Positions 1 to 36,234 of a stretch of DNA of 36,234 nt are shown piece by piece; the first letter of the stretch is position 1, and each line of letters starts with the position of its first letter. Below the pieces are notes generated by a model. It made no database searches. It worked only from the letters and a program-made list of their open reading frames with translations, and was not told the origin of the DNA. A program made the translations under genes and the position numbers. This stretch comes from a virus, in the IMG/VR virus record IMGVR_UViG_3300046002_004193, positions 1-36,234 of that record. One strand, written 5' to 3'.

Positions 1-126
1 GAACACGCCGATGTAGTGGGCGCGCAGATACAGCCCGGACGCCGCCAGCAGCACGACAGCGGCCAGGATGGCCCACACGCGCAGGGGGATTCCCTGGAGG
101 AACAGTCTTGCGGCAATCCAAGTCAT
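1..126 (-). CDS. Rz: Rz spanin, partial duplicate caused by the contig overlap
   Basis: This is the 5' part of the same Rz gene that is complete at 35704-36231, cut by the left edge of the window. The start codon (complement of 124-126) overlaps the lysozyme stop as ATGA. It is not a second gene: it lies within the terminal repeat. The codon at the extreme left edge differs from the complete copy because bases 1-3 do not match. Confidence 0.85.
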   Translation of the reverse strand, partial: MTWIAARLFLQGIPLRVWAILAAVVLLAASGLYLRAHYIGVF

Positions 127-129
127 AGC
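4..129. repeat. Terminal direct repeat, left copy
   Basis: These 126 bases are identical to 36109-36234. The repeat carries the beginning of the Rz gene and the last codons of the lysozyme gene. An exact overlap of this length at contig ends is what an assembler leaves on a circular or circularly permuted genome. The first three bases of the window do not match the corresponding bases 36106-36108, so they are either an assembly-edge error or a minor variant. Collapsing the overlap gives a unit of about 36,105 bp. Confidence 0.95.
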
Positions 130-632
130 CCACCCACGCAGGTCTGGTATTCCCACTCACGACGGCGCACGATGCCGCCGCACTTGTTGGCCTTGATGGC
201 GCAATCCTTCGGCCCGATGAACCGCCAGCGCGGGATTTGCTGGCAGGCTTCGCGGAACCGGCCCTGATTTAACAGCTTGGCGGCGGTAGACCGGCAAAAC
301 GCATCCGGGCCTGTGTTGTAGGCGAAGTGGCCGAACGCCTTCACCACGCTGGCCGGCATATCGCCCGGCACGCACTGGCCCATGCGGACGAACATCTTGC
401 CGATGTAGGCCGTTTCCAGCGCGTCACACTCGGCGACGGTGTACGTCTTGCCGGGAACCACGCCGGCACCCGTGACGCCGCCGCAGACCGTCCAGACCTT
501 GCCTAGATCGTCCCAATAGGTCGTGAGTGGCCGGCCTTCCGCACCGTGCAGCAAGTAGGCCAGCGCCAGGATGCCCGCTGCGCCGATGGACGCGAATCCT
601 GCCGGGCCAGCCTTGTTGGTGTTGGTGGTCAT
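123..632 (-). CDS. SAR endolysin, GH24 lysozyme (R21/P22-type)
   Basis: A 169-residue phage lysozyme that cleaves the MurNAc-GlcNAc bond of peptidoglycan at lysis. The start at 632 is chosen because it overlaps the upstream stop as ATGA; an in-frame start 16 codons earlier would lie inside the upstream gene. Residues 11-30 are a weakly hydrophobic Ala/Gly-rich stretch typical of a signal-anchor-release segment, directly followed by the catalytic Glu32. The GH24 pattern continues with Asp41 and Thr48 in the context YWDDLGKVWTVCGG. There is one residue more between Asp and Thr than in T4 lysozyme, a small deviation. Several cysteines (Cys50 and later) could support the thiol control known from SAR endolysins. 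Rz/Rz1 follow directly and the holin gene is about 21 kb away, at the start of the late operon. Confidence 0.9.
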   Translation of the reverse strand: MTTNTNKAGPAGFASIGAAGILALAYLLHGAEGRPLTTYWDDLGKVWTVCGGVTGAGVVPGKTYTVAECDALETAYIGKMFVRMGQCVPGDMPASVVKAFGHFAYNTGPDAFCRSTAAKLLNQGRFREACQQIPRWRFIGPKDCAIKANKCGGIVRRREWEYQTCVGGL

Positions 633-2494
633 GGCGGGCAAGTTCCCCACACGGGCTTGTTGGGCGCGGTCAGCGGGCAACCGTTCGCGGCAAAGCTGGC
701 CGGTTCAGACCCGACCAGCGACACGCACCAGCCGGAAAGGTTCTGGTTGAATGACGTTGCGGTGTCAAAACAGTTGGTCATGCCGGTGATTGTCGAGGTA
801 ATCCAACTGTTGAGCGGCTGGTTAAATGCCGGGTTAGTGCGGAACATCGAACCGATGCTGGTCACGCCGTTCATGTCGAAGTGATTAACCGACTGGTTGA
901 ACGAGCAAAGCCGGAACATCGCGGTCATGATAGTTGCCGCCGTCGTAACCCAATTCGTCAGCGCGGAGTTAAACCCGGAGCTTTCAAACATCGAAGTGAA
1001 GTTCGTGACTTTCGCCACATCCCAATCGGCCAGCGTCTGGTTGAACGCCGTTGCGCCGTTAAACATGTTCGCCATCGAAATGACGTTGCCGACGTTCCAC
1101 GCATTGAGCGATTGATTGAACGCAGGCGCTAGCTGGAACATGCCCGCGCAGGTTGTGACCGCGCCCATTGTGAAGTGCGACACAGGTCGGTTGAAGTTGG
1201 TGCAGCCCCGGAACATCTCAACCGTCGAGGTCAGGACTGAGGTGACCCAATTCGTCAGCAGGCCATTAAAGGCGGTGCAGCCGTAGAACATCTCATTCAT
1301 CGTCAGGACACTATCAACGTCCCAATTTTCGAGCGACTGGTTGAACGCAACGCAGCCCCGGAACATCGAGGTCATGGTGGTCACGTTATCAACATTCCAC
1401 GCGCCAATGTCCTGATTGAACGCGGTGCAGTTGTAGAACGTGCTTGCCATGTTCGTGACGGCGGTGGTTGTCCACGCAAGCGGCTGGTTGAACGCGGTGC
1501 AGCCTTGGAACATTGCGCCGATATTGATAACCGAACCCATCGTCCAGTCGGTCATCGGCTGGTTGTAGTTCACGCAACCGAAGAACATCGAGGTCATGGT
1601 CGCGCTGGCCGCAGCCGGTCGCCATGCTGCGAGACTCTGATTAAACGCCGTCGCGCCATTGAAGGCGTTAGCGAAGTTAACGACTTTGGTTACATTCCAT
1701 CCGCCGATGGCGCGATTGAACGCTGGCGCGGCTTGGAACGTGCTGCTAATGCTGGTGCAGTTCGCGGTGTCCCAAGTTGTCACATCACCGTTGAACACCG
1801 TGCAGAGATTGAACATAAACGACAGGTCAGTGACCTTCGTGGTATTCCAGTTCGCAAGCGATTGATTGAAGATCGTACAGCCACCGAATGCGCGTTGCAT
1901 GTTGGTGACGTTCGATGTATTCCAGACGCCTACAGGTTGGTCGAACGCGGGGCAGTCGCGGAAAATCTCGGTGAAATTGACCGCGTTGCTCATGTCCCAA
2001 GTCAGGACGGATGCGCTGTTTAATGTCGTGCAGCCCTTGAATGCTTCAGCAAAGCTGGTGACGGTCGCCGGAACGTTGGCCGGAACGCCGGTCAGGTTGA
2101 TGGCCGTATGAAGCCACAGCCGCGTCATCGGCTGGTCGCCCCACGAAATGACACGCCTCAGCGCGTTGTAACGCCCGGCAGGCGCGGTGCTATGCCACAG
2201 GCTAGTGATGTTGCCGGTCAGTGCCGAGACCGTCGCCGTATAGATGCCCGGCGCGGCATATGTGTGGTCAGCCCAACCGTTCGTGCTGATGGTGTTGTTG
2301 GTGCCGTCGCCCCAATCAATGTAGACGTTGCCCGTGCGCTGCAACGGAACGCCCACCGTCAGCGCAATGCTGGCGTCGAACTCAAGCGTGAGGTCGGGCA
2401 AGGAGGGGGAGCCACCACCCCCACTCCCCGCCTCAGTCAGTCCACGGGCGATGCTTCGGGGGAGTGGGCGGGTTAGCGGGCGGGTGAGGGGCAT
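629..2494 (-). CDS. BspA-like leucine-rich-repeat (DUF285) protein, likely receptor-binding or tail protein
   Basis: A 621-residue protein. After a Pro/Arg-rich and Gly-rich N-terminus there is a PKD-like stretch (residues about 60-95, with WGDGT and HTYAAPGIYT). The rest, from about residue 150, is roughly 18 tandem units of 24-26 residues with the pattern xAFNQxLxxWxVxxVTxMxxMFxGC. This is the signature of the DUF285/BspA family, which is known from surface adhesins of bacteria and mycoplasmas. The gene lies at the end of the tail genes and just before the lysozyme, where podophages often encode fibres or tailspikes. I infer a receptor-binding role. It lacks an obvious signal peptide, which agrees with a virion protein rather than a secreted one. 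Start 2494 is an ATG 7 bp after the upstream stop codon. Confidence 0.8.
   Translation of the reverse strand: MPLTRPLTRPLPRSIARGLTEAGSGGGGSPSLPDLTLEFDASIALTVGVPLQRTGNVYIDWGDGTNNTISTNGWADHTYAAPGIYTATVSALTGNITSLWHSTAPAGRYNALRRVISWGDQPMTRLWLHTAINLTGVPANVPATVTSFAEAFKGCTTLNSASVLTWDMSNAVNFTEIFRDCPAFDQPVGVWNTSNVTNMQRAFGGCTIFNQSLANWNTTKVTDLSFMFNLCTVFNGDVTTWDTANCTSISSTFQAAPAFNRAIGGWNVTKVVNFANAFNGATAFNQSLAAWRPAAASATMTSMFFGCVNYNQPMTDWTMGSVINIGAMFQGCTAFNQPLAWTTTAVTNMASTFYNCTAFNQDIGAWNVDNVTTMTSMFRGCVAFNQSLENWDVDSVLTMNEMFYGCTAFNGLLTNWVTSVLTSTVEMFRGCTNFNRPVSHFTMGAVTTCAGMFQLAPAFNQSLNAWNVGNVISMANMFNGATAFNQTLADWDVAKVTNFTSMFESSGFNSALTNWVTTAATIMTAMFRLCSFNQSVNHFDMNGVTSIGSMFRTNPAFNQPLNSWITSTITGMTNCFDTATSFNQNLSGWCVSLVGSEPASFAANGCPLTAPNKPVWGTCPP
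700..2040 (-). repeat. Tandem repeats of about 75 bp coding for the BspA/DUF285 units
   Basis: The recurring plus-strand pattern is a segment like tggttgaacgc followed about 35 bases later by ggaacat. It returns about every 72-78 bp and corresponds to the AFNQ and MF-GC positions of each protein repeat. Copies have diverged, so the array is ancient or under selection for variation rather than a recent amplification. Confidence 0.8.
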
Positions 2495-2501
2495 GGGCTT
2501 C

Positions 2502-3035
2502 CTAGATTTCGCGGAACTTGAGGTAGCTGCCGGCCTTGACCGTCACGGCGGTGCCTGCCGTTTCGGTGGCCAGGGTCAGCTGCACGTTGCCGCTCGGCGA
2601 TGCGCCGGCGGTGATGGATATTTCGACCAAGGCGGGCCAGCTCGCCGTTGTGTTGGGAACGCCGCCCGCCGCGGTGAGTAGCGATGCGCTGATGTTGCCG
2701 TTGGTGGTCAGGTTGGCCGTTGCGCTCGAGGTCTGCACGATCTGCGCCACGCCATCCGTCAGGCCCGTGGGCCAGGTGATGCCCGGCCGCGGCCCGACCG
2801 TCGTGGTCGCCGTTCGCGTGCGGAGCACCGCGTAGGCCTCGTAGTGCTTGTTGGCGGCAGGGGTGAACGCCAGCCCGGTGATGGCCACCGACGTGCCGCT
2901 GGTGGTCGAGAAGTCGCCGCCAAGCTTGATGTACGTCCAGGGATCGCCGCCAGCCGCGGCCAGTTCGGCCAGCGCCTCGTTTAGCTGGTCGCGCTCCTGC
3001 TGCCGATTGCCGCGCCGAACGACGGGAGCGGGCAT
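2502..3035 (-). CDS. Phage structural-module protein, unknown function (177 aa)
   Basis: A 177-residue protein whose start (ATG, complement of 3033-3035) overlaps the preceding stop as ATGA. A longer frame upstream of this start reads through the neighbouring genes and is Arg/Pro-rich shadow. The first 30 residues are helical and charged (RRGNRQQERDQLNEALAEL). The remainder is Thr/Ala/Val-rich beta-type sequence with AITGLAF, FTPAANKHYEAYAVLR and VEISITAGASPSG segments, similar in style to phage baseplate or fibre-associated beta-sandwich proteins. It sits between the AWK-repeat protein and the BspA-like protein, so a tail or host-contact role is likely, but no family is recognised with confidence. 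Confidence 0.75.
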   Translation of the reverse strand: MPAPVVRRGNRQQERDQLNEALAELAAAGGDPWTYIKLGGDFSTTSGTSVAITGLAFTPAANKHYEAYAVLRTRTATTTVGPRPGITWPTGLTDGVAQIVQTSSATANLTTNGNISASLLTAAGGVPNTTASWPALVEISITAGASPSGNVQLTLATETAGTAVTVKAGSYLKFREI

Positions 3036-3535
3036 CAGGACACCTCGGCCTCGAGGGTGACGGTGGAGGTGGCGAGCACGGCCAGGGTGGAGGCGTCGCG
3101 GATTTCGACGGTTCCCACGGCAGTGGCGATACCTACGGCCACGCGGTTGCGCCCGTAGGTGATGCCGGCGGAAAGCGACTGCCATGTGCCCGTGGTTCCG
3201 GTCGTCAGGGTGCCGCTGACCACCGTCCAGCGGATGTCGTAGCCCGACCCGAGGCCGCCCGTCGTGGGCGATCCCCAGTTGCCAGACGCGCCGCCGGTGG
3301 CGCTGTACGTGCCATCGGATGCGAAGGTGATCGTCGCGTTGGCCGGGCCCGGGGACTGGACGTCGGTGCCGCTGATTCCGCCGGGCAGCGCGATGGTGAT
3401 GGCCGCGTAGAACTGCTTCCACACGCCGCCCACCCCGACCCAGCCCTGCGCCACGGTTTTCCACGCGCCGGCCACGCCCACGGCTGCGCTGGCGACGGCC
3501 TTCCAGGCGCCGCCGACACCTACAGAGGCCGTCAC
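3035..3535 (-). CDS. Tail-associated protein with AWK tandem repeats (166 aa)
   Basis: A 166-residue protein with a GTG start that overlaps the upstream stop as GTGA, and a stop overlapping the next start as ATGA. The N-terminus has three 14-15 residue repeats of the type VGVGGAWKxVxxx (residues about 5-42: GGAWK, AGAWK, GGVWK). Such GxWK repeats occur in phage tail and fibre proteins. Residues 45-165 are Gly/Thr/Ser-rich beta sequence ending in EIRDASTLAVLATSTVTLEAEV. Its place between the tail fibre and the BspA-like gene supports a structural role. The function of the repeats is not known to me. Confidence 0.75.
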   Translation of the reverse strand: MTASVGVGGAWKAVASAAVGVAGAWKTVAQGWVGVGGVWKQFYAAITIALPGGISGTDVQSPGPANATITFASDGTYSATGGASGNWGSPTTGGLGSGYDIRWTVVSGTLTTGTTGTWQSLSAGITYGRNRVAVGIATAVGTVEIRDASTLAVLATSTVTLEAEVS

Positions 3536-4551
3536 GGGGTGTACACCAGCCAGACGTCGCCGTCAGCGGGCGTACCGGACGGGGCTGCGGTGGAAACGGT
3601 CTGCGCCTTGGTGGCCCAGGTGCCGAGGCCAAGGTTGGTGCGGGCGCTCGCCGCGGTGCTGGCGCCGGTGCCGCCGTCTGCGACAGCCAGGTCGGTGATC
3701 CCGCTCACGCTGCCGCCCGTGATGGTGGCCCCGGCAATGGTGCCGCCGGTGATGGCCACCGCCGAGGCGGCCTGCGTGGCGATCGTGCCCAACCCCAGGG
3801 CCGTGCGCGCCGCTGCCGCCGTGGTCGCGCCGGTGCCGCCGTTGGCCACCGCCAGGGTGCCGGCCATCGTGATGGTGCCGCTGGTGGTGATCGGGCCGCC
3901 GCTGAACGTCAGGCCCGTGCTGCCGCCGGCCACCTGTACGCTGGTGACCGAGCCACCGCCGCCGCCGCCGCCGCTGGAGGCGTTCGTGATGCGCCCCTGC
4001 GCGTCCACCGTGATCGTGGCCGCCGTGTAGGTGCCAGGGGACACGGCGGTGTTGTTCAAGTCGATCACGCCCGTCCCGGTGCCGAGCGTGAGTTTGACGC
4101 CGCCCGTGGCCGTCAACACGCGCTCATTGCTCAGGGTGCCGTCGGCTGCTGACACGAAATAGAAGGCATCGGTCGGCGCGCCGCCGCCGCCGCCGCCGGC
4201 CAGGGCCGACAGGTCGAACGTGAGCGCACCCGCCGCCCGCGCCGCCGTGACGATGCTGGTGCCCGCGTCGAAGCTGAATCCGGTGATGGTCTGCCCGTAG
4301 GTGGCGGCATCCTGCGCGGACGCGCCATCGGCCAGGCTGGTGATCTTGAAGCTGCCCCAGCTGATGTTAGCCGACGGCGAGTTCTGGCCGTCCTTGGTCA
4401 AGCAGGCGTTGATGCCGTCCGCCAGGTCCTCGTCATGGGTGTCGTGGCGGTCGGCGCGGATCTTGACCGCCGCCGCCGCGTCCGAAGTCCACACCAGCGC
4501 ACCCGAGTAGGTGCCGTTGGTGCGCGTATAGGTTCCGCCGCTCCATGCCAT
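3532..4551 (-). CDS. Podophage tail fibre protein
   Basis: A 339-residue protein. The start (complement of 4549-4551) overlaps the nozzle stop as ATGA; the longer frame upstream is shadow. The N-terminus, MAWSGGTYTRTNGTYSG with RHDTHDEDLADGINACL, is a common opening of podophage fibres that dock on the tail hub. The middle has two Gly runs of seven or so residues. The C-terminal half has two copies of a fibre motif (VANGGTGATTAAAARTALGLG and VADGGTGASTAASARTNLGLG), frequent in trimeric phage fibres. No chaperone or enzymatic domain is visible at the C-terminus. It is followed by three genes that may complete the host-contact apparatus. Confidence 0.85.
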   Translation of the reverse strand: MAWSGGTYTRTNGTYSGALVWTSDAAAAVKIRADRHDTHDEDLADGINACLTKDGQNSPSANISWGSFKITSLADGASAQDAATYGQTITGFSFDAGTSIVTAARAAGALTFDLSALAGGGGGGAPTDAFYFVSAADGTLSNERVLTATGGVKLTLGTGTGVIDLNNTAVSPGTYTAATITVDAQGRITNASSGGGGGGGSVTSVQVAGGSTGLTFSGGPITTSGTITMAGTLAVANGGTGATTAAAARTALGLGTIATQAASAVAITGGTIAGATITGGSVSGITDLAVADGGTGASTAASARTNLGLGTWATKAQTVSTAAPSGTPADGDVWLVYTP

Positions 4552-6068
4552 CAGATTGCTCCAGCGTTGCGGTACTGGACGTTGGTCGAGTACCAGATGA
4601 TGTTCTGCGCCTGCGTGGATGCCCGAACGCTGACGGTGAGGGTGTAGCCGATGCCCGACAGGTTCCGCCATGCCTTGCGGATGGGCGCGTCGTCGCCCGT
4701 GGGCGATGCCCAGGCGCTGACATCCCAGTCGGCGTTGTTCCATTCGCTGGTGCCGTCGTATGGCCCTTGCGTGAGCGTCGAGCGGCGAACGGTGGAGAAG
4801 TCGGCCAGGCAGTCCAGGGCGAGATACCCCGGGCTGTCGTAGTTGGTCACCACGTTCACGGCGGTGACCTGTTTTTGCGTGGCCCGCGAGCCCAGCGAAT
4901 TGAATGCCGGGATCCCGTCCATCGTGATCGGCATCCCGTCGTCCTGCGTTCCGACGTCGGCCTGGTAGATGTAGCCGGCGCTGGTGCCGAACCAGAGCCG
5001 GTTGTCGTGTACGGCGAAGCAGACCGCGTTCCAGCCATCGAACTGGCACCAGCCGCCGGCCGAGGTTTCGCGGACATGCTGGATCGACTGCCCGGTCGTG
5101 ATCGGCACGTTCACGATGAACAGCTGCCCGGCCGGGTACAGCAGCGCCTCCCAGCCGTATTGCTGGAAATACTGCCCGGCCGCCTGTTTCGCGGCGCGGA
5201 TGATCTTGTTGGAGTAGGCCGAGCCCTCGGAATACCGGCCGTCGCGCAGGGCTTGGGCCAGGTCCACGTAGCCGTCGCGGGTGATGATGATCTCGGTGCC
5301 GCCGACCTTGGCGTGCGCCCGGATGCCCAGCGGCTCGCCGATCTGAAACCGGCCGATCAGTGACCAGGCGTTGGCATCGCCGGGGTCGTCGCCCTGGTAC
5401 AGCAGCACCTCGCCGCTCGAGAAGATGAACGCCGCGAGGTCGTCAATTCCGTCGCCGCTGTCGAGCGTCCAGCTCACCATCATGACCAGCGTGCCGCCGG
5501 TCTGGAGTTGCATGGACATGTCGAACTCGACCAACGCGCCCTGATACGCGCCCGCACTGGCGTACCAGAATGCCTGCGCGTTCTCGTACCAGTAGTACGC
5601 CCGACCCTTGAACGTGTTGACGCCCCACAGGCTGGCCGGGGTGGCGCCGGTGATTACCATCGCCGACACCGCCGTGCCGTTGAAAATCTGCGGGGTGTTG
5701 GCCCCGTTCACCAGCAGCATGAGGTTGTCGAAGGCGGTGTATTGCCACTTGTTGCTGGTGAAGGCCGACGCCAGGGTGATGGCGTCCGAGGTGGTGACAT
5801 TGAACAGCTTGCCATTGGCCGCGGCGATCAACGCCTCGTTCGCCGTGCCGCGGTAGGCCATCAGCGACTCCGCCGAGCCGCCCAGCCCGGTGAATGGCCC
5901 CACCCCGTCGATCTCGGAGGTGTGCTGGGTGCGCCCCCTGCGCGATTCCACGTAGCCGGCGCGGGGAATCCAGTTGACCAGCCGCACGGCGTCGGTCGGC
6001 TCCATCTTGTCGATGGCGTCACGGGCGTTCCAGCCGCCCACCGGCGCCGGAATCGCGGTTGCCGTCAC
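4551..6068 (-). CDS. Tail nozzle / tail tubular protein B-like, P22 gp10-like
   Basis: A 505-residue protein of the nozzle class that extends the podovirus tail below the adaptor. The N-terminus TAIPAPVGGWNARDAIDKM matches the usual opening of these proteins (a PxPxGGWNxRD motif). The body is rich in Trp/Tyr/Gly beta-propeller-like segments such as GVNTFKGRAYYWYEN and NRLWFGTSAGYIYQAD. The C-terminus ends WYSTNVQYRNAGAI. I choose the GTG at 6068 because it makes a GTGA overlap with the adaptor stop, as at most junctions here; a GTG four codons earlier (6080) is possible. Adaptor and fibre genes on either side support the call. Confidence 0.85.
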   Translation of the reverse strand: MTATAIPAPVGGWNARDAIDKMEPTDAVRLVNWIPRAGYVESRRGRTQHTSEIDGVGPFTGLGGSAESLMAYRGTANEALIAAANGKLFNVTTSDAITLASAFTSNKWQYTAFDNLMLLVNGANTPQIFNGTAVSAMVITGATPASLWGVNTFKGRAYYWYENAQAFWYASAGAYQGALVEFDMSMQLQTGGTLVMMVSWTLDSGDGIDDLAAFIFSSGEVLLYQGDDPGDANAWSLIGRFQIGEPLGIRAHAKVGGTEIIITRDGYVDLAQALRDGRYSEGSAYSNKIIRAAKQAAGQYFQQYGWEALLYPAGQLFIVNVPITTGQSIQHVRETSAGGWCQFDGWNAVCFAVHDNRLWFGTSAGYIYQADVGTQDDGMPITMDGIPAFNSLGSRATQKQVTAVNVVTNYDSPGYLALDCLADFSTVRRSTLTQGPYDGTSEWNNADWDVSAWASPTGDDAPIRKAWRNLSGIGYTLTVSVRASTQAQNIIWYSTNVQYRNAGAI

Positions 6069-6760
6069 GGGCGCACCCACAGGTTGGTGTACGGCGGGTT
6101 GTCATGGGTCAGCGTGGGGCCGCCCATGACGATGGTCCGGGCCCCGGCATTGCGGGCGCGGACGGCGTTGGCCTGGCGCAGGTACTTGGCCTGATCGACC
6201 TGCCAGTCCGGCAGGCCCTTCTCCTTCTTCCACATCCACTTGGTGGCATCGACCATCAGGCGGAAGTCGAACAGGCACAGGTCGGAATCCAGCGTGGCCC
6301 GCTCCTTGGCCGTCACCGTGTCGGCGGTCGTCCAGGGCGCGTTCGACACGTACTCCATCTGGATCACGTCGCCCACCTGCGGCTCGATCACCTGCAGCTG
6401 TCCGCGCATGATGCGGGCCCGGACGTACAGCCCCGGCGAGGTGCCCGCGGCCAGCATCTGCTGCCATTCCTGCGCCGTGGTCGGCAAGATCACCGGATCG
6501 AGCCGGCCCTGGATGTACGCGGTGTCCGGCACATAGCCCAGCCAGTCCGAAGGCAACGTGTAGGCCGTCGCCGCCCCCATCGTGAAGGTGGCGGTGCGGC
6601 GCAGTTCCTGCAGGCCATCCTCGCGGATCATGTCCGAGGCCGCGTTCGCCAAGTACGCCATTTGCTCATCATCGGGCGCACCGCTGCCGATGTAGGAGGC
6701 CGGGACAAGAAAGCCCGACTCGCCCAGCACTTGGTTGAGGATCGCCTTGAGGCTGGCCAC
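6065..6760 (-). CDS. Head-tail adaptor, tail tubular protein A / P22 gp4-like
   Basis: A 231-residue protein with a GTG start. It has a helical N-terminus (LKAILNQVLGESGF, MAYLANAASDMIREDG), then a beta core with YTLPSDWLGYVPDTAYIQG and the Pro-rich VIEPQVGDVIQMEYVSNAPW. This is the layout of podophage adaptor proteins that seal the portal and bind the nozzle. The helix near residue 170-195 (DATKWMWKKEKGLPDWQVDQAKYL) is typical of the family. Gene order portal to capsid to adaptor to nozzle agrees. It follows the 47-residue gene and overlaps the nozzle gene by 4 bp. Confidence 0.8.
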   Translation of the reverse strand: MASLKAILNQVLGESGFLVPASYIGSGAPDDEQMAYLANAASDMIREDGLQELRRTATFTMGAATAYTLPSDWLGYVPDTAYIQGRLDPVILPTTAQEWQQMLAAGTSPGLYVRARIMRGQLQVIEPQVGDVIQMEYVSNAPWTTADTVTAKERATLDSDLCLFDFRLMVDATKWMWKKEKGLPDWQVDQAKYLRQANAVRARNAGARTIVMGGPTLTHDNPPYTNLWVRP

Positions 6761-6763
6761 GGG

Positions 6764-6907
6764 TTATGCCTTCTTCTTGGAGGGCTTGTGCGTGGCCGGC
6801 TCGGCCTGCGGGATGGGCTCGGCCTGCGCCGGCACGGGATCGGCCGGCGGCTTGGGGCGCGATACCACGGTCACGCTGTCCACTTGGATCAGTTCGACGT
6901 CGCTCAT
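6764..6907 (-). CDS. Small Pro/Ala-rich protein, unknown (47 aa)
   Basis: A 47-residue protein, MSDVELIQVDSVTVV then a Pro/Ala/Gln-rich tail ending in KPSKKKA. The start overlaps the upstream stop as ATGA, which is the main support for it being real. A longer frame from 7150 is shadow of the upstream gene. Proteins of this size and composition are common between capsid and adaptor genes of podophages, but I do not recognise a family. The basic tail could bind nucleic acid; this is only a possibility. Confidence 0.6.
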   Translation of the reverse strand: MSDVELIQVDSVTVVSRPKPPADPVPAQAEPIPQAEPATHKPSKKKA

Positions 6908-7413
6908 GCCACGGCCTCCTTGAGTTGCCCGTCCACCAGTCGCAGGCGGGGCTTGGCGAGTGAGCCCAGGCGCTTGGCCAGGACGCGGAACTCGGACAGG
7001 TCGCCCAGTTCGCCCTCGAAGGCGGCCAGGGCTTCGACGTTTTCGATTTTCAGGTCGCGCAGCTCGCGCAGCGGCGCGGGACGCATCCCGGGCAGCAGTT
7101 GCAGCGGCAGCGGGGCCTTTTCGCTGATGCGGGCCTCCCACGACTTCCACGCCCGGGGGAACCGGCGCTTGTCGGTTTCGTTCACGGGGCGGCTGACAAA
7201 ATCCTTGGTGCCCTTCTCGCGCACGGCGATGAAAGGGGCGTTTCGGTAGCGGGGACGGCCGGCCAACTGCGTGGCCTCGTCGTCATACACCGCGTTCTCA
7301 TAGATGGCCACGAAGATCACCTCGGCGCGGCCGAACAGCTCCGCATCGATCTTCTCGTCGTCGTTCATCGGCTTGATGGGCGGCTCAGCCACCCAGGGAA
7401 GTTCGTCGCTCAT
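6904..7413 (-). CDS. Conserved phage head-module protein, unknown (169 aa)
   Basis: A 169-residue protein. I place the start at the ATG at 7413, which has a GGAG site 7 bases upstream; the longer frame begins inside a terminator hairpin. The sequence has a beta-rich middle (RYRNAPFIAVREKGTKDFVSRPVNETDKRRFPRAWKSWEA) and a C-terminal PGMRPAPLRELRDLKIENVEALA segment that resembles a helix-hairpin type repeat. Similar proteins, with VSRPV-x-DKxRFPRxW, recur next to capsid genes in other podophages. Their function is not known to me. It is the first gene after a terminator. Confidence 0.7.
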   Translation of the reverse strand: MSDELPWVAEPPIKPMNDDEKIDAELFGRAEVIFVAIYENAVYDDEATQLAGRPRYRNAPFIAVREKGTKDFVSRPVNETDKRRFPRAWKSWEARISEKAPLPLQLLPGMRPAPLRELRDLKIENVEALAAFEGELGDLSEFRVLAKRLGSLAKPRLRLVDGQLKEAVA

Positions 7414-7424
7414 GTGTTGCTCCA

Positions 7425-7454
7425 AAAAGAGAGGGCCGGAACGATGCCCGGCCC
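7425..7454 (-). terminator. Intrinsic terminator after the 126-aa decoration-like gene
   Basis: On the minus strand a 7-bp GC stem (GGGCCGG/CCGGCCC, 7433-7439 with 7448-7454) with an 8-base loop is followed by CTCTTTTTGG. It lies between the stop at 7476 and the next start at 7413. It probably lets capsid genes be expressed more than the adaptor and tail genes. Confidence 0.75.
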
Positions 7455-7475
7455 CCTTTCCCAAACTGCGATAGA

Positions 7476-7856
7476 TCAGGACGCGGCGACGATATAGCCG
7501 TAGAAGTAGACGTCGGCGGTCGCGGCAGCGCCGTGGACCACGGCCACGCGGATGTAGAGCGGGCTGGCGGTCACGGTGTCGTCCTGGGCGATGGTGCGCT
7601 TGACGAACTTGGACGCGGCGGTGAGCGCGGTGGCGGTCGCCGGGGTGACGATCACCTCACCACCCGCCGAAACGGCCGAGTAAGCGCCGATGGTCATGCT
7701 CGAGCCGGCCAGCGTCACGCTGGGGTTGGTCACGATCATGTCGGTGATGATGTACTTGCCCGCGCCATTGGGCAGGGTGACAGCGGTATCCGCCACCGAG
7801 TTGAGATTGACGCCGATGGCCGAACCAATCGGGCCGATGAACTCACGAAGTGCCAT
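7476..7856 (-). CDS. Likely capsid decoration or minor head protein (126 aa)
   Basis: A 126-residue protein, directly downstream of the major capsid gene and bracketed by two hairpins, with GAAGGAGA-like sequence upstream of its ATG. The sequence is beta-rich with alternating Val/Thr/Ala segments (TAVTLPNGAGKYIITDMIVTNPS, EVIVTPATATALTAASKFVK, DVYFYGYIVAAS) and no charged coiled coil. Short beta proteins in this position often decorate the capsid. The assignment rests on position and composition only. Confidence 0.7.
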   Translation of the reverse strand: MALREFIGPIGSAIGVNLNSVADTAVTLPNGAGKYIITDMIVTNPSVTLAGSSMTIGAYSAVSAGGEVIVTPATATALTAASKFVKRTIAQDDTVTASPLYIRVAVVHGAAATADVYFYGYIVAAS

Positions 7857-7878
7857 GTGTTTCTCCTTGAAGTGGGTT

Positions 7879-7898
7879 GCCCCGGATTGCTCCGGGGC
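7879..7898 (-). other. GC-rich hairpin downstream of the capsid gene
   Basis: An 8-bp perfect stem (GCCCCGGA with TCCGGGGC, loop of 4) lies between the capsid stop (7915) and the next start (7856). No U-run follows, so it is more likely an mRNA 3'-end stabiliser or processing site than a terminator. Confidence 0.5.
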
Positions 7899-7914
7899 GA
7901 TGGTCAGCGGCCGG

Positions 7915-8871
7915 TTAGGACGCGATCACCACGCCGTTGAGGCTTCTATTGTTACAAGTCAAATTGCCCATGACCCACACCGGCGTGACCGAGTAGTCGG
8001 CGTTGAGCACCTTCTGCGCGTCACCCACCTCGAACCAGCGATTCGGGGCGTAGCGGAACGCCAGCGAGTCGGTGTTGAGGAAGTACATATGCTTGTCGGG
8101 GCAGGCGTCGTCGTACACGACGTCGGCGGACATGTACTTGAGCGAGGTGAAGCCAGCGTCGGCCGACTTGGGATCGGTGAAGCGGGCGTTCGCCTGGAGC
8201 GAGGTCCAGTAGTAGGTGAACATGTCGTCGTCCGCGAGGATCAGGTCCACCTTGTCGGTGCCGCGGATGGTGTTGAGCCACGCCGCGTTCATGCGGGCGG
8301 TGACGGTGGCCGAGGTGGTCGCAGCCGCGGCGGAGAAGTAGTTCCGCCAGAAGGTGTTGGTCACCTGGTTGATGCCGCCCACGGTGCCGGCAGCGGTCGG
8401 GTCATCGGCCACGATCAGACGCAGGCCGCCGAACTCCTTGCCGCTGGAGCCGGTGCCGTCCGAGTACAGCGAGGTCGAGGCGGTGTTGCGGAGCTGGGCC
8501 TGCAGCTGCTTGATGCGGGCCTCGACCAGGTCCACGACCTGGGCCTTGCCGCTGTTCATCACCTGCTCACGGCCCGAGATGGCGACGAAGCCACCGAGCT
8601 GCTTCCAGTTCCACTCGGAGCCGTCGATGGTTTCCTGGGTGACGGTCGGCGGAGTGAAGGTGTCGTAACCGTCGTAGAACTGCACCGACGAGTTCGAACC
8701 GTGGATCAGGGGCTCGAAGATCGTGCGGCCGCCCTGGGCGACTTCCTTCAGCTGGCCCTTCTTGTCCATGCGGTCGAGCAGGGCGTTGTTGACGGTAACG
8801 TTGTCCGCGAGGGATTTGCGACGGTTGCGGAGCGTCGTGGCGACGAGTGCGCCAACATTGGCATCAGCCAT
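7915..8871 (-). CDS. Major capsid protein
   Basis: A 318-residue major head protein. N-terminal helix (LVATTLRNRRKSLADNV, residues 9-25), then a stretch with IFEPLIHGSNSSVQFYDGYDTF, a WNWKQLGGFVAISGREQVMNSGKAQVVDLVEARIKQ helix that corresponds to the spine region of HK97-fold capsids, and a C-terminal beta domain with VDLILADDDMFTYYW, YMSADVVYDDACPDKHMYFLNTD and APNRWFEV. The scaffold gene is immediately upstream and a hairpin and decoration-like gene follow, the standard order. Length suits a T=7 podophage head, but the fold is inferred from motif style rather than a search. Confidence 0.9.
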   Translation of the reverse strand: MADANVGALVATTLRNRRKSLADNVTVNNALLDRMDKKGQLKEVAQGGRTIFEPLIHGSNSSVQFYDGYDTFTPPTVTQETIDGSEWNWKQLGGFVAISGREQVMNSGKAQVVDLVEARIKQLQAQLRNTASTSLYSDGTGSSGKEFGGLRLIVADDPTAAGTVGGINQVTNTFWRNYFSAAAATTSATVTARMNAAWLNTIRGTDKVDLILADDDMFTYYWTSLQANARFTDPKSADAGFTSLKYMSADVVYDDACPDKHMYFLNTDSLAFRYAPNRWFEVGDAQKVLNADYSVTPVWVMGNLTCNNRSLNGVVIAS

Positions 8872-8895
8872 TGTTATTCCTTATTGAGTTGAGGG

Positions 8896-9858
8896 TCAGT
8901 TGAAGCCCATCGCGGCCGCCGTGGCCGAGATGTCATCCCGCAAGCCACGGTCGGGGACGCGAAGGTCACCGCCAGACTTGCTTCGGACCGTCCTGCTCGC
9001 TTCCGCAGCCTTTTTCGCTTCCGCAGCCCGAGTGACCGCCGCTTCCGCATCCCGCTTCTGGGTGATCTGTCCCTGGATGTCGGGGTTCATCGCCACGGCT
9101 TTCGCGTAGGCGTCCTCGACGCTTTGGGTCAGGCCACCACGCGCCAGGCCGACCATCTGGTCGAATACCTGCGAGTAGTAGGGATGCTTGGGGTTGCCTT
9201 GCTCATCTGTCGCGGTTTCGAATGCCTTGAGTTGCTCAAGCACACGGTTTTGCTCTTGCTGCTGGGGGTACTGCTGCACCGTCTGCAGCTGCTGCTGCAG
9301 GGTCTGGTACTGCTGTTCCAGCTTCTGGTACGCCGGGTCCACGTAGGGTTGGGCCGCAGTGGCCTCCGCGAGGTTGACCTGGTACAGCTTCGCCAGCTCC
9401 ATCAGCGTCTGCTGCGGATTGCTGGCCAGCGCCTGACCCCAGCCGAGAAGCTGGGAAAGGCCCTGACGGGTGTCCATGCCCTGGCGCTGCCAGTAGCCCT
9501 CGTAGGGCGACAGGACCTCGCGGATGGGGTCGAACTGCTTACGCAGATCGGCCGCCTCCTGCTCCTTCTTGGTGGCGTAGCCCTGCTGCTCCTTGTAGTG
9601 GTTCAGCCAGGCTTCCGCGGACTCGCGCTGTTCGGGCGTGCCGGCCAGCTTCGAGAACGCTTCCTTGTACTTGGGGCCCCACATGGCGGGCGCCTCGAGC
9701 GCCGGCAGCGGGGCGGTGCCGAGCTCGGCGGTCGCGTCGAGCGCACCGGCGTCGGGGAGGATGTCGGCACCGCCGGAATCCGGCAGGGTGTCGTTGTTGG
9801 CCGCGTCGAACGCCGATGCAAGGTCGTCGCGCAGTGACGTTTCGGGTTCACCGATCAT
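8896..9858 (-). CDS. Scaffolding protein
   Basis: A 320-residue acidic, Gln-rich and mostly helical protein immediately before the capsid gene, as expected for an assembly scaffold. The N-terminus is Asp/Ala-rich and flexible. Residues about 70-210 carry long helices with a dense Gln stretch (KLEQQYQTLQQQLQTVQQY). The C-terminus has basic AEAKKAAEASRTVRSKSGGDLRVP, a plausible capsid-binding tail. Short related motifs SLRDDLASAF (N-terminus) and LRDDISATAAAMG (C-terminus) bracket the protein. A terminator lies just upstream of the gene at 9873-9894. Confidence 0.85.
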   Translation of the reverse strand: MIGEPETSLRDDLASAFDAANNDTLPDSGGADILPDAGALDATAELGTAPLPALEAPAMWGPKYKEAFSKLAGTPEQRESAEAWLNHYKEQQGYATKKEQEAADLRKQFDPIREVLSPYEGYWQRQGMDTRQGLSQLLGWGQALASNPQQTLMELAKLYQVNLAEATAAQPYVDPAYQKLEQQYQTLQQQLQTVQQYPQQQEQNRVLEQLKAFETATDEQGNPKHPYYSQVFDQMVGLARGGLTQSVEDAYAKAVAMNPDIQGQITQKRDAEAAVTRAAEAKKAAEASRTVRSKSGGDLRVPDRGLRDDISATAAAMGFN

Positions 9859-9872
9859 CTTGCTGCTCCATA

Positions 9873-9894
9873 GAAAAGGGCCCCGCAGGGCCCT
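9873..9894 (-). terminator. Intrinsic terminator between the zinc-ribbon and scaffold genes
   Basis: On the minus strand AGGGCCC pairs with GGGCCCT (9888-9894 with 9877-9883) across a 4-base loop and is followed by a short U-run (TTTTC). It sits in the 73-bp gap after the zinc-ribbon gene and before the scaffold start. Read-through must occur, or an unseen promoter must lie in the remaining space. Confidence 0.7.
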
Positions 9895-9931
9895 GGTGTC
9901 CGGGTGCCGCCCGGTCGGTGTTGCGTCTGGT

Positions 9932-10315
9932 TCAGGCCGCTACCGGCCCGGTCAGGCCGGCGGCCTTCTTCACGTCCTCGGGCAGGGCGGCGATCTCGGC
10001 CTCAACCTCGGCCTTCTCGCTCGCGTCCTTGGCCCGCTTGCGAGCCCAGGGGCCGTCCTTGCCGGCGTACTCCCGGGCGTCCACCACGCCATTGGCCTGC
10101 ATCAGGTACTTGCGCCTGCGCTCGCTGGTCACCACCTCGTTGGTCATGGGGCAGCGGTAGCCGTCCATGCTCGAAACGCTCACCATCGGGGCGCTGATCT
10201 GGCGGGCCATTGCCGCATCGCAACAAACGGGCGGATTTGCATCCCGATCGGCAACGCGGGCAAACTGGTCTTGGTCGCTGCCACAGGTGGCGCAACGGAA
10301 GGCGTAGATGGGCAT
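9932..10315 (-). CDS. FmdB-like zinc-ribbon protein, phage type
   Basis: A 127-residue protein that begins MPIYAFRCATCG, with CxxC at residues 8-11 and a CC pair near residues 31-32, the four-cysteine layout of the FmdB family zinc ribbon. The C-terminal half is charged and helical (KRAKDASEKAEVEAEIAALPEDVKKAAG). Phages often carry such a gene beside the scaffold or portal genes, but its role in the virion or in assembly is unknown. The 5' end overlaps by 8 bp a divergent plus-strand gene. Confidence 0.75.
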   Translation of the reverse strand: MPIYAFRCATCGSDQDQFARVADRDANPPVCCDAAMARQISAPMVSVSSMDGYRCPMTNEVVTSERRRKYLMQANGVVDAREYAGKDGPWARKRAKDASEKAEVEAEIAALPEDVKKAAGLTGPVAA

Positions 10316-10610
10316 GGGGTACTCCAGTGAATTTTGGGACGGCTTCTTTTTGTTGGCGTCCGTCGTCTACTTCGCCGCCATCGCCGCTTGGTTGTGGCGC
10401 TACCGCCGCGGCCATTTCCTGGCGCCCGTCGGCATGTGCAGCCTGTTCATCGCGGTATCTGCCGCCGCCCAACTTGGGGCGCGTGGCGTAACCGCCTACA
10501 ACGTAAAGCTGGCACTCCTAGCGTGGTTGGCCCTGACCCTGGTTGCCGTCGCCCTGTTCGGGGTACGCCATCTGCTGGCCCGCACCGATGGCCGCCGCGT
10601 AGCCGAGTAG
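10308..10610 (+). CDS. Small three-helix membrane protein, plus-strand gene within the late operon
   Basis: A 100-residue protein on the strand opposite to all neighbours. A GGAAGG site lies 5 bases before the ATG at 10308; a second ATG at 10314 is possible. Three hydrophobic segments are visible: about residues 13-31 (FFLLASVVYFAAIAAWLW, followed by RYRR), 41-58, and 64-90 (LALLAWLALTLVAVALFGV, followed by RHLLARTDGRR). It fills the only 200-bp gap of the late module, overlaps the zinc-ribbon start by 8 bp and the end of the ejection gene by 93 bp. It could be a moron such as a superinfection-exclusion protein, or a holin-like protein. It could also be a chance frame, since high-GC antisense frames can look hydrophobic. 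Confidence 0.5.
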   Translation: MGMGYSSEFWDGFFLLASVVYFAAIAAWLWRYRRGHFLAPVGMCSLFIAVSAAAQLGARGVTAYNVKLALLAWLALTLVAVALFGVRHLLARTDGRRVAE

Positions 10611-12782
10611 CGCCGGCACGCGGCGCGCATTCGGCGGCAGCTTCGACAGTTCGATCACCGCCCGGCGGCCGTCCGAGTTCAGCATCACCCGCGACACTGC
10701 CTGCATTCCCGACAGTTCGCCGGCCGTGGATGCGATGGCCGTTCCAGAGCCCGACTTGAACGCCTCCAGCACGCTGCGGGCTTCCGCACGCGGATCGGTG
10801 CCAGAGAAGTTGGTGCCGAACTTGTCGCCCATGCGGCGCATCGCCGCCAGCGCGTCGTCAATCTCGCGCATTTCCTGCGGCTCGAAGATGGCCCGCAGCT
10901 TGGCGTACCGTTCCGGCTTGTCGCCGCCCAGGGCCCGCACAAACTGCCCCGCGTTCAGCGGCACCTGCTTGACGCCAGCGGACGCCGGCAGGAATGACGC
11001 CGATTCGATGGCCTCATCCACCAGCAGCCGCTTGTAGCCCTGCCACGTTTCCGGGGCGTTCTGCTGCATGAAGCTGCGGGTCATTTCCAGTTCGCTCGGC
11101 GCCATCGCGCCCAGCTTCTTGACCACGGTTTCCGGCGGGATCTTGTTGAACTGCAGGAAGTCGCCCACCGCGATGTCGTCGCCCAGCAGGCGAGCCATCG
11201 GGGACTCTTCCAGCGCGCCCAGCGCCTCGCTGTAGAGGCGGTAATTCTGGTCGGCCTCGCGCAGGGCATCGCCCAGGCCCACGCCCGGCGGCAGGCCGGC
11301 CTGCCCCTGGCGCATGATCCCGGTGCCCGGGGTCGTGGCGCCGTCGAGATTGGCCGCCGCAGCGCGGATGTCGTCTTGGATGGCGCCGTACAGCTTGCGC
11401 GCATAGGCGCGATTGGCCGATCCGCTGATGTCGCTGAACAGGTTGCCATCGCCGCGGGCGGCCTTGCCCCAGAAGCTCCGATCTTCGATGGCCTGCCGCA
11501 GCGTGCGCGGCGGAACCTGAGAAAGGCGCGGATCGCCGGGCACGGCCATATCGGCGTTGCGGGCCGGGCCGTTGTTGCGCATCAGGCGCTCCAGCATGTC
11601 CTTGGCCTGCTCGGAGCCGCGGATCTTGTCACCCGACAGGGTGCCGCCGCCGCCGGCCGAGATTTCCTCCAGCACTTCCTTTGTCCGGGCATAGTCCACG
11701 ATGGGCCGGCCTCCCAGCGCGTCATGGATGGCGCCGTACTGCTTCTTGGCCACCTCGTCCCGGCGTGCCACGGTGCGCTCCACGGCGCCGCGCACCGCCC
11801 CTTGCACCTGAACGCCCACCGTGTCGGCGCCGGCCGCGTTCGGGCTCACCTTGCGCGACAGGCCGCGCACGTACTCCAGCGCCTTGTCGGCCACGCGGAT
11901 GTCGGCCTCCATCGCCCGGTCGGCGGTGAAGATGGACTGCCGGGCCATGTTCTCGGCAAACGTCTGCGCCCGCCCGCCGGACACCATGCCCGGGGTGAGC
12001 GGGATGCCGGTACGGCCGGCCAGAGCCTCGCCTTCGACCGCCGTCGCGCCCTTGTTGGCGCGGGCCTGCATGAAATTGACAGCCCGGCGCGGCGCGTTGG
12101 CCACTTCCTCGGCCACTCGCGCCGCGATACGGGCGCCACCCAGGATGCCAGCACCCAAGAGGCCACCAGCGGCGGCCTGCGGGGCCTTCTCGGCCCAGTA
12201 GTCGTCCGTCACTGCCGGGGTGGCCACGGTCGCAGCCAGCGCGCCGGTGCCGCCAGCCTTGGCCAGTGCCGAGATCAGCCCAGCACCCTTGGCGGGGAGC
12301 GCGGCTGGAGCCAGTGGCGCCGAGGCCGCGGTGCCGCCGATGAACCGGCCGACGTCGCCCATGCCGGACTGGCCGGCGGCCGACTGCTCGTATTCGGCGG
12401 CGCGAGACTTGGCGAAGTCGGTCAGCACGTCATGAGCGCCGGACGACGACAGCGCGCCGGCCAACGGGGTGGCGTGCATGGCCGCCTGCGCCGTGCCGGT
12501 CAACAGTTCCTCGACGCCGCGGGCGCCACCGCGCACCAGGTCCTCCATCGGGTTACTGGGCCGGCCCTGGGCGGGGGCATCCTGCACCATGCCGCCGGTG
12601 GAGCTCGCCATGCCGCCAGACGGCAGGCCAAGGGCCTCCATCAGCTGCGGCTGGGTGGCACCTTCGGGGCCTTCGACCTCGGCCACGGTGCCGTCGGGCA
12701 TCTTGACCTGATAGACCATCTTCCGGGCCGGCTTGATGGCCGGTGCGTTGATGCGCGGGTCGGTGGCGGCGGTCTGGACCAT
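10518..12782 (-). CDS. Large ejection / internal virion protein (754 aa)
   Basis: A 754-residue protein whose start overlaps the preceding stop by one base (TAATG). Near the N-terminus is a short motif, YQVKMPDGTVAEVEGPEG, found in many podophage internal proteins. Residues about 150-215 are Ala/Gly-rich and hydrophobic (ALPAKGAGLISALAKAGG, AAAGGLLGAGILGGARIAARV), suitable for membrane insertion. The rest is long charged helix. Together with the next three genes it forms the cluster that in P22-type phages codes for proteins injected with DNA (compare gp7, gp16, gp20). No lysozyme or transglycosylase motif is seen. Confidence 0.75.
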   Translation of the reverse strand: MVQTAATDPRINAPAIKPARKMVYQVKMPDGTVAEVEGPEGATQPQLMEALGLPSGGMASSTGGMVQDAPAQGRPSNPMEDLVRGGARGVEELLTGTAQAAMHATPLAGALSSSGAHDVLTDFAKSRAAEYEQSAAGQSGMGDVGRFIGGTAASAPLAPAALPAKGAGLISALAKAGGTGALAATVATPAVTDDYWAEKAPQAAAGGLLGAGILGGARIAARVAEEVANAPRRAVNFMQARANKGATAVEGEALAGRTGIPLTPGMVSGGRAQTFAENMARQSIFTADRAMEADIRVADKALEYVRGLSRKVSPNAAGADTVGVQVQGAVRGAVERTVARRDEVAKKQYGAIHDALGGRPIVDYARTKEVLEEISAGGGGTLSGDKIRGSEQAKDMLERLMRNNGPARNADMAVPGDPRLSQVPPRTLRQAIEDRSFWGKAARGDGNLFSDISGSANRAYARKLYGAIQDDIRAAAANLDGATTPGTGIMRQGQAGLPPGVGLGDALREADQNYRLYSEALGALEESPMARLLGDDIAVGDFLQFNKIPPETVVKKLGAMAPSELEMTRSFMQQNAPETWQGYKRLLVDEAIESASFLPASAGVKQVPLNAGQFVRALGGDKPERYAKLRAIFEPQEMREIDDALAAMRRMGDKFGTNFSGTDPRAEARSVLEAFKSGSGTAIASTAGELSGMQAVSRVMLNSDGRRAVIELSKLPPNARRVPALLGYAAAIGAGQQMAYPEQGDGNQGQGQPR

Positions 12783-14308
12783 TACTTGCCCGCCGGGCGG
12801 GCGCCCAGGAACGTGAAGCCGTTGCCAAGGTCCTGGCCGGCGGTGATGGGGGCGGCGGCCGGCTTGGGCGCCTCGGGCTTGGCTGTCGCCCGGGTGAACG
12901 CCGCGTTGCCCTGCTCACCGAAGGCGCCCAACTGGGTGCCCAGGTCCTCGGTCAGTGACAGCGCCTGGCGGCTGTTGGTCGCGTCCGACGACATCATCCC
13001 GCCCAGGTAACGCTCGGTTTCGTTCTCGATCTCCTGCGCGCTGATGGCGGCGCCGGATTCCGCTCGGAGCTTGTTGCCGATCGCCTGCCGCAGCAGGGAC
13101 TGCGCCTGGGGCGTGCGGGACTTGATGTCGTTGAACTCGCCGTTATCGCCCAGCACCAGGCCCTGCCACGCCGAGGCGGCCCGGGCCGCGTTCTCCAGCA
13201 GGGAGGCTTTCATCCCCTGGTCCGGGGTAAGAGCCTTGGGGTCCTTGTCGGCGTCCGGCTTGCTCAGAATGCTGATCTTCCCCTTTCCGTCGCGCTGCGC
13301 GATGGTGCCTTCCGGCAGGCCAAGCTGCGCGGCATCTTCGGCACTCAGCACCGAGGAGCCGCCACCACCCGAGCCCGAACGGCCAGCCGCGGCGATGCGC
13401 TCGCGGGACTCCATGTAGCCGGGGATGGCCTCGGCCTCGCCGGTGTCGCGGTTCATGCGGAAGCCGCCCGACATCTGGTAGCCCTTGGGCGTGGTCTGCT
13501 TGGCAAACTCCCCCGACGCCAGTTCCGCCGCAGTCGGCTCGTACCCCGTCGCCTTGGCGCGTTCTGCCATGGCCAGAATCTTGCCCGGGCCTTCGTCAAA
13601 TTCCTTCACGCGGGAGGCGTAAGCCGCCGCCGAGTTCTGCTGCTCCACCTGCCGCTTGAGCGCGTCCGCGATGGTTTCGTCGGCCTTGCGGTCGAGCTTG
13701 TGGCCCGAGTAGGCGCTGAACACCTGCGCAAGCGCACCAAGCGCACCGGAATCGGGGACGTACTGCGATCCCATCAGGGCCGCGGCCATGTCCTCGTTCT
13801 TCTGCCCTCGCGCCATGTCGCTGACGGCGCTGGTGTCCATCTCCGGGGCCGGGCCCAGCTGCGCCTGCTGCTGCTGCGCGTAGGCCAGGGCACGGGCGAG
13901 TGGGGATTCGACCTCGGTCTGCTGCGGCTGCGGCTGCTGCTGCCCGGAGGCGAGTGCCTGCAGGGCCGCCAGCGGGTCGAGCCCGGCCCCGCCCATCGCC
14001 ATCATCGGGTTCACGCGGCCACCGCCGGGGGTTGCGTATTGCTTCGCTTGGTCATTGTGGAGTTGTCCTGCGTATGCGGTGGCCTCATCCGGGGTTTGAA
14101 AAATCCCGAGGTGGCGTCTTGTCTTGCGGTATAGGTCGATCGCTTCGTCGTTGCTCAGAATCCGCCCGTCATCGCTCACGGTGGGGATCAAGACCTCACC
14201 CTCATCCGTGCCGATGCTGATCGACCGAACGGTGCTGATCGTCCCGTCGTCGTTTTTGACGACAGGCCGCCGATTTAGGTCGATGTTCCCGGCCGAAATC
14301 TGGCTCAC
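12782..14308 (-). CDS. Ejection / internal virion protein with conserved phage N-terminal domain (508 aa)
   Basis: A 508-residue protein with a GTG start overlapping the upstream stop as GTGA. The first 90 residues form a compact domain ([65 protein letters not shown]) that I know as a recurrent module in internal virion proteins of phages. The remainder is Gln/Ala-rich and helical with a Gly/Ser linker near residues 300-310 and a proline-rich tail. Location between the 754-residue and 415-residue ejection proteins supports a DNA-delivery role. The biochemical role of the N-terminal domain is not established to my knowledge. Confidence 0.75.
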
Positions 14309-15552
14309 TGAACCGCCTTGGCGTAGTCCACGGCGAGGATGCCGTCAAAGTCACCCACGGCCTCGGGCTTCACTTCCTGCACGTCCTGCGCCATCAGGCC
14401 GATCTGCATCGGGCCGCCGTCGCGGTAGCGGAACAGGTAGACGGGCAGGCCGTTGTCGAGCGTGCCGACGCGGGAAATGTCGGTCTTGATGCGGCGGTCG
14501 GACGGCATCATCAGCGGGAGCGCGGCTGCGCCGATCTGGCCGATAGCGCCGAACAGGCCGTTCGCGCCGGACTGGGCCTGGCTGGCGTTGAACTGGTTCT
14601 GCTGCTGCTGCATCTGGTACGGGCTCATCACGTCCACCGACACCGGCGACATGCCCGGCACCAGCCCGAACAGGCCACCGGCGCGGTTGAAGTCGGAGTT
14701 GATCGACTGGTTGTTGTTGGCGTTCGTGTTCTGGCCGTAGCCCAGCAGCGCCATGAGGTCGGACATGTCGGCGCGCTCGCCCTGGAAGCCGAAGTTGCGC
14801 CCAAACTCGGACTCACGCTGGCCCAGGTTGCCGTTGAACTGGCGGCCCTGCTCGGCCAGCGAGTTGTTGAACTGGCGGTTGTTCTCGTTCAGGCCGGCGT
14901 ACTGGTAGCCCAGGTTCTGGCCGAACTGGCTGTTTTGCTGCGACAGGCTGCGGTCTTGGAACTGCTGCCCGAACGCCTGACCCTGCGCGGCCAGGGCCTG
15001 CGCGAGCGCCTGGCTCCGGGCCTGCCCGTAGGCGTCATTCTTGTCCATCGAGAAGTTGGCGCGGGCCTTGTCGTAGGCTTCCGTCCCCTCGGAAAGGCCC
15101 TTATTCACCATCTGCTGCTGGAACCGGGAGTCGGCCTGTTCGAACTGCGGGTCGAGGCGGCGCGTGGCCTGGCCGTAGGCGGCGTTGGCGAAGTTCTCGA
15201 ACCCGGCCAACTGCGACGGGTTAGGCGACGTGCGGCCACCGCCCGAAGGCGAAGGCGGGGCGTAGGGGCTCGTCGCGCTGGCCGGCTGCTGCGTCAGGGA
15301 CTGCGCGCCGCCGGGGATGCCCATGTCGGGGCCGGCCGGGTTGGCCGGACGCGGGCCGGGGCCGCCCAGGGTGGGGCCCGGGGTCGGCTTGCCTGCCGAG
15401 GGCATCGGCGGGAGGCCGCTGGACATGGCCGGCTGGCCGATGGCGGTCGGGCCGCCGCCGGCAATGTCGTACATATTGGAGGGCAGACCCTGCTGGACGG
15501 GCTGGCCGCCACCCAGCACCGAGGTCTTGGGCTTGAGCGGATCGAGGATCAT
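14305..15552 (-). CDS. Ejection-module protein with C-terminal S74-type chaperone motif (415 aa)
   Basis: A 415-residue protein. The start (complement of 15550-15552) overlaps the upstream stop as ATGA; the longer frame to 16242 is shadow. N-terminal 100 residues are Pro/Gly-rich. The middle (residues about 125-270) is a Gln/Asn/Phe-rich repeat with many NxQFxxxL and QQFQ elements, such as [22 protein letters not shown]. The last 65 residues carry [25 protein letters not shown] and VDYAKAV, the hallmarks of the endosialidase-type intramolecular chaperone (peptidase S74). The Ser and Lys of SDRRIK match the known self-cleavage dyad, predicted to cut before Ser351. Finding this in an ejection cluster rather than a fibre is noteworthy. 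Confidence 0.75.
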
Positions 15553-16103
15553 CGACGGCCTCCCAGGCCCTGCTGGCGGAATGCTTCGGTGAAGTCGTTG
15601 AGTTGGGCCGGGGACACCATCGACGGCGAGAATCCGCCGCTGCCGCCGCCGACGCGGGGGATTCCGCCGGCCGGTGCGCCGAAGCCGGTGCCCGGGCCGA
15701 CCGGCATGGCCGTGGTGGGGCCGGGGGTCGGCTGCACCTGCTGCTGGGGCTTGGCCTGCGGCATGTTCGCCTCGGGCGCCAACTGCAGGGAGCCGCCGAG
15801 GTCCATGCCGAACCGCTTGCCGACCTTCTCCAGCAGTCCGCCTGCGAGCTGGTTCATGCGCGGATCCACCGACATGCGGTTGGAGTCGGTCATGCCGAGC
15901 CCAACGCCGCGCCCGACCAACTGCTGCCCTTCCGGGCCGATGTCGGTCTTGAGCGTGGTCGAATTTCCGTCCGCGCCGGGAACGTAGGTCTGCGAGCCGA
16001 ACGGCGTATCGACGTTCACGCGGTTGTACTCGGCCTGGAGCGCGATCAGCTCCTTCGGGTCGGGCATCTTCTGCTGCTTGGGGGATTTCTTGCTGCTGCT
16101 CAT
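15549..16103 (-). CDS. Ejection-module protein, unknown (184 aa)
   Basis: A 184-residue protein with an ATGA overlap at both ends. The basic N-terminus MSSSKKSPKQQKMPDPKEL leads into IALQAEYNRVNVDTPFGSQTY, a segment that recurs in phage proteins coded between portal and ejection genes. Residues 100-160 are Pro/Gly/Gln-rich and disordered; a short helix ([17 protein letters not shown]) ends the protein. I infer a minor virion component delivered with or bound to the internal proteins. There is no enzymatic motif. Confidence 0.7.
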   Translation of the reverse strand: MSSSKKSPKQQKMPDPKELIALQAEYNRVNVDTPFGSQTYVPGADGNSTTLKTDIGPEGQQLVGRGVGLGMTDSNRMSVDPRMNQLAGGLLEKVGKRFGMDLGGSLQLAPEANMPQAKPQQQVQPTPGPTTAMPVGPGTGFGAPAGGIPRVGGGSGGFSPSMVSPAQLNDFTEAFRQQGLGGRR

Positions 16104-16495
16104 GCTTGCTCCAGCCAGCGGCAGTCACGCCGCAGCATTCCGAAAATGATGGTGTCGCCGCCGCTGACCGCGCCTTCGCGCAGTCGCCCTTCTTCCACAA
16201 ACCCGAGCCGCGGTAGGTGGTTCGCCCAGTCCAGGGACGCATCCACCCGCCCCGTTACTCGGCGGCACTCCAGTTCAACAAAGACGTATCGAAACGCTGC
16301 CCGGATGAAGTCGCGGGACAGGCCGCCGACCGAGGCGATCGACAGCTCGCAGTCGTATCCGCACCAATGGGTCACCGTGGCGACCGCGACCGCTTGGCCG
16401 TCGATCACTCGCCCGATGAATGTGGCCTGCTCTGGCACCGGCCCGCCGAGCAACGCCTCCACAAAGGGGCGCAGCGGCTCACCGTGGACGATCAC
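16100..16495 (-). CDS. GNAT-fold acetyltransferase-like protein
   Basis: A 131-residue protein with a GTG start overlapping the portal stop as GTGA. The pattern is that of a small GNAT domain: a beta strand with TFIGRVIDGQAVAVATV, then LSIASVGGLSRDFIRAAFRYVFVELECRRVTGRVDASLDWANHLPRLGFVEEGRLREG, where the terminal part corresponds to the RimI/RimJ-like motif (N-x-x-x-x-x-x-x-LGF-x-x-E-G). The usual acetyl-CoA loop (Q/RxxGxG/A) is not clear, so activity is uncertain. Phages often carry such a gene between portal and ejection genes; the substrate is unknown. Confidence 0.7.
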   Translation of the reverse strand: MIVHGEPLRPFVEALLGGPVPEQATFIGRVIDGQAVAVATVTHWCGYDCELSIASVGGLSRDFIRAAFRYVFVELECRRVTGRVDASLDWANHLPRLGFVEEGRLREGAVSGGDTIIFGMLRRDCRWLEQA

Positions 16496-18405
16496 AGGTA
16501 GTTGGGCGCCTGCGGCATGGCCTTGGCCTGCGCGCCCACGACAACGGCCTGCGTCTTGGCGTGGGTGAGCTCGATGTTGGCCGCCGCCGTGGCCTGCTTG
16601 GCCTGTGAGTCGGCCTGCGTGGCCGCGATGTCGCCCTGCACCTTGGCCTGGTCAAGTTGGGCCTTCTGGCCGCCCAACTGCTCGATCTGCTGCTGCGCGG
16701 CCTGCAGCTGCTGCTGCAACTGCGCCGCCTGCTGCTGGCCCTGCTGGATCTGCTGCTGGAGCTGGCCCAACTGCTCCTGCGAGCCCGGGAGCGCGTTCAG
16801 CACGTCCTCCAGGGTCTTGCCGTACTTGAACCCGCCGATAGCCGTGAGCAGCAGCTCCTTGGTCAGGTCGGCCGGCACCAGACCCTGCTGGGTCATCGGC
16901 AGCAGCGCCTGGAGGAACGGGGTCACTTCCTTGAGCATCGTCAGGCGCTGGGCCTGCTCGTCCTGGTCATCCATCGCCACGGTCGAGTCGGTTTCAACGT
17001 CGATCAACAGGGTGCGGCCGACGTCGGACTTGAGCGCCTGCAGCACTTCCGGCGCCGGCTGCATCCCGGTCGTGAGCATCCACGTCTCCGGGGTGAAATG
17101 CTCGGCCATGATCTCGGCCATGATGCGGAACACGCCGCGCAGGGCGTCATTCACCTGGCGCTTGCGCCGGGCGATGCGGACCTGGGCCCACTGGCCCTTC
17201 TGGTTCTGCGCCGATGCCGTTTCACTGGCCACCGTCACGCCGCGCACGATGTCGCTGATGCCGGTGATCTCGTAGACCTCGGCTTTGGCCTTCTCGCGCA
17301 GGTCGTACAGTTGCCCCAGCACCGCAGCCTTGTCGGCAAGCGGAAGGTGCGCCACTACGCGGTCGAAGCTGGCCGCGCCGCCCGTGCTGTTCAGGCGCTC
17401 GAGCAGATTGGCCACCGGGATCAGGGCGCCATCGTCCGCGCCAGCCAGGCCGGCGAGTTCACCCAACTGGGCGTCGTAGAACCCCGCCACCTTGAGTTGC
17501 TGGGTGATGTTGTGGATGCGCTGGGTTAGGCGGTTGATGTAGTCGCACTGCGCCTCATAGAAGGCGTAGTCCGGCTTGGGCGTCAGGTCGTCCGATCGGA
17601 CGTTGGACATCAGGGGCAGCGGGCAGGGGTAGAAGTCCTGCAGTTTCAGCGCGTCCCGGCGCACCTCCAGCGGCTCCTCGAAGTCCTCGCACACCACGTA
17701 CACCGTGCGCTTGGGCCGGTGGTAGACCGACACGACGCGGAAGGTGGTCGCGTACTTGTCCGCCTCGGTGCGCTCCTTCTTGCGGGTGCCCTCGCCGCTC
17801 GGCTCCTTGTCGAACTGCTCCTTGATCTCGCTGGCGGTCAGGTAGTCGTCGCAGGCGATCCAGTCCACGTCCTCCCAATCCTTGCCCGGCTCCCAATGGA
17901 AGCGCGACCAGGGCTTGTGCACCAGGCGGATGGTCTGCAGCGCGATCTCGGTCGGCTGGCCCTGCGCGTCCCGCTTGACCTTCGCGTCGTACTCCACCCA
18001 GGGCACGCCCAGGGCGGTGACAAGGAAATCATCGATCACCCGGTCGGTGGCGGTGCTGAAATCGGTTGTGTCGAGCGCGTAGCCGATGCCGCGCTCCACC
18101 AACGTCGCGGCCTGCTTGGCGATCTGCGCCTGCGGGCCCTCGAAGCTGTAGCGCGGGCGCACGTCGGGCTTGGGGTTGTGCTGGTAGAGGGCCGAGTGCA
18201 GCGTGTTGACGTTCGACCAGAAGATCGGGAACAGGTTACGCAGGCCGTCCTCGCGCTCGTCAAAGTACGCCTGCTCCGCCGCCTTGGCCGCACGGCGGAA
18301 CTTCTCGTGCGCCTTTTCCTCGCGGCCCAGCTTCTTGAACCAGTAGGCGACAAGTGCGCCCTTACGGCCATCCTTGCCGGCGCTGTCTTTGTCGTCGTCG
18401 CTCAT
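16492..18405 (-). CDS. Portal protein, P22-like
   Basis: A 637-residue portal subunit that forms the dodecameric DNA channel at one head vertex. The N-terminus is helical with AYFDEREDGLRNLFPIFWSNVNTLHSALYQ and PKPDVRPRYSF, typical of the P22-type portal family. The middle has beta segments (TFRVVSVYHRPKRTVYVVCEDFEE) and the EITGISDIVRGVTVASETASAQNQKGQ helix-loop that lines the tunnel in relatives. The last 110 residues are extremely Gln/Ala-rich (EQLGQLQQQIQQGQQQAAQL and onward), a coiled-coil that may form a barrel as in P22. Terminase lies directly upstream (4-bp gap). Confidence 0.92.
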   Translation of the reverse strand: MSDDDKDSAGKDGRKGALVAYWFKKLGREEKAHEKFRRAAKAAEQAYFDEREDGLRNLFPIFWSNVNTLHSALYQHNPKPDVRPRYSFEGPQAQIAKQAATLVERGIGYALDTTDFSTATDRVIDDFLVTALGVPWVEYDAKVKRDAQGQPTEIALQTIRLVHKPWSRFHWEPGKDWEDVDWIACDDYLTASEIKEQFDKEPSGEGTRKKERTEADKYATTFRVVSVYHRPKRTVYVVCEDFEEPLEVRRDALKLQDFYPCPLPLMSNVRSDDLTPKPDYAFYEAQCDYINRLTQRIHNITQQLKVAGFYDAQLGELAGLAGADDGALIPVANLLERLNSTGGAASFDRVVAHLPLADKAAVLGQLYDLREKAKAEVYEITGISDIVRGVTVASETASAQNQKGQWAQVRIARRKRQVNDALRGVFRIMAEIMAEHFTPETWMLTTGMQPAPEVLQALKSDVGRTLLIDVETDSTVAMDDQDEQAQRLTMLKEVTPFLQALLPMTQQGLVPADLTKELLLTAIGGFKYGKTLEDVLNALPGSQEQLGQLQQQIQQGQQQAAQLQQQLQAAQQQIEQLGGQKAQLDQAKVQGDIAATQADSQAKQATAAANIELTHAKTQAVVVGAQAKAMPQAPNYL

Positions 18406-18409
18406 CGGG

Positions 18410-19879
18410 TCACCATTGGCGCTGGCGCGGGGCCGGCATCAGGTCTTGGACTTTCATCGGGGCGGCGAAGGCGTCCGCCAGCGTGGGCTTGTCGGGCTGC
18501 GCGGGAACCGCGGCCCAGGTCTTGTTCATGTGGCGCCCGAACAGGCTGCAGGCGTCCACCTTGTCGTCATGCGTGCCGCCCGGGAACCGCAGCAGCTGGT
18601 CTTTCACTTCCTCGGCCCACTGGGTCTTGGGCCAGTAGATGCGCCCGTTGGCCATGAACGCTTGGAAGCTGCGGGCCATGGCGTCCTTGGCGCCCGAAGC
18701 GGGAAGCCAGTGCAGGACGGTGTACGTGCGCGCATCTCGCATCATTCGCTCGATCAGCGGCTCCAGGCTGCGCCGGATGGGGCCACCTTCACCGATGAAC
18801 CCGACCGGCTTCCATCGCCCGATCAGGCGGATCATCTCGGCCATCCAGCGTTCGGACGATGCCTGCCCACTCCACCAGTCCAGCGCGTACACGTTGTCCA
18901 GCGGATCCACGCCCCACACGGCGAGCTCGGTGTAGTCGCCACCGCCCTCGGTCACGGCGAAGTCGCCGGACATGTAGATGGTCAGGCGATCCGGCACGTC
19001 GGTGTAGTCGCGGAACCACTCGCGCTGGAAGTAGGTGCCCTCGTCCGCCGTGGGTCGCTGCTGGTACAGGCTCAACCACTCACGGGGGCCGACAATGGCC
19101 CGCTTACGCTGCAGCTGCGCCTCGTCCTCCCATTCAGGCCACAGGGCCTCACCGGGCTGGCGCATCAGCGGATCCATCAACTCAGCCAGGGCGGGAAGGC
19201 GAATCACCTCCCACTGGCCGCCGTCCTTCTTGTCCCCTTCGGCCTCCAGAATCCGGCCGGCCAGGTCGTCCTCATGCCAGCGGGTCTGCACCAGCACCAC
19301 CGCGGCGCCCGGCTTGAGGCGGGTGATCAGGTCGGCTCGATACCACTCCCACGTCTTGTTGCGGATGGTCTGGCTGTCCGCGTCCTCACGTGAGCGCACG
19401 GGATCGTCCAGCACCACCAGGTCAGCGCGGCGGCCCGTGATGGAACCACCGACGCCGGCCGCGAAGTAATCGCCGCCCCGATCGGTGGCCCAGCGCCCGG
19501 CCGCCTGGCTGTCGGCTGCGATGCCATAGCCCAGGGTCGGGCCATGCTCGAGAATTAGGTTGCGTACCCGCCGGCCCCAACGTTCCGCCAGTTCGCCCGT
19601 GTGGCTGGCCGCGATCACCGACTTGGTGGCGTCCTGCGCCAGCAGCCACGGCGGGAAGATGGCCGACACGTAGGTGGACTTGGCCGAGCCCGGCGGCATG
19701 AACACCGCAAGCCGGTCAATCTCGCCCCGACTCACCGCCTCCAGCCGGTCGATCAGCAGGGCGTGATGCCTTGCTGGCTCGAACCCGCACTGCCGGGACC
19801 ATTCCGTCAGCGACCGGCGAACCGACCGCCTGCGGAGTAGCTCAGTCGCGGCTGCTTGAGGCGATAGCGGCGAGCTCAT
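18410..19879 (-). CDS. terL: Terminase large subunit
   Basis: A 489-residue packaging motor. The ATPase domain has Walker A in VFMPPGSAKST (residues 59-69) and Walker B in ADLVVLDDP (152-160). The nuclease domain begins near residue 305 with YMSGDFAVTEGGGDYT, where the Asp pair is expected to bind metal, and ends with GGTHDDKVDACSLF, the last acidic site. The Ala in the Walker A (GSAKST) is a known phage variant. The start overlaps the small-subunit gene by 38 bp. Together with the small subunit and the P22-like portal this suggests headful-type packaging, which would fit a circularly permuted assembly, but the type is not proven. Confidence 0.93.
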   Translation of the reverse strand: MSSPLSPQAAATELLRRRSVRRSLTEWSRQCGFEPARHHALLIDRLEAVSRGEIDRLAVFMPPGSAKSTYVSAIFPPWLLAQDATKSVIAASHTGELAERWGRRVRNLILEHGPTLGYGIAADSQAAGRWATDRGGDYFAAGVGGSITGRRADLVVLDDPVRSREDADSQTIRNKTWEWYRADLITRLKPGAAVVLVQTRWHEDDLAGRILEAEGDKKDGGQWEVIRLPALAELMDPLMRQPGEALWPEWEDEAQLQRKRAIVGPREWLSLYQQRPTADEGTYFQREWFRDYTDVPDRLTIYMSGDFAVTEGGGDYTELAVWGVDPLDNVYALDWWSGQASSERWMAEMIRLIGRWKPVGFIGEGGPIRRSLEPLIERMMRDARTYTVLHWLPASGAKDAMARSFQAFMANGRIYWPKTQWAEEVKDQLLRFPGGTHDDKVDACSLFGRHMNKTWAAVPAQPDKPTLADAFAAPMKVQDLMPAPRQRQW

Positions 19880-20288
19880 CGTCCCCCAGTTCTTCGGATG
19901 CCCGCTTGATGGTCAGCTCGGACGTGGTCTTGTCGCCCCACTTCTTGGGGTTCCACTTGGCCAGCAGCTTGAGGCGGGTTTCGATCCGCAGCTTGGACCG
20001 CTGGATGTGTTCGGTGTCCGGGCGGTCGTTGCCGTCCGTGCCTTTCGTGTAGTCGGCGCTGTCGTCGTCCGCGATCCCCAGGCACTGGGCCAGCAGGACC
20101 TCCTCACCAACATCACGTGCGCGTGCGATGCGTGCGGAAACGTCGGCCTGTGCATCGGACCAGTCGTACACCGTCCGCAGGCCGGGCATCCCCTCATCCC
20201 GACAGATGGCCGCCAGGGGCTCGCCCGCACTCAGTCGCTCGCAGATGGCTTCCACCACCTCCGGGCTGTAGGTGCTAGGCCGGCCCAT
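19842..20288 (-). CDS. terS: Terminase small subunit
   Basis: A 148-residue protein. The start ATG (complement of 20286-20288) is one base after the upstream stop; the longer frame to 20402 is shadow. It opens with MGRPSTYSPEVVEAICERLSAGEPLAAICRDEGMPGLRTVYDW, a helix-turn-helix of the type used by phage small terminases to bind the pac or cos site. The sequence RIARARDVGEEVLLAQCLGIADD and then IQRSKLRIETRLKLLAKWNPKKWGDK also follow the known small-subunit pattern, with the WNPKKWG box near the C-terminus. It is followed by terL with a 38-bp overlap. Confidence 0.9.
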   Translation of the reverse strand: MGRPSTYSPEVVEAICERLSAGEPLAAICRDEGMPGLRTVYDWSDAQADVSARIARARDVGEEVLLAQCLGIADDDSADYTKGTDGNDRPDTEHIQRSKLRIETRLKLLAKWNPKKWGDKTTSELTIKRASEELGDDELAAIASSSRD

Positions 20289-20289
20289 G

Positions 20290-20484
20290 TCAGGCACCGT
20301 CCGCGTGGTTGACCCACCAGCCGATGATGCCTTCGCGGTTGATGGCGCCAGCGATGGCGGGGCCGAAGGGCACGGTCTGGCGCTCCATGCGCTCCAGATC
20401 AAGCTTGCGGTACGCCCGATACGCGTCCGCCTTCATGCCCTGCATCAACGCAGTGATGCGCGCCTTGCGCTCGATGGCGTCCAT
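20290..20484 (-). CDS. Small phage protein beside terminase, unknown (64 aa)
   Basis: A 64-residue protein, MDAIERKARITALMQGMKAD and then charged helix (AYRAYRKLDLERMERQ) and a C-terminal GAINREGIIGWWVNHADGA. It is packed between two genes with gaps of 1 bp on each side, and its composition is that of a real protein. I do not recognise a family. It may assist packaging, judged only by location. Confidence 0.65.
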   Translation of the reverse strand: MDAIERKARITALMQGMKADAYRAYRKLDLERMERQTVPFGPAIAGAINREGIIGWWVNHADGA

Positions 20485-20485
20485 A

Positions 20486-20782
20486 TCAGTCCTGCCACAC
20501 GCCCACGGGGGTGGTCACGCCCACGGCCGTCAGGTCCGGGCGCACCACGTAGAAGGTGCCGATGCCCCGCAGGATGGTCGTGGGCTTGGTGCCGTCGAGC
20601 TGGTCCACCACGGTTTCGGCGTTGGTGCCGTCGTCCTTGACGATCAGCAGCTGCGCCAGGGCCGGGATGCTGGTCGGCACGCTGCCCGTCACGAATAGGG
20701 AAAGGGTGGCTTCGGCGTCCGCGGCGAGGGTGATGGCGCTGCTGGTGCCTGCGGCGGTGCCGGCTGCGAGGATTTGGGCCAT
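20486..20782 (-). CDS. Small beta-rich phage protein, unknown (98 aa)
   Basis: A 98-residue protein with an AAGGAA site upstream of its ATG. Alternating polar and hydrophobic residues (ITLAADAEATLSLFVTG, LAQLLIVKDDGTNAETVVDQ, TTILRGIGTFYVVRPD) suggest an all-beta fold like small head or tail decoration proteins. The 5' end overlaps the 61-residue gene by 94 bp in another frame. Function is unknown. It precedes the terminase genes, so a virion or packaging role is possible. Confidence 0.7.
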   Translation of the reverse strand: MAQILAAGTAAGTSSAITLAADAEATLSLFVTGSVPTSIPALAQLLIVKDDGTNAETVVDQLDGTKPTTILRGIGTFYVVRPDLTAVGVTTPVGVWQD

Positions 20783-20874
20783 GATTCTGGTTCCTTGCGG
20801 AAAATGGCGTCCCAGTTGGACGCGAAGGTGTCGGGGGTGACGCTGTACGGGCGGGGTGCGGAGCCCTTGCTCAT
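20689..20874 (-). CDS. Small conserved phage protein, MSKGS-type (61 aa)
   Basis: A 61-residue protein. The N-terminal 30 residues, MSKGSAPRPYSVTPDTFASNWDAIFRK, match a short protein found in many phages near terminase or late regulators (MSKGSxPRPxSVxxxxFxxNWDxIF, from memory). The Pro/Ser-rich remainder overlaps the next gene by 94 bp and may be non-essential. Its ATG overlaps the stop of the 33-residue membrane peptide as ATGA, supporting the start. Function unknown. Confidence 0.7.
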   Translation of the reverse strand: MSKGSAPRPYSVTPDTFASNWDAIFRKEPESWPKSSQPAPPQAPAAPSPSPRTPKPPFPYS

Positions 20875-20972
20875 GGGAGGAACGTCCTATCTATCAGCCG
20901 CCAGAGGGCAATCGCCGCGATGGATAAGACCGCCGACATCACCAGCCAGGAGGCCAGGACGGCGAGGATCAC
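20871..20972 (-). CDS. 33-residue membrane peptide
   Basis: The frame starts at a GTG (complement of 20970-20972) that overlaps the upstream stop as GTGA, and its stop overlaps the next start as ATGA. The product is one hydrophobic helix (ILAVLASWLVMSAVLSIAAIALW) followed by RLIDRTFLP. Coupling on both sides and a clean transmembrane pattern are good evidence for a real small gene. Its position two genes after the holin gene suggests a lysis accessory such as an antiholin or pinholin partner, but that is inference. Confidence 0.6.
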   Translation of the reverse strand: MILAVLASWLVMSAVLSIAAIALWRLIDRTFLP

Positions 20973-21202
20973 CGGCACACCTTTGCCGCTTCCTGCTGTT
21001 GCAGCACGCGCTCGATCTGGTTGAAGGTCAGCCGGCACCCGACCATCTGGCCGGTGCATATCTCGGTGGCCCGGAGGCTTACCGCGGCGGCGTGCTTGAC
21101 GCCCTCGCAACCCTTGGCCGGCACCCGGTAGACGAAGGCACCAATGGCGAAGCCTGCCAGCGCGAACGCGGACAGGACTAGCCATTGCGCCCTTTTGGTC
21201 AT
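20969..21202 (-). CDS. Small membrane-anchored protein next to holin (77 aa)
   Basis: A 77-residue protein with an ATGA overlap with the holin stop. It has an N-terminal hydrophobic helix (residues 7-24, WLVLSAFALAGFAIGAFVY) and a periplasmic-like tail with four cysteines and a helical end (LTFNQIERVLQQQEAAKVC). The layout (N-in anchor and soluble tail) resembles an i-spanin, but a full Rz/Rz1 pair is coded elsewhere. It may be a lysis accessory. No family recognised. Confidence 0.65.
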   Translation of the reverse strand: MTKRAQWLVLSAFALAGFAIGAFVYRVPAKGCEGVKHAAAVSLRATEICTGQMVGCRLTFNQIERVLQQQEAAKVCR

Positions 21203-21453
21203 GGCTCCAGCCGTCCCGCCCGCATGTGCGCGATACGCTCGGCCGACTCGACGGACTCGCGCCGGTCGCGCCGGTGGTTGTAATAGGACTGTAGCGCCAA
21301 GCCGGCCAGCGCAATCAGGACACCCAGCAGGGCTGCCAGTTCATTGGCCGACAGGCCGAACACGAACGCACTGGCCCCGCCGCCGTAGGTGGCTGTCTTG
21401 CCGACAAGGACGCCCATCGCGTCCACGGCGTCGGCGCTGGAGTGGTTGGACAT
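21199..21453 (-). CDS. Holin, HP1-family-like
   Basis: An 84-residue protein with a GGAG site 7 bases before its ATG. It has the polar N-terminus MSNHSSADAVDAMGVLVGKTATYGGGASAFVFGLSANELAALLG, a strong hydrophobic helix (residues about 38-57) ending in LALQSYYNHRRDRRESVESAERI, a charged tail. The sequence GKTATYGG-x-x-x-FVFGLSANE is close to HP1-type holins in my memory of the family. It is the first protein gene of the late operon, about 21 kb (through the contig ends) from the lysozyme, so the lysis functions are split to the two ends of the operon. Confidence 0.8.
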   Translation of the reverse strand: MSNHSSADAVDAMGVLVGKTATYGGGASAFVFGLSANELAALLGVLIALAGLALQSYYNHRRDRRESVESAERIAHMRAGRLEP

Positions 21454-21546
21454 CGGGGCTCCAAAGTGAACCGGCCCCTAGTCACGCGCACGCGGCGGCT
21501 ACCGGGTAAGGGACTGGCCTTTCCGGGTGATGTCGGGCTGGAGGGG

Positions 21547-21622
21547 TGGCGACCAGGGCAGGGATCGAACCTGCGACGGGCGGCTTAACAGGCCGCTGCT
21601 CTACCGGCTGAGCTACCCGATC
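21547..21622 (-). tRNA. tRNA-Asn (anticodon GTT)
   Basis: On the minus strand the sequence folds as a full tRNA: acceptor GATCGGG with CCTGGTC (two G-U pairs), D-arm GCTC/GAGC, anticodon stem GCGGC/GCCGC with loop CTGTTAA (anticodon GTT at positions 34-36), T-arm GCAGG TTCGATC CCTGC, discriminator G and an encoded CCA. It reads AAC and AAU. It lies between a terminator and the holin gene, so it may be transcribed as the leader of the late operon. Confidence 0.93.
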
Positions 21623-21631
21623 ACGCATACG

Positions 21632-21662
21632 AAAACGCCCCGGACCGTGAGGGCCGAGGCGC
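21632..21662 (-). terminator. Intrinsic terminator before the tRNA and late operon
   Basis: On the minus strand a GC-rich stem (CGCCTCGGCC with GGTCCGGGGCG, 10 bp with one mismatch and one G-U, loop CTCAC) is followed by TTTTCG. It comes after the stop of the 165-residue protein (21736) and before the tRNA 5' end (21622). A terminator here would need antitermination or a separate promoter for late genes to be expressed. Confidence 0.65.
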
Positions 21663-21735
21663 TGAAAAGGTTGGCGATGGGAAACTTCCGCCACTGTGGC
21701 GAATGGTGGGGGTATTTCTGTCCCGGTGTCAAGCC

Positions 21736-22233
21736 CTATGCGACCTCCTTTTCCCAAAATGCGCGCTTGAACTCGTCCAGGCCATCGCTCAACTGGCCGG
21801 ACAGCCACGCCTCGGCGGTCGCCATCTGGGCCTGGAGCCGTTCTCGCCGGCAGCACAGCAGGAAGGCGTACTCCGCGAGCATGGTGGTGCTGTACCGCTG
21901 CCCGGCCAGTGACCGAATGGCCAAGGCGCTGGCGAACCGGCGCACCGCGACGTCGTGCTGGTTGGCGTCCTTGCCGTGGGTGGTTTCGTGCCAGGCGGCA
22001 TAGGCTCGCGCCATGCCCTGCTCGTGGGTTAGGGTCGAGGCGTAGAAAGTCTCCATGCACCAGACCGGCACCACGCCGCACTTGGACTGCGTGAGCCCCA
22101 GGGCGCGCACGATGGCTTCCTTGGGCATCACCGTGGACCGGCCGCCGCCGAACTCATCCCGGAAGCTGCTGGACCCGAACAGGGCCGCGATGGCCTCGGC
22201 CCGGGGCTTTTCCTTGTTCGCCTTGTCGCTCAT
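21736..22233 (-). CDS. Conserved phage protein at the Q-like position (165 aa)
   Basis: A 165-residue protein with an ATG start overlapping the upstream stop as ATGA. After a charged N-terminus (MSDKANKEKPRAEAIAALFGSSSF) it is helical, with WCMETFYASTLTHEQGMARAYAAWHETTHGKD and a Cys-Cys pair in FLLCCRRERLQAQM. It is the last gene before the terminator, tRNA and late operon, exactly where late antiterminators (Q or gp23-like) are coded in lambdoid phages. I see no known Q signature, so the role is inferred by position only. Confidence 0.65.
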   Translation of the reverse strand: MSDKANKEKPRAEAIAALFGSSSFRDEFGGGRSTVMPKEAIVRALGLTQSKCGVVPVWCMETFYASTLTHEQGMARAYAAWHETTHGKDANQHDVAVRRFASALAIRSLAGQRYSTTMLAEYAFLLCCRRERLQAQMATAEAWLSGQLSDGLDEFKRAFWEKEVA

Positions 22234-22472
22234 GCCATGTCCTTGAGTTGGTCGGGGTCGAGGGTGAATGCCGGGGCCTTGCCGTCTGTGGTGCAGGCCG
22301 GCCATGTGCGCTTGGGCGTCTGGCAGACCGATCGGCCCCACGCCATCACGGTCTTGTCGCGCAGTTGGCAGGCCCAGCACCCGCCGCGCTCGTTCAGGAT
22401 GCGAAGGATTCGGCGGCGCTGCGCCAGCTCGGCGCAGTTTTCAGGGCGGGACAGGTCGCCCAGTAGGGTCAT
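22230..22472 (-). CDS. Cysteine-rich small phage protein (80 aa)
   Basis: An 80-residue protein with an ATGA overlap on both sides. It is basic and helical at first (LAQRRRILRILNERGG), then has CWAC and two later cysteines (VCQTPKRTWPAC), a possible zinc-binding set. It ends with TLDPDQLKDMA. A long frame upstream (to 22775) is shadow. Unknown function; its place between RusA-side genes and the putative late regulator suggests a middle-gene role. Confidence 0.7.
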   Translation of the reverse strand: MTLLGDLSRPENCAELAQRRRILRILNERGGCWACQLRDKTVMAWGRSVCQTPKRTWPACTTDGKAPAFTLDPDQLKDMA

Positions 22473-22960
22473 GCCTTGGGGTCCACCCGATGCCATGTGG
22501 CATGTCGGCCTGAAACGCCCTTGCTGAACACCTTCCCCGCCGTCCGCAGGCGGTCCAGCAGCATTCGGGCGGCCATCGGATTCTTCCCGATCCGCTCCGC
22601 CAGCACCGGGGCCGTGTCGCCGTCGCGCAGGGCTTCCAAGGCGGCGTCCATCACCGGGGTCTTGGCGGGCCGTGGAGCGCGGGGCTGGCGCTTGGGCTTG
22701 ACGGGCGGGCGCTCGGACCCACGCGGGGCCGGGATGGACGCCTTGGCCAGCTTGCGGGCCTCGCGCTCGGCACACTCGGCCTGAATCGACGCCTTCGTGC
22801 TGACGGGGCGGTTGGCCCGTTGCTTGGCCGTCCAGCCCATCTCAGCCATCGCGCCGCGGGGGATTTCCTCCACCTGCCCGCCGCGGGCGATGAACGCCTC
22901 GAAATCCTCGGCAATGCGCTGGGACGCGATGGACAGGCTGGGGTCGTTGGTCAGTTGCAT
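22469..22960 (-). CDS. Phage protein with C-terminal helix-turn-helix-like region (163 aa)
   Basis: A 163-residue protein starting at 22960 with GAGG six bases upstream. N-terminal 60 residues are acidic and helical (SIASQRIAEDFEAFIARGGQVEEIPRGAM). The middle is a Lys/Pro/Arg-rich linker (RGSERPPVKPKRQPRAPRP). The last 60 residues look like a winged or simple HTH (MDAALEALRDGDTAPVLAERIGKNPMAARMLLDRLRTAGKVFSKG). This suggests DNA binding. It overlaps the RusA gene by 10 bp. No family is recognised. Confidence 0.7.
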   Translation of the reverse strand: MQLTNDPSLSIASQRIAEDFEAFIARGGQVEEIPRGAMAEMGWTAKQRANRPVSTKASIQAECAEREARKLAKASIPAPRGSERPPVKPKRQPRAPRPAKTPVMDAALEALRDGDTAPVLAERIGKNPMAARMLLDRLRTAGKVFSKGVSGRHATWHRVDPKA

Positions 22961-23292
22961 GATTTGTCCTCGATGCGGATTTGGACGCCGTACTCGCCGC
23001 GCTTGGCCTTGGCTTGGCCATAACGCCACTCGATCCGGGGGTCGTTGTCGGGGACGCCCAGGGCGTCGGCTATTCCGTCGCGGCAGGCTTTTCCGGCCGA
23101 CCGCAAGTTGTCGTCGTCAAGGGTTCCGGGGCTGTAGCGGGTGATGGTCACGATGCACGGCAGCGGGTGGGGCTTGACCAGCACGCGGGCCGTCTGCCGG
23201 TGCAACTTCACGCGGTTGGCCTTCTTCGCCCAGTGGTCGCGGCTGTTGGCCTCGCTGATGGTCTTGATGGGGAGCATCACGACGACCGTCAT
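22951..23292 (-). CDS. rusA: RusA-like Holliday junction resolvase
   Basis: A 113-residue endonuclease of the RusA family that cuts four-way DNA junctions. The short N-terminus (MLPIKTISEANSRDHWAKKANRVKLHRQ) is typical. The catalytic acidic cluster is in GTLDDDNLRSAGKACRDGIADALGVPDNDPRIEW, with Asp59-Asp61 and Asp82-Asp84 as candidates for the known D-D-D metal site. Length is close to the 120 residues of E. coli RusA. It is translationally coupled with the Ref-like gene, so the two probably act in recombination or in resolving replication intermediates before packaging. Confidence 0.9.
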   Translation of the reverse strand: MTVVVMLPIKTISEANSRDHWAKKANRVKLHRQTARVLVKPHPLPCIVTITRYSPGTLDDDNLRSAGKACRDGIADALGVPDNDPRIEWRYGQAKAKRGEYGVQIRIEDKSCN

Positions 23293-23648
23293 GTGACCCG
23301 CCCCAGCAGCTTGGTCACCACCGCGTGCAGCTGCGGCTCGGTGCCGTAGGTTTCGCGGAACTTGCGGGCGTGCTGGGCCAGGCCGGGGCCGTAGATGGCG
23401 GCGTCGAGGTCCAGGCGCTGCAGCGCAGCCCAGCCCGAGGGCGGCGCCACCTCGGTCCAACTGCTGCGGTGGTGCCAGCCGCACAGCGGCAACTCCTTGT
23501 CGCCGCCCAGGCGCTTCTGGCCAGCCAGGCCGCCCGTGGTCATGTGATGGATTTCGGTGCGCAGGCCGGTGGTCTTGAAGCCCAGCGCGGCGGCCATGGC
23601 GCAGCACAGGCACCCGAGGGCGCGGACGGTTTCGCGGTCGTGGGTCAT
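23289..23648 (-). CDS. Ref-like RecA-dependent HNH nuclease
   Basis: A 119-residue protein with the metal-binding layout of the P1 Ref family: CLCC near residues 13-16, IHHMTTGG near 33-40, and LPLCGWHHRSSW near 53-64, then a YGTEPQL element near the C-terminus. P1 Ref needs RecA filaments to cut DNA in D-loops. The gene overlaps RusA by 4 bp. This pairing fits a recombination module. A longer P1 Ref N-terminus for DNA binding is missing, as in most phage members. Confidence 0.85.
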   Translation of the reverse strand: MTHDRETVRALGCLCCAMAAALGFKTTGLRTEIHHMTTGGLAGQKRLGGDKELPLCGWHHRSSWTEVAPPSGWAALQRLDLDAAIYGPGLAQHARKFRETYGTEPQLHAVVTKLLGRVT

Positions 23649-23800
23649 GCGGGACGCGCCTTCTTGCCGAACGCCTTGCGGCCCATCCGCCGAATCACCT
23701 GCTCATGCACGCGGCGGAAGCGGACGATGCGGGACTGGGGCGAGTGGCTGACGACGGTCACCCAGTACGGGGAGAGGTAGGCCACGGCGCCGGGGGTCAT
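23645..23800 (-). CDS. Small basic protein, short paralogue of the 121-aa protein (51 aa)
   Basis: A 51-residue protein, MTPGAVAYLSPYWVTVVSHS, then basic residues (IVRFRRVHEQVIRRMGRKAFGKKARPA). The start overlaps the stop of the PAPS-reductase-like gene as ATGA and the stop overlaps the Ref start. Most of it is identical to the C-terminal 45 residues of the 121-residue protein coded at 24732-25097, due to an 89-bp direct repeat. Function unknown; the basic composition may point to nucleic-acid binding. Confidence 0.75.
   Translation of the reverse strand: MTPGAVAYLSPYWVTVVSHSPQSRIVRFRRVHEQVIRRMGRKAFGKKARPA
23682..23770 (-). repeat. 89-bp exact direct repeat, copy 1
   Basis: These 89 bases are identical to 24769-24857, and coding in the same frame of the two paralogous genes. 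Similarity drops at once at the left edge and becomes partial at the right edge. The spacing between copies is 1087 bp, and one full gene, the PAPS-reductase-like one, lies between. Confidence 0.95.
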
Positions 23801-24735
23801 GCGGCCTCCGTTTCACACAGCGCCAGGTCGGAAGAACACCCGCCGCCGTTCTGCTGTTGGAAGAATAGGCCCAGTTGCCGGCCCCCGCGCTCGGTGCGCG
23901 ACCACTCGACCACCGTGCGGATTCCCGCGAATCCCTCCCGGTCGTCGTCCATCGGATCGGTCACGGCTGCGAAGAAAGTGCTGGCCCGGCGCTTATTCGC
24001 CGCGGCGACGACGCGCTCCCATCGTTCGATACGGTCGATGTGATCGGGGAACAGGTCGGCAATGTTGCGCAGTTCGGACTTTCGGCAGTTGATGCACGGC
24101 ATACAGCCCACGCGGCCCATGCCCAGCGCGTAAAGGGGGTTGGGCTTTATCCCGTGCTGTGCGTGCTTGGCCCAAACGTCCTCTACGGTCCAGCGAAAGA
24201 TCGGGCGCCAGAGGTAACTGCCCGACTCGTGGCGGTTGAACCTGGGCTGCTTGGCGCGGTTGCGACTCTCATCGGCGCGGATGCCCAGCCATTGCAGCAG
24301 CGGGCCGGCCTTGAGCATCGGCAGAACCACCTGCTCGGTGATCGGGATTTCCTTAAGCTCGCCCGTGCAGAACTGGGCCATGCGGGACGGGAATCGCCCC
24401 TTGGTGATGCACAAGTCGAGGTATGGGTTTCCGGTCGGCACGTGCATCGCCGCCGCTTCCTGCACCACCTCGTCGCTGATGCCCTGCTCGGGCCACTTGG
24501 CCAGAATGTACTCGCGGTGCTTGGCCATCTGCCGCGTGAAGTCTGCCCGCACGGTTTCCACCACAGGCCCGCCGGTAAGGCGCGGAAGCTCGGCCAGGTA
24601 TTCGTAAACGGCTTCATGCTCGTTGCCGGTGTCCGCAAACACAGCGCGGAACGGGCGGCCCGACTCAATCGCCAGCAGATAGCAGGCCGTCGAGTCCTTG
24701 CCGCCTGATACGTTCACAAGGTGCTGGGCCCTCAT
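23797..24735 (-). CDS. PAPS-reductase / PP-loop ATPase family protein
   Basis: A 312-residue protein of the adenine-nucleotide alpha-hydrolase superfamily. The PP-loop SGGKDST is at residues 10-16, followed by FADTGNEHEAVYEYL, typical of PAPS reductase and DndC-like enzymes. Further features are QFCTGELKEIPI, GIRADESRNRAKQPRF, YLWRPIFRWTVEDVW, and a cysteine cluster GCMPCINCRKSEL near residue 215 that may hold an Fe-S cluster. Phage members are usually annotated as PAPS reductases, but sulfur assimilation is not shown for them; a DndC-like nucleic-acid modification role is an alternative. No other dnd gene is present. It is bracketed by an 89-bp repeat and coupled with neighbours by ATGA overlaps. 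Confidence 0.85.
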   Translation of the reverse strand: MRAQHLVNVSGGKDSTACYLLAIESGRPFRAVFADTGNEHEAVYEYLAELPRLTGGPVVETVRADFTRQMAKHREYILAKWPEQGISDEVVQEAAAMHVPTGNPYLDLCITKGRFPSRMAQFCTGELKEIPITEQVVLPMLKAGPLLQWLGIRADESRNRAKQPRFNRHESGSYLWRPIFRWTVEDVWAKHAQHGIKPNPLYALGMGRVGCMPCINCRKSELRNIADLFPDHIDRIERWERVVAAANKRRASTFFAAVTDPMDDDREGFAGIRTVVEWSRTERGGRQLGLFFQQQNGGGCSSDLALCETEAA

Positions 24736-25097
24736 GCCGCCCTCGCCTGCTTGAGGAAAGCCAGCCGCCCCATCCGCCGAATCACCTGCTCATGCACGCG
24801 GCGGAAGCGGACGATGCGGGACTGGGGCGAGTGGCTGACGACGGTCACCCAGTACGGCGAGAGATACGCGACATCGCCTGCGCGGTAACGCGGACCCCAA
24901 AAATCGTTACGGGCTTTTGATATGCCGATGGCGCCGGATTGCTGGGCCATGTACGCACCGAGGCCCATGTTCCGCATGTTTGCGGAGTAGAAGGCATTGC
25001 CGATGCTGTTCATCATCGCGGCGCGCTGGGATTGCATGGAGGCTATCTGCGCCGCCTTTTCCGGGCTATAGGCGTTAAGGAAGGGGTTGGCGGTCAT
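24732..25097 (-). CDS. Phage protein with duplicated C-terminal basic domain (121 aa)
   Basis: A 121-residue protein. The N-terminus (NPFLNAYSPEKAAQIASMQSQRAAMMNSIGNAFYSANMRNMGLGAYMAQQ) is helical and Met/Ala/Gln-rich. The C-terminus, from AGDVAYLSPYWVTVVSHS, is nearly identical to the 51-residue protein coded at 23645-23800. This longer copy looks like the ancestral gene and the short one like a copy carrying only the end. The start overlaps the upstream stop as ATGA. Function unknown. Confidence 0.7.
   Translation of the reverse strand: MTANPFLNAYSPEKAAQIASMQSQRAAMMNSIGNAFYSANMRNMGLGAYMAQQSGAIGISKARNDFWGPRYRAGDVAYLSPYWVTVVSHSPQSRIVRFRRVHEQVIRRMGRLAFLKQARAA
24769..24857 (-). repeat. 89-bp exact direct repeat, copy 2
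   Basis: Second copy of the sequence at 23682-23770, in the 3' part of the 121-residue gene. Recombination between the copies would delete 1087 bp and remove the PAPS-reductase-like gene while leaving one intact copy of the repeated coding region. Confidence 0.95.
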
Positions 25098-25282
25098 GCG
25101 ACGCCCCTCGCCTTCCGCTTGACGCGGCGGCGCTTCTTTCGCTCCCGATCTGCGCTAGCCATCAGTGATTTCGAGGCACTAACCTCTTTGCGAACCCACC
25201 CGATCAGAAGATCCAAGTCGCTGTCGCAAAGTCGGGCCAGGTTCTCGGCCATCTTTTCGCGGTTGGCGTAGAACAGGCTCAT
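25094..25282 (-). CDS. Small basic helical protein (62 aa)
   Basis: A 62-residue protein with an ATGA overlap at both ends. First half MSLFYANREKMAENLARLCDSDLDLLIGWVRKEV is amphipathic helix; the second half is a highly basic tail (RERKKRRRVKRKARG). It likely binds nucleic acid. A long frame upstream is shadow. No family recognised. Confidence 0.65.
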   Translation of the reverse strand: MSLFYANREKMAENLARLCDSDLDLLIGWVRKEVSASKSLMASADRERKKRRRVKRKARGVA

Positions 25283-25431
25283 GCCTGCCCCCTCGCGTAA
25301 ACCACCCGCGCATGGGCCATCAGCGCCTTGGCGGTGGATTCGTCGGTGCCGGCGTAGGCCGCAATCTCCGCGGCGTTGCACCCGGCCAGGACGAAGGTCA
25401 GCACGTCGGCGGCGGTGAGGTGGCGGGTCAT
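25279..25431 (-). CDS. Small helix-turn-helix-like protein (50 aa)
   Basis: The frame from the ATG at 25431 to a TGA at 25279 codes for 50 residues, with ATGA overlaps on both sides. The sequence has LTAADVLTFVLAGCNAAEIAAYAGTDESTAKALMAHARVVYARG, which fits a single helix-turn-helix (helix, short turn GTDES, recognition helix) such as sigma region 4 or Cox-like proteins. It is shorter than usual reporting limits but the coupling supports it. Function unknown. Confidence 0.65.
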   Translation of the reverse strand: MTRHLTAADVLTFVLAGCNAAEIAAYAGTDESTAKALMAHARVVYARGQA

Positions 25432-25847
25432 GCCTGCGACTCCAGCGGCTCGCCCGCGGCGTTGATGCCCAGGTCGCGCAGCCAGCGGTCACGGCAGCGC
25501 AGGGCGTCGGCCTCACGCTCGCGGCCACAGGTCGGCCCCATCAGCGTGGTTCCGGCCGGGGGCTTCTCGCGGGGCTTGAGGTGATCCCAGAACTTCGCCG
25601 GGGCGGGCCAGCGGGTGACCGTGGCGGCGATGCCGGCGAACGCGGCGCGGATGCGCTTGTGGTCGGCCTGTTCGTGCCAGACCTGGCGCTTGTCGTCCCA
25701 GAGCAGCCGCGTCCAGAGCTTGGCGGTCTTGCCCACCATGTCAGCGGCCGGGCAGCCGTCGAGGCTCAGAACGTAGATCGTCCCCAAGCAGTTCTCGATC
25801 AGCGTGGCGAACCACGGCTCGGGGGTGTTGTTGGTCGGTGAGGTCAT
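25428..25847 (-). CDS. Conserved phage replication-module protein (139 aa)
   Basis: A 139-residue protein. I keep the long start at 25847 because the segment LSLDGCPAADMVGKTAKLWTRLLW looks continuous with a pattern I know from phage proteins that follow replication genes; a start at 25739 would give 103 residues and remove the 107-bp overlap with the DUF1376 gene. The body has RIRAAFAGIAATVTRWPAPAKFWDHLKPR, a conserved WPAPAxF element, and a C-terminal charged region. Position after the replication protein suggests a helper role. No catalytic motif. Confidence 0.7.
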   Translation of the reverse strand: MTSPTNNTPEPWFATLIENCLGTIYVLSLDGCPAADMVGKTAKLWTRLLWDDKRQVWHEQADHKRIRAAFAGIAATVTRWPAPAKFWDHLKPREKPPAGTTLMGPTCGREREADALRCRDRWLRDLGINAAGEPLESQA

Positions 25848-26562
25848 GCGGGCTTACTCCGAGGATGTTGGCGAGACCGGTCAGGTGCTTGGACGGGGCG
25901 GCGGCTGGGCCGGCGCGGGCGTTCCCGTCAGCGCGGCGAATCCAGTTGCGCCAGGTGCTGGGCCAATCGGCCTTGCGCCCCTTGGCGCCAGCCACGCCGT
26001 GCCAGTAGTCGCGGAACTTGTCGGCCTCGTTGCGCCAGTCCACGTCGGGGCGCTCGTTGGCGGCGAACGAAGCATCCGCATCCGAGGGGGTCCAGTCGGG
26101 CGGGAGTCGGGAGCCCGTGGGCGACCGCTCTTGCTTTGGCTCTTGCTTCGTAGTGGATTGGTGGATTAGTGGATTAGGCTTTTCTGGGCTTTCGTCCGGC
26201 TTTACTTCGGAAAGCTGCCGGCTTTCTTCCGGCTTTCCTTTGGGTTTGCGCGGGCGCCCACCCAGCTTCCCTTTGGCTGCATTCGCCTTGGCGACCTGTT
26301 CGGCCTTCACGAACTCTTCTTCGACCCGGCGCTGCGTGTAGCGGTCGCCGTCTAGGGTGAAGAAGTCAGCCAACACGGCGTCCACAGCGGCGACTTCTTC
26401 CGGCGTGCGGGCTCGCGCCTGCCGCAGCGCCTCGGCCCGCGTGGGGGCCTGCTCGCGGTCGTAGTAGGCGTCGAGCAGCAGCGTGTAGACGCCATGCTCC
26501 AGCACCGACAGGTGGCCGGCCTTCTTCGCGTAGTCCCCGATGTGGCGCTTGTAGTAGTTCAC
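25741..26562 (-). CDS. DUF1376 (YdaU-like) replication protein
   Basis: A 273-residue protein. I choose the GTG at 26562, which overlaps the upstream stop as GTGA and gives MNYYKRHIGDYAKKAGHLSV, the standard beginning of DUF1376 proteins; the GTG at 26577 is less likely. The N-terminal 90 residues are a winged-helix domain (SVLEHGVYTLLLDAYYDREQ, VLADFFTLDGDRYTQRRVEEEF). Then a Lys/Pro/Glu-rich linker leads to a C-terminal region with FRDYWHGVAGAKGRKADWPSTWRNWIRR, common in phage replication initiators. No helicase gene is near, so host DnaB is probably recruited. The last 35 residues overlap the next gene. Confidence 0.85.
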   Translation of the reverse strand: MNYYKRHIGDYAKKAGHLSVLEHGVYTLLLDAYYDREQAPTRAEALRQARARTPEEVAAVDAVLADFFTLDGDRYTQRRVEEEFVKAEQVAKANAAKGKLGGRPRKPKGKPEESRQLSEVKPDESPEKPNPLIHQSTTKQEPKQERSPTGSRLPPDWTPSDADASFAANERPDVDWRNEADKFRDYWHGVAGAKGRKADWPSTWRNWIRRADGNARAGPAAAPSKHLTGLANILGVSPHDLTDQQHPRAVVRHADRELLGDDLRSEPRRLPGR

Positions 26563-26903
26563 CGGGCCAGGCTCCACCGATGCTCAAGCGATCCCCACGG
26601 CCCGCGCTCGCACTCGGCCAGCTTCACCAGCGCCCCGGCCTTGGTCAGGGTGTGGATGGCCCGGCGGATGCTGGTCACCGGCTCGTTGTGGCCGCAGGCG
26701 GCGAGCTGCTGGTGGGCCTCGCTGGGGGTCAGGGGACGGTCTGCGCAGCGGTACACGGCCAGCACGCGCTCGTCCTGGGCCGATGCCCGGGCGATGGCCT
26801 GGGCGCGTTCCTGCACGGTCAGTCTGGTGGTCTGGTAGAAGTTCGGGGCCTTGACCGGCCGCGGGCGCGGGGCGATGAGGCGCAGCGTGAGCTGGGCATT
26901 CAT
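26559..26903 (-). CDS. Winged-helix DNA-binding protein (114 aa)
   Basis: A 114-residue protein with ATGA and GTGA overlaps. Residues about 30-110 carry a winged-helix pattern: ERAQAIARASAQDERVLAVYRCADRPLTPSEAHQQLAACGHNEPVTSIRRAIHTLTKAGALVKLAECERG, where the TPSEAHQQL and SIRRAIHTLTKAGAL helices are the two HTH helices and the end is the wing. It is likely involved in replication initiation or control of the early operon together with the DUF1376 protein. Confidence 0.75.
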   Translation of the reverse strand: MNAQLTLRLIAPRPRPVKAPNFYQTTRLTVQERAQAIARASAQDERVLAVYRCADRPLTPSEAHQQLAACGHNEPVTSIRRAIHTLTKAGALVKLAECERGPWGSLEHRWSLAR

Positions 26904-27046
26904 GCGCCATCACTCCACCGCGTGAACGGCCCCGGAAGCCGCGGCTTCGGGTGCGCCCGGCGATACGCCTGCCGGAACATGGCCAAGGCGAGCAGCGAGA
27001 GGCCGATGGCGAACATCACCACGCAAAACCAGTCGAGGGGGGTCAT
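26900..27046 (-). CDS. Small membrane protein (48 aa)
   Basis: A 48-residue protein from the ATG at 27046, with ATGA overlaps on both sides. It has one transmembrane helix (LDWFCVVMFAIGLSLLALAMF, residues 4-24) and a basic tail (RQAYRRAHPKPRLPG). It lies between two DNA-binding protein genes, an unusual position. A possible role is host takeover or exclusion; nothing specific can be said. Confidence 0.65.
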   Translation of the reverse strand: MTPLDWFCVVMFAIGLSLLALAMFRQAYRRAHPKPRLPGPFTRWSDGA

Positions 27047-27387
27047 GCGGCGCTCCGGAGCATGGCGGCCAGTCGCTGGACCTCGGGCACCTGCGCGAGC
27101 GCGGCTTCGAGGATCAGGAACTGGCGAAGGAGGTTCGAGCCGGTGGCGGCGCACAGAGGGCCGACCAGCTTTTCAGGGATGGGGCGACGGCCCCGGGCCA
27201 TGCGGCTGACGTAGCTCTCGGACTTGCCGATGCACGCGCCGATGTACGCCTTCTTGTGGTTGCCGGCTTGGATGCTTACGGCCAGCGCCATCGCGGCGGT
27301 TTCAATCTGGCGCAGGATCTGCGCGGGTGCGTCTTTCGGGGCGCGATGTACGCCGAAAGCAAGGTTTAGCGTGCCGGAACTTGCCAT
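27043..27387 (-). CDS. CII-like helix-turn-helix regulator (114 aa)
   Basis: A 114-residue protein starting at the ATG at 27387 (a GTG one codon earlier is possible). The centre contains a helix-turn-helix: KKAYIGACIGKSESYVSRMARGRRPIPEKLVGPLC, where GKSESYVSRMARG is the recognition part. A region of helices on both sides (ETAAMALAVSIQAGN, LLRQFLILEAALAQV) suggests oligomers. It is similar in layout to phage CII-like activators. It sits in the operon downstream of the cro-like gene, as cII does in lambda. It may control the choice of lysogeny. Confidence 0.75.
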   Translation of the reverse strand: MASSGTLNLAFGVHRAPKDAPAQILRQIETAAMALAVSIQAGNHKKAYIGACIGKSESYVSRMARGRRPIPEKLVGPLCAATGSNLLRQFLILEAALAQVPEVQRLAAMLRSAA

Positions 27388-27842
27388 CACTGACCTCGAC
27401 TTGCCAAAGGGTTTTGGGCCAAAAAAGACTCTCGATGCTGTTGCGCGGCCGACTGATAAGCGGCTTCCGCTTCGGCCTGGGTGGCGAAGGAGCCGATATA
27501 GCGATGACTAAGAACAACCTGATAGGGCCGCCGCGTGGCGCTTTTAACGAACGTCCACCCGCGCCCGCGACCAGCGTTTTTGATGCACCCTTCAGCGATG
27601 TTCTGGCTGTGCGGGATGATCTGGACGTTCGTCACGGAGTACGGCCCTACGTCGCCATTCCGTCCCATGACGAAGCCGCCGGTACGATTGCCGCGCTGCT
27701 CCCATCGGCCCGACGCGCTCCAGATGCCGAGCCACTCCTCGAACGTCAACTGCCATTCGATGCCGCGCCGCCGTGCTTGAGAGCGCTGCTGCTTAAATCG
27801 CGCAAGCGGAGTCTTGTTGGCTGGGCCGTATGTGCCAGTCAT
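27387..27842 (-). CDS. HNH-like / AP2-domain DNA-binding protein (151 aa)
   Basis: A 151-residue protein. The first 80 residues resemble the HNH-like module found in phage homing-type proteins: ARRRGIEWQLTFEEWLGIW, then GGFVMGRNGDVGPYSVTNVQII and N-rich end. The typical histidines of HNH enzymes are absent in this part, so nuclease activity is doubtful. The last 60 residues match an AP2 DNA-binding domain (YQVVLSHRYIGSFATQAEAEAAYQSAAQQH). It lies between the cro-like and CII-like genes, a position for a regulator or a mobile gene. It has no clear intron, so it is a free-standing gene. Confidence 0.75.
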   Translation of the reverse strand: MTGTYGPANKTPLARFKQQRSQARRRGIEWQLTFEEWLGIWSASGRWEQRGNRTGGFVMGRNGDVGPYSVTNVQIIPHSQNIAEGCIKNAGRGRGWTFVKSATRRPYQVVLSHRYIGSFATQAEAEAAYQSAAQQHRESFLAQNPLASRGQ

Positions 27843-27845
27843 GAC

Positions 27846-28061
27846 TCAGGCGGCCTCGCCTTCGGGCCAGATCAGGGCTTCTTTGGTGTAGCGGCCCTCA
27901 CTCACTTCCTCGATGCGGGCGGCCAGCGCGGGCGTGATGCTTCGGGTGCCCTTGCAGATGCGCGACACATGGGACCGCTGAAGGCCCAAGGCCTCGCCGG
28001 CTTTGGTCTGGTTGCCGTCGAAGCAGATGGCGACGAACTCGGTGAAGGTTGCTGCGGACAT
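27846..28061 (-). CDS. Cro-like HTH repressor
   Basis: A 71-residue protein with an excellent AAGGAGG site upstream of its ATG. The sequence FVAICFDGNQTKAGEALGLQRSHVSRICKGTRSITPALAARIEEVSEG is a Cro/YdaS-type helix-turn-helix, with the recognition helix in LQRSHVSRICKG. It is the first gene of the leftward early operon and is divergent from the CI-like gene, so it is most likely the lytic switch protein. A promoter and two operators are upstream at 28065-28115. Its SD overlaps one of the operators, so repression may block both RNA polymerase and ribosome loading. Confidence 0.85.
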   Translation of the reverse strand: MSAATFTEFVAICFDGNQTKAGEALGLQRSHVSRICKGTRSITPALAARIEEVSEGRYTKEALIWPEGEAA

Positions 28062-28064
28062 AGT

Positions 28065-28080
28065 GTTGCCTCCTTGTCAC
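28065..28080 (-). promoter_or_regulatory. Candidate operator, one mismatch to the 16-bp consensus
   Basis: The plus strand reads GTTGCC TCCTT GTCAC, one base off the repeated GTTGAC-N5-GTCAC. It overlaps the SD of the cro-like gene and the expected transcription start. It may be chance, because the SD itself gives part of the match. Confidence 0.45.
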
Positions 28081-28085
28081 GGCAG

Positions 28086-28114
28086 ATCATCCATGCTCGG
28101 TGACTTGGTGTCAA
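28086..28114 (-). promoter_or_regulatory. Leftward early promoter (for the cro-like operon)
   Basis: On the minus strand TTGACA (28109-28114) is a perfect -35 box, followed by a 17-base spacer and GATGAT (28086-28091), a 4/6 match to the -10 box. Transcription would start near 28079, about 18 bases before the cro-like ATG. The -35 box lies inside an operator, so the repressor would compete with RNA polymerase. Confidence 0.75.
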
Positions 28115-28115
28115 C
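28100..28115 (-). promoter_or_regulatory. Operator over the leftward promoter -35 box
   Basis: The minus strand reads GTTGAC ACCAA GTCAC, an exact match in both half-sites to the three operators right of the repressor gene. It covers the TTGACA -35 box of the leftward promoter. The half-sites GTTGAC and GTCAC are imperfect inverted repeats, as expected for a dimeric HTH protein. Confidence 0.8.
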
Positions 28116-28173
28116 ACCTATTTTCGGCCGGGGGTACGCTCCCGGTTCTCACCCCTTGCGCCTAACCCCTGCC

Positions 28174-28503
28174 ATGCTTGATCCACGACTCCAGCAGCTA
28201 GCGGACTCCATCAAGGCCCTAATAGAGGCCTCGTCCTACTCGCCCGCCGATGTCGCCCGCGCCGTTGGCGTGGACAGGTCGGCTGTTAGCCGATGGATGA
28301 ACGGGGAGCGGACACCAACCATGAAAAACCTGATAGACCTGGCTGAATTGCTGGGCGTAGAAGTGGCGCAAATGTGGGCCGGCCCGAACGCGACCCCCGC
28401 CACACCCGAGCAGAAGGCCATGCTGGACCGCATGGCCCACATGAGCCCAGAGCAGCAGCAGGCTTTCCTGGCGCTGGCCGCTTCCGCCTTCCCGGCCAGG
28501 TAG
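28174..28503 (+). CDS. CI-like repressor, short form without a cleavage domain
   Basis: A 109-residue protein. The HTH_3 domain covers residues about 5-65 (IKALIEASSYSPADVARAVGVDRSAVSRWMNGERTPTMKNLIDLAELLGVEVAQMW), with AVGVDRSAVSRWMNG as the core. The remainder is a short helical tail (PEQKAMLDRMAHMSPEQQQAFLALA). There is no LexA-like peptidase S24 domain with its Ser-Lys dyad, so SOS-triggered self-cleavage cannot be the way it is inactivated. No SD is seen before the ATG. The longer frame to 28003 runs through the operator region and is not used. The gene is flanked by operators on both sides. Confidence 0.85.
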   Translation: MLDPRLQQLADSIKALIEASSYSPADVARAVGVDRSAVSRWMNGERTPTMKNLIDLAELLGVEVAQMWAGPNATPATPEQKAMLDRMAHMSPEQQQAFLALAASAFPAR

Positions 28504-28539
28504 CACACCCCCCGCTTCCCTGAATGCCAGTTAACCGGC

Positions 28540-28555
28540 GTTGACTCGGCGTCAC
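28540..28555 (+). promoter_or_regulatory. Operator 1 of the rightward set
   Basis: Sequence GTTGAC TCGGC GTCAC. It starts exactly 22 bp before operator 2. It lies 37 bp after the repressor stop codon. The TTGACT inside it could also serve as a -35 element. Confidence 0.85.
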
Positions 28556-28561
28556 GTTGTT

Positions 28562-28577
28562 GTTGACCTGCTGTCAC
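28562..28577 (+). promoter_or_regulatory. Operator 2 of the rightward set
   Basis: Sequence GTTGAC CTGCT GTCAC, centre of three sites with the same half-sites and spacer length. The contained TTGACC (28563-28568) is followed 17 bases later by TGACAT (28586-28591), a weak -10, so a rightward promoter could overlap operators 2 and 3. Confidence 0.85.
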
Positions 28578-28591
28578 TCTTGTGTTGACAT
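28563..28591 (+). promoter_or_regulatory. Candidate rightward early promoter
   Basis: TTGACC (28563-28568), a 17-base spacer, and TGACAT (28586-28591). The -35 is good (5/6) but the -10 matches only 3 of 6, with the important first T and final A-T kept. Operators 2 and 3 overlap its two boxes. It would drive the plus-strand genes from 28627 on. Confidence 0.4.
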
Positions 28592-28599
28592 GGGGTCAC
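28584..28599 (+). promoter_or_regulatory. Operator 3 of the rightward set
   Basis: Sequence GTTGAC ATGGG GTCAC, again exactly 22 bp from its neighbour. It is 28 bp before the first plus-strand early gene. Confidence 0.85.
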
Positions 28600-28626
28600 C
28601 GCCGAACACCGGCCTGGGAGACTCAC

Positions 28627-28776
28627 ATGGCACACACCACCCCACCGAAAGAAGGCCGCGGCGACTGGCTGGTCGCCCTCAAGTGGTGCCGGGATCGGCG
28701 CTACTGCTTGGCCCGCTACGTCGCCACCCGGGCCCGCGCCATGCGTCCGGTGAAGCTGCCGGGAGGCCGCCTGTGA
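28627..28776 (+). CDS. Small early protein (49 aa)
   Basis: A 49-residue basic protein with a GGGAG site 7 bases before its ATG. The sequence MAHTTPPKEGRGDWLVALKWCRDRRYCLARYVATRARAMRPVKLPGGRL has no known domain. It is the first gene of the rightward early operon, directly after the operators, a position often held by host-takeover or anti-defence genes. The stop overlaps the next GTG start as GTGA. Confidence 0.65.
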   Translation: MAHTTPPKEGRGDWLVALKWCRDRRYCLARYVATRARAMRPVKLPGGRL

Positions 28777-28994
28777 GCGCCGTCGTGGATTCCTACGCCG
28801 CCCGGGCCGCTGCCCATGCCGAAGCGATGGCCAAGGTGATGCGGTCGCAGGCCGCGACTCACCGCCTTATGGTCACCGCCTGCGAACTGGACCCACTGCT
28901 GCCCAACAGCAGGGCGCGGGCCATCACCTACGCCGAGCTTGCGGCCGATACCGACCGCATCGCCGCAGAGTGGGAAAGGCAGGCGCAGTCATGA
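28773..28994 (+). CDS. Small helical early protein (73 aa)
   Basis: A 73-residue protein with a GTG start overlapping the previous stop, and a stop overlapping the next ATG. It is nearly all helix and Ala-rich (SYAARAAAHAEAMAKVMRSQAATHRLMV, RARAITYAELAADTDRIAAEWERQAQS). No family recognised. Compact placement supports it as a real gene. Confidence 0.65.
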   Translation: MSAVVDSYAARAAAHAEAMAKVMRSQAATHRLMVTACELDPLLPNSRARAITYAELAADTDRIAAEWERQAQS

Positions 28995-29149
28995 CCGGCC
29001 CCGGCGCGGTGATCTTCTGGCTGGGCGTGATCGTGACCGGCGCGGCCATCGGCTGGGCGCTGGTTCGGCTGATCGGCTGGTGCGTGGACAACTGGCCGGG
29101 CGACCTGGATTGCAACGACTACTGCGGTTCGCCGCGAGGGGATGAGTGA
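28991..29149 (+). CDS. Small membrane protein (52 aa)
   Basis: A 52-residue protein with ATGA coupling at its start. A single membrane helix (AVIFWLGVIVTGAAIGWALV, residues 6-25) is followed by a short tail with three Cys (WCVDNWPGDLDCNDYCGSP). Such peptides can act at the inner membrane in host takeover. Shorter than usual reporting limits. Function unknown. Confidence 0.6.
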   Translation: MTGPGAVIFWLGVIVTGAAIGWALVRLIGWCVDNWPGDLDCNDYCGSPRGDE

Positions 29150-29349
29150 TGGACTGGCAGCCGATTGAGAGTGCGCCGAAGGATGGATGGTTTCTCGCGT
29201 TCAAACCCAGTTGCGCCGTAATCGTTGGGACGATTCTTGACGGTGACCATCCGGACTGTGAGTTCGATGGCGGAGTGCATGAGGGTTGGTCGCATCAGTA
29301 TGTGGATGGCATCACCCACTGGATGCCATTGCCGGAGCCGCCCAAGTGA
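29149..29349 (+). CDS. DUF551-like small protein (66 aa)
   Basis: A 66-residue protein starting at the ATG at 29149, whose first base overlaps the previous stop (TGATG). The opening MDWQPIESAPKDGWFLAF and the end ITHWMPLPEPPK match the pattern of DUF551 proteins, which are common in phages (W-x-P-x-E-x-x-P-x-D-G-W and THWMPLPEPP). Their function is unknown. The centre is a beta strand with DGDHPDCEFDGGVHEGW. Confidence 0.75.
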   Translation: MDWQPIESAPKDGWFLAFKPSCAVIVGTILDGDHPDCEFDGGVHEGWSHQYVDGITHWMPLPEPPK

Positions 29350-29423
29350 CCCGCCCCCGATACGAAACCCTCATCACCGTCCTGGGCCTGATTGGCGCGG
29401 CGGTGGTGTTCCTGACGCGATAG
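29346..29423 (+). CDS. 25-residue membrane peptide
   Basis: Starts with a GTG overlapping the previous stop as GTGA and codes for MTRPRYETLITVLGLIGAA then VVFLTR. It is a single hydrophobic helix with positive ends. Coupling and hydrophobicity support it; its shortness limits confidence. A good SD (TAGGAGG) for the next gene includes its stop codon. Confidence 0.5.
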   Translation: MTRPRYETLITVLGLIGAAVVFLTR

Positions 29424-29431
29424 GAGGCTGT

Positions 29432-29515
29432 ATGCGCTGGGACGATTTCCCTGATGTAACCGACCCGGACGAACCGGACCATTTCGAAGCAACCGAAGCA
29501 CTCACCAAGGAGTAA
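29432..29515 (+). CDS. Very acidic 27-residue peptide
   Basis: An ATG with a strong AGGAGG site 6 bases upstream begins MRWDDFPDVTDPDEPDHFEA and ends TEALTKE. Eleven of 27 residues are acidic. The stop is 3 bases before the Sak4-like start, and its own coding end includes that gene's SD (AAGGAG). It could be a DNA-mimic-type peptide or only a coupling leader. I have no family for it. Confidence 0.5.
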   Translation: MRWDDFPDVTDPDEPDHFEATEALTKE

Positions 29516-29518
29516 CAC

Positions 29519-30190
29519 ATGAGTACCGCAACCCTGATTCTCGGCAAGTCCGGGGCCGGCAAGACCGCCAGCCTTCGCAACATGGACCCCGCCGAAACCC
29601 TGCTGATTCAGGTGGTCCGCAAGCCGCTGCCGTTCGCGGCAAAGGGCTGGAAGCATTGGGACAAGGACACGAACCCCAAGGGGAATGTCTTTGTCACCGA
29701 CAACGCCGCCACCATCCTGGCGCTGGCCCACAAGACGGCCCGCAAGGTGATCGTGGTGGACGATTTTCAGTACGTCCTTGCCAACGAACTGATGCGCCGC
29801 AGCGACGAACGCGGCTTCGACAAGTTCACCGACATTGCCAAGCACGGCTGGGAGGTGTTCACCGGCCTGACCTCGCTCCCCGAAGACGTCCGCGTCTACC
29901 TGTTGTCGCACTCGCAGGAAGACGATTCAGGCACGGTCAAGATGAAGACCATCGGCAAGATGCTGGATGAAAAGATTGTGCTTGAAGGGCTGGTCACTAT
30001 CGTCCTTCGCGCCATCGTGACCGATGGCCGGCATGAGTTCAGCACCCGCAACAACGGCATGGACACGGTGAAGACGCCGATGGGCCTGTTCGATGAAGAC
30101 CGGATCGCCAACGACCTGAAAGCTGTTGACGAACGCATCTGCGATTACTACGAAATCACCAAACCCACCACCAGCCAGAAGGCCGCCTGA
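29519..30190 (+). CDS. Sak4-like AAA ATPase, recombinase
   Basis: A 223-residue RecA-core ATPase of the phage AAA_24 type. Walker A is GKSGAGKT (residues 9-16) and Walker B is KVIVVDDF (76-83). Later motifs include RVYLLSHSQEDDSG and LVTIVLRAIVTDGRHEF. Sak4 proteins promote single-strand annealing during phage recombination, working together with an SSB. The downstream genes are an SSB-like protein and a YqaJ exonuclease, so this operon is a complete recombination set. AAGGAG lies 8 bases before the start. Confidence 0.85.
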   Translation: MSTATLILGKSGAGKTASLRNMDPAETLLIQVVRKPLPFAAKGWKHWDKDTNPKGNVFVTDNAATILALAHKTARKVIVVDDFQYVLANELMRRSDERGFDKFTDIAKHGWEVFTGLTSLPEDVRVYLLSHSQEDDSGTVKMKTIGKMLDEKIVLEGLVTIVLRAIVTDGRHEFSTRNNGMDTVKTPMGLFDEDRIANDLKAVDERICDYYEITKPTTSQKAA

Positions 30191-30191
30191 T

Positions 30192-30854
30192 ATGACCCGA
30201 AACTACTCTCTCGACACCACCGCCGCCAAGGAAGCCAACAGCGGCGGCAAGCGCATCACCGAGCCGGGCGCGTATGCCGGCAAGCTCCTGGCCGCGTTTG
30301 GCGAAACCAACGCCAACGGCACCGAGTCGGTGAACTTCATCTTTGAGGCCGACAACGGCCAGCAGATCGGCCCGCTGGCGCTCTACACCTACAAGGGTGA
30401 TGGCACCGAACTGCCATCCTACAAGATGCTGAACGCCATCATGGCCTGCGCTCGCGTCCGCACGCTGGACGCCAAGCCGGGCAAGGTCACCCTGTACGAC
30501 TTCGACACCAAGGCCGAAGTCACCAAGGACAAGTCCTGCTATCCGGCGCTGGTCGGCCAGCGCGTTGGGCTTGTGTTGCAGGGCGAGGAATACACCAACC
30601 GCAACGGCGAAGTGAAGCAGCGAATGATTATCTCTGCGGCCTACTGCGCCGCCACGCGCCGGATGGCCGAGGAAGTCTTGACCAGCGCCGAAGAGGCCAA
30701 GGCGCTGGATAAGTACCTCGCGTGGTTTGAGTCGAACAAGGTCAAGCCGCTGCGGAATGAGGGCGTCAACCGCCGCCCGTCGAATGGCGCTGGCTACGGT
30801 GAGCCGCCCGCGCATCACCGCGACGATTTCCCGTCCGACGAAATCACCTTCTGA
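30192..30854 (+). CDS. Single-strand DNA-binding-like protein
   Basis: A 220-residue protein starting at 30192; the longer frame upstream is shadow. It has a beta-rich core (GAYAGKLLAAFGETNANGTESVNFIFEADNGQQIGPLALYTY, KVTLYDFDTKAEV, RVGLVLQGEEYTNRNGEVKQRMIISAAY) and a flexible C-terminus ending in DDFPSDEITF. The acidic tail with a final aromatic residue resembles the SSB C-terminal tip that binds partner proteins (DDDIPF in E. coli). The Sak4-like gene upstream and YqaJ nuclease downstream support an SSB role. I am sure about the module, less about the exact family. Confidence 0.75.
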   Translation: MTRNYSLDTTAAKEANSGGKRITEPGAYAGKLLAAFGETNANGTESVNFIFEADNGQQIGPLALYTYKGDGTELPSYKMLNAIMACARVRTLDAKPGKVTLYDFDTKAEVTKDKSCYPALVGQRVGLVLQGEEYTNRNGEVKQRMIISAAYCAATRRMAEEVLTSAEEAKALDKYLAWFESNKVKPLRNEGVNRRPSNGAGYGEPPAHHRDDFPSDEITF

Positions 30855-30866
30855 CGGAATCAGACC

Positions 30867-31541
30867 ATGACCGTGCCGACCATCCACCGCGATATCGTTC
30901 AGCACTCCCCGGAGTGGTACGCCATCAAGGCCGGCAAGTGGTCGGCGTCCAAGGCCGCCATCATCATGGGCGGCCTGGATACGGGCGGGCTTGCCTCGCT
31001 GGTTCAGGACATTGCATGGGAGCGCGTCTTCGGGCCGACCGATGGCGGATTCCAGTCCGAGGCCATGAAGCGGGGCAACGCCCTTGAGGCGCTGGCCCGT
31101 GAGTGGTTCGCGGAAGACCAGCATTTGACGGTGGAGGAAGTGGGTTTTGTGTCCCATGCCACCCTGCCGAACGTCGGCTGGTCGCCCGATGGGCTGGCCG
31201 GCCCGCGTCACGGGCTGGAAGCGAAATGCCCGCTGCACAAGGCGTGGATGGCGTGCAAGAAGCAAATGAAGGTGCCGAGCGAATACCGCTGGCAAACACG
31301 CTGGGCCATGTGGGTGGGCGACTTGGAGTGGATGAGTTTTGTTTCCTGGCATCCGAAGGCGGGCGGCATCCTGATTCCGTGCGAAGTCACCGCCGAAGAA
31401 TGCGAACAGATGGCCGAGCGCGTGACCCTCCTTGAGCCGAAGGTGGCGGCATGGGTGGAGGTAATCGGCAACAGCCGCAACCCGCGCCCGGTGCCGGCAT
31501 CGCTGGCTGATGCGCTGGCAGACCCGGAGGCCCGCTTCTAA
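30867..31541 (+). CDS. YqaJ-family exonuclease (lambda Exo-type)
   Basis: A 224-residue nuclease of the PD-(D/E)xK superfamily that resects double-strand ends. Matching motifs are Glu74 in MKRGNALEALAREW, Asp108 in GWSPDGLAG, Glu118-x-Lys120 in HGLEAKCP, and Gln143 in YRWQTRWAMWV. This is the arrangement of lambda exonuclease and YqaJ recombinases. It follows the Sak4-like and SSB-like genes and overlaps the next ATG by one base, so it provides the ends used by the annealing protein. Confidence 0.9.
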   Translation: MTVPTIHRDIVQHSPEWYAIKAGKWSASKAAIIMGGLDTGGLASLVQDIAWERVFGPTDGGFQSEAMKRGNALEALAREWFAEDQHLTVEEVGFVSHATLPNVGWSPDGLAGPRHGLEAKCPLHKAWMACKKQMKVPSEYRWQTRWAMWVGDLEWMSFVSWHPKAGGILIPCEVTAEECEQMAERVTLLEPKVAAWVEVIGNSRNPRPVPASLADALADPEARF

Positions 31542-32005
31542 TGGCCGCCAAGAAGCCCCGCTATGCCGCCGTGGTGTCCGAGGATGGATTCGCAGTTATC
31601 AGCCCGTGGACGCAGCAGCAGTTGAAGGACAAGGGATACCGGCCCGGTGATGATGTTGGACTGGAAATCTACAAGCTGCGAAATCCGGGCTTCAACAGGT
31701 TGGTGCATCAATTCGGCATCGTCCTGGCCGACAACTTGGACGATTTCACCGGCATGGAACCGCACAAGGTACTCAAGCGCATCCAGCTTGAAGGCAATAT
31801 TGGCTGCGATGAAATGGCACTGCGCGGTGACTTCGGCATCGTCTATCACCGCATCCCGCAATCGCTGTCCTTTGACCAGATGGACGAAGGCGAGTTTAAG
31901 ACCGTATTCCGCGAAATGACGCGCTATGTGGCCGGCAAGTATTGGCCGACGCTTGAGCCGCAGCAGATCGAACAGATGGCCGGCTTCATGCCGGACACGC
32001 CCTAA
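31541..32005 (+). CDS. Conserved phage protein after the recombination exonuclease (154 aa)
   Basis: A 154-residue protein. It has a basic start (MAAKKPRYAAVVSEDG), then GDDVGLEIYKLRNPGFNRLVHQFGIVLADNLDDF, and an acidic helical end QSLSFDQMDEGEFKTVFREMTRYVAGKYWPTLEPQQIEQMA. This layout recurs next to YqaJ and annealing-protein genes in phages of high-GC bacteria, from memory. I cannot assign an activity. Its first base is shared with the last base of the exonuclease stop codon. Confidence 0.7.
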   Translation: MAAKKPRYAAVVSEDGFAVISPWTQQQLKDKGYRPGDDVGLEIYKLRNPGFNRLVHQFGIVLADNLDDFTGMEPHKVLKRIQLEGNIGCDEMALRGDFGIVYHRIPQSLSFDQMDEGEFKTVFREMTRYVAGKYWPTLEPQQIEQMAGFMPDTP

Positions 32006-32022
32006 CCCAACGAGGCCGCAGC

Positions 32023-32211
32023 ATGACCCCTCGCCACATGAGCGACTTCCACCCCGGCACCCGCTGGGCGCAGTTCCCAGGCTTTGCCATCGCCTGCACA
32101 CCCGAGGGCCGGACGTACCGCGTAAGCCCCGACGGCGTGCAGGAACTGACCTTCCCCGAGCCGAAGCGCCGCAAGCCGCGCAACCCGCCTAACGATTCAA
32201 CCGGAGACTAG
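32023..32211 (+). CDS. Small phage protein (62 aa)
   Basis: A 62-residue protein, MTPRHMSDFHPGTRWAQFPG then ACTPEGRTYRVSPDGVQELTFPEPKRRKPRNPPND. GAGG lies about 9 bases before the first ATG; a second ATG five codons later is also possible. It has a beta-hairpin-like EGRTYRVSPDGVQEL and a basic tail. No family recognised. Confidence 0.6.
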   Translation: MTPRHMSDFHPGTRWAQFPGFAIACTPEGRTYRVSPDGVQELTFPEPKRRKPRNPPNDSTGD

Positions 32212-32214
32212 GCC

Positions 32215-32481
32215 ATGACCATGACGAGAGAGGAGGCGCTGGCCCAAGTGTTGCGGGTGGCGGCGGATATGCAGGACAGGGATTGGGTTCCGGCCGGGGC
32301 CGTCGAGGTTCACGAATGGGCCGGCGAGCTGATGGCCGCCCATGAAGCCATCGCGGCGCTGGGCGGTGGGGAGGTGGAGCGTCCGGCCGGCTGCACCTGC
32401 GTGCCGGGAACGCCATCCCATTGGCATCGCATCACCTGCCCCGCGTTACATGCCGCCGCCCTGTCAAAGGCCCAGCCGTGA
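32215..32481 (+). CDS. Small phage protein with Cys/His cluster (88 aa)
   Basis: An 88-residue protein. The first half is helical (TREEALAQVLRVAADMQDRDWVPAGAVEVHEWAGELMAAHEAIAAL). The second half has CTCVPGTPSHWHRITCPAL, with three Cys and two His in 16 residues, which may bind a metal. It precedes and overlaps the methyltransferase GTG start as GTGA. Function unknown. Confidence 0.65.
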   Translation: MTMTREEALAQVLRVAADMQDRDWVPAGAVEVHEWAGELMAAHEAIAALGGGEVERPAGCTCVPGTPSHWHRITCPALHAAALSKAQP

Positions 32482-33221
32482 GCGGGGGTGTGGTGGCGGC
32501 GTACTACAACGAGATTGAACTACCCCTCGCTGAACTTTTGCGCGAGCTGATGTCTGAGGGGCTAATACCCGACGGCGAAGTGGACACTAGGAGTATTGCT
32601 GATGTTGATGCGGCTGACTTGCGACGATTTGGGCAATGTCATTTCTTCGCCGGCTCCGGTGGCTGGGCATACGCTGCCCGGCTTGCTGGATGGCGCGACG
32701 ATGCCCGACTGTGGACCGCTAGCTGCCCCTGCCAGCCATTCAGCGCCGCTGGACTTGGCGTGGGGCTTGCCGACGAAAGGCACCTCTGGCCCTATCTGTT
32801 CCGCCTCATCCGCGAGTGCCGCCCTGACCATCTCTTTGGCGAACAGGTTGCAGCAGCGATTGGGCTGCATTGGCTCGACCTGGTACAGGCAGACTTGGAG
32901 GGCGAAGGCTACCGCGTCGGGCCGGCCGTACTGGGCGCACACAGCGTCGGCGCTCCCCACCGCAGGCAGCGCCTCTACTTCGGTGCCGACGCCCTCTGGA
33001 ACCAGCAACCACGGCAGGAACCATGTGGCTGGGCGCCTGGACGAGTGGGGCGGGTCGAGCAATCCTTTCCGTGGAACACCCCTTGGGAGAGTGCATTGTC
33101 CCGCCTTCGAGTTCTGGCTGATGGGCTACCCCGAAGCGTGGCCGCGACTGATGCAGCGCGTAACGCCATCGTCCCGCAAGTAGCTGCCGAGTTCATGGCC
33201 GCGTACATGGAGGCCGCATGA
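32478..33221 (+). CDS. dcm: DNA cytosine-C5 methyltransferase, phage type
   Basis: A 247-residue cytosine-C5 methyltransferase starting at the GTG at 32478. Motif I is FAGSGGWAY (residues 57-65), the catalytic motif IV is CPCQPFSAAG with Cys85, motif VI is FGEQV in place of the usual ENV (a form common in phage members), motif VIII is HRRQRLY and motif X is RNAIVPQVAAEF near the end. It likely protects phage DNA from restriction. No partner restriction gene is present. The target recognition region (residues about 170-215) is short. Most of the gene is also open in a second frame that looks coding (32602-33183). Confidence 0.88.
   Translation: MSGGVVAAYYNEIELPLAELLRELMSEGLIPDGEVDTRSIADVDAADLRRFGQCHFFAGSGGWAYAARLAGWRDDARLWTASCPCQPFSAAGLGVGLADERHLWPYLFRLIRECRPDHLFGEQVAAAIGLHWLDLVQADLEGEGYRVGPAVLGAHSVGAPHRRQRLYFGADALWNQQPRQEPCGWAPGRVGRVEQSFPWNTPWESALSRLRVLADGLPRSVAATDAARNAIVPQVAAEFMAAYMEAA
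32602..33183 (+). CDS. Nested gene in the +1 frame of the methyltransferase (193 aa)
   Basis: A 193-residue frame lying entirely within the methyltransferase gene. It has its own strong AGGAG site 8 bases before the ATG at 32602; a TTG at 32596 is also open. Its sequence has features I recall from free-standing phage proteins: VISSPAPVAG near the start, SASSASAALTISLANRLQQRL, GSTWYRQTWRAKATASGRPYW, VPTPSGTSNHGRNH, LDEWGGSSNPFRG and FEFWLMGYPEAWPRL near the end. The repeated Ser/Thr/Pro/Gly composition is partly what a +1 shadow of this MTase would give, so a check of conservation is needed. Its role is unknown, perhaps linked with the methyltransferase. Confidence 0.55.
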   Translation: MLMRLTCDDLGNVISSPAPVAGHTLPGLLDGATMPDCGPLAAPASHSAPLDLAWGLPTKGTSGPICSASSASAALTISLANRLQQRLGCIGSTWYRQTWRAKATASGRPYWAHTASALPTAGSASTSVPTPSGTSNHGRNHVAGRLDEWGGSSNPFRGTPLGRVHCPAFEFWLMGYPEAWPRLMQRVTPSSRK

Positions 33222-33251
33222 GCCGCCCCACCCCCAACCCCGGAGAAACCC

Positions 33252-33809
33252 ATGAATGACAAGTTGAAGGCGTTAGCGCAGGTGGCCTACGAAGAATGGT
33301 GCAGGCCGCGCATGAGCAACGTGGAGCCTGACCACCCGCAGGATGCGTTCGTAGCCGGCTACTTCGCCGCCCTCGCCTCCGATACGGGCGAGCGTGGGGA
33401 CGCCGTGGCCTGGCTTTATCGTGCCGGCCCTCAGGTCGAGTGGCAGGTGGCTAGCTGCCAAGAAAGCGCGCAGGAAATGGCCGACACATACCATCGCGCA
33501 CATTTCCTGCGGGCCGAGGCTATCCCGGTCTACGCCTACCCGCCAACCGCCAAGTTGCATCCGAGTGAAGCCGCCCTCCGCGCCCAGCCTGCGGGCGGTG
33601 GGGTCGAGTTGAAGCTTCGCCGCCTGCTGGCCATGCGTGTTGCTGGTGCCATGCTCTACACGGACGACGGCGAACTGTCGGACGGCACCGAGCATCCTGC
33701 GATTGACTTCCTGCGGCACTCGCCCGAGGAAATCGAATCGCTGCTGCGCCGCCGCGCTGAATTGAAGGCGGCCATCGCTACGCCGCCCCCGCCCAGCCTG
33801 ACGGGGTGA
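33252..33809 (+). CDS. Hypothetical accessory phage protein (185 aa)
   Basis: A 185-residue protein with GGAG about 8 bases before the ATG. Segments: DKLKALAQVAYEEWCRPRM and DAFVAGYFAALASDTG (a pattern seen at the start of phage accessory proteins), GDAVAWLYRAGPQVEWQV, and a C-terminal helical part LKLRRLLAMRVAGAMLY, PEEIESLLRRRAELKAAIA. The VAWLYRxG and YAYPP elements resemble modular Ea22/Ead-type proteins from lambdoid accessory regions. It is likely non-essential for growth. Function unknown. Confidence 0.7.
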   Translation: MNDKLKALAQVAYEEWCRPRMSNVEPDHPQDAFVAGYFAALASDTGERGDAVAWLYRAGPQVEWQVASCQESAQEMADTYHRAHFLRAEAIPVYAYPPTAKLHPSEAALRAQPAGGGVELKLRRLLAMRVAGAMLYTDDGELSDGTEHPAIDFLRHSPEEIESLLRRRAELKAAIATPPPPSLTG

Positions 33810-33813
33810 GCAA

Positions 33814-34011
33814 GTGAACCGGCTGCGGCGGATGTTCTGCCACCACCTGTTCCGAGGCTGCGATATGGGCCGGCGCGACGAGTCTGGCAAGCTGGATTGG
33901 GCCTGCCACAAGTGCGGCAAGGTCTACCGATTCGACTACGGCCTGCAAGCGAACGATGTTGGAACCATCACCGGCCCGTGGGGCCACCCCACCAAGGAGG
34001 CAGACAAATGA
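33814..34011 (+). CDS. Small zinc-ribbon-like protein (65 aa)
   Basis: A 65-residue protein with a GTG start 2 bases after the previous stop. It has MFCHHLFRGCDMGRRDESGKLDW then ACHKCGKVYRFDYGLQ. The CHxC pair plus the early Cys/His cluster may bind zinc. Small proteins with this HKCGKV motif are seen in several phages. Function unknown. Confidence 0.65.
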   Translation: MNRLRRMFCHHLFRGCDMGRRDESGKLDWACHKCGKVYRFDYGLQANDVGTITGPWGHPTKEADK

Positions 34012-34328
34012 GCGTGAGTGACGCGGCAATCGCGCAGGCGTACCGTGAGTTGTTGGCCAGCGGCCATGATGAAGTGTTCCTGTTCCAGATCGAAGACCGC
34101 GCCCGCGAAATCGACGCCACCTCCCAAATTGCTACCAATTCGGCGGGGATTGGTAGTTGCCAGCCCGCGCAGGCTGCGGAGGCGGTGCTTGGATTGAAGG
34201 TTGCGGCGTGGCGGCAAGAGGCCGAGCGCACCGGAACGAGCATATGGGGCGATGGATACGTCAACGGCATCAAGCGGTGCCTGCGCGATTATGACGCCGC
34301 CATCGCCGCCATGCGGGAGAGGGAGTAG
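34008..34328 (+). CDS. Hypothetical early protein (106 aa)
   Basis: A 106-residue protein with a perfect AAGGAGG site 8 bases upstream of its ATG; the longer frame is shadow. It is helical and charged: SDAAIAQAYRELLASGHDEVFLFQIEDRAREID, then AEAVLGLKVAAWRQEAERTGTSIWGDGYVNGIKRCLRDYDAAIAAM. No family recognised. It is the last gene of the early operon before the integration module. Confidence 0.65.
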   Translation: MSVSDAAIAQAYRELLASGHDEVFLFQIEDRAREIDATSQIATNSAGIGSCQPAQAAEAVLGLKVAAWRQEAERTGTSIWGDGYVNGIKRCLRDYDAAIAAMRERE

Positions 34329-34330
34329 GT

Positions 34331-34510
34331 ATGGAAACCCCGTCTAGGTGGCTGCCGGCCTCCGAAGTGGAGGAACTGACCGGGCGCAAGCAACACGCGG
34401 CCCAATGTCGCGCCCTGGCCCGCATGGGGATACCCTTCCGGCCTAACGGCGTGGGGCGTCCGCTGGTGGAGGCCAAGGCCGTGGAGGTTCGCCGTGGGAA
34501 GGCCGCGTAA
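34331..34510 (+). CDS. DUF4224-like protein, possible excisionase
   Basis: A 59-residue protein, 2 bases after the previous stop. The opening RWLPASEVEELTGRKQHAAQCRALARMGIPFRPNGVGRPLV fits the DUF4224 family, short winged-helix-type proteins coded just upstream of tyrosine integrases in phages. It may act as a recombination directionality factor, though this is not proved for the family. It overlaps the integrase start by 17 bp in another frame. Confidence 0.75.
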   Translation: METPSRWLPASEVEELTGRKQHAAQCRALARMGIPFRPNGVGRPLVEAKAVEVRRGKAA

Positions 34511-35459
34511 GCACAACACGCACCTGCCGCGCCGGATGATGATGCGCCGGGGCGCGTATTACTACGTCTACTCGGGGGAGTGGATGCCGCTGGGCCGTGA
34601 CTACGGCGAGGCGTTGCGCCTCTGGGCTGAAATGGAGGGTCGTTCGATCGCCAAGGGGCAGACCGTGGCCGATGCGCTGGCGTACTACATCATCGCCAAG
34701 ACGCCGGAACTGTCACCCCGGACAATGGAAGCCTACCGCGTGAGCCAGACGAAGCTGGGGGCGAAGTTCGGCACGATGCGCCTGGAGGCGTTGCGCCCCG
34801 AGGATGTGACACGCTACCTGCGGACGGCATCGGCCAAGGTGAGCGCGAACCGGGACAAGGCGCTGCTGTCTGCCGCCTACAACTACGTCAACGCCGAAGG
34901 TTGGCTGTCCACGGTGGGATACAACCCGGCCCGGGTGCCGCGGAACAAGGAACGCGCCCGCAGGCGGTATGTGTCCGATGGGGAATTGCTGGCGCTGATA
35001 AAAGCCGCCACGCCCAAGCTGGCCCTGATGATCGAACTGGCCTACATCACCGGCGTCCGGCGCGGTGATCTGCTGCGCATACGGCTTGCTGACCTTCGGG
35101 ATGATGGGCTGCACGTTGAACAGGGCAAGACGGGCCGCCGCCAGGTGTTCGGGTGGACGGATGGCCTGCGCCGGCTCACGGACGCCGCCAAGGGGCTGCG
35201 CCGCACGGTGGGGAGCTTGTGGCTATTCCCGGCCGACCGATCACCCGGCAAGGCTATGTCGGCGCTGGCGCTGCGGACGGCCTGGGAACGCGCCAGGAAG
35301 GCCGCAGGGCTGCCGGACGTTCGCTGGCATGACCTACGGCGTAAGGCGGGCTCGGACGCCGCACAGGGCGATGCGCAAGCCCTGATGGGCCACGCAGACG
35401 GACGGGTGACGGAGCGCCACTACCGGGCGGCCCCGACCAAGGTCACGCCCCTGCGATAG
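34494..35459 (+). CDS. int: Tyrosine-family integrase
   Basis: A 321-residue site-specific recombinase with a GTG start. A basic N-terminus (MGRPRKHNTHLPRRMMMRRG) may bind the arm sites. The core-binding domain covers about 55-150. The catalytic residues are all seen: Arg189 in TGVRRGDLL, Lys212 in EQGKTGRR, His279 and Arg282 in WHDLRR, His300 in MGHADGR and the nucleophile Tyr310 in ERHYRAAP. It lies directly beside attP, and inserts the phage at a tRNA gene. The DUF4224 gene upstream may control its direction. Confidence 0.93.
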   Translation: MGRPRKHNTHLPRRMMMRRGAYYYVYSGEWMPLGRDYGEALRLWAEMEGRSIAKGQTVADALAYYIIAKTPELSPRTMEAYRVSQTKLGAKFGTMRLEALRPEDVTRYLRTASAKVSANRDKALLSAAYNYVNAEGWLSTVGYNPARVPRNKERARRRYVSDGELLALIKAATPKLALMIELAYITGVRRGDLLRIRLADLRDDGLHVEQGKTGRRQVFGWTDGLRRLTDAAKGLRRTVGSLWLFPADRSPGKAMSALALRTAWERARKAAGLPDVRWHDLRRKAGSDAAQGDAQALMGHADGRVTERHYRAAPTKVTPLR

Positions 35460-35460
35460 C

Positions 35461-35470
35461 GTCCATTACT
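35461..35470 (+). promoter_or_regulatory. Integrase arm-type site P1
   Basis: Sequence GTCCATTACT, one of four copies of GTCCANTAYT around the tRNA-like core. It begins two bases after the integrase stop codon. Confidence 0.7.
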
Positions 35471-35482
35471 GCCGGGCCACCA

Positions 35483-35496
35483 CCGGGAAAACCCGG
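35483..35496 (+). other. Small hairpin after int
   Basis: CCGGG-AAAA-CCCGG forms a 5-bp stem and tetraloop. No U-run follows, so it is not a convincing terminator. It lies in the left arm of attP and could help shape it. Confidence 0.35.
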
Positions 35497-35520
35497 CGAA
35501 TCCGGGCAGGAAATCGGGCT

Positions 35521-35530
35521 AATAGTGGAC
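35521..35530 (-). promoter_or_regulatory. Integrase arm-type site P2 (inverted)
   Basis: The minus strand reads GTCCACTATT, matching GTCCANTAYT. It lies 59 bp left of the core and is the only inverted copy. Confidence 0.65.
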
Positions 35531-35588
35531 GGGCAACTACCCGGAAACTCCGGATAGTTCATTCAGTTAGGGACACCTAGCGCCCGCA

Positions 35589-35634
35589 ACTGTTAATCAG
35601 GGGGTCGTTGGTTCGAGTCCAACTTCGGGCGCCA
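35589..35634 (+). other. attP: attP core: 3' half of a tRNA-Asn-like gene
   Basis: The sequence from ACTGTTAATC to CGCCA includes an anticodon loop CTGTTAA (GTT), variable region, T-arm GTTGG TTCGAGT CCAAC, acceptor TTCGGGC, discriminator G and CCA. The 5' half of a tRNA is missing: bases to the left do not pair with TCAGG. This is the classic form of an attP that restores the host tRNA gene after integration. The crossover would be at or near the anticodon loop. Confidence 0.85.
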
Positions 35635-35672
35635 TTTTCAAGGGGTTTCAGCGTGTAGCCTGCCGCGCCCCT

Positions 35673-35682
35673 GTCCATTACT
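35673..35682 (+). promoter_or_regulatory. Integrase arm-type site P'1
   Basis: Sequence GTCCATTACT, identical to P1, 39 bp right of the core. Confidence 0.7.
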
Positions 35683-35691
35683 TTCGGTTCC

Positions 35692-35701
35692 GTCCAATAC
35701 T
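35692..35701 (+). promoter_or_regulatory. Integrase arm-type site P'2
   Basis: Sequence GTCCAATACT, 19 bp from P'1, and only 2 bases before the end of the Rz gene. Confidence 0.65.
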
Positions 35702-35703
35702 TT

Positions 35704-36231
35704 TCACCGCCGCCCCGCCTTCACGGCTTCGATCAAGGCGTTCAGTTGCCGGGCGATGGCGTCGGCGTCGGCTCCGGCTCGCAGCACCACTTCTGCATCC
35801 GCGACAGAAAGTCCACCTTCGCCGGCTTCAGCAGCTCGGCCGGAATCGGCTGGGGCTTGGGGCATTCCAGCGGAGGCCGGGCAGCGGAGCCGGTCGCGCA
35901 CCCGGATAGAGCCAGCCCGCAGGCCAGCGACAACACGATCATGGTTTTCATCGGCTTCCTTCTGTTGGGCGAGGAATCGGTCTGCAATGGCCTTGTATTC
36001 GGCCCGGTGGCGCTGCTCTATGTTCCGGGCAGCAATGGCGGCTTCCGCACGCTGTAGGGCGTAGCCAGCCTCCATCGCGTCCCATTGCGCTTGTACGCGG
36101 CTTTCCCCCACGCCGATGTAGTGGGCGCGCAGATACAGCCCGGACGCCGCCAGCAGCACGACAGCGGCCAGGATGGCCCACACGCGCAGGGGGATTCCCT
36201 GGAGGAACAGTCTTGCGGCAATCCAAGTCAT
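35704..36231 (-). CDS. Rz: Rz inner-membrane spanin subunit
   Basis: A 175-residue i-spanin. It has an N-terminal membrane anchor (residues 17-34, VWAILAAVVLLAASGLYL) and a long periplasmic coiled-coil helix (VQAQWDAMEAGYALQRAEAAIAARNIEQRHRAEYKAIADRFLAQQ). It joins Rz1 across the periplasm to fuse the two membranes at the last step of lysis. The start overlaps the lysozyme stop as ATGA once the contig is closed. The Rz1 gene is embedded inside it in the +1 frame. It ends against the integration site, convergent with int. Confidence 0.9.
   Translation of the reverse strand: MTWIAARLFLQGIPLRVWAILAAVVLLAASGLYLRAHYIGVGESRVQAQWDAMEAGYALQRAEAAIAARNIEQRHRAEYKAIADRFLAQQKEADENHDRVVAGLRAGSIRVRDRLRCPASAGMPQAPADSGRAAEAGEGGLSVADAEVVLRAGADADAIARQLNALIEAVKAGRR
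35742..35951 (-). CDS. Rz1: Rz1 outer-membrane lipoprotein spanin, embedded in Rz
   Basis: A 69-residue o-spanin, fully inside Rz in another frame. The start at 35951 gives MKTMIVLSLACGLALSGC, a lipoprotein signal with lipobox LSGC and the acylated Cys at residue 18; a longer in-frame start 12 codons earlier would weaken the signal. The mature part is Pro-rich (ECPKPQPIPAELLKP and PEPTPTPSPG), as Rz1 proteins are. It pairs with Rz through their C-termini. Confidence 0.88.
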   Translation of the reverse strand: MKTMIVLSLACGLALSGCATGSAARPPLECPKPQPIPAELLKPAKVDFLSRMQKWCCEPEPTPTPSPGN

Positions 36232-36234
36232 AGC
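36109..36234. repeat. Terminal direct repeat, right copy
   Basis: Identical to positions 4-129. It holds the first part of Rz and the last lysozyme bases. Joining the copies closes the genome into a circle and restores a continuous lysozyme-Rz junction. Confidence 0.95.

Follow-up and report, generated by a model that had tools for sequence, protein, structure and literature searches.

Organization of the overlapping locus

The window, that is, the whole stretch of DNA analysed here, is a 36.2-kb virus record in which integrase, portal, terminase and recombination genes are present. Two genes share one segment of its plus strand (Table 1): f0, which encodes a predicted C5-cytosine DNA methyltransferase, and f1, which is read in the +1 frame and lies wholly within f0. 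The start codon of f0 is a GTG that overlaps the stop of the preceding ORF, and its open frame extends upstream to 32346, while f1 ends with a stop codon at 33181-33183 and its ATG follows an AGGAG at a spacing of 8 nt. A preliminary description of this locus had given the same coordinates and spacing, which were confirmed from the sequence. No restriction enzyme was recognised among the scanned neighbours of the two genes, and an Rfam search found nothing.

Table 1. Features of the f0/f1 locus, with positions in the window.
Feature	Position	Strand	Evidence
f0, predicted C5-cytosine DNA methyltransferase, putative catalytic subunit, 247 aa	32478..33221	+	PF00145, phrog_363, AF2/Foldseek
f0 motif content: II/III, I, IV, VI, VIII, X; motif IX absent	32478..33221	+	
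f1, +1-frame gene nested in f0, 193 aa	32602..33183	+	phrog_1008; stop, synonymous-site and profile tests; AF2
AGGAG, Shine-Dalgarno-like site of f1, within f0 T-R-S codons	32589..32593	+	sequence
f1 start ATG, formed from f0 GAT GTT (Asp-Val)	32602..32604	+	ATG at homologous place in 66/105 loci
Motif IX-like segment of f1, residues about 169-181, FEFWLMGYPEAWP	33106..33144	+	motif-IX mini-profile
Motif X of f0, NAIVPQVAAEF	33162..33194	+	A5 invariant columns N229 A230; motif X mini-profile

The f0 product matches PF00145 in Pfam (E 1.6e-14) and phrog_363 (E 7.7e-61), and it has the catalytic core of C5-cytosine methyltransferases, namely the PCQ of motif IV (P84-C85-Q86) and the glutamate of motif VI (E122), both of which are invariant, with EQV in place of ENV. 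Moreover, AF2 models this core with a pLDDT >90, and Foldseek relates it to M.HhaI and M.HaeIII with E values of about 1e-6. Residues 175-228 are mostly of low pLDDT, at the place where the small domain would be expected. The preliminary description had credited f0 with a complete set of motifs, which proved wrong, as motif IX is missing and the block of motifs II/III stands ahead of motif I. Enzymes of the monomeric type hold motif IX and a target recognition domain (TRD) in one chain; f0 is not of this type, and a motif-IX profile matched none of the f0 proteins. The order of motifs looks permuted over f0 residues about 8-84 (window 32500-32730): the YYNEIDPYA block (motifs II/III, roughly M.HhaI 34-63) comes ahead of motif I, FFAGxGGW (roughly M.HhaI 3-32), and the individual matches to M.HhaI are weak, yet consistent across homologues.

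Relatives and parts of the nested gene

No Pfam family was matched by f1, which belongs with phrog_1008, labelled 'DNA methyltransferase' (E 2.6e-10), a match found in 43 of 43 members of the A1 set. Loci were retrieved with the f1 of the window (56 loci) and with f1 profiles (82 loci), and at every one of them the f1 frame is +1 antiphase to a C5 methyltransferase. It had been suggested that parts of f1 are known from stand-alone phage proteins, and none of the 138 retrieved loci bears this out; the possibility raised alongside, that f1 has only antiphase relatives, turned out to be true at all 138. Seemingly stand-alone f1 records reflect the annotation of one frame: Pseudomonas phage phPA-G is annotated with f1 alone, epsilon15 and Paracoccus KLEP18-1 with f0 alone, and coliphage K1ind1, fTaEco01 and Xanthomonas PhiXhv-18 with both frames. 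The pair is annotated in K1ind1 and fTaEco01 as overlapping CDS, a 'C-specific methylase' and a 'putative Mte8-like protein'; Mte8 is named without explanation in PMC5582158. A contig scan with the f1 alignment gave two loci only, both nested, and a plasmid search gave one match. At PP083311.1:23175-23903 (L005) the deposited annotation holds the f1 frame only ('hypothetical protein') and omits the methyltransferase frame, and for two E. coli prophages (L264 and L265) RefSeq has the methyltransferase as two pseudogene fragments, one missing the C-terminus and the other the N-terminus. In the open-access literature searched we found no description of the nested gene and no statement that phrog_1008 is overprinted on phrog_363 or on the role of phrog_1008, and family-wide conservation of the nested layout in phages appears to be unreported.

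AF2 predicts f1 residues 1-68 to be disordered, with a helix and a beta hairpin at residues 70-117; the hairpin is followed by a variable region (LPTP..DEWGGSSNPFRG) and then by the motif IX-like FEFWLMGYPEAW. Alone, f1 yields a weak model (pLDDT 58), better ordered around 70-117 and 142-176, as expected for a chain that may depend on a partner. Comparison with the PDB by sequence, profile and fold gave no convincing match, and we therefore make no claim from the structure of f1. Based on the variable region, the f1 proteins split into two groups, the first of which includes the window and reads LPTPSGTSNHGKNHVxGRLDEWGGSSNPFRG, while the second has a repeated WPTPxxxD and then GQLNPAHSRWLMG. 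Both groups are homologous over their length (hhalign E 5.5e-37), a similarity that may be partly forced by the shared f0. The NHGKNHV..DEWGGSSNPFRG region was also observed in combination with two kinds of f0 N-terminus, of permuted and of conventional motif order (L017, L018 and L029-L062), which suggests that the dual-coding segment has been exchanged as a unit.

Selection on the +1 frame

In GC-rich DNA, a conserved methyltransferase could leave a long open +1 frame as an untranslated antiphase shadow, and two features of the locus suit such an origin: the GC content is 0.66, and f0, to which the +1 frame is antiphase in every case, is well conserved. The abundance of stop codons speaks against it. 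When synonymous codons were shuffled within f0, preserving the protein and the codon counts, 2.6 stops were expected in the +1 frame of the window, which has none, and 0 of 200 shuffles were stop-free. Over the 138 loci, 35 stops were observed in this frame where synonymous shuffles predict 313, a 9-fold deficit, and 111 loci were stop-free versus 18.4 expected. The other frames were near expectation (observed/expected stops in the same loci: +2, 1121/1092; -0, 378/378; -1, 656/599; -2, 781/699). Moreover, the openness of the +1 frame is largely lost in enzymes that carry motif IX in frame, which served as a control and had +1 stops near expectation (65 vs 84.5 and 144 vs 156.5).

Divergence at the fourfold sites of f0 is lowered in the overlap. 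In 34 independent pairs, each locus being used once although phage loci are not fully independent across tests, it dropped from 0.362 in the 5' part of f0, outside the overlap, to 0.257 where f1 overlaps motifs I-VIII and to 0.156 across TRD-X, and the pos3/(pos1+pos2) ratio for these three regions was 2.03, 1.23 and 0.53. The f0 protein is least conserved between motifs VIII and X (61% identity), which is where fourfold-site divergence is lowest. Synonymous-site patterns fitting one frame only, which the preliminary description had named as a reason to discard f1, were thus not found, and f1 stands as a gene on that account.

When tested with an f1 profile whose training set left out the group of the window, the +1 product of the window scored 150.5 bits. 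It exceeded all of 100 synonymous shuffles of the window, which reached 109.4 bits at most, although their mean of 86 bits counts in favour of a shadow. With this out-of-group profile, 39 of the 55 loci in the group of the window beat all their shuffles, as did 62 of 63 second-group loci with the other f1 profile, and the converse test for f0 succeeded in 55 of 55. These profile tests, together with the codon-position and stop tests, replaced a pairwise comparison of +1 conservation with codon shuffles (+1 z 5.1, +2 z 3.1), which was dropped since it is positive in all frames, as shuffling destroys shared ancestry.

Because the stop, synonymous-site and profile tests agree, both frames are under selection. 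Judged by how its sequence has evolved, f1 is a real, selected gene, and the co-conservation of its Shine-Dalgarno site and start (see below) further argues against a shadow, which we regard as scarcely credible. The earlier suggestion that one segment encodes two proteins over about 580 bp is therefore supported by the stop, divergence, start/Shine-Dalgarno and profile tests.

Initiation of f1

The f1 ATG is kept at the homologous place in 66 of 105 loci, and the loci without it mostly have another one near, e.g., 18 nt upstream. GAT accounts for 75% of the codons at the Asp of the f1 start vs 39% at other f0 Asp codons followed by G, and AGG/AGA for 44% at the Shine-Dalgarno Arg codon vs 17% elsewhere in f0. 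Likewise, a Shine-Dalgarno site of at least 4 bases is present in 37 of the 66 loci with the ATG and in 0 of the 39 without it (background 11.8%). As start and Shine-Dalgarno site are co-conserved, independent initiation of f1 is favoured over programmed ribosomal frameshifting, an option of the preliminary description by which the N-terminal part of f0 would be joined to f1 and so receive an alternative C-terminus. The frame of f1 is indeed +1 relative to f0 and frequently open upstream of its ATG, as frameshifting would need, but the fusion would be without motif X, which is confined to f0, and motifs VIII and X require that translation of f0 continue in its own frame. We consider frameshifting very unlikely.

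A motif IX-like module encoded in f1

A motif-IX mini-profile, built from mycobacteriophage methyltransferases with this motif in frame, matched 85 f1 and 0 f0 proteins, and a motif X mini-profile matched 18 f0 and 0 f1 proteins; the f1 of the window matches the former weakly (E 0.031), and its assignment rests on the family. In mycobacteriophage monomers (e.g., Estave1) the C-terminal module of f1 is found in frame, directly before motif X. Positions 121-262 of the f1 profile A2 align with the segment that mycobacteriophage methyltransferases have in frame between motifs VIII and X (best E 6.6e-12), and hhalign of f1 with these enzymes gave E values of 1.4e-6 (probability 90) and 2e-5. Monomers of the Estave1 type thus share the variable-region/motif-IX module of f1 (LPTP..FPEWMMGWPAGWV), but they read it in the frame of the catalytic part, and their +1 frame has not stayed open, whereas in the window the module is in f1. 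Since the motif-IX profile matches only f1 and the monomers carry the module in frame before motif X, f1 most likely supplies motif IX in trans, and probably target recognition too.

f1 might instead be a separate protein with its own function, e.g., in regulation or anti-restriction, whose gene only happens to overlap that of the methyltransferase. This would agree with the length and predicted disorder of its N-terminal part, with its own helix-hairpin, and with the partial retention of +1 sequence in some phages in which f0 itself carries motif IX: of 25 mycobacteriophage enzymes that have this motif in frame, 20 scored above all their shuffles, and some retain part of the +1 N-terminal sequence. 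Nevertheless, the C-terminus of f1 corresponds to an in-frame enzyme region of monomeric relatives, f0 is without exactly the part that f1 carries, and 0 of 138 loci have f1 without f0, all of which make a separate function improbable. Being partly retained despite an in-frame motif IX, the N-terminal half of f1 may serve some other purpose.

In the Mycobacterium phage Graduation (L145), LLPTP lies in the +1 frame and WLMGLPRGW in frame 0, and further mosaic loci (L149-L153 and L159, besides L145) include enzymes that have motif IX in frame and still retain part of a +1 ORF. From these mosaic states, the module seems to have switched frames.

Comparison with known two-polypeptide methyltransferases

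One bacterial precedent is known for a two-part enzyme of this nested kind, namely M.EcoHK31I, and what appears to be new here is that the arrangement is widespread in phages. M.EcoHK31I has its small subunit encoded within the large subunit gene, in an alternative frame, and requires both polypeptides in vitro. Nesting in an alternative frame is likewise found for f1, in the window and in all loci examined. According to PMC3404938, which cites Lee, Kam and Shaw 1995, M.EcoHK31I (YGGCCR) is a C5 methyltransferase that naturally consists of two polypeptides; its large subunit carries motifs I-VIII and X, and its small subunit carries IX. In architecture, the phage pair matches it, with I-VIII and X in f0 and IX in f1. 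The predicted TRD of M.EcoHK31I is placed in the large subunit in that paper, whereas here the variable, TRD-like region appears to lie in f1 as well. Also unlike M.EcoHK31I, the pair belongs to a phage, no restriction enzyme was recognised close to it, and motifs II/III of f0 precede motif I. M.AquI (CYCGRG), described in the same paper, is another natural C5 methyltransferase of two subunits, the second of which holds motif IX, as f1 does here. Its small subunit, however, holds IX, X and half of the variable region, whereas X stays in f0 here, and f1 is nested entirely inside f0, unlike in M.AquI. As to phage protein families, phrog_363 and phrog_1008 are both labelled 'DNA methyltransferase', f0 falling in the first and f1 in the second.

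Proposed function and significance

Altogether, we think it highly probable, from sequence and fold comparison, that overlapping frames of the locus specify a phage C5-cytosine methyltransferase made of two polypeptides. The predicted role of f0 is catalysis and SAM binding, through motifs I-VIII and X, and f1, an independently initiated gene under selection, carries the module that monomers have between VIII and X (variable region and motif IX). By binding f0, f1 would complete its DNA-recognition domain, and for this reason neither f0 nor f1 alone is expected to be an active sequence-specific methylase. The pair may methylate the DNA of the phage, most likely as protection from host restriction, given that no recognisable restriction enzyme adjoins it. 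A bolder reading, which we hold as possible though rather doubtful, is that dual coding is obligatory in a very widespread family of phage methyltransferases, with a further role for the N-terminal half of f1 and a recognition module that has moved between frames.

Long nested genes on the same strand are few and mostly isolated cases, whereas the f0/f1 arrangement recurs in more than 200 phage loci, and both of its frames are testable. This implies that a subunit is missing from many 'DNA cytosine methyltransferase' records, or that a 'hypothetical protein' annotated at that place is the subunit; an enzyme cloned in such a way that f1 is broken, e.g., by codon optimisation of f0, would probably be dead or altered. 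Moreover, the nested and in-frame versions of the module represent a natural experiment on how a recognition region may move between reading frames.
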